NCBI GenBank assembly: GCA_004195515.1
Contig: PSPR01000007.1
Coordinates: forward strand, 1-32,998
From: Methanobacteriota archaeon
Lineage (GTDB): Archaea > Thermoplasmatota > Poseidoniia > Poseidoniales > Poseidoniaceae
Direction: 5' to 3'
DNA: 32,998 bases
Below the pieces are notes generated by a model that saw nothing but the letters and a program-made list of their open reading frames with translations, ran no database searches and was not told the DNA's origin. This document shows positions 1-32,998 of the stretch, piece after piece; the first letter of the stretch is position 1; each line of letters starts with the position of its first letter. Both the position numbers and the translations under genes were made by a program.

Positions 1-160
1 GAGTAGAGTTCAATGATGAGATAGTTGGTTCAGCATTGTTTTCGGCTGTTCTGAAATCGATAGTTTTAGTGTCAACTAGGGTTGAGTCACTAAGCAAAAA
101 TTGCGAATTTAGTACAATTGACAAGGAAATAATAAATGCACATTGTTTTTTAGTAAACAT
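1..160 (-). CDS. Secreted or anchored protein, N-terminal fragment (runs off left edge)
   Basis: On the minus strand an ATG at 158-160 opens a frame with no stop to the left edge (53 codons). The product starts MFTKKQCAFIISLSIVLNSQ, which looks like a signal peptide or N-terminal anchor: two lysines, then about 18 mostly hydrophobic residues. A polar stretch rich in Thr, Ser, Asn and Asp follows, as expected for an exported domain. A good TATA box lies about 26 bases upstream of the ATG, so the transcript may be leaderless. The start lies 72 bases past the stop of the large surface protein on the same strand, so two exported proteins sit in tandem. The function cannot be told from this fragment. 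The open frame is certain; that it is a gene rests on the signal-like start plus the well-placed promoter. Confidence 0.6.
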   Translation of the reverse strand, partial: MFTKKQCAFIISLSIVLNSQFLLSDSTLVDTKTIDFRTAENNAEPTISSLNST

Positions 161-181
161 GTTTTGTGGGTTTAACACGTC

Positions 182-191
182 CTATTTATAG
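182..191 (-). promoter_or_regulatory. Archaeal TATA box, leaderless-type promoter
   Basis: The minus strand reads CTATAAATAG, a near-perfect archaeal TATA box. Its centre is about 26 bases before the ATG at 160, which is where archaeal transcription would begin. This would give a leaderless mRNA for the truncated gene at the left edge. No ribosome-binding motif precedes that ATG, which agrees. Confidence 0.6.
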
Positions 192-232
192 TCCCCTATC
201 GTTCTCAAAATTGGATGGCCAGATAAGTAGAA

Positions 233-3200
233 TCATTCGAATAGGTCAGAAACTACCATCTCTGCTGGTACCTCTGGCACCGGCCCCAAATCCATTGCAG
301 GGGGAACAACCGTTGGAGGTTCCATTCCCATCATCCTCTCATCGAATTGCTCTTGTTCCCAAGCAGGGCCTGAACCACCGCGCTTATTGCCCACAAGCAT
401 GAAAGCTAATAATAAAATCAATATTACTCCAACAATTCCCGCTGAAGAATATACCAAATCATTCGGTACTGAGGCTAATATATCCGCATTATCACCGACT
501 CCATCCCCGTCTTTATCCTTGGATTCGTCAGGGTCATCAGGGAAAGCATCATCCTTGTCCTGCACACCATCACCATCGCGGTCAAACGCATCGTAAGTGG
601 TTGTACAAGCCATTGTATTCCTTTCGACCTCTTTGGTACTTATTCGCAAGTTATTATCGCGGTCGATTGCGAAGAAGTCATGGTCGTTGTTCCACTTACG
701 ACTTGACAAATCGGTTAAACTGACCTCGTCCTTATTGTATTGTTCAAATACCAATTCCAATTCACTTCCACAAGAACATACCTCTTGCTTCAACTCATTG
801 AATGATATAACACCATCTTCATTCAAATCGAATTCTTCTAAATCAGGAGATTCTGAATGTGAAAGGTCCCCGTCGTTATTGCGATCCATTTCTATGAATA
901 ATTCCTCAGCGATTTCTTCGCATGATTTTATTTCTTCAGGTTCGGGCTCAGGCTCAGGTTCTGGCTCAGGGAAAGGTGAATCGAATTCGGTCCAAATAGC
1001 TATAATTCCTATTTCAGAAAGATCTGTTTTTGCTTTTAGGATTATATCTACTCGCCCGGTTGTATACCAAATTTCAACGCTTTGTTCAGGACCGCCATGG
1101 TCAGACTCAAATTCATTGGAAGTCGAGCCTTGACGACCCATTATAATATCGTCCTCATCCCAGTTTCTTCCTTCTGCTTCAACGCTAAGGATTACATCAC
1201 CATCTCCGCCCCAAGTGCTGATTTTCATCGCGGTAGCATCATTTTCTAAGTCGATGAAGAAATACATCTCTTCGCCTTCTGGGGCGGTGATTCCTTCGAC
1301 CGACTCTTCATTGAATAATTGGATTGGTTCACCATCGTAAGTCCATTCGTAGCGATCTGCGAATGATGCTGTAATGTCCAATGCACTGAATGATTCTTCG
1401 GTTCCAACCAAAATGTACCATCGGCCAGGTGTAGGGTCGTTAAATGCGATTTTATCACCTGCACCAGGGGTTGTGGAGTGCTTATCGTAAGTTGTCCAAG
1501 TTGGAGTGCTTTCTAATCGCAGCAGAAGTTTTGCATCACCTGCTCCATTGTCTAAATCAACCTCCAAACGTTCTGTTCCAGTTGGAACATCGATGAAGAA
1601 GTATTGGTCAAGCCCATGGTATCCAGAGATTGGACCATATGGTATTCCAGCATTCAATTCAATTGCATCATCAGGTGCAGTATTATCAGGTGCGTAAACA
1701 AAGTCCGCTTGAATAGTGACACCGTGGCATTGTCGATAAGATGTAATCATAACATAATAGATCCCTTCTTGAGCATCAAAGATGCTAACGCGTTCGTCAT
1801 TGCCGGGATTTTGAGAATGATCGATTGTGCTGGAGGAACTGGTTGCATCGGCGGGTTCTGTAGTAGATTCTCCGTCATCCCAGTTATCGATAATCCAAGG
1901 TTGACCGAAGTCATCCCAAGGCAAGACCTTCCAAGCAATATGAAGGTCGCATTGGCCATCTCCACCAAAAGTTTTGACGCTTAATTCTGTTAGGGGTTCG
2001 ACCACATCGACATAATAGTATAGAGATTTTGTATCACTATTTCGACCAATTCCTTGGTCGGTAACTGCGATTCCATTCTTCAATTCTGTCATGTCATCCA
2101 ATTCGGGTGGAGTTGGTGCTTCTTCCCAATAAGCGCTCAGTTCAGCATTATTGAAGCCGGTTTTAGTTGTAATGGTCATCCACCAAGTACCGGCTTCAGG
2201 CCATTCATAATAGCCGTAGGAATAGTATCCCCACCCATCAACAATATCATCATGGTCCCACGCGGTAGGAATGCGATTATTGGCAATATAAATATTCATT
2301 TCAATCTCTTGAAATTCTTCTTCGTTCTCCTCATCACCCCAATTGTCCCAAGCATATACTGTCAATTGGACATAACGGGTATTTTCTGGAATTTCCACGA
2401 AGAAAAGCAGAGTATCGCCGGGTTGGGCCGAAAGGCTAGAAACAGTTATTCCATTCTTGACTTCTATCGCTTGGGCAATAATTGTACCGTCAGGCATTAC
2501 CCATGCAGCTCCATTGATATTTGCAGTTCTATTACTATTATCGAGGGTGGTTGCACCTTCTCCCTCTGGGAAGGACCAATCACTAATAGATTGGTTCGAA
2601 CTCGATATCTCAATATCGTCCATCAATCCGTAAAAATATGAACAATCACATCCAGCACCCATTCTACCGATATAGAATTCATCGCAGGCTTCTCCAGATT
2701 GATAACAATCATTCGACCCAAAGTCTCCTTGAGGAATCTGATGGTCTTCTAGAGCAATTGGCGATTCTGAGACATTATCGAGTGTGAAAGTAATGGATTG
2801 ATTGGTAACATGAATAGATACCATGCTCCACTGATTTATGGGAACAGTGAAATTTGATTTTGGATGTTGACTTAAACTGTATTGGGAGGAATATGCTAAG
2901 TTACCATTGGAAAGGTACATGCCCCAACCATAATCGCCCTTCATCACAATGAATTGGTTGCCATTAGCGGTATATGGCTTAACCCAAGCCGAGATGAATA
3001 AGTCATTTTCAATTATCAGTCCCTCGTCGTGCTCAGCGATTAAATAATCATCATCGCCATCGAATCTTAAAGCATAATCCGCTCCTTCACCAACTTCAAC
3101 CACTCCATAAACCGGGAAATATTGAGGGTCATCTTCCAAATCGTTCCAAGTAGCTGGGTCGATACTGCCCATATTTGTGCCAGTAATATGGACATAATCC

Positions 3201-3592
3201 TCATCATTGCCTTCATCGGGTTGACCATCTCCCCAATTTCGATAGAGGAAAGGAGTTCCATCGTGCCAGCGGAATTCTCCTTCGGCGTTTTGATCGGTCA
3301 ATCCGATCCAAATATGGCGTGTAATATCACCATCGGTTGCAAAGGTATCGAAAAGCCATTGATCTTCTGCTTCGTCATTCACGGTGACCAAGAATCCGTC
3401 CAAACTTCGAGCAACTTGTGCCGCATCGGTCCATGATGATGCTGTTAGCAAATAGTAGGTGTGATTATTTGCCGGGTTTACGACCATTTCGAGGACTTCA
3501 ATGTCTTCCAGTTGTGCGCTTACGGGTGTTACCAAGGGACTGGCGGTCACCATTAGCATGAGGGCCATCATCAACAAGGCCTTGTGGTTCAT
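233..3592 (-). CDS. Large calcium-dependent surface adhesin-like protein (C-type lectin, LamG, PPC, EF-hand, TSP3, TM)
   Basis: This encodes 1,119 residues counted from the ATG at 3592, which gives a clean signal peptide ending near PVSA-Q; an in-frame TTG at 3622 would add ten residues. Domains in order: C-type lectin fold, about 42-168, with WIGL, the sugar/Ca-binding QPD (124-126) and WND (149-151); LamG/concanavalin-like, about 173-335; four beta-rich repeats resembling pre-peptidase C-terminal (PPC) modules, about 375-490, 502-633, 638-745 and 753-867; a Pro-Glu linker, 874-887; EF-hand loops near 903-914, 922-933 and 977-988; thrombospondin type-3-like DxDGDG repeats, about 1004-1040; one membrane helix, about 1051-1068; and a 50-residue cytoplasmic tail. 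It is probably anchored at the cell surface and binds carbohydrate or particles with Ca2+. QPD is the galactose-type motif in animal lectins; applying that specificity here is inference. No catalytic domain is seen. Confidence 0.85.
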   Translation of the reverse strand: MNHKALLMMALMLMVTASPLVTPVSAQLEDIEVLEMVVNPANNHTYYLLTASSWTDAAQVARSLDGFLVTVNDEAEDQWLFDTFATDGDITRHIWIGLTDQNAEGEFRWHDGTPFLYRNWGDGQPDEGNDEDYVHITGTNMGSIDPATWNDLEDDPQYFPVYGVVEVGEGADYALRFDGDDDYLIAEHDEGLIIENDLFISAWVKPYTANGNQFIVMKGDYGWGMYLSNGNLAYSSQYSLSQHPKSNFTVPINQWSMVSIHVTNQSITFTLDNVSESPIALEDHQIPQGDFGSNDCYQSGEACDEFYIGRMGAGCDCSYFYGLMDDIEISSSNQSISDWSFPEGEGATTLDNSNRTANINGAAWVMPDGTIIAQAIEVKNGITVSSLSAQPGDTLLFFVEIPENTRYVQLTVYAWDNWGDEENEEEFQEIEMNIYIANNRIPTAWDHDDIVDGWGYYSYGYYEWPEAGTWWMTITTKTGFNNAELSAYWEEAPTPPELDDMTELKNGIAVTDQGIGRNSDTKSLYYYVDVVEPLTELSVKTFGGDGQCDLHIAWKVLPWDDFGQPWIIDNWDDGESTTEPADATSSSSTIDHSQNPGNDERVSIFDAQEGIYYVMITSYRQCHGVTIQADFVYAPDNTAPDDAIELNAGIPYGPISGYHGLDQYFFIDVPTGTERLEVDLDNGAGDAKLLLRLESTPTWTTYDKHSTTPGAGDKIAFNDPTPGRWYILVGTEESFSALDITASFADRYEWTYDGEPIQLFNEESVEGITAPEGEEMYFFIDLENDATAMKISTWGGDGDVILSVEAEGRNWDEDDIIMGRQGSTSNEFESDHGGPEQSVEIWYTTGRVDIILKAKTDLSEIGIIAIWTEFDSPFPEPEPEPEPEPEEIKSCEEIAEELFIEMDRNNDGDLSHSESPDLEEFDLNEDGVISFNELKQEVCSCGSELELVFEQYNKDEVSLTDLSSRKWNNDHDFFAIDRDNNLRISTKEVERNTMACTTTYDAFDRDGDGVQDKDDAFPDDPDESKDKDGDGVGDNADILASVPNDLVYSSAGIVGVILILLLAFMLVGNKRGGSGPAWEQEQFDERMMGMEPPTVVPPAMDLGPVPEVPAEMVVSDLFE
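941..970. repeat. 6-bp tandem repeat encoding the Pro-Glu linker
   Basis: Five hexamers of the form CTCAGG/TTCTGG run head to tail. On the minus strand they encode the alternating Pro-Glu linker between the PPC-like modules and the EF-hands of the surface protein. Such short repeats can change length by slippage, which would alter the spacer. Confidence 0.8.
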
Positions 3593-3641
3593 ATTACCAA
3601 ATGGAATTCGGTTGTTCTTCAATGCTCCGCTTCAAGGCCAC

Positions 3642-3658
3642 ATGTCCCTACGGGACAT
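3642..3658. promoter_or_regulatory. Perfect inverted repeat in the leader of the surface-protein gene
   Basis: ATGTCCC-TAC-GGGACAT is a perfect 7-bp inverted repeat with a 3-base centre. It lies between lhr and the start of the surface-protein gene, downstream of a possible TATA box. It could be an operator, or a hairpin in the 5' leader. In the minus direction no T-run follows, so a terminator for lhr is less likely. Confidence 0.45.
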
Positions 3659-3697
3659 TTTATTGACTATTACACAACTGGTTCAGACCTTTGACAA

Positions 3698-3707
3698 TAT
3701 TAAAATC
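3698..3707 (-). promoter_or_regulatory. Possible TATA box for the surface-protein gene
   Basis: The minus strand reads ATTTTAATAT just after the lhr stop. Transcription would start near 3675-3680, giving a leader of roughly 85 bases to the ATG at 3592. That leader would carry the inverted repeat at 3642-3658. The match is by eye only. Confidence 0.35.
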
Positions 3708-3710
3708 GTC

Positions 3711-6700
3711 TCAGTTTTGTTTAATTCTTTTGCCACCGATTCTGAGTTCGGTCTTGAGAGGCATCTGGTGCTCCCAGGCGAATTCTTTAACAATTCGCCA
3801 ACCTTTTTCAGAGCCTTCGTAATCTGTGACATCTATTTCCTTATTTCTTATATTTGCTTTGAAAGCAGCTACTGGTTCGGCGTTTCGGAAAACCAAATAC
3901 GCACTACCGAATCCGAATCTTTGCTTTAGAATATCTGAGAAATATGGCGCGATTGGATCAGATGGCGGCAGCACTAAATCACGGACTGGTTTTAGGCTCT
4001 TCGAGGTTTCAAGAAGATCTTTACGCCCCCAACAAACCTCGTGCAAATCCTCTATCAAGAATCCCTTGATCAAAGTCCCATCCTCTTCGAATTCGGTTAG
4101 AATTGCTTTGAGCTCTTCAGGTTTGAATGGAGTTCCAGCTAATTTTGAGAATTGCTTGAGTGTGATTACCGGATAATCCGAAACGATTCGACGTAAATAT
4201 TCCCTGCGTAAAATTATTCGATCCATTCCTTGTCGTGGATAAACCGATCTGAATCCTCCTCTGAAATCCTGAACTATATGGCCGCTTCTGAGCAGAGGTT
4301 GGATGATTTTTCTGAACGCCGCTCGTTTTAATGCATGCCGTTCCATGAAAATTGCAGGATCAGAGTTTTCGCTGAAAAAATCCATCACATCGAGTAATTC
4401 ATCATCAGGTTCTTGTCCTCTGATCGCCAGCAGAGTCGAGAAGTGATCATAAGATGCCCAGACTTGGTGACTTCGAAGATTTACTCCTTGATGCAATCTC
4501 TTTGCACTAGCCATGTTTTTCAAGCTGACACGGTATACTTCGGATCTGCCTCTCAAACCGAAGTCATCTCTAACTTCCTGAACGCTATCTAAGGCATCAA
4601 CTTCGGTTTGTAACCTCGAATCTTGATGAAGATTATGGCGGTGGAATAGAGCACGCTCGGCCAATTCTCTTGGTTGTGGATCTACAACACCTCCTCTAAT
4701 CATCCTTTCACCAGCTATTTTGAAGCCGATATTTTCGAGAGCAGATCTGGTATCGTCGTCGAGAGTAGTTACATTTTCACCATTGAAATTAGTGAGAACC
4801 GCGACATCGACCAATTGGTCAGAATGGTTGTTGAGCAATATCTCGAACGCTTCACAAAATTCATCCAAGTATGCGTACGGAATATGCATATCTTTGATTT
4901 CCAAATAGTCGTTAACCTTGAACATCAAGACCTTTCCAATCGGGTCAACTCCCTTGAAGACCGGTAAGTACCAACCTCGCTCAAGAATTGCTCGAACCTC
5001 CCAAATGAATCTTGATACATACGGATCTGATTGGGTTAGGATTCTCAATTTCCGGTCTTCCCGCCTTGGGGTTTTGAGCATTGCAACTTCATCGGGTACA
5101 ACATAGAACGCCTCGGGTTCAGGAACCAAAGCCATCACCTTAGCGATGCGCCCCTCTCGTTCTAGGTTCCGGAGTGCCATCGCTAATTCTTCGACGCTTC
5201 TCGAAACATAATATCGTAAGGTAAAAGCTTTGACAGGTCCCATTCTCTTTATGACTATTTCCAATGCATCTTCAAAGCTCATCGCTTCATAAACATCGAT
5301 AACTCGATGGAACAAAGATAGACGGCGGCGGCGCCCGACAACATCTTCGAATTGTTTGACCAAGCATAGTTGGCGCTCGAGATTAGCTAAAGCATTTTTA
5401 AGATCTCTTTGAAGTGACTTATGTTCTTCACCTTTGGGGAATTCGGCCAGAATTTCAACTCTGGTGAGATTTTCACCCTGTGGTATTTTTTCGAGGATCA
5501 ATTTTTCCATTTCACCGAGCCAAGGTTCTGGCTTGAGCCCCAATAACATTGGAATGTTTTTCATGGTTGTATATCCTATTCGGTTGTGGAGTAACCGACC
5601 CATGATGACGTCTGAATCCAATAGCAAATCCTTCCAATCAGCATAACGGAAACCATCGACACGATACAGCATCTCTTGTTGTTTTTGGAATAATATATGT
5701 TCATTGAAAGCAGCGAATCCATCCTTGTATTGAGCGAATGATTTTTCCATAACAAGGTTTTGAACCCAGCGATATTCAACTACATCGTCTTCGCCACCGG
5801 TAATTCTGTGCTCATCGACTTTGAGAATATATTCTGCCTCTTTTGTTTGGGTGAAGAATCCAACCGAAATGACGTTACGCATCTCTAATTCGTGAAGGAT
5901 GGAATCGATTTGGCCTTGTGGAAATGGTAAACGGCCACTGATTGCTTCGCTTTGAGTTGGACCTTCAGAGCCTAACATTTCGATAATCTTTACCCTAAGT
6001 GCTTCATGAGGGTCAGAAATTTTATGCTCGGTCCAATCGGTAGGTGTTGTTCCGTCATAAGTGGTTGATGTTTGATATGTTACGCCCTTTGTGTATAGGT
6101 CTCTAACATCCTCAACATCTTTTCCGCCGATATTTGCGATGCAACCGAGTGTGCCATGGATTTCTGCCATGTAGGTTGAGAACCATTTGTCATCTAATTC
6201 ATCGAGACCTGTTCCTTTGAGTTTAGTGATCAAACCCTGTTCCGCTAATTCAATAACCCAGGTTTTGATAGTTTCGTGGTTGATTCCAGCCAATTTACTC
6301 GCATATAATGGATTATCCCATTCACGGTTTAGACCACCACCCTTCGCCATGAGATGAAGTAATTGGTCAGCATTAGTTGGCACGGGAACCTTGCTTAGAT
6401 AGAAATCCTTCAATTGTTCATCGGTCATCTCGGTTGCGAGACTTCTACTGCCAAGTAAACGCTTTAGAATTTCAGGGTCGATATCTTTGACCAAGAAGGC
6501 TCGTGTTTTCATTGATAATAAATCTTCAAACGTACTCATGTATAGACTCATTCCGAGTCTAGATGGCACCGCAACTTTGGTATGGACTATCCTTGCGCTA
6601 GAATCTTTGGTTGATTCAAGAAATTGAGTCAAAGATTTCATATCGATATCTCCAAACATGATCTCAGCTTTTGCTTCCTTAATCAATAAAGAGTCCTCAA

Positions 6701-9002
6701 TAGACCGGTGACGAACCAATAATGCATCTGCACGTTGCTGGAATTGCTGAGGACTGATCTCTTCAGCACCGATTCGTTTTGGAATTATCAAAGACCTTCC
6801 TGCAACCTCTCGGAATCGTTTTGCGAAAATTTGAGTATTGATGATATATCGCTCGATTACCTCCACATGATTATTATTACAGAAAGCATCGTACATATCC
6901 CCAGGGTCTACTTCTTTGCTTGTTTTGAGCAATAATCCGTTTTCATCGAATGATAGTTCGATGACAGCAATTCCGTTTTGTTCGGCCAATCCTGCCATAA
7001 AGTATCCTAAAGCTGTATTGAAACCGCGGCCACGACAAGAGGTGATGACATAAGTTGGCATTCCGCCGGATAGAATTTGCTCGACCAAGATGCGGTTAGG
7101 ATCTGGGACCTGGAATGTATCAATATTGTGTTCTTCCAAATGTCGTGCTATTGTGTTAGATACACTTTCACTGAGTCCATAGGCATCCCTCAACACCTTT
7201 CGCGGGTCCATCTGACGCCGAAGTGCGGTTGCACAATGGCCGAGTAAATTGAGCAAGGCGCCTGATAATTCTCTGGACCTACTACGGGCTTCTCCGGACC
7301 ATGATGGAACGGTTGGTCGATATCCTGTAACCGAACTGACATTCACCCTCGTACCTTGAATATTTGTAACGCGATATGTAGAACCACCCAATAGGATGAC
7401 ATCGCCCCCTCGCAAATTTGCGACGAAAGATGAAGATAATTGTCCTAGAATACTCCCCTCAGCATTAAAAACCAAGTAGGAGTTATCAGGTGCAATTGTA
7501 CCGATATTTGTGTAGTAAATCATTCTGGAATAACCACGTTTGCCATAGAGGTTTTCCTCCCAGTCAATCCAAACACGGCGCTCTTCCTCAAGCATATCTA
7601 AAACTTCGATAAAATCATCGTATGGTAGTGTTCTATAGGTCCAAGCACTAGTGACAATTTCGAATGCCTCATCGATATCACGTTCAGTGATAATTACTAA
7701 TCCTATCAAGAATTGAGCTAATACATCTAAGCAATTCTGAGGGAAATCCAATAAGTCCATTTCACCGGTTTGAATCGCTGCTTGAAGAGCTGCTAACTCC
7801 ATCAGATCATCGACGCTTGAAGGTAAGAATCGGGCACGAGGAATTCCACCGACGTGGTGACCAGCACGGCCGATTCGCTGTAATGCCGTTGAAATGTCTC
7901 CTGGTGAGCCGACCTGTATTACCAAGTCAACAGAACCGATATCTATACCCATTTCTAATGAAGATGAGGTTACTACTGCTCTAAGATGCCCTAGTTTGAG
8001 TTTCTTCTCAACTTCGTGTCTGATTCCTTTATCCATCGATCCGTGATGGCCAGCAACTAACTCACCAAGGAATGGGCGCAACCTTTGAACTAAGGTTTCA
8101 GTCATCTTTCTAGTATTTGCGAATACAAGAGTGGTAGTGTGAGCGGTGATAAGGTCGGCGATCATATCCACATTCATCTCTAGAACTTTCATCACACTCA
8201 GATCATTGAATTTTGGTGAGCAAAGCAAAATATCCAAATCAAGTTCCCTCGCCCCACTTATTTTTGCAATTTTTATAGTTTGGTTGGCCTTTCGACTTTC
8301 TCTATCATCACTGGCCACTAAATATTCTGCAACTGTTTCCAATGGCTCCATTGTTGCAGAGATTCCGATTCTTTGAACGGGCCGTTCAAGAATAGTATCC
8401 AATAAGGAAATGGTCAGAGCTAGGTGGACTCCTCTTTTGGTTGGCACCAAAGAGTGCATCTCATCGATAATTATCCATTCTACATTGGAAACTATTGGTT
8501 GGAATCGAGGCGATGAAATAGCTATTGCCATACTTTCAGGAGTTGTTATGAGAATATGGGGTGGGTTTCTAAGCATCTTTTGGCGCTCTGATTGCGGGGT
8601 ATCGCCAGTTCTTAGGCCAACTTTGATTTTACCTTGAGCCCTGTCGGGTAAATATTTTTCTTCGATCTCGCTTAGTGGACCTATTAGGTTACGTTGAATA
8701 TCGTTTGCTAATGCCTTAATCGGCGAAATATACAAACAATAAACCCGTTTTTCAAGAGTTCCATCCAAAGCATGCCGAACCAATTTATCGATAATGGTCA
8801 AGAATGCGGTCAAGGTTTTTCCAGATCCTGTTGGCGAGCACAGTAATAGATGATTTCCAGCGAGAATCGATGGGATTGCAAGTTTTTGAGGAGGGGTAAA
8901 ATCGTCGAATTTATCCTTGAACCAATTACGAACCGGCTGGCATAAATGTTCCAATAATTCCTCTGTTTCGTGAGGTTGGTCCAAATATTCAATATTTGCC
9001 AT
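3711..9002 (-). CDS. lhr: Lhr-family ATP-dependent superfamily 2 helicase, very long form
   Basis: This encodes 1,763 residues from the ATG at 9002, which has GTGAG four bases upstream; a GTG at 9011 is in frame but lies inside that ribosome site. The N-terminal half is a standard Lhr core: Q-motif TPPQKLAIP, Walker A SPTGSGKT, TTPES, the DEMH box, SAT motif GISATM, and the second-lobe motifs TSSSLEMGIDIG and QRIGRAGH, followed by winged-helix and beta-barrel regions to about residue 870. The second half (about 900 residues) is an extended C-terminal region. It contains two similar blocks, about 1320-1370 and 1675-1730, each with an SDP motif and a following beta segment, which resemble the AlkZ/HTH_42 fold reported in bacterial Lhr C-terminal domains. 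Lhr proteins unwind RNA-DNA and branched DNA and act in repair. The protein exceeds E. coli Lhr (about 1,540). It lies downstream of a ferredoxin gene on the same strand, 63 bases away. Confidence 0.95.
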   Translation of the reverse strand: MANIEYLDQPHETEELLEHLCQPVRNWFKDKFDDFTPPQKLAIPSILAGNHLLLCSPTGSGKTLTAFLTIIDKLVRHALDGTLEKRVYCLYISPIKALANDIQRNLIGPLSEIEEKYLPDRAQGKIKVGLRTGDTPQSERQKMLRNPPHILITTPESMAIAISSPRFQPIVSNVEWIIIDEMHSLVPTKRGVHLALTISLLDTILERPVQRIGISATMEPLETVAEYLVASDDRESRKANQTIKIAKISGARELDLDILLCSPKFNDLSVMKVLEMNVDMIADLITAHTTTLVFANTRKMTETLVQRLRPFLGELVAGHHGSMDKGIRHEVEKKLKLGHLRAVVTSSSLEMGIDIGSVDLVIQVGSPGDISTALQRIGRAGHHVGGIPRARFLPSSVDDLMELAALQAAIQTGEMDLLDFPQNCLDVLAQFLIGLVIITERDIDEAFEIVTSAWTYRTLPYDDFIEVLDMLEEERRVWIDWEENLYGKRGYSRMIYYTNIGTIAPDNSYLVFNAEGSILGQLSSSFVANLRGGDVILLGGSTYRVTNIQGTRVNVSSVTGYRPTVPSWSGEARSRSRELSGALLNLLGHCATALRRQMDPRKVLRDAYGLSESVSNTIARHLEEHNIDTFQVPDPNRILVEQILSGGMPTYVITSCRGRGFNTALGYFMAGLAEQNGIAVIELSFDENGLLLKTSKEVDPGDMYDAFCNNNHVEVIERYIINTQIFAKRFREVAGRSLIIPKRIGAEEISPQQFQQRADALLVRHRSIEDSLLIKEAKAEIMFGDIDMKSLTQFLESTKDSSARIVHTKVAVPSRLGMSLYMSTFEDLLSMKTRAFLVKDIDPEILKRLLGSRSLATEMTDEQLKDFYLSKVPVPTNADQLLHLMAKGGGLNREWDNPLYASKLAGINHETIKTWVIELAEQGLITKLKGTGLDELDDKWFSTYMAEIHGTLGCIANIGGKDVEDVRDLYTKGVTYQTSTTYDGTTPTDWTEHKISDPHEALRVKIIEMLGSEGPTQSEAISGRLPFPQGQIDSILHELEMRNVISVGFFTQTKEAEYILKVDEHRITGGEDDVVEYRWVQNLVMEKSFAQYKDGFAAFNEHILFQKQQEMLYRVDGFRYADWKDLLLDSDVIMGRLLHNRIGYTTMKNIPMLLGLKPEPWLGEMEKLILEKIPQGENLTRVEILAEFPKGEEHKSLQRDLKNALANLERQLCLVKQFEDVVGRRRRLSLFHRVIDVYEAMSFEDALEIVIKRMGPVKAFTLRYYVSRSVEELAMALRNLEREGRIAKVMALVPEPEAFYVVPDEVAMLKTPRREDRKLRILTQSDPYVSRFIWEVRAILERGWYLPVFKGVDPIGKVLMFKVNDYLEIKDMHIPYAYLDEFCEAFEILLNNHSDQLVDVAVLTNFNGENVTTLDDDTRSALENIGFKIAGERMIRGGVVDPQPRELAERALFHRHNLHQDSRLQTEVDALDSVQEVRDDFGLRGRSEVYRVSLKNMASAKRLHQGVNLRSHQVWASYDHFSTLLAIRGQEPDDELLDVMDFFSENSDPAIFMERHALKRAAFRKIIQPLLRSGHIVQDFRGGFRSVYPRQGMDRIILRREYLRRIVSDYPVITLKQFSKLAGTPFKPEELKAILTEFEEDGTLIKGFLIEDLHEVCWGRKDLLETSKSLKPVRDLVLPPSDPIAPYFSDILKQRFGFGSAYLVFRNAEPVAAFKANIRNKEIDVTDYEGSEKGWRIVKEFAWEHQMPLKTELRIGGKRIKQN

Positions 9003-9006
9003 TATT

Positions 9007-9015
9007 CTCACTTCC
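9007..9015 (-). promoter_or_regulatory. Ribosome-binding site deciding the lhr start
   Basis: The minus strand reads GGAAGTGAG, ending four bases before the ATG at 9002. It resembles the archaeal GGTGA motif and supports ATG 9002 over the GTG at 9011 that lies within it. Confidence 0.55.
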
Positions 9016-9065
9016 GCAGCGCGTATTAGGAAAGCGTGCGAATTGACTTGAAGAACCTTACGCTT

Positions 9066-9374
9066 CTAAGCCCATTTCAATCCGGCCTTAGACCAACGGT
9101 CAATCGATTGAGTTAGTAGATGCTTATTTGGGTGGCTGAGTGGAGACTTAAGTGAATTCTTGGGAATGATAATTTCAAAAAGCGCATTTGTTGGACAAGA
9201 ACCAATACAAGATAGGCAACCCACACATGCTTCTTCTCTAACGATGACAGGTCTCTTGTTGAATCCGTCTGGGCAAATTGCCAAGGGAAGTAATGCCTCG
9301 AACGGGCAATGAGGGATGCAACGGTCGCAACCGGTACAATCCTCTTGCCGAATGTCAACCATTGCTTGGCCCAT
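9066..9374 (-). CDS. Two-cluster [4Fe-4S] ferredoxin
   Basis: This small protein (about 102 residues from the ATG at 9374) has two canonical bacterial-type clusters: CTGCDRCIPHCP, then about 30 residues later CVGCLSCIGSCP, each C-x2-C-x2-C-x3-C. It should carry electrons in the cytoplasm; the partner is unknown. After the second cluster there is a basic tail of roughly 40 residues not needed for the fold. Starts at ATG 9362 or 9428 are also possible; 9428 would leave only 26 bases to glyS and adds residues unlike the family, and none has a clear ribosome site. The gene is divergent from glyS and points toward lhr, so it may share a transcript with lhr. Confidence 0.88.
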   Translation of the reverse strand: MGQAMVDIRQEDCTGCDRCIPHCPFEALLPLAICPDGFNKRPVIVREEACVGCLSCIGSCPTNALFEIIIPKNSLKSPLSHPNKHLLTQSIDRWSKAGLKWA

Positions 9375-9454
9375 CAGATATTGTGCCCAACTAACTATGC
9401 AATCAAGTTGATGGGCAGGTGGGCTCATGTACCTGCTGTGTAACCGGTTCGGAT

Positions 9455-11125
9455 ATGGACGAGTTTACACCTGAGCGGCTAAGCCGTCTTTCAGGCATGT
9501 TGAAGCGCCGAGGAATTATTCTACCGGCCTTTGAGATTCATGGTGGTTCCGCCGGGCTGTATGACTTTGGGCCTGTCGGTGGGCGACTTCGCTCAAAAGT
9601 TAGCCAAACCTGGATTGAGCATTGGCAATCACTTGGGAATATAGTCGAAATATCTTGCCCTACAGTAACCCCTTACGCTGTACTAGAAGCTAGTGGTCAC
9701 GTGGGAGAATTTAGTGATTTTTTGACCGATTGTCTTGCTTGTGGTGAGGCTAGCAGAGCCGATCATTTGATTGAGAATAATCATCCTAATGCAGAATCAT
9801 TTTCAAAATCTCAATTAGAGGCCTACATTGACGAAATGGAGCCCAGATGTCCTGCGTGTCAGGCTTGTGATTGGGGGCCCGTTAAAGCCGAGAATTTGAT
9901 GTTCAATACCAAAATTGGTGCTGGTTCATCTGGTAGGCCGGGTTTCCTAAGGCCTGAAACCGCTCAAGGTATGTTTACGTCTTTTACATCTATCTATCGA
10001 CATTTCAGAGAGCGTCTTCCATTTGGTGCGGTCCAAATTGGCAAAGGCTATCGCAATGAAATCAGTCCTCGACAAGGGATGATTAGGCTAAGAGAATTCA
10101 ATATGGCTGAATTGGAATATTTTATCGACCCAGAAGTCGATACCCACCATGATTTTAGCAAGTGGGACAAACCGGTAACTCTCATCTCCCAAGATGATGG
10201 AGAAATATCAATGACTTTTGGTGAAGCTGTATCGAAAGGAATTATTCGTCACGGAACAGTTGGATATTTTATGGCTTGGACTATGGATTTTCTTACCAAA
10301 GTAGGAATCCAACCTGAAGGCCTGAGGTTTCGGCAACACCGACCAGATGAAATGGCTCATTATGCCCAAGATTGTTGGGATGCGGAAATTCTCGGCTCAT
10401 ATGGTTGGATCGAATGTGTAGGCATAGCACACCGCGGTTGTTATGATTTGGAATCTCATGAAAAAGCAACCGGTCAACGCTTGCGTGCTTGGAGGACTTT
10501 CGATGAACCAAAAGTTATCGAAACCAATGGCTGGACAACTGACGGAGCAAAAGCCGGACCGGCGTTCAGGGCTCTTGCTGGAAAGGTCAAGGAGGCGGTT
10601 GAAGAATTGGATTCTGACTCTTGTTTCCCAATAACACTCGAACTCCAAGGTGAATTGCTTGAAATTCTCCCTGAACATGTAAAACGAAACCAAAAAACCG
10701 AGACTATTGCCGGTGAATGGTTCATTCCACACGTGGTTGAACCAGCATTTGGAATCGATCGAATAATTTGGCATTTATTGGACCATTCATATCTAGAAAC
10801 ACAAAAATCAGGCGAGAATTATTGCCTGCTTACACTACCGGAAGAAGTTGCTCCGGTAGATGTTTGTGTTTTACCTTTGTATGAGAAGGATGGAATGGGT
10901 GTATTAGCTGAAACCATTCACCGGGATTTGTGTTCGAAAAAGGGTGTTTTCAGTATTTATGATGCTAGTGGTTCGATTGGGCGTAGGTATGCGCGTGCGG
11001 ATGAGATTGGAGTTCCATGGTGCATTACTGTTGACCATGACTCACTCTTTGACAACATGGTTACCCTAAGGCAAAGAGATACTGGTCAACAGCGTAGAGT
11101 TGCAATTTCGGACCTATCTTTTTAA
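9455..11125 (+). CDS. glyS: Glycyl-tRNA synthetase, archaeal/eukaryal alpha2 class II type
   Basis: It charges tRNA-Gly with glycine in the cytoplasm. The 556 residues start at the ATG at 9455, where family-like sequence begins (MDEFTPERLSRLSGMLKRRG); an earlier in-frame ATG at 9419 would add 12 Cys-rich residues unlike the family. Visible features: AFEIHGGSAGLYDFGPVG near the N-terminus; SGHVGEFSDFLTDC; a zinc-type insert with CLAC and later CPACQAC; the substrate loop FLRPETAQGMF; class II motif 2 around RNEISPRQGMIRLREF; motif 3 FGIDRIIWHLL; and a C-terminal anticodon-binding domain from about residue 460. The length is normal for the archaeal type. It is followed by rfcL on the same strand after 43 bases. 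Confidence 0.97.
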   Translation: MDEFTPERLSRLSGMLKRRGIILPAFEIHGGSAGLYDFGPVGGRLRSKVSQTWIEHWQSLGNIVEISCPTVTPYAVLEASGHVGEFSDFLTDCLACGEASRADHLIENNHPNAESFSKSQLEAYIDEMEPRCPACQACDWGPVKAENLMFNTKIGAGSSGRPGFLRPETAQGMFTSFTSIYRHFRERLPFGAVQIGKGYRNEISPRQGMIRLREFNMAELEYFIDPEVDTHHDFSKWDKPVTLISQDDGEISMTFGEAVSKGIIRHGTVGYFMAWTMDFLTKVGIQPEGLRFRQHRPDEMAHYAQDCWDAEILGSYGWIECVGIAHRGCYDLESHEKATGQRLRAWRTFDEPKVIETNGWTTDGAKAGPAFRALAGKVKEAVEELDSDSCFPITLELQGELLEILPEHVKRNQKTETIAGEWFIPHVVEPAFGIDRIIWHLLDHSYLETQKSGENYCLLTLPEEVAPVDVCVLPLYEKDGMGVLAETIHRDLCSKKGVFSIYDASGSIGRRYARADEIGVPWCITVDHDSLFDNMVTLRQRDTGQQRRVAISDLSF

Positions 11126-11128
11126 TAT
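11119..11128 (+). promoter_or_regulatory. Possible TATA box for rfcL
   Basis: TTTTTAATAT overlaps the glyS stop codon. It would place a transcript start near 11150, about 20 bases before the rfcL ATG at 11169. rfcL could thus be transcribed separately from glyS. Assigned by eye only. Confidence 0.35.
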
Positions 11129-11168
11129 GAACTGTAAGGTTCAAGGGTTGCCTCGATAACCAGTGTTC

Positions 11169-12656
11169 ATGTTGGCGAGTGATTGGACCGAACGCTATCG
11201 CCCAGCAAGCGAAAACGACCTTGAAGGTAACGAGGCCCAACGCAAAAAAATACGTTCCTGGCTCGACCAATGGAAACTCGGCCGACCCAAAAAACCCGGA
11301 ATTCTCCTTATCGGCCCACCTGGAGTCGGTAAAACCACCGTCGCTAGAGCTGTCGCAGCTGACATGGGATGGAATGTCATCGAACTGAATGCTTCGGATG
11401 CTAGGAATGCAGGAGCCATTCGAAAGGCGGCAACCCATGCATCAACTCACGGTTCTCTATTCATGACCCCCGGGGAAAAACCCCCAAAAACCCTGATTCT
11501 ACTTGATGAAGTTGACCATCTTTCTGGCGGACTCAGAGCAGTTTCTTCAGAACGAATTTCCTTCTCATTATCTGGGGCTGCAGATCCATCAAAATCTCTC
11601 AAAGGCGATAGTGGTGGAAAAGCCGAATTATTGGACCTGCTAGCAAATACCCGTCAACCCGTCATCCTTGCATGCAATGATGAAATGGGTTTGTGGGGCC
11701 GTTCTTCTTCGAATTGGCGAACGACTAGAGACCGGTTCTCCCGCCATCTTAATTTGATTAGATTCGACAGGGCAGATACAGAGGCCTTACGCCGAATTAC
11801 TCAGAGGGTATTGGATCGAGAAAACATAACAGCAGATCCTAGTGCAATAACCGCGTTAATCGAAAATAACCCCGGAGACTTACGAGCTCTTGTTCGAGAT
11901 CTTCAAGTGATGAGTATCCTTGCAAATGGCCATATAGATAAGGACTTAGTCATCCAAAATATAGAAACTGGAACAAGAGATACCAGTATAGAAATTTTCC
12001 CCGGTTTAGACGCCTTATATCGTTCAAAAACCGCCCAACAAGCCCTAAAGGTTTCCCGTTCTCTTGACAAAAGTCCTGAAGATATGATCGCTTGGATCTC
12101 TTGGAATAATGGAGTGGTCCTCAACGACCCTCCTGCAATAAGACGTGGTTCTAAATCACTAATTTTAGGTGATATGTTACTGACATCAAAATTCAGAAGT
12201 ACTGCTCATCGTTCATGGTATTGGGGTAGTCAATTAGCAAGTCTTAGCGCAAGCATTACAAGTCAAAAGACTATAGAAGGGAGAATATTTTGTTCATACC
12301 CGGGTTTTCTTCGCCATGGGTCTGCGTGGGTTAGAAAATCTGTAATCGAGAGATTAGTAGCCACTTGCGGTTGTTCTCATAAAACCGCTAGAGAGGAATT
12401 ATTGCCTTCATTAATTGCCATTCAATCTGCAAAGGGCGCTGATTTTGCACTTTCACTTGCTCTGGATTTGTCACCTGAGGAACATGTCGCCATTTGTGGA
12501 TTAAAAGTTTCGCTAAAGTCAACAAAGGATTTGATGGAACGATATGCGGAATTAAGAGAGACCAAAATAATACCCGAAGCTCAAATAATCTTCAATCCAG
12601 AACCGGTTAAGGTTGAGGAGAAAACTGAACAAAAGGGTCAAAAAACACTATTTTAG
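11169..12656 (+). CDS. rfcL: Replication factor C large subunit (clamp loader)
   Basis: It works with RfcS to load the PCNA sliding clamp onto primed DNA. The 495 residues start at ATG 11169 (MLASDWTERYRP, the family's usual opening); a GTG at 11163 is also in frame. Visible: the RFC box WTERYRP; Walker A GPPGVGKT at about 49-56; Walker B LILLDEVD with Asp113-Glu114; a sensor-like ACNDEMG segment; a helical collar domain; and a charged Glu/Lys C-terminus ending in QKTLF. That ending matches the PIP box by which archaeal RfcL binds PCNA. The conserved small-subunit SRC motif is not expected in the large subunit. The gene converges with srp54, with only two bases between the stops. Confidence 0.96.
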   Translation: MLASDWTERYRPASENDLEGNEAQRKKIRSWLDQWKLGRPKKPGILLIGPPGVGKTTVARAVAADMGWNVIELNASDARNAGAIRKAATHASTHGSLFMTPGEKPPKTLILLDEVDHLSGGLRAVSSERISFSLSGAADPSKSLKGDSGGKAELLDLLANTRQPVILACNDEMGLWGRSSSNWRTTRDRFSRHLNLIRFDRADTEALRRITQRVLDRENITADPSAITALIENNPGDLRALVRDLQVMSILANGHIDKDLVIQNIETGTRDTSIEIFPGLDALYRSKTAQQALKVSRSLDKSPEDMIAWISWNNGVVLNDPPAIRRGSKSLILGDMLLTSKFRSTAHRSWYWGSQLASLSASITSQKTIEGRIFCSYPGFLRHGSAWVRKSVIERLVATCGCSHKTAREELLPSLIAIQSAKGADFALSLALDLSPEEHVAICGLKVSLKSTKDLMERYAELRETKIIPEAQIIFNPEPVKVEEKTEQKGQKTLF

Positions 12657-12658
12657 GA

Positions 12659-14044
12659 TTAAATGCTAAGATTATCAAGATCCATATCGGTATCTTTCAT
12701 CATCCGCTTCATCTGTTTATTCATCTTGCGGTTTCCACTCATGCCTTTCATCATCTTTCGGCTTCTATTCCATTGCGAAATGAGTTCTCGAACATCTTTC
12801 TCATTGACTCCAGAACCTCTGGCAACCCGTCGAATTCGTTCTGCTTTTATTTTGACTGGTTCATCTTTTTCCTTGGTGGTCATCGAATCCATGATCACTC
12901 TGAATTTGTCAAGATTTCCTTGCATCTCTTCCTTTTGAGCCTTACCCATCGCACCCATTCCGCCAAACATACCAGATGGCAAAAATGAAATTAATTTGTC
13001 GATAGTTCCCACTTTAGACATCATTTCCATCTGTGCGTACATATCGTTGAGGGTAAATCTGCCTGACATCATTCTCTGAGTGATACGCATGGCTTCTTCT
13101 TCGTCCAAATCATCGGGGGCAAGGTCGATTAATCCGCGAATATCTCCCATGCCTAACAGTCTTGAGATGAATCGATCCGATTCGAATTTTTCAATATCGC
13201 CAATCTTTTCGCCAGTTCCAATAAACATTACAGGAGCACCGGTTGTTGCAACAGCAGATAGTGCACCACCACCCCGAGCAGTTCCATCAAGTTTGGTGAT
13301 TACAATTCCAGTTACTCCCGCTAAATCATGGAAATTTGCTGCAACAGGGCCAGCAGATTGACCAACTTGAGCATCGATGACTAGAAATCTCTCGTTTGCA
13401 TTAGCAACTTCGGAAATTTGTTCTAATTCGACGACTAATTCTTGATCGAGTTTATGTCTACCAGCGGTATCAATAATAACCAAATCCGCCGATGAATGGG
13501 CTTTTAATCCATTCTTTACGATTTCAACGGCATTCGTATTATCAGGTTCACCATATACTTCTACAGTACTATCTTCGAGAAGTTGACATAATTGGTGGTA
13601 TGCTCCGGGACGATGTACGTCAGCTTCGATGACTGCAACCCTAACGCCGTGGCGCTTTCGATACCATTCGGCTAATTTAGCGGTCGAAGTAGTTTTACCG
13701 TTTCCATAAAGTCCAACCATTAAAATGGTCGATTGGTGGGCTCTAACCTCTCGAGATTTCCCTAGAAGTCTAACCAATTCGATATAGAGGATATTGAGGG
13801 CGTGGGTTTGGAGGGTAATACCAGGTCCTGGCTCATCTTCGCGTAACCTAGTTTCTAGCCTTTCAGTGATCTCTTTGGTTTGACGAACGTTGAAATCAGC
13901 CTCTTGCAACGCCCGTCGTAAAGACCGCAACATCTCCTTGAGTTCGTCCTCATCTAATTTACGACGACTCTTTAGTAAACCAAGCGCGGAAAAGATACCA
14001 CGGCTCAAACCCTCTAATGCCATCAGCCGAGCCACAGGGCCCAT
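12659..14044 (-). CDS. srp54: Signal recognition particle 54 kDa GTPase
   Basis: SRP54 binds signal sequences and 7S RNA and, with FtsY, delivers ribosomes to the Sec translocon. The 461 residues start at ATG 14044 (MGPVARLMALEGLSRG); a TTG at 14059 is possible. Order: N domain (1 to about 100); G domain with G1 GLYGNGKTT (about 111-119), ADVHRPGAYHQL (about 141-152), DTAGRH and TKLDGTARGGGALS; then a Met-rich M domain that includes a basic SRP-RNA-binding helix (ERIRRVARGSG) and a Met/Lys C-terminus. G1 is unusual: most SRP54 proteins have GxQGSGKTT, but Tyr replaces Gln and Asn replaces Ser. The gene starts 22 bases after the arsA/get3 stop on the same strand, so the two are probably one operon. 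Confidence 0.96.
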   Translation of the reverse strand: MGPVARLMALEGLSRGIFSALGLLKSRRKLDEDELKEMLRSLRRALQEADFNVRQTKEITERLETRLREDEPGPGITLQTHALNILYIELVRLLGKSREVRAHQSTILMVGLYGNGKTTSTAKLAEWYRKRHGVRVAVIEADVHRPGAYHQLCQLLEDSTVEVYGEPDNTNAVEIVKNGLKAHSSADLVIIDTAGRHKLDQELVVELEQISEVANANERFLVIDAQVGQSAGPVAANFHDLAGVTGIVITKLDGTARGGGALSAVATTGAPVMFIGTGEKIGDIEKFESDRFISRLLGMGDIRGLIDLAPDDLDEEEAMRITQRMMSGRFTLNDMYAQMEMMSKVGTIDKLISFLPSGMFGGMGAMGKAQKEEMQGNLDKFRVIMDSMTTKEKDEPVKIKAERIRRVARGSGVNEKDVRELISQWNRSRKMMKGMSGNRKMNKQMKRMMKDTDMDLDNLSI

Positions 14045-14066
14045 GATGTTTGAACCCAACGGCTAT

Positions 14067-15230
14067 TCATTCTGGAGGGAATTTCAATCTCAAAACATCG
14101 TTTTCAAGTTTCGCATCGACATCAGAAGCCTTCGCAGCTCTTGGGAAATCGACTGCATGTTCTCGATTATTGATTCCGACCAAAATAATTCCGGACTCCG
14201 ATCTTAGACTGAGATCCTCACGGTCGATCCCAGGTAGATGCAAATATACATTATCTCCTTCATTCCAACTACCTCGATTTACAGATAATCCAAGCCCAAT
14301 ATCGAATGGGCCCAGGCCTTCTTCTAATTCTATATTCCCATGTAGTGAGGAAAACATTTTCCTCAATGCTTCAAGTCCATAAACATCTGAGTCCAAAAGT
14401 TCAATCTCCTTGTAAACCAATCCGGGAAGAGCATTTTTAAGAGAATCGACATTGGTTGATTCACTAGCTTTCCTGCGCTGGATGAATTCGTGGTCTAAAT
14501 CAGGAGTCATCCGATTAATAACACAACCTTTGACTGGCAATTCAAATTCCATAAGTGCTTCATGAGCCCGTACGGTCTCGTTGACACCCATTTTCTCTGG
14601 AATGGTTACCAAGGTGAAACTCGTGATTTCAGGATTGGATAATATTCGCCGCACATGGAGAACTCTTCGCCGGAATCTAGCTAATTCCTCTTTCATCTTT
14701 TCACCTTCCTTTGCACCAAACATCAAAGCTCTAATCCCACCGGTTAGTCGTTGCATTTTGATGATCTTGTCAGACCACTTTTCAATTATCTCGGGCAATG
14801 CTAAAAATCTAAGTGTGTGCCCTGTTGGTGCGGTATCAAATACAACTACATCCCAATTTGGATTCTCAAGATGTTTCAATAACTCATCAAATGCCATCGC
14901 TTCATCCAAACCAGGTAGTATCATTTCAGATGCATTTAGTTCTGCATCTTCTCCACCTATGTAAGGAGCGATTGATTCAGACATTTTTGGAATCATATCC
15001 GAAATCCTTGCCTCCGGATCTAATTCAAGACCCCACAAACCGTCTACGCCGGCTACAGGTGTAGGTTTTGATGATAATTCCACACCTAAACTATCCGACG
15101 TACTATGAGCCGGATCGCTGCTAACAAGCAATACTTTGAGGCCAGCGTCGGCTAATCCAACCGCAGTTGCGGTCGAGGTGGTGGTTTTGCCGACCCCCCC
15201 CTTACCTCCGAACAATAGTAGTCTCGCCAT
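14067..15230 (-). CDS. ArsA/Get3-family ATPase with C-terminal HSP20-like domain
   Basis: This 387-residue protein has the deviant P-loop GGKGGVGKTT (8-17) with its signature lysine, switch I SDPAHS (38-43) and switch II DTAPTGHTLR. Residues from about 307 to the end look like the small HSP20-type beta domain (ArsA_HSP20) attached to some prokaryotic ArsA/Get3 proteins. Get3 homologues escort tail-anchored membrane proteins; ArsA drives arsenite export. No ArsB or ArsR gene is nearby and the arsenite-binding Cys set is absent, so a targeting/chaperone role is favoured. The zinc CxxC that dimerises eukaryotic Get3 is also absent. Position directly before srp54 supports a membrane-protein targeting role (inference). 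The P-loop is encoded over an eight-base G run (C on the plus strand, 15194-15201). Confidence 0.93.
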   Translation of the reverse strand: MARLLLFGGKGGVGKTTTSTATAVGLADAGLKVLLVSSDPAHSTSDSLGVELSSKPTPVAGVDGLWGLELDPEARISDMIPKMSESIAPYIGGEDAELNASEMILPGLDEAMAFDELLKHLENPNWDVVVFDTAPTGHTLRFLALPEIIEKWSDKIIKMQRLTGGIRALMFGAKEGEKMKEELARFRRRVLHVRRILSNPEITSFTLVTIPEKMGVNETVRAHEALMEFELPVKGCVINRMTPDLDHEFIQRRKASESTNVDSLKNALPGLVYKEIELLDSDVYGLEALRKMFSSLHGNIELEEGLGPFDIGLGLSVNRGSWNEGDNVYLHLPGIDREDLSLRSESGIILVGINNREHAVDFPRAAKASDVDAKLENDVLRLKFPPE

Positions 15231-15292
15231 GTTCCAAAGGGCTACACTACCGGCCTTTGAACCTCTCGCCGTCCAAAACCATTGTTAAGACG

Positions 15293-16030
15293 ATGCCGAG
15301 ACGGCCAAACATGGTCAGTGAACTAGCACTGTTTCAAATCGCTAGTATTACCGCGTTGGTCGGCATGAGCCTCGGATGGCGAGGCGTCATGACCAAATAT
15401 TCTGGATTCTATGATCTTCCAACTGCTTGGAGCATGATTTTTTGGGGAATCCTCATCGGTGGATTTTACGGTCTTTGGACCGATAAACTTCTTCTCGGTC
15501 CGTACTTGGGAATAGGGCAATTTTCATTATCAAATCTATTGATCTGTTTGATTATGGCCGTAGTAGTGCATATGATGCTCAAACGAAAAAAGGTTCGCTC
15601 TACTGGTTCTCAACCTACCACAGGATGGGCGCTTGGGTTATCTGTAGGTGGAATGGTTTCGATGTATTTGATCTATCGTTTATTCGAGCGAGAGGAATTA
15701 TCAATTATTTTATTGGCAACGGTCTTATTGGTAGCAATAATTAGTCCAAGAGCTCATGCCTTGATTTTCTGTTTACACGGCTTCAATATGCTAAAAGATA
15801 TGAGATTGAGAGCGGTGATAAGAACCTTCGTTTGGCTAGTACTACTAATCTCTGCACTATATACTGCAGTCCTGAATCCATTGATTTGGATCTTCATCAT
15901 TCCAGTCATGATTTTTGCCGAAAGAGCAGCCCAAGATTGGGTTTGGTCCGCTATTCCAAAACCTGCCCGGAGGAGACTCAGAAGGATTTGGGCTGATGCG
16001 AGTAGAACTAGTGCATCAGAAGAAGAGTAA
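15293..16030 (+). CDS. Multi-pass membrane protein of unknown function
   Basis: I do not recognise this family. The 245 residues start at ATG 15293 (MPRRPNMVSELALF); ATG 15311 is an alternative, while longer frames would run into arsA on the other strand. About six or seven hydrophobic segments are visible, near residues 10-28, 38-58, 70-88, 100-118, 120-145 and 165-192 (probably two). A basic loop (LKRKKVRS) follows the third, and the C-terminus is a positively charged amphipathic stretch (PKPARRRLRRIW) ending in acidic residues. The gene is divergent from arsA/get3 with 62 bases between them. It is followed by the zinc-ribbon/transglutaminase gene after 111 bases containing an inverted repeat. 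Confidence 0.8.
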   Translation: MPRRPNMVSELALFQIASITALVGMSLGWRGVMTKYSGFYDLPTAWSMIFWGILIGGFYGLWTDKLLLGPYLGIGQFSLSNLLICLIMAVVVHMMLKRKKVRSTGSQPTTGWALGLSVGGMVSMYLIYRLFEREELSIILLATVLLVAIISPRAHALIFCLHGFNMLKDMRLRAVIRTFVWLVLLISALYTAVLNPLIWIFIIPVMIFAERAAQDWVWSAIPKPARRRLRRIWADASRTSASEEE

Positions 16031-16051
16031 GTACGCAATTACTTGTACTTA
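16028..16051. repeat. Inverted repeat at the end of the membrane-protein gene
   Basis: TAAGTAC and GTACTTA form a perfect 7-bp inverted repeat separated by 10 bases; the left arm includes the TAA stop codon. It could be a terminator-like hairpin or an operator for the downstream transglutaminase-trkA-trkH cluster. The rest of the 111-base gap shows no clear TATA box. Confidence 0.45.
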
Positions 16052-16141
16052 GCAAGTTGATTAATCGTGGCCTCGCGTGTGATGAATGAAGATTTTGAGT
16101 CGGGATAACCTTCATGGGGGGCCAATACAGGGTTGGGTTTG

Positions 16142-17695
16142 ATGGGAACCTGTCCATTCTGCCGAGCCCAAACCCTCGCTGGAGATTCAATTTGCTATAG
16201 TTGTGGCCGAGTAATCACCGGAACTGGAGGCATGGATAACCGTGCTAAAGGTGAATATATGCGCGGTTCTACCCGGAAAGCAACCATTGGAGTTGCCCCA
16301 AGGTTCTCATCTGCAAAACCTAAACGGCTAAGGAAAAAGAAACAGAGCCGTATTTACCAATTAGCTATGTTGGGTTTGATCGCCTTCGTTTTCCTTTCTC
16401 CCGATGCCCGTGAATTCGTTCTCTCAAAATGGGCGGAAGCCCAAGATTATGCGATGGCCGGTTTAGCACCTCACCAAGTATATCCTCTAGAAGCAGATTA
16501 CACCATGGTTCGTTCGATCGAATTGTGGAATAATGGTAGCCAAGAAGGCCGCCTCTTGGAATCCATTCCAGTACCAATCAATGTCAGTTCGAATGAAAAT
16601 GGTGCAGTTTCATTCGCTTACGAAGATGGTACTAATATTGAAAAACAACAAATTCAAACAATTAAAACGATAAAACTGAAAATAGATGGTGAAACCATAG
16701 TTATACCTCATGGTGCTGTCCCACATAAATCGCGTGATAACGCCTATGTAACAGCATTTGGCAATGAGGTTTGGTGGCCAGCAAAAGGGACTGGTGATGA
16801 TTTGTGTAAACACGGTCCGTGTGTCAGAGTTAAGTACACTATTCAACCTGGACAATATACTAAATTCGATTTTCAAGTAAGCCTTTCCTCAACCACCCAC
16901 ACATGGTGGCATTCTACCAGAATGGATGGTAAGATCGAAGGGAAAGCCGAGGGTATTAGCGTAGACCGCTCGGGAACATTACAAGATGTAGCTCAACGAG
17001 GAGGCGGTACCCGTGACACTCTGTTCGCCTCAACCCTGAATTGGTATGATCGTAATCCAAATGGCGCTTCAAATTGGGCCATCGACGGCCGGGTTGCAAG
17101 TGCACCTACAGTAGCACAAACCGCTGCTGCTATCGACGCAAGTTTACCTTCGAGTTTGAAGAATAATGCTTATGCTTATGCGAGGGCTACCTTTGATTGG
17201 CTGAATGCGAATGTTCCATACGATATCAATGCACCAATAATGGCTAGAAGTGGCGAACAGTGCCTCGATAATGGGATTGGAGATTGTGATGAACAATCAA
17301 ATGCATTCATGAGTATTATGAGGATTAAAGGAATACCATCGTGGTATGTTTTCGGCGCATTAGCAGATTCTAATTTCAATGTCTGGCAAGGACATGCTTG
17401 GGCTTATGTCATGTTACCATTGTCTGATGAATATTGCGAAGCGAATAATATTATTCTACACACCTGCTATGTCGAAGGCGTAGTAGATGTCGTCAACCAC
17501 AAATGGCTAACACATACACCAACAGCGTATATCGATTGGATCGAGCAAGCACCATCAACAAATGTTGATGGATATTATTCAGGAGGTTCTATGAGTTCTA
17601 ATCTTGCTAGATTACGATCCTTCTCAACCCAAGGTAACGCAGAAATTACCGGTGGAACTTGGAATAATAAGTGGTTGGAGGAATCCTTCGAATGA
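16142..17695 (+). CDS. Zinc-ribbon, single-TM, transglutaminase-like protein
   Basis: This 517-residue protein starts at ATG 16142, since the first zinc Cys pair follows at once. Residues 4-21 form a four-Cys zinc ribbon (CPFC...CYSC). A basic stretch (KRLRKKK) precedes one membrane helix at about 71-86, so by the positive-inside rule the zinc ribbon is cytoplasmic and the rest is outside. After a beta-rich region comes a transglutaminase/cysteine-protease-like core, with nucleophile Cys382 in GDCDEQSNAFMSIMR, His418 in GHAWAYV, and candidate acidic partners downstream. Such domains cleave peptides or cross-link; which applies here is unknown. The stop overlaps the trkA start by four bases (ATGA), so the two are translationally linked. 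No regulatory role is documented, but the context suggests a link with K+ transport or envelope remodelling. Confidence 0.85.
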   Translation: MGTCPFCRAQTLAGDSICYSCGRVITGTGGMDNRAKGEYMRGSTRKATIGVAPRFSSAKPKRLRKKKQSRIYQLAMLGLIAFVFLSPDAREFVLSKWAEAQDYAMAGLAPHQVYPLEADYTMVRSIELWNNGSQEGRLLESIPVPINVSSNENGAVSFAYEDGTNIEKQQIQTIKTIKLKIDGETIVIPHGAVPHKSRDNAYVTAFGNEVWWPAKGTGDDLCKHGPCVRVKYTIQPGQYTKFDFQVSLSSTTHTWWHSTRMDGKIEGKAEGISVDRSGTLQDVAQRGGGTRDTLFASTLNWYDRNPNGASNWAIDGRVASAPTVAQTAAAIDASLPSSLKNNAYAYARATFDWLNANVPYDINAPIMARSGEQCLDNGIGDCDEQSNAFMSIMRIKGIPSWYVFGALADSNFNVWQGHAWAYVMLPLSDEYCEANNIILHTCYVEGVVDVVNHKWLTHTPTAYIDWIEQAPSTNVDGYYSGGSMSSNLARLRSFSTQGNAEITGGTWNNKWLEESFE

Positions 17696-19107
17696 GAATT
17701 ATTATCGGTGGCGGTGGCAGAGTTGGTACAGAACTCGCCCGTGCTCTTCGCAATGAGGACAAAGATGTCGTATTGATCGATAACGATCCAAGAGCGGTAA
17801 AAAATGCTCAAGGTATCGATATTTTAGTTCTTAATGGTGATGTAACCCAAAGATCCAAATTTTCAGAAGCCGGTATTGAACATGCACAGGTCTATGTTGC
17901 TGCTACAGATTCGGATGAAGGAAATATAATTTCATGCGCATTAGCAAAACATGCCCATAAAGAAGCTACTCGAGGGAAGAAAGAATTATTGACAATCTGT
18001 AGGATTAGGAATCCGAATTTTATCGAAGAAGCAAAATCAGGAAAATTGGCTCAGTGGGCCGGCGTTGATCAAGTCGTACACCCGGTTGATGACGCTATTA
18101 AACGATTGATGTCAGGGCTCAGATCCTCCTCTTTATCTGAGGTGATTCCATTTCAAGCAGACGCTTATATCGTCGAATTGGATGTAACTGCAAAAGCGAC
18201 AGATGTCGTACATCTCTCCTTGAGGGAGTCTGGGGCAAAAGTTGAGGGGGGAATGCCTTTGATCGTTGGATTAAAGCGTGAAAACAGCCCTGGTAAAGTT
18301 CCAAATGCTGATGACCAAATTATTCCTGGCGACCGAATTGCAATAGCAACTGCCGGAGAGTCATCATTCAATCGTATTTTACGAATTTTTGGTCATGAAG
18401 CGATCGATTTCCCTGATATTCCAAAGGTAGCGATTTTTGGGGCCAATCGAGTGGGTGTACGATTGGCTAGTGCCTGGCTCGAAAGTGGTGGTTTGGTAAC
18501 CATCGTTGAAAGAGATTTACAAAAGGCCAATAATTTGGCCGGTGCTGTAATTGGAAACCACCCTAAACTAGAAATCATTCATGGCGATTACCTTGATAAG
18601 GACTTATTAAATGAAATTGAAATATCATCTCACGATATCGCGATAGCCGCATTAAACAATGACCATGCCTCAATTGCAGCTGCTTTATTGGCTAGTGATT
18701 CAGGGGTAAAAAGAACCGGTCTAATCCTTTACGAAGCTGATTTAGTAAGCGTTGTCCGTAGAATGGGAATCACATTTGCTGTTGATATTAAAAGAGTTTC
18801 AGTCGATAGTATACTTGCACTTATTCACACCGAATTACCTGGCCCTTATGCGGTATTATCAAGCGTACCTGACGTTGTTGGCATTTGTTTACCGGTGACT
18901 GAAAAGCTAAAATTTGTCAACAAAACCTTAGCAGATGCAAAAATACCTGATTGGTGTAAAGTTGCATTCATTCAAAGAAAAAACACCAAGGGGGAATGGG
19001 AGACAATGCGCCCTTCACCAAAGAAACCCCTATTGGAGGATGATAGGCTCACAATATTCCTACCCCCGGACAGAGTTTACGACATCGAGCGCAAATTCAA
19101 GGTGTGA
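17692..19107 (+). CDS. trkA: TrkA, K+ uptake regulatory subunit with two RCK units
   Basis: TrkA is the cytoplasmic nucleotide-binding ring that gates TrkH. The 471 residues start at ATG 17692 in the ATGA overlap with the gene before; the ORF begins directly with the Rossmann strand MRIIIGGGGRVG. Two RCK units are visible: the first with GGGGRVG (6-12) and the ribose-binding Asp30 in VLIDNDP; the second from about 242 with VAIFGANRVG and an acidic VERD at the equivalent place. Each is followed by a TrkA-C domain. The length suits a tandem TrkA rather than a single-domain KtrA. trkH follows after eight bases. Confidence 0.95.
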   Translation: MRIIIGGGGRVGTELARALRNEDKDVVLIDNDPRAVKNAQGIDILVLNGDVTQRSKFSEAGIEHAQVYVAATDSDEGNIISCALAKHAHKEATRGKKELLTICRIRNPNFIEEAKSGKLAQWAGVDQVVHPVDDAIKRLMSGLRSSSLSEVIPFQADAYIVELDVTAKATDVVHLSLRESGAKVEGGMPLIVGLKRENSPGKVPNADDQIIPGDRIAIATAGESSFNRILRIFGHEAIDFPDIPKVAIFGANRVGVRLASAWLESGGLVTIVERDLQKANNLAGAVIGNHPKLEIIHGDYLDKDLLNEIEISSHDIAIAALNNDHASIAAALLASDSGVKRTGLILYEADLVSVVRRMGITFAVDIKRVSVDSILALIHTELPGPYAVLSSVPDVVGICLPVTEKLKFVNKTLADAKIPDWCKVAFIQRKNTKGEWETMRPSPKKPLLEDDRLTIFLPPDRVYDIERKFKV

Positions 19108-19115
19108 TGATTTAG

Positions 19116-20738
19116 ATGCGCCGAGACGTTTTAGCATTAATCGTCGGTTGGACGATGATTGCGATGATTTTGCCATTATTGGTAATCGCTGCTGTCACTA
19201 TTTGGCTTGACAATTTAGAAATAGCTTTGAAAGCATTTGTTATTCCAACAATTTTAGCCGGAACTATTGGAATTTCGTTATTGAGTTTATTCGTCAGAGA
19301 GGATACTAGAGAGAGGCTGAGAGACCGGGAGGCTTTCGCCGCTGTGGCTTTGGCTTGGCCGGTTGCAGTATTGATTGGTGCCCTCCCTTTTTGGTTCGGT
19401 GGAGTGTTTCATGGCCCATTTACAGATTATCCCGGAATTCAAGATCTATTGCGCGGATTCTTGAATTCATGGTTTGAAGCGATGTCAGGTTTTACCACAA
19501 CAGGTGCGACTGTGATCGACCCATCGATGAGTCCAAATTGTACTCCTCAAACCGTCGATTGTATATTTGCTCAACCTAAAGGGATACTATTGTGGAGATC
19601 CACTACTCAATGGCTCGGTGGAATGGGTATCATCATGTTAGGCTTGATGCTTCTTAGTAGGGTATTAGGGGGCGGGATGGCTTTGGCAAGAGCAGAATTA
19701 ACCGGACCTTCATTATCAAAACTTCGACCTCGTTTACAACAGACTGCAATGACATTGTGGATAATTTACATCGTTTTAACAATGCTCGAAATTTTGGCTT
19801 TGTGGTTACTTGGTGGTTTGAGCGTGTTTGATGCTGTTAACCATGGATTAACAACGATGCCCACAGGCGGTTTTTCTACTCATGATGCATCGATAGCATT
19901 CTATGATTCAGCAATGGTTGAATCGATAATTATCGTATTCATGTTTTTGGCTGGAATAAATTTCACTTTAATTTGGTTTGCATGGGAAAAACAATGGAAT
20001 AAAGTTCTCGGAGACCAAGAAGGACGAAATTATACCTTCATGCTGGTTATAATAACTTTATTTGTCTTCATCTCTTTATTCTTCCAAAACGGTAATGATT
20101 CACCGTTCAGAGATGCGATCTTTCAAGTAGTCTCGATAGGCTCCTCGACTGGTTATGGCTCAGCCGATTATATGGCCTGGCCGGTTTTCACTCATATTCT
20201 ACTGTTTTTGTTAATGATCATCGGTGCATCGGCCGGTTCGACCGGGGGTGGATTAAAGGTCCTTAGAGTAACACTTGCCTTCAAAGTTGCTTGGCGGGAA
20301 ATAGGTCGAATTACCCAGCCAAGAAGAATTCAACGGATTAGAATGAACGGAGAGGTGGTTGAACGGGAACAGTTAGGATTGATCACTGGAATGCTGTTTG
20401 TGTGGATTGGAATATTTTCATTATCTTGTGTTATTTTAGCTGCATTGATGCCTCATTCTAATTTTGAGACCGTAGTATCGGTTGTCGCTTCATCGCTAGG
20501 AAATACCGGGCCAGCTTTAGGAGATTACGGCCCTGCAAATAATTGGTCAACGATGGGAAGTCCAACCTTATTCGTTACATCTATTTTAATGTGGTTTGGT
20601 CGTTTGGAATTGATGACGGCATTGCTCTTATTACATCCAAAAATCTGGAAACCTGAAAATAGGGATGCTCCTGATAGAGCATCGGTAAAATTAATGCAAT
20701 CATTATTTGAAAAAATGGAAGAGAAGAAGAATCAGTAA
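19116..20738 (+). CDS. trkH: TrkH/KtrB-type potassium transporter
   Basis: This 540-residue membrane protein forms the K+ pore. Four pore-loop selectivity segments are visible: GFTTTGAT, LTTMPTGGF, SIGSSTGYG and SSLGNTGPALG, each with the key Gly. About ten hydrophobic helices surround them. The start is ATG 19116, preceded by GGTG around 19101. It follows trkA directly, and the pair should work as a K+ uptake system driven by ion gradients with nucleotide gating. The 3' end overlaps the end of proS by seven bases, tail to tail. Confidence 0.95.
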   Translation: MRRDVLALIVGWTMIAMILPLLVIAAVTIWLDNLEIALKAFVIPTILAGTIGISLLSLFVREDTRERLRDREAFAAVALAWPVAVLIGALPFWFGGVFHGPFTDYPGIQDLLRGFLNSWFEAMSGFTTTGATVIDPSMSPNCTPQTVDCIFAQPKGILLWRSTTQWLGGMGIIMLGLMLLSRVLGGGMALARAELTGPSLSKLRPRLQQTAMTLWIIYIVLTMLEILALWLLGGLSVFDAVNHGLTTMPTGGFSTHDASIAFYDSAMVESIIIVFMFLAGINFTLIWFAWEKQWNKVLGDQEGRNYTFMLVIITLFVFISLFFQNGNDSPFRDAIFQVVSIGSSTGYGSADYMAWPVFTHILLFLLMIIGASAGSTGGGLKVLRVTLAFKVAWREIGRITQPRRIQRIRMNGEVVEREQLGLITGMLFVWIGIFSLSCVILAALMPHSNFETVVSVVASSLGNTGPALGDYGPANNWSTMGSPTLFVTSILMWFGRLELMTALLLLHPKIWKPENRDAPDRASVKLMQSLFEKMEEKKNQ

Positions 20739-22225
20739 GTTCTTGCTAAGAGCACTCTTCTTGTAGTCAATTTTCCTGACATAAAACATTCTTTCTCTTC
20801 TGTGAAAGGATCGGTTGCATCTCCAAGGAAAATCAACCCAGTTTTGCGTTCTATATGTTCTGCATGAGCATCGGTTCCATCGAATGCCATCTCATAAATT
20901 TTACCATCTTCAATATTTTCAAGAGAGGTTAAAGGCTGAATTACATCATCTGTATGCTTAGAGGAGCGAGACCGTAATTCGTCTGCAACTTCTCCCAGCA
21001 ACCTTCGCACATGGATCGAGGCATCATCTAGTGGGATAGGTTCTTTGCCACCAGTTCTCTTTGCAGAGAAGGCATTACCATTATCCAAATCCCTTTGGCC
21101 AAGTTCTAATCGTAGCGGTACGCCCTTGATCTCCCAATCATAATATTTGTTTCCAGGTCGCAAATCTCGGTCATCGATTTTAACTCTATAACCGACAATT
21201 CTTAAATTATTAGCTAATTCCGATGCAGCAGCCATCACCGCTTCTCCGCCTTCTTTCTTGACGATTGGAATTATCACGATTTGAATAGGTGCTATGGTTG
21301 GTGGCATAATCAATCCGTAATCATCACCATGCATTCCAACAACTGCGCCGAGTAGACGTTCAGACATACCATATGTTGTTTGATGACAATAGGATTGCTC
21401 ACCTTCATTGTTTTCATATGAAATATCGAATGCTTTGGCCCACTGGTCACGATAATGGTGACAAGATGCTACTTGAAGGGTTCTTCCATTCGGCATAATC
21501 GCATCGATAGCTATCGTATACCAAGCGCCAGGGAAAGTGTCCCAAATCGGCCGCTTAGCCTTGATGATGGGCAAGCATAATTCGTGCATAATCCGATCTA
21601 CTATTTCCAAATCTTGTTTTATCTGCATAGAAGCACATTCTTCATCTGCGTGAGCCGTATGTGCTTCAAAGAAGTGAATTTCTCGAACTCTTATGAAGGA
21701 ACGAGTCTGTTTTGTTTCATAACGAAATGTGTTAACCATCTGATATATTTTAAGAGGCAAATCAGTATGTGATCGGATCCATAGCGGGAACATTGTGTAC
21801 ATTGCAGTTTCCGAGGTTGGACGCAAAAACATTGGGATATCAAGATCATTTTCGCCAGCATGTTTAACCCAGTATACTTCTTTTTTGAAGCCACCTTCTT
21901 CGACTTCATCACGAAGTTCATCGGGGTCTACTCCAGTTTCTCTTGCCTTTTTGAGGCGTGCGACCAAAGCGTTCTCTTTCTCGAGGAGGTTTTCTGGAAT
22001 CAATAACGGAAAATTAACTTCTTCGTGATCGGTAGCCTCCATTTCTCGATGGGTAATCGCATCGATTAATCGCATGGTTTTCCAACCATATGGTCGCCAA
22101 ACATCCATTCCTTTGATTGGATATCTTTTGTCAACAAGTTCAGCCGCTTCGACAATGAATGGATACCAAGCATTGAAATCTTCGGATTTCGATGGTATAC
22201 CGCGCTTAGCCCTACCCTTGCCCAT
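20732..22225 (-). CDS. proS: Prolyl-tRNA synthetase, archaeal/eukaryal type
   Basis: It charges tRNA-Pro. The 497 residues start at ATG 22225. Motifs: FLRPTSETAMYTMF; the class II motif 2 region INTFRYETKQTRSFIRVREI; HQTTYGMSERLLGA with the GMHGDDYGLIMPP motif 3 region; then an anticodon-binding domain and a zinc-like/C-terminal module ending in a Tyr, as in archaeal ProRS. It lacks the bacterial editing insert. It is last in a run of same-strand genes after tal and a small membrane gene (40 bases upstream), so it may share their transcript. Confidence 0.96.
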   Translation of the reverse strand: MGKGRAKRGIPSKSEDFNAWYPFIVEAAELVDKRYPIKGMDVWRPYGWKTMRLIDAITHREMEATDHEEVNFPLLIPENLLEKENALVARLKKARETGVDPDELRDEVEEGGFKKEVYWVKHAGENDLDIPMFLRPTSETAMYTMFPLWIRSHTDLPLKIYQMVNTFRYETKQTRSFIRVREIHFFEAHTAHADEECASMQIKQDLEIVDRIMHELCLPIIKAKRPIWDTFPGAWYTIAIDAIMPNGRTLQVASCHHYRDQWAKAFDISYENNEGEQSYCHQTTYGMSERLLGAVVGMHGDDYGLIMPPTIAPIQIVIIPIVKKEGGEAVMAAASELANNLRIVGYRVKIDDRDLRPGNKYYDWEIKGVPLRLELGQRDLDNGNAFSAKRTGGKEPIPLDDASIHVRRLLGEVADELRSRSSKHTDDVIQPLTSLENIEDGKIYEMAFDGTDAHAEHIERKTGLIFLGDATDPFTEEKECFMSGKLTTRRVLLARTY

Positions 22226-22265
22226 GAAGAATACTCGGTGGAGTCCGCTTCATCAAGATGTCGCA

Positions 22266-22853
22266 TCACTTTCGCATTGCAAAGAAGAATAATGCACAAC
22301 TAGCGATTACCGCACCAAGGTCCGGTATGCCATATTCTGGGAATGGCGCGGACCACCCTCGCTCGTTGGTAATATTATAGATTGAGAGCAAATTGATTCG
22401 AGTTGCGCCGCCATTACATGCATCTGCTGTGCACAGGCTGGTTAGGAAACCAAATAACCCGAAAATATTCATAAAACTAACAATAAAAGAAACCATGGCG
22501 GTAATTTTCAATCCTTTGCCTCCGCTGGATTTTTTATTTTCAACTGGAATCATTGGCAAATTCGGCAATTGCATCAAGGTAGGTGCGGCTCCTGGTACGA
22601 CCTCGACCATTGGCATTGCACCAGTTGTTGCTTCCGGTTCCAATGGCGGTAATGAGGTCCCATGGCTAGGTTTCGAAGGGGTTATCGGTTCGATAGTCAA
22701 ACCGAAAATCCGTTCGGCTAAACTTGAGAGGACTGGGTCAGCTGCAATCTCTGCTTCATCGATGTCACCATCTAGTAAACGCTTGACCATCTCGTTTCTA
22801 TCCGACAAAACAATCTCCTCCAATTTGTATTCGGTAGGGCGACCCCCTATCAA
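22266..22853 (-). CDS. Small membrane protein of unknown function
   Basis: I do not recognise a family. The 195 residues assume the TTG at 22853, ten bases after the transaldolase stop; ATG 22790 would remove the first 21 residues. The N-terminal half is soluble: about 60 acidic residues with a helix-turn look, then a Pro/Met-rich linker to about residue 105. A lysine/glycine patch precedes a hydrophobic helix at about 116-137. A short loop with two Cys (CTADAC) follows, then a second hydrophobic helix at about 178-194 at the end. The N-terminal part probably lies in the cytoplasm. It sits between tal and proS on the same strand. Confidence 0.65.
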   Translation of the reverse strand: MIGGRPTEYKLEEIVLSDRNEMVKRLLDGDIDEAEIAADPVLSSLAERIFGLTIEPITPSKPSHGTSLPPLEPEATTGAMPMVEVVPGAAPTLMQLPNLPMIPVENKKSSGGKGLKITAMVSFIVSFMNIFGLFGFLTSLCTADACNGGATRINLLSIYNITNERGWSAPFPEYGIPDLGAVIASCALFFFAMRK

Positions 22854-22863
22854 AAGTTCTGTA

Positions 22864-23523
22864 TCAGGCTTTGCCCGCTGCTTCGACTTCTGCCCAATCT
22901 TTCATGAATCCATCTAAGCCTTTATCGGTTAGAGGGTGACTCATCAATTGGTGGAATATTTTTGCCGGCATGGTGACGGTATGAGCGCCCATTTGCATAC
23001 AAGCTAGTACATGTGTTGGATGACGAATTGAAGCAGCCAATACCTTGGTGGTAATACCATAATGTTCCCATGCGGTCATAATTTCGGAAATCAAGGTCAA
23101 ACCATCAGAACCGGTATCATCGATCCTGCCGATGAAAGGGGATACATAGGTTGCTCCAGCCTTTGCTGCCATCAAGGCTTGACTCGCTGAAAACACAAGT
23201 GTCACGTTGGTATCGATATTTGCTGCAGTTAGAACTTTTGTTGCTGCTAATCCTTCTGGTGTACAAGGGATTTTGATGATTACATTTGGTGGCAATGCCT
23301 CTTTGAGAGCTAGTCCTTGTTCAATCATCCCAGCAGTGTCCATCGCTGTAACCTCTGCAGAGATTGGACCATCACAAATCGATGCGATTTCAGCAACTAC
23401 GGTCTTAAAATCTCGCCCACTTTTCTTGATTAGTGATGGATTGGTTGTTACACCATCGAGGATACCCCAAGATGCGATTTCTCTAATTTCATCGACGTCG
23501 GCTGTGTCAAGGAAGAACTCCAT
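22864..23523 (-). CDS. tal: Transaldolase, TalC/FSA-like small type
   Basis: This 219-residue protein is the short transaldolase or fructose-6-phosphate aldolase type. It starts [13 protein letters not shown], and Lys84 in [11 protein letters not shown] is the Schiff-base lysine of the family. TNPSLI near residue 28 and the C-terminal phosphate-binding segment around ASIRHP fit. It transfers the dihydroxyacetone unit in the non-oxidative pentose-phosphate pathway, or acts as an aldolase. Split transketolase genes lie directly upstream, which supports the pathway role. Transaldolase versus F6P aldolase cannot be decided by eye. Confidence 0.93.
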
Positions 23524-23550
23524 GATGGACCTGCCGGCGCAGGGGGTGTT

Positions 23551-24480
23551 TCAAGCCTTCCTCGCGATTGCAGCTTTTGCTGCTGCCGCAATATGGTGAG
23601 ATTTTAGCCCCATCATCTCTAACATCTGTTCTGCCTCACCCGATTCTCCGAATCGATCTGGAACCCCGATGCGTTCTAGAGGTATTAATTTTGAAGAAAT
23701 CAAATGTTCAGCGAGCGCTCCACCAAGACCACCGATAATCGAATGGTCTTCTGCGCTAACCATCGCACCACAGGTATCTGCCAATCTATCTATTAAATCG
23801 GTGTCCAATGGTTTGATGGTATGCATATCAACTACAGAAGCATTAATTCCATCTACAGAAAGTATTTTTGCTGCCTCTAAGGCTTCATGAACCAAAACGC
23901 CACAGGCAACGATTGCAACATCATTACCTTTGGTTAGTTGTATACCTTTTCCAATTTGAATTTCATCTTCACGTCCATCGTATAAAACCGGGGTCTTATT
24001 ACGAGCAGTACGCATGTAAGACGGTTTTCCAAGTTCAGGTAATTGACAGGTCAAAACCTTGGTTGAAATATCATCACAGGGATGCATTACGACCACGTTT
24101 GGTAAAGTTCTGAAAATCGCCAGATCTTCGATTGATTGGGCACTCGAACCGTCTGTTCCGGTGTGGGTACCACCATGTGAACCACAGAGATGAACCGCCA
24201 AATTAGGTCGAGCGACTCCATTTCTCATCTGTTCGAATGCTCGCTCGGTAAAAATTGCAAATGTTGATGCGAATGGAATATATCCACTAGAAGCTAAACC
24301 AGCACCGACTAAAAGCATATTTTGTTCGCCGATTCCACAGGAAATAGTTCGATCAGGGTTAGCTTTTCTAAAGTGTAAAGACTTGGTTGATTTACCAAGA
24401 TCGGCTTCCAAGACTACCACTTTTGGGTTATCTGATAATGCGAGGAGGCCATCGCCATATCCATCCCGGGTTGCAGCCAT
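23551..24480 (-). CDS. tktC: Transketolase, C-terminal subunit
   Basis: This is the pyrimidine-binding and C-terminal half of transketolase (309 residues from ATG 24480, MAATRDGYGDGLLAL; a TTG at 24489 that overlaps the partner stop is also possible). GIGEQNMLLVGAGLASSG holds the catalytic Glu that activates thiamine diphosphate, and HGGTHTGTDGSSAQSIED is the typical loop. Archaea commonly split transketolase in two, and the two halves here lie in order, N-terminal half first. It acts in the non-oxidative pentose-phosphate pathway with the adjacent transaldolase 27 bases downstream. Confidence 0.94.
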   Translation of the reverse strand: MAATRDGYGDGLLALSDNPKVVVLEADLGKSTKSLHFRKANPDRTISCGIGEQNMLLVGAGLASSGYIPFASTFAIFTERAFEQMRNGVARPNLAVHLCGSHGGTHTGTDGSSAQSIEDLAIFRTLPNVVVMHPCDDISTKVLTCQLPELGKPSYMRTARNKTPVLYDGREDEIQIGKGIQLTKGNDVAIVACGVLVHEALEAAKILSVDGINASVVDMHTIKPLDTDLIDRLADTCGAMVSAEDHSIIGGLGGALAEHLISSKLIPLERIGVPDRFGESGEAEQMLEMMGLKSHHIAAAAKAAIARKA

Positions 24481-24485
24481 TCTAC

Positions 24486-25313
24486 TCAAGCGCTCACCCC
24501 CAATTCCGATAGGGCCTGAGCCAATTGCTCATCATTTGGTGCCGCACCGTGGAATGCAGGATTATTCTCCATAAATGAGATACCTTTGCCCTTTACGGTA
24601 TTAGCGACGACCACAGCAGGTTTATCGGTGATGGAATCCATCCATTGGATAGCATCAACGATTTCTGTCATGTTGTGACCATCGATCACCTTGACTGCCC
24701 AACCGAATGCGGCCCATTTTGCTGGGATATCGAACATTCTCATTTGAACTTCACAAAAATCATCGTTTTGGATGCGATTACGATCGACGAATACTTTTAG
24801 ATTGCCAACCTCGTGGTGAGCTGCTGCCATAGCAGCCTCCCAGATGCTACCTTCCTGTAATTCTCCATCTCCTAGCATTACGTAAGCATTACGAACACTA
24901 CCATCCAACTTGGCCGCAAAAGCGCAACCCAATCCGTATGAAAGTCCCATGCCGAGTAAACCAGCTGAGAAATCAACGCCTGGACACCATTTCATGTCGA
25001 CGTGGCCTTGACAAATGCCACCCAATACCCGGTATGATTCAAGATCATCGTGAGAGATAAAACCCCTCTTTGCGAGCAAAGCGTACATGCCAGGTGAAGC
25101 ATGACCTTTGGATAATATGAACCTATCGCGGTCTGACCACTTTGGCTCTTCTGGTCTAACACGGAGCCTTGTTCCATATAGTGCACATAGTATATCGATC
25201 TCAGATAATGAGCCACCCGGATGGCCAGCTTGGGCCCTATGGGTAATTTTACAAATTTCCGCACGGCAATCCCTCGCCATGTTCTCAAGTTCTTCGATGC
25301 TCATACCAGCCAT
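24486..25313 (-). CDS. tktN: Transketolase, N-terminal (thiamine diphosphate-binding) subunit
   Basis: This 275-residue protein is the diphosphate-binding half. It carries the ThDP/Mg motif from GDGELQEG to VDRNRIQND and the conserved ITHRAQAGHPGGSLS and SKGHASPGMYA segments. ATG 25313 has GAGAGG about eight bases upstream. Its end lies five bases before the ATG of the C-terminal subunit, implying coupled translation of the complex. The OPT transporter lies 54 bases upstream on the same strand. Confidence 0.95.
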   Translation of the reverse strand: MAGMSIEELENMARDCRAEICKITHRAQAGHPGGSLSEIDILCALYGTRLRVRPEEPKWSDRDRFILSKGHASPGMYALLAKRGFISHDDLESYRVLGGICQGHVDMKWCPGVDFSAGLLGMGLSYGLGCAFAAKLDGSVRNAYVMLGDGELQEGSIWEAAMAAAHHEVGNLKVFVDRNRIQNDDFCEVQMRMFDIPAKWAAFGWAVKVIDGHNMTEIVDAIQWMDSITDKPAVVVANTVKGKGISFMENNPAFHGAAPNDEQLAQALSELGVSA

Positions 25314-25367
25314 CCAATCGCCTCTCGCAAACCATTCGCCTTAGACTATGGCTAATCATCGTTGTGT

Positions 25368-26732
25368 TCATTTCTTAGGCGGCGTAAGCACGGATTTGAG
25401 TCTTACAGCAGCATCTGATAATACTTCCATAGAATCATTCAACAGGTTACCTTTTGCGGGTAAAGACCGTGCTGAAAGACTGATGAAGACAGCAACAAAC
25501 CAGCCAAAGAATACCAAGGATAACATATTGCCCAAAGTTCCGCCAATCCAATCGGCAGGGTTGATATCTGCTACGATGAATACTGCGAGCAGCACCCCCA
25601 TTAGCGATTCGCCAGCAATGAATCCAGCACCGATTAAAACTCCTCTATCTTGGACTTCTTGTATCGCAACTTTAGCTGCTTTACTAGGCTCACCTTGAAG
25701 AGTGCCGTCAATCCTGAATCTAGCTCCGGCCAATAAGACATGGGCAATTATTCCACCAGCCATTATTGGAACCGATAATGCAAGTGGTAAGTAAATACCA
25801 ATGGCTACACTCATTACTGGCATTTTTAATTTGATCAAAATCCAAGCAATAATTGCCCCTAAAGCAACCATTTGTAGATTTAAACTACCGCCAAATGCTC
25901 CATCTACAATCGCACCAATCAATTCTGCTTGGGGCGCAAATAATGCGTCTTTGCAATCATATTGGTCCACTTCTGCAAGACCAAGATTTGTTCTCTCACA
26001 TGCGGTTTTTGAAATTTGGAATGCCTTGTGTAAGATAGATAATACCGGGCCAATCACCAATGCACCGACAACCACTCCAATGATTTCAGCGGTCTGTTGA
26101 CGCCAAGGTGTTGCACCAACCATGTGACCGGTCTTCAAGTCCTGCATCACATCACCAGCAATCGCGGCACTAGTCGCTACGATCGCAGCGATGAACATGG
26201 TTGCAATCATCATATCAGTTTGACTCATCTTCATGATCAAACCGCCAACAACCCATACCAATCCAATGGTGAATAATAGGGTTGCAATGGTCATACCAGA
26301 AACTGGAGAATTAGATGAACCAACCACACCAGCGATATATCCTGCAACAGCAGCAAAGAAGAAAGAAACAACAGCTAAGAATAATGCTCCAGCCAAAGCC
26401 ATCACTAGATTACCGGTCGCATACCAATAAAATAAGAAAGTCAATACGATTAACACTCCACAAAACATCATTACTTTATCAAGAGGTAAATCTTTCTCAG
26501 TCCTGAGAACTTCATCATTTCCATTCTTGCTAGATTTAAAAGACTTAATGAGTCCTTCAGCGATTGTTTTTCGCATCGACCAGAGAGTGTATACACCGCC
26601 GACAACCATCGCACCGACACCTACGTAGCGGATTTGGTCAGACCAAACAGTATAGAAATCATCAACTAAATCACCCGTTCCAGGCCAGCCCTTCAACAGA
26701 CCATAGACCGGAACTAAAATTCCAAATCCAAT
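25368..26732 (-). CDS. OPT-family transporter, C-terminal two thirds (out of frame with its N-terminal part)
   Basis: About 455 codons continue the OPT protein begun at 27424 but in another frame. Read from 26732, the sequence opens IGFGILVPVYG, which is the expected continuation of the N-terminal piece. Conserved OPT features follow, including AGYIAGVVGSSNSPVSGMTI and MQDLKTGHMVGATPWRQQ. About ten hydrophobic helices are seen. The first start-like codon in frame is a TTG at 26696, inside a well-conserved segment, so it is not a real start. The prokaryotic OPT group moves oligopeptides or metal-ligand complexes; the substrate here is unknown. A single-base loss at 26735-26738 separates the two parts, through an assembly error, a true mutation or a programmed shift. 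Confidence 0.88.
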   Translation of the reverse strand: MGFGILVPVYGLLKGWPGTGDLVDDFYTVWSDQIRYVGVGAMVVGGVYTLWSMRKTIAEGLIKSFKSSKNGNDEVLRTEKDLPLDKVMMFCGVLIVLTFLFYWYATGNLVMALAGALFLAVVSFFFAAVAGYIAGVVGSSNSPVSGMTIATLLFTIGLVWVVGGLIMKMSQTDMMIATMFIAAIVATSAAIAGDVMQDLKTGHMVGATPWRQQTAEIIGVVVGALVIGPVLSILHKAFQISKTACERTNLGLAEVDQYDCKDALFAPQAELIGAIVDGAFGGSLNLQMVALGAIIAWILIKLKMPVMSVAIGIYLPLALSVPIMAGGIIAHVLLAGARFRIDGTLQGEPSKAAKVAIQEVQDRGVLIGAGFIAGESLMGVLLAVFIVADINPADWIGGTLGNMLSLVFFGWFVAVFISLSARSLPAKGNLLNDSMEVLSDAAVRLKSVLTPPKK

Positions 26733-27424
26733 AACCCCGCCGAGGAAATGAATGAAGCGATTCGTAAACCAACGATAAAACCAACACTGAGTAACGCCAA
26801 AGATAATTCACCACCGGCATACAATCTGGTTCCGGCAAATTCAACCGCTCCTTCTACGTGAGCATGTGTTACCTTGAAGGCTTTAACAAACCAACCGTAA
26901 ATAGCACCGATCGATAGGGCGTAAATAATTGCAACCAAACCTTCTCCGCCTTTCTCACCAGCTACCAAGACCTCTTTACATGCGACGCCTTCGGGATAAG
27001 GTAGGGCTTCTTCGACAATGAATAATCTTCGAAGAGCAATTGTAAACATGGTGCCTAATAATCCACCTAAGAGCGCAATCATCAATGTGTCAAACCAATT
27101 AATTTCGGTCCAAATACCCAAAACCAATAATGCCGGAACGGTGAAAATAATTCCCGCCGCTAATGATTCTCCTGCCGAAGCCATAGTTTGTACCGAGTTA
27201 TTTTCAAGAATTGTAACATCTTTGAATTTGAATCCACGCAGAATGAGCATACTCATCACCGCGGCGGGTATGGAAGCAGATACCGTCATACCGACATAGA
27301 GACCTAGATATGCGTTTGCAGCAGTCATTATTCCGCCAAGCAGTATGCCGATTACGATGACCCTTAGGGTTAATTCTGCGATATTTTTATCGGCAGGGAT
27401 CCAAGGCTCTCCTTCGGCACTCAT
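26714..27424 (-). CDS. OPT-family transporter, N-terminal part (truncated by frameshift)
   Basis: This 236-residue frame begins at ATG 27424 (MSAEGEPWIPADKNIAELT) and contains about five membrane helices, with AYLGLYVGMTVSASIPAAV typical of OPT proteins. After SFISSAG the frame runs into LLDLEF and stops at 26714, while the next frame gives VIGFGILVPVYG. The two pieces together make a single OPT protein of about 685 residues, the usual length. The gene is divergent from the P-type ATPase, with a 125-base gap. Confidence 0.9.
   Translation of the reverse strand: MSAEGEPWIPADKNIAELTLRVIVIGILLGGIMTAANAYLGLYVGMTVSASIPAAVMSMLILRGFKFKDVTILENNSVQTMASAGESLAAGIIFTVPALLVLGIWTEINWFDTLMIALLGGLLGTMFTIALRRLFIVEEALPYPEGVACKEVLVAGEKGGEGLVAIIYALSIGAIYGWFVKAFKVTHAHVEGAVEFAGTRLYAGGELSLALLSVGFIVGLRIASFISSAGLLDLEF
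26735..26738. other. Frameshift site in the OPT gene
   Basis: A four-C run on the plus strand (GGGG on the coding strand) sits exactly where the reading frame must change. Adding one G restores SSAGVIGFGILVPVYG with no internal stop. The total span 25368-27424 is 2,057 bases, one short of a multiple of three. Confidence 0.85.
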
Positions 27425-27487
27425 CGGTTAGGCCAAAGAGGATGGGTTTGTGAATTAATCGGCTAAATTGCTGTGGGAGTACCACCC

Positions 27488-27501
27488 GTATAATGATAAA
27501 T
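27488..27501 (+). promoter_or_regulatory. Possible TATA box for the P-type ATPase operon
   Basis: GTATAATGATAAAT resembles a TATA element. It would place the transcript start near 27518 and leave a leader of about 30 bases with a clear ribosome site before ATG 27550. The rest of the 125-base gap to the divergent OPT gene shows no second clear box. Confidence 0.35.
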
Positions 27502-27540
27502 GGATTCGATGCCCCGAAGGTCAGGGGATGGACTCCTATT

Positions 27541-27545
27541 GGTGA
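27541..27545 (+). promoter_or_regulatory. Ribosome-binding site deciding the P-type ATPase start
   Basis: GGTGA, the archaeal Shine-Dalgarno consensus, ends four bases before ATG 27550. This favours 27550 over the in-frame ATG at 27493, which lies in the TATA-like region. Confidence 0.65.
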
Positions 27546-27549
27546 TTTT

Positions 27550-30339
27550 ATGTCTTTGGAAACTTGGCATGATAAATCGATAGAAGATGCTATCCATGAA
27601 TTTAACATCCCCTTAGGTGGCCTTTCTTCAAAAGATATAAGTTATCGTCAAGATAAACACGGCCTGAATAAATTGGAAGAACCGACTAAGATTCCACCTT
27701 TTTTTAGATTTCTTTCACAATATCACGATCCGCTCAACTATTTATTGATGGGAGCGGCACTAGTCGCATTAGCTATTCATCCGAATGAGCCAGGTGATGC
27801 AATTTTTATTGGCATTGTTTTAACCGCAAATGCATTTTTTGGATTTTGGCAAGAGAGTCAAGCTGAACAGGCGATGGGTGCCCTCAAACAAATGTCAGTT
27901 TCTCAATGTGTGGTTTGTAGAGATGGAATGGAATCTGAAATATCTACCGAGGAATTGGTACCAGGCGATATTGTCAAACTTGAGGAAGGCTTGAATGTCC
28001 CCGCAGACATAAGATTGACAGAGTCCTGGCAATGCAAGGTGGACGAATCGGCATTAACCGGTGAATCGATGCCCACAAATACACAATGTGAGGCCTTACC
28101 CTTCGATACAATTCTTGCAGACCGCACAAACATGCTCTACATGGGTACGACTGTGTCCACAGGACGAGCCGTGGGAATCGTAATCGCTACCGGCATGAAA
28201 ACCGAATTGGGTAAAATTGCAAGCGATGTTGCTAGTGCTGAAACTCCAAAAACACCATTGGAACACAAATTAGAATCCCTTGGCAGATTCCTTGGTTTCA
28301 TAGCATTGGTTGTAGCAGCCTTATTGGTATCCATCGAGATGATAATTACATATTTTGATGGTGGTGACCTTTGGGAAGCCGCGATTCAACAATTGATAGT
28401 TGCAATAGCAATATTTGTTGCTATCGTCCCTGAAGGGCTACCAATTATATTGGTTACAACTCTCGCCCTCGGTATGAGAAATATGGCTCGGCATAAAGCC
28501 ATAATTCGAAGAATGAAAGCTGTAGAAACTCTAGGATCTACAACCGTTATATGTACTGATAAAACAGGCACTTTGACAAAGAATCAAATGACTGTTCGTC
28601 GGTTAATGATGCACCAAGGAAATTATGACATTACCGGTGAGGGCTTTGAACCAACGGGTACTTTATCGATGGGCGGAACTGAATTAAGCGATTCTGAAAT
28701 GTCAGAAATGCAAGGTGATCTAGGGTTTAGATTAGCTGCGGCTTGCCTATCGTTATGCCATAATTCACAGATCGCAGAAGTCGATGGTCAATGGTTAGCA
28801 ATTGGTGACCCTACCGATAGTGCATGTGCTGTCCTTGGTTACAAAATCAATGGTTCGGTTCGGAAATTTGCCACTCGCCACCCAAGGCGACATGAATTTT
28901 TCTTCGATACAGAAAGAAAGAGAATGTCAGTATTACATGAGTACGAGGGTGAACGCTGGCTTTTTTCCAAAGGTGCAGCAAACGGTTACAAAAATTTGGC
29001 AAAGTGGATAATCAAGAATGGAAAAATTTCCCCAATAGAGGAAGAAGACATTCAAAAAACAATCATCGCAAATAGAAGTATGGCCTCCAATGCCATGCGT
29101 GTTATCGCACTTTGTGCTAGAAAAGTTTCTGACGGTGATAATTTGGCAGAAGTTGCAACTATGGAAACCGATTTCATTTTCCTTGGTTTGGTTGGAATTA
29201 TCGATCCACCTAGAGCAGAGGTATACGATGCAATTTTGCGCTGTCAAGCTGCTGGTATTCGTGTCAAGATGATCACAGGGGACCAACAAATTACCGCACA
29301 AGCGATTGGTGAAGATTTACAAATTACCAAACCTCACATCGATGCCTATAATGGTAGAGAATTAGAGGAATTGAATGATGATGCAATGAGAATGGTTGTC
29401 CAAAACACCTCTATTTTTAGCCGGGTATCCCCTGAACAAAAAATGAAAATTGTAATCGCACTCCAAGACGAGGGTGAAGTTGTTGCAATGACAGGAGATG
29501 GTGTTAACGATGCTCCTGCTCTGTCGAGGGCAAATATTGGTATCTCAATGGGTATTGCAGGTACGGATGTAGCTAAAGATGCATCAGACATGGTCCTCCA
29601 AGATGATAATTTTGCAAATATTGTTCATGCGGTAGAAGAAGGGCGGAAAATTTATGCAAACATTAGAAATTTCGTTAGATATCAGGTTTCTACAAATGTT
29701 GCTGCGGTGGCATTATTGATCTTTGCTTCCTTCGTATTCCAATGGCCATTACCATTAACAGCAACCCAGATTCTTGTGATTAATATATTGATGGATGGGC
29801 CCCCAGCAGTAGCTTTAGGTGTTGAAAAGAAGCATTCGAATGTTATGGATAGGCCACCACGTCCTGTCGATGAATCTTTGCCAAATCTCAAAGATCTCGG
29901 ACTGATATTCTATCTCGGTACCGTTATGACCATAGGCACACTAATCGTCTACAATCTTGCATTAACTCAAGGAGAGGCTTATGCTAGGACCATGTGCTTT
30001 AGCGTCTTCATTATCTTCCAATTATTCAACGTTATGAATTGTAGAAGTGTCGAAGATAGCGTCTTCAAATTGGGCTTATTCAGCAATAGAGCGATATATT
30101 TAGCGATCTTTATCTCGATGACATTATTGCTCATAGCGGTCCAAGGAGCAAATCTCATTGTGCCCTTTACAGATTTCGCAATAGGCGAACTGGTTTCCAC
30201 CATTCCATTGAAAGCGAGCGATTGGATAATCATTGTTTCAACTGCAAGCATTGTCTTTATCTTTGAGGAATTCAGGAAATTATTGGTCAATGCTGGTTTG
30301 TTCAAGGTTGGTACTAACCGTCGTAGAAGAAGGGCTTGA
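27550..30339 (+). CDS. P-type cation-transporting ATPase, type II (probably Ca2+)
   Basis: This 929-residue protein pumps a cation across the membrane using ATP. It begins with a cation-ATPase N-terminal domain. Next come TGES (170-173) in the actuator domain, VAIVPEGLP (about 291-298) in helix M4, the phosphorylation site DKTGTLT with Asp337, MITGDQ, and the hinge GDGVNDAPAL (about 648-657). Six C-terminal helices follow. M4 PEGLP and M6 INILMDGPPAVALG keep the Asn and Asp of Ca2+-ATPases, with Met where SERCA has Thr, as in plasma-membrane Ca2+ pumps. Ca2+ is therefore likely; Na+ or Mn2+ cannot be excluded. The stop lies 71 bases before the ATG chosen for mqnE, or overlaps a possible TTG start of it by four bases. 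Confidence 0.93.
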   Translation: MSLETWHDKSIEDAIHEFNIPLGGLSSKDISYRQDKHGLNKLEEPTKIPPFFRFLSQYHDPLNYLLMGAALVALAIHPNEPGDAIFIGIVLTANAFFGFWQESQAEQAMGALKQMSVSQCVVCRDGMESEISTEELVPGDIVKLEEGLNVPADIRLTESWQCKVDESALTGESMPTNTQCEALPFDTILADRTNMLYMGTTVSTGRAVGIVIATGMKTELGKIASDVASAETPKTPLEHKLESLGRFLGFIALVVAALLVSIEMIITYFDGGDLWEAAIQQLIVAIAIFVAIVPEGLPIILVTTLALGMRNMARHKAIIRRMKAVETLGSTTVICTDKTGTLTKNQMTVRRLMMHQGNYDITGEGFEPTGTLSMGGTELSDSEMSEMQGDLGFRLAAACLSLCHNSQIAEVDGQWLAIGDPTDSACAVLGYKINGSVRKFATRHPRRHEFFFDTERKRMSVLHEYEGERWLFSKGAANGYKNLAKWIIKNGKISPIEEEDIQKTIIANRSMASNAMRVIALCARKVSDGDNLAEVATMETDFIFLGLVGIIDPPRAEVYDAILRCQAAGIRVKMITGDQQITAQAIGEDLQITKPHIDAYNGRELEELNDDAMRMVVQNTSIFSRVSPEQKMKIVIALQDEGEVVAMTGDGVNDAPALSRANIGISMGIAGTDVAKDASDMVLQDDNFANIVHAVEEGRKIYANIRNFVRYQVSTNVAAVALLIFASFVFQWPLPLTATQILVINILMDGPPAVALGVEKKHSNVMDRPPRPVDESLPNLKDLGLIFYLGTVMTIGTLIVYNLALTQGEAYARTMCFSVFIIFQLFNVMNCRSVEDSVFKLGLFSNRAIYLAIFISMTLLLIAVQGANLIVPFTDFAIGELVSTIPLKASDWIIIVSTASIVFIFEEFRKLLVNAGLFKVGTNRRRRRA

Positions 30340-30410
30340 TTGATTTGAGGGAAAAACCGCTCAAAAGTTCGATTGAGAATTCATGGACAAGTGACAAGCA
30401 TCTGGCCGGA

Positions 30411-31565
30411 ATGAACCCTGAATGGAACAATTTGCTCACATCCGAATTATCTTCACGATCATGGCCAAAAGAATTCGTTCAAATTGTTGTCAAACTCAGT
30501 GATGGCATCCCACTTTCAAGAGAGGATGGCAAATTCTTATTCGAAACATCAAGGTTGGATGTAGTGGGTGAACTAGCAAATATTGTTAAGCGAAGTAAAT
30601 TTGGAAAACAAATATTTTTCAACGTTAATGTCCATATTAATCAAACCAATATTTGCACGCTAGCGTGTAGGTTTTGCGCCTTTCGAAGAGGGAGAAGAGC
30701 AGAAGATGCATACGCGATGAGTCCTCAACAATATGTGGATGATATTTCACTATACGCAGATGAAGTTGATGAAATCCATTCCGTTGGTGGACTTCACCCC
30801 GATTGGGATATATCATATTTTGAGAAAATGTTTAGATCTGCAAAATCTAAATTTCCAGAGATTCATATCAAAGCATTAACCGCGGTGGAAATTAAACATA
30901 TTTCCAAATTATCGAATATTAGTATATTAGAAACATTGACAAAACTATCAAAGGCAGGGCTGGGGTCATTGCCAGGTGGCGGTGCAGAGATTCTCGATGA
31001 TGATGTTAGGGCAATTATTTGCAGAGGAAAAGAATCTTCTCAAGAATATTTAGACATTCACGGGATAGCTCATTTAATTGGAATCCCAACAAATTGTACG
31101 ATGTTATTTGGAACGATAGAAACTATCGATCAAAGATTAACCCATTTGCTCAAATTAAGAGAACAACAGACATTATCGAATGGTTTCCAATGTTTCGTTC
31201 CCTATCCTTACCTTGCTGATAACTCAAGATTGCACGAGGCACAACTGGCAAGTGCCAATGAAATATTGAGGGTCATCGCGGTATCAAGGCTTATGTTGGA
31301 TAATATTCCTCACATCAAAGCATATAGAATGAATATAGGTGATCATATGGCAGAATTAGCACTTAGTTTCGGTGCGGACGACCTCGATGGTACTGTTCAA
31401 AAGGAGACAATAATGCATCTAGCTGGGTCTTCGTCCCCTTTGGATCACGATAAAGAATCATTGACAAAAATCATTTCAAATATAGGCGCGGTCGCCGTTC
31501 AAAGAAATACGGTTTATACAAAGTTCTCGACATATCGAAGAATATCACTTCCAATAATACAATGA
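30411..31565 (+). CDS. mqnE: Radical SAM aminofutalosine synthase-like enzyme (MqnE)
   Basis: MqnE couples a deoxyadenosyl radical to enolpyruvyl-benzoate in the futalosine route to menaquinone. The protein has 384 residues from ATG 30411; a TTG at 30336 (overlapping the previous stop) would add 25. Motifs: NVHINQTNICTLACRFCAF, with the Cx3Cx2C iron-sulfur site at Cys82, Cys86 and Cys89; GGLHP; KALTAVEI, typical of MqnE rather than MqnC; GLGSLPGGGAEI; and a TNCTMLFGTIET segment. The last departs from the usual TNATMLYGHIE, and the region FVPYPYLADNS also differs from the common FIPLAFHP, so this is a divergent member or a paralogue with altered substrate. mqnA follows after nine bases, supporting MqnE. 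Confidence 0.85.
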   Translation: MNPEWNNLLTSELSSRSWPKEFVQIVVKLSDGIPLSREDGKFLFETSRLDVVGELANIVKRSKFGKQIFFNVNVHINQTNICTLACRFCAFRRGRRAEDAYAMSPQQYVDDISLYADEVDEIHSVGGLHPDWDISYFEKMFRSAKSKFPEIHIKALTAVEIKHISKLSNISILETLTKLSKAGLGSLPGGGAEILDDDVRAIICRGKESSQEYLDIHGIAHLIGIPTNCTMLFGTIETIDQRLTHLLKLREQQTLSNGFQCFVPYPYLADNSRLHEAQLASANEILRVIAVSRLMLDNIPHIKAYRMNIGDHMAELALSFGADDLDGTVQKETIMHLAGSSSPLDHDKESLTKIISNIGAVAVQRNTVYTKFSTYRRISLPIIQ

Positions 31566-31570
31566 GGTAA
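31564..31570 (+). promoter_or_regulatory. Ribosome-binding site of mqnA
   Basis: GAGGTAA overlaps the mqnE stop codon and lies four bases before ATG 31575, fitting coupled translation of mqnE and mqnA. Confidence 0.55.
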
Positions 31571-31574
31571 ATTT

Positions 31575-32363
31575 ATGGCTTGGAGGAAGACTATTGGGAG
31601 AGTGGAATTCGTAAATTGCGAACCGCTTTTTTACAATATTGACCCCAGTTGGAAGGTCCTTCCTGCTCCACCTTCTTGGTTAACAGGGCACCTTTTGCGA
31701 AGAGATTGTATCCTAGCCCCAATTCCTGCAGCCGATTATGCTCGTTATCACAAGGAATTGGTATTAGTACCTGATATCGCTATTTCTAGCAAAGGTGAAG
31801 TTGGTAGTGTATTATTACTCGGAAAAATGGAATTTTCTAAGATGAAAACCATAGCATTACCAACCGATTCAACTACTTCGGTGGCATTACTAAAATTTTT
31901 AATTAAATCTAATCGATTAAATCCAGATTTGGTCGAAATGGGTCCGGATTTGGATTCTATGCTTGCACGATGTGATGGTTGCCTTTTGATTGGTGATAGA
32001 GCACTAGAAGCCGCCAATACCTATCCCGAATTGGTGACTTTAGATTTGGGGGCACAATGGAGGAAACTGAGTGGTTTGCCAATGGTTTTTGGCGTTTTTG
32101 CGACTCGGAGAGATTCAAATGTAGAAGATGTAAAAGGGGCGCATCGAGAATTATTACTTCGATTAATCAATTTTGAGACCGATCCAGTAATTAGAAATGA
32201 AGTCCTTGAATTGAGTTCGATTAAATCAAATCAAACAATTGAAAGAATGGATAAATATTTTGGGGAGGTTATCAATAGAATGGATGATGAAGATCTCCAA
32301 GGCCTTTCTGCGTTTTTGCGTATGGGATGCGGTTTGGAAAACGAAGCCGAATTTGCTTGGTGA
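31575..32363 (+). CDS. mqnA: Chorismate dehydratase (MqnA)
   Basis: MqnA turns chorismate into 3-enolpyruvyl-benzoate, the first step of the futalosine menaquinone pathway; the product is the substrate of MqnE. The 262 residues start at ATG 31575. Family signs: IGRVEFVNCEPLFY at the N-terminus, APIPAADYARY, VPDIAISSKGEVGSVLLL, LPTDSTTS and IGDRAL, in a periplasmic-binding-protein-like fold without a signal peptide. The length is close to the family norm. The gene ends two bases before the stop of the convergent basic protein. Confidence 0.92.
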   Translation: MAWRKTIGRVEFVNCEPLFYNIDPSWKVLPAPPSWLTGHLLRRDCILAPIPAADYARYHKELVLVPDIAISSKGEVGSVLLLGKMEFSKMKTIALPTDSTTSVALLKFLIKSNRLNPDLVEMGPDLDSMLARCDGCLLIGDRALEAANTYPELVTLDLGAQWRKLSGLPMVFGVFATRRDSNVEDVKGAHRELLLRLINFETDPVIRNEVLELSSIKSNQTIERMDKYFGEVINRMDDEDLQGLSAFLRMGCGLENEAEFAW

Positions 32364-32365
32364 TC

Positions 32366-32644
32366 CTATTCCTCTTCACCAATAAAACCTGATAAGAGGT
32401 CACTCTGCATTGCTTTTTCATCGATCTTCTTAGCTTGTTTTTGCTTCTTTCTTCGAACCGGCTTTCTTCGTTTTTTCTTCGTGGGTTCTGGAACGGGTTC
32501 TGGAACGGGTTCTGGCTTCCTAACTTTCTTAGTTTTAATTTTCCGTTCTATAACAGCTTCTTCTGAACCCATCGAAATCACCTTTCGTTTTGTAGCGATA
32601 ACAACCGGCTCATCTACAGCCAGCCTTCGTCTTTTCGTTTTCAT
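32366..32644 (-). CDS. Small, highly basic protein with a Pro-Glu repeat linker
   Basis: I do not recognise a family. The 92 residues start at ATG 32644; a TTG at 32663-32665 would overlap the preceding stop by four bases and add seven residues. The N-terminal 40 residues are mixed charge and basic (MKTKRRRLAVDEP); then comes a PEPVPEPVPEP linker, then a very basic run (KKKRRKPVRRKKQKQAKK) and an acidic end (GFIGEEE). There is no signal peptide or membrane helix, so it is probably cytoplasmic and may bind nucleic acid or an acidic partner. It lies directly downstream of a membrane protein with a DDE-repeat cytoplasmic tail. Confidence 0.6.
   Translation of the reverse strand: MKTKRRRLAVDEPVVIATKRKVISMGSEEAVIERKIKTKKVRKPEPVPEPVPEPTKKKRRKPVRRKKQKQAKKIDEKAMQSDLLSGFIGEEE
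32483..32515. repeat. 12-bp tandem repeat encoding the Pro-Glu-Pro-Val linker
   Basis: GGGTTCTGGAAC is repeated 2.75 times without mismatch. On the minus strand it encodes the PEPV units of the basic protein's linker. Confidence 0.85.
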
Positions 32645-32661
32645 TATGGGTCCGTCTTTAT

Positions 32662-32998
32662 TCAATGAAACATCTTGCTTGGCGGTACTCGCTTCGGTGG
32701 AGTACGTATTTCAGGTGGTTCTACGAATCCGGTATTCACCTCATCCTCGAAATCCTCAACATCATCATAAACCTCCTCGTCATCTTCATCATCTTCGTCA
32801 TCTTCGTCATCGAGATTCATCTCGATGATGTTATCCCTACGAATCCAAATGAGAACCAAAACCATACATACGACCAAGTAGAACGAAACGGCAAGCGGGT
32901 GGGCGGCCCAAAAAATGATTTTTTGTGTATCGGTCGGTTCAGCAATCACTTCTTTTTCAAGTGTTAATTCTACAATCTCCTCACCATTATTCCACCAT
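32662..32998 (-). CDS. Membrane protein with extremely acidic cytoplasmic tail, C-terminal fragment (runs off right edge)
   Basis: The frame ending at 32662 is open to the right edge of the window: upstream of the GTG at 32949 the coding sequence reads NNGEEIVELTLEKE without a stop. It is therefore the C-terminal part (about 111 residues) of a longer protein, and the GTG is not a real start. The visible part has a probable extracellular beta segment, one membrane helix at about residues 34-52 of the fragment, a positive WIRRD stop, then a tail with DDE repeats (three in a row plus more acidic runs), and a Pro-rich end with some basic residues (PPKRVPP). The topology should be outside-helix-inside. 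The next gene, encoding a very basic protein, begins 17 bases later, or overlaps it by four if it uses TTG. The function is unknown. Confidence 0.75.
   Translation of the reverse strand, partial: WWNNGEEIVELTLEKEVIAEPTDTQKIIFWAAHPLAVSFYLVVCMVLVLIWIRRDNIIEMNLDDEDDEDDEDDEEVYDDVEDFEDEVNTGFVEPPEIRTPPKRVPPSKMFH
32777..32812. repeat. 9-bp tandem repeat encoding Asp-Asp-Glu units
   Basis: Four 9-base units of TCGTCATCT type stand head to tail, with small differences at one or two bases. They encode the DDE repeats of the acidic tail. Repeat number could vary between strains. Confidence 0.8.

Follow-up and report, generated by a model that had tools for sequence, protein, structure and literature searches.

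Oppositely charged stretches at a Ca. Poseidoniales locus are very probably two pieces of one surface-protein gene

The window, i.e., the whole stretch of DNA that was analysed (32,998 nucleotides), comprised bases 1-32998 of a contig of 42,200 bases. The minus strand of positions 32366-32998 was read as two overlapping open frames: 32997-32662, which the end of the window leaves open, and 32665-32366. In the first frame, DDE repeats come after a hydrophobic segment, with 24 D/E and 5 K/R among the 58 residues past that segment, whereas the second encodes 99 aa with 30 K/R and 15 D/E. Each frame contains a short tandem DNA repeat, 9 bp x 3.9 (32777-32811) in the acidic frame and 12 bp x 2.8 (32483-32515) in the basic frame. 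The frames overlap by four bases if the basic one starts at the TTG at 32665 and are 17 bases apart if it starts at the ATG at 32644. A preliminary description of this DNA had reported the opposite charges, the repeats and the spacing, and all three were confirmed.

As assembled, the C-terminal part of a surface protein (32662-32998, minus strand) comprises the end of a second ectodomain, a predicted membrane helix (about 32898-32842), an acidic juxtamembrane block (32740-32823) with the DDE repeats and the 9-bp repeat, and an RTPPKRVPP linker. The break point, at which the reading frame shifts, lies at 32666-32679 on the same strand and the premature stop closing the acidic piece at 32662-32664; in relatives, the same region sits inside a frame of ~800 aa. 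The basic part of the cytoplasmic tail (32366-32665, minus strand) could be aligned with the tail ends in 22 relatives of the same genus. Within this part, the 12-bp repeat found by the repeat scan codes for PEPV units, a spacer within the basic block, and the terminal helix motif IDEKAMQSDLLSGFI was located at 32381-32425, both on the minus strand.

The gene order at the locus is P-type ATPase, MqnE/MqnC-like radical SAM protein, MqnA, the surface gene (convergent), MqnD-like and primase-like, the names MqnD and primase being our own labels for frames of this contig. The MqnA frame matched PF02621, no NCBIfam family matched the MqnA and MqnD frames, and the MqnE model TIGR03700 scored 397 bits, under its cut-off of 434.55. 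Nine out of nine named loci with flanks had the same gene order, three of them (L124-L126) being the most distant. Menaquinone (futalosine-type) genes flank the surface gene across the order, at 30336-32363 in the window and at 9530-12347 in L003, which is also from this genome. At three loci of genus g5 the surface gene was kept and the mqn genes were not found, and the menaquinone neighbours were set aside as functional evidence on that ground. A copper-type P-type ATPase gene lies divergent beside the surface gene (9530-11512 in L003, and in two relatives at 6041-8125 in L073 and 6320-8311 in L078); its position next to a gene whose second ectodomain resembles metal-binding folds is possibly due to chance. 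A Sigma-70-type promoter scan, which is not meant for archaea, gave no result.

The acidic and basic stretches lay in one frame at 59 of 60 fetched relative loci. Complete single-frame tails were obtained by automatic reading at 58 of these, and L102, inspected separately, was one 845-aa frame; the remaining locus, L071, stops at a contig end and was unjudgeable. The acidic piece matched 33 of 61 genomes, this one included, with the best matches in frames of ~800 aa. In one relative (L005), a single frame holds the ectodomain, the membrane segment, the acidic block and the basic block, and its protein matched 109 of the 170 genomes of the family, again including this one. One stop within the match was seen in three rows of this family search (L053, G095 and G070), and in L053 the stop is the natural tail end. 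When the basic stretch was searched alone in the 61 genomes, 20 other genomes were matched at E<=1e-3, all within frames of 527-844 aa and at the same place, and no separate basic gene was found at that threshold; weaker rows (E 0.001-0.05) included frames of 87-128 aa and a 1880-aa frame with an internal stop.

The data suggest that the acidic and basic stretches are very probably two pieces of one gene, broken twice in this assembly. The preliminary description had taken them for two adjacent genes, which did not hold: the first frame is cut by a scaffold gap within the gene, and relatives carry both stretches in one frame. It had proposed to test whether the two always occur together; they do so, for the unexpected reason that they are one gene. 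The basic protein usually occurring without the acidic-tail gene, which it had named as contrary evidence, was not observed, every match at E<=1e-3 lying inside a long frame.

From its hydrophobic N-terminus, the full protein runs through a seven-bladed WD40-like propeller, a loop and a second folded domain to a single membrane helix; the acidic and then the basic block follow, and most genera add a terminal helix. The DxDxDGD-rich loop after the propeller is presumably of the Ca-binding type. A structure was modelled for the relative L119 from a 13-row alignment (mean pLDDT 70.9). It showed the propeller at 23-330, the Asp-rich loop, the second domain and, at about 581-602, a membrane helix, followed by a tail (604-757) with pLDDT <50 and without confident structure, and a terminal helix at 760-771. 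Hydropathy and the model predict a single-pass topology with the propeller outside and the tail inside. The L119 propeller was similar to WDR5, a seven-bladed WD40 protein (Z 32.3, rmsd 2.6, 289 aligned), and to the WD40 domain of Thermomonospora PkwA (5yzv_B; Z 31.7, rmsd 2.3, 280 aligned). Unlike in these WD40 proteins, the propeller here is predicted to be extracellular and belongs to a chain with a membrane helix and a charged tail. The Pfam WD40 model PF00400 scored above its 27-bit cut-off in five of seven proteins scanned, one of the five being the ectodomain piece of this genome with 36.4 bits; the remaining two reached 21.4 and 19.5 bits. When the full-length protein from a relative was searched, no NCBIfam family was found. 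PMC6461757 notes thrombospondin genes in Ca. Poseidoniales, and the present protein may be comparable to them in its DxDxDGD-rich Ca-binding-type loop and putative surface location.

The second domain folded alone with a mean pLDDT of 84.3. Its first seven structural matches were the bacterial periplasmic metal-binding proteins ZrgA, PA4063 and the Ang-1 domain of HupE/UreJ-2, with Z 7.5-8.6, near the level that the tool calls common; at a sequence identity of 4-8% and an rmsd of 4.4-5.1 this is a resemblance only. Foldseek gave E 5.3e-4 against Ang-1. The invariant positions of the domain were C, R, S, R, E, C, C, G, D and P, and because no His is among them, metal binding by the predicted fold is not indicated and the resemblance is a lead only. 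No family was found for the second ectodomain at E<=1e-3 in Pfam (best 0.05) or among PDB sequences (best 0.27).

Tail charge was determined in 58 tails, a set without L003, which is from this genome, L071, which a contig end cuts, and L102, which fell below the BLAST cut-off. In 55 of the 58, the 25-residue stretch of strongest acidity came before that of strongest basicity, the exceptions being three g5 tails with the extremes reversed, and the contrast between acid and base went beyond shuffles at 0.05 in 57, the other one being a g5 tail. The mean net charge was -2.7 (sd 6.0). The charges of the two half-tails anti-correlated over the 58 tails (rho -0.59, uncorrected for kinship). Within genera, where L076 was omitted as well, rho was -0.47 in g1 (23 tails, p 0.02), -0.44 in g11 (15 tails, p 0.10) and -0.07 in g4 (8 tails, p 0.88), the last two not significant. 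D/E and K/R totals correlated with rho 0.72, mostly via tail length, compared to a non-significant 0.20 per length. The sequences suggest that the acid-then-base order is conserved and that charge balance is at most loosely kept, and the co-variation of charge that the preliminary description had proposed to look for was thus weak.

The terminal helix was conserved in part of the family. Its g1 form, with E, L and F invariant in 22/22, was read from the alignment, an initial regular expression having recovered 0/23 in g1 owing to spacing. A related pattern was observed in 16 of 17 proteins of g2, g4, g5, g6 and g7, and in 0/17 of g11 and g9. Tails of genus g9 (L094 and L095), and also L134, have a zinc-ribbon-like CxxC pair inserted, together with an EF-hand pair; the EF-hand pair of L094 matched PF13499 with E 5.1e-11, and intracellular calcium might be sensed in some relatives.

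A charge-pair tail general to all surface proteins was considered and rejected: in 400 kb of G036 (19% of the genome), 276 frames yielded 13 candidates in which the only membrane segment was C-terminal, and in none of these did the tail go in a comparable way from acidic to strongly basic. Eleven weak acidic-tail matches elsewhere, out of many such rows, were inspected as well; nine were other proteins, mostly with an acidic stretch and then a GP-rich linker or another C-terminal part. Four of the other proteins (L128, L130, L131 and L133) have short basic motifs, and L134 is a more distant form of the same surface protein. Giant surface proteins with frames of 2,000-3,000 aa (L127, L129, L135, L137, L128, L130 and L131) were seen in the same genomes; at their ends, a membrane segment leads into acidic sequence, then into a GP-rich linker and lastly into a similar short C-terminal part, as if their tails formed several inner-tail classes.

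The preliminary description had suggested that the charged stretches pair at the inner membrane face, with the basic protein recruited there. The stretches do belong together, and their order is conserved; the recruited soluble partner fell away. Since both are one polypeptide, electrostatic pairing would be possible only within one chain. Tentatively, the tail may be a disordered two-block chain in which an acidic spacer presents basic docking motifs. The acidic block next to the membrane would repel the anionic inner leaflet and keep the basic block away from it in the cytosol. The KR motifs TKRKRL, KTRKVK and KKRKPVRRK and the terminal helix would serve as docking sites for a negatively charged partner, be it nucleic acid, ribosome or acidic protein, and docking would link the outer propeller to the cell interior. 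DNA or RNA binding by the basic tail is suggested by the KR motifs alone. A complete transmembrane tether, in which the outer WD40 propeller would be linked via the acidic spacer and the basic KR/helix tail to the nucleoid or ribosomes, we regard as improbable; if true, the cell surface would be coupled to the cytoplasm in a widespread Ca. Poseidoniales protein.

It is also conceivable, if short of probable, that the single product has no specific partner and that the charged blocks merely keep a disordered tail soluble and set its orientation in the membrane. Much of the tail is freely variable in both sequence and length, disorder is predicted, and other large surface proteins of these genomes have acidic juxtamembrane stretches too; however, the near-invariant K/R, E, L and F in the 22 relatives exceed the needs of bulk charge. 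For the two-block docking tail, a definite partner, if there is one, would give a handle on the connection between surface and interior in these cells.

Two faults were located in the gene as assembled here. Contig bases 32999-33000 are NN, so that the window ends at a two-N scaffold gap inside the gene, and past the gap the same gene runs on upstream with the propeller ectodomain. The profile of the second ectodomain is covered only at positions 1-109 of 191 before the gap, and by our reading of the alignment about the last 20 profile positions reappear after it, which suggests that the two Ns conceal roughly 60 codons. The second fault lies in the tail linker. The spacing from the KRTPP-type motif to the NKDGP motif was 25-33 residues (median 27) in 16 of the 22 same-genus relatives, those in which both landmarks were locatable, compared to 14 bases here; about 60-85 bases are thus missing, out of frame. 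Twenty of 21 near-invariant tail columns, i.e., those conserved in at least 20 of the 22 relatives, were kept (5/5 in the acidic piece and 15/16 in the basic piece), indicating no decay. This favours either an assembly fault or a very recent private change as the source of the linker deletion, and we regard an assembly fault as the more probable of the two.

A genuine recent split of the gene in this lineage, by a real out-of-frame linker deletion after which the basic part was lost or re-initiated at the overlapping TTGA, is unlikely. The frame break is present in the sequence, the TTG start has a four-base overlap with the TGA stop, and the linker is variable in length among the relatives measured. 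However, no split was seen among fetched relatives with a whole tail, the downstream frame is without decay, and the scaffold gap lies only about 320-335 bases from the linker break in the same gene. Two co-operating genes in tandem, for a membrane protein with the acidic tail and for its soluble basic partner, are scarcely credible, this one assembly being the only one with such an arrangement against the 59 single frames and a basic stretch that is never alone at E<=1e-3, and a partner pair recurring as neighbours was accordingly rejected. For the single broken gene, the case is a warning: with a frame break and a scaffold gap, a single two-block tail can pass for a two-gene charge pair.

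No description of this protein was found in the literature searched; it is a conserved surface protein without a name, and its acidic-to-basic inner tail is unusual. It is conserved in abundant uncultured ocean archaea of Marine Group II (Ca. Poseidoniales), where its gene keeps a constant position, flanked by menaquinone genes. The second ectodomain was detected in 80 of 193 sampled genomes of the order, and judging from these sequences the protein is common but patchy in an order in which many genomes are incomplete. Zero close relatives were matched by the 95-aa acidic piece in the genome contig collection, and 13 loci by the full alignment (A1) in the same collection. No matches to the surface protein were obtained among viral contigs or plasmids. 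The named relatives were Ca. Poseidoniales or Euryarchaeota metagenome-assembled genomes, except for one record titled 'uncultured Rhodobiaceae bacterium' (L118, CALDQY010000261.1), which carries a Poseidoniales locus, has 25,445 bases like G148:C261 and is probably mislabelled. Two copies of the gene were observed in one metagenome-assembled genome, L076 (G005:C14) and L075 (G005:C13), and likewise at G078:C11 and C72; L076 resembles genus g4, and mixed binning is therefore likely.
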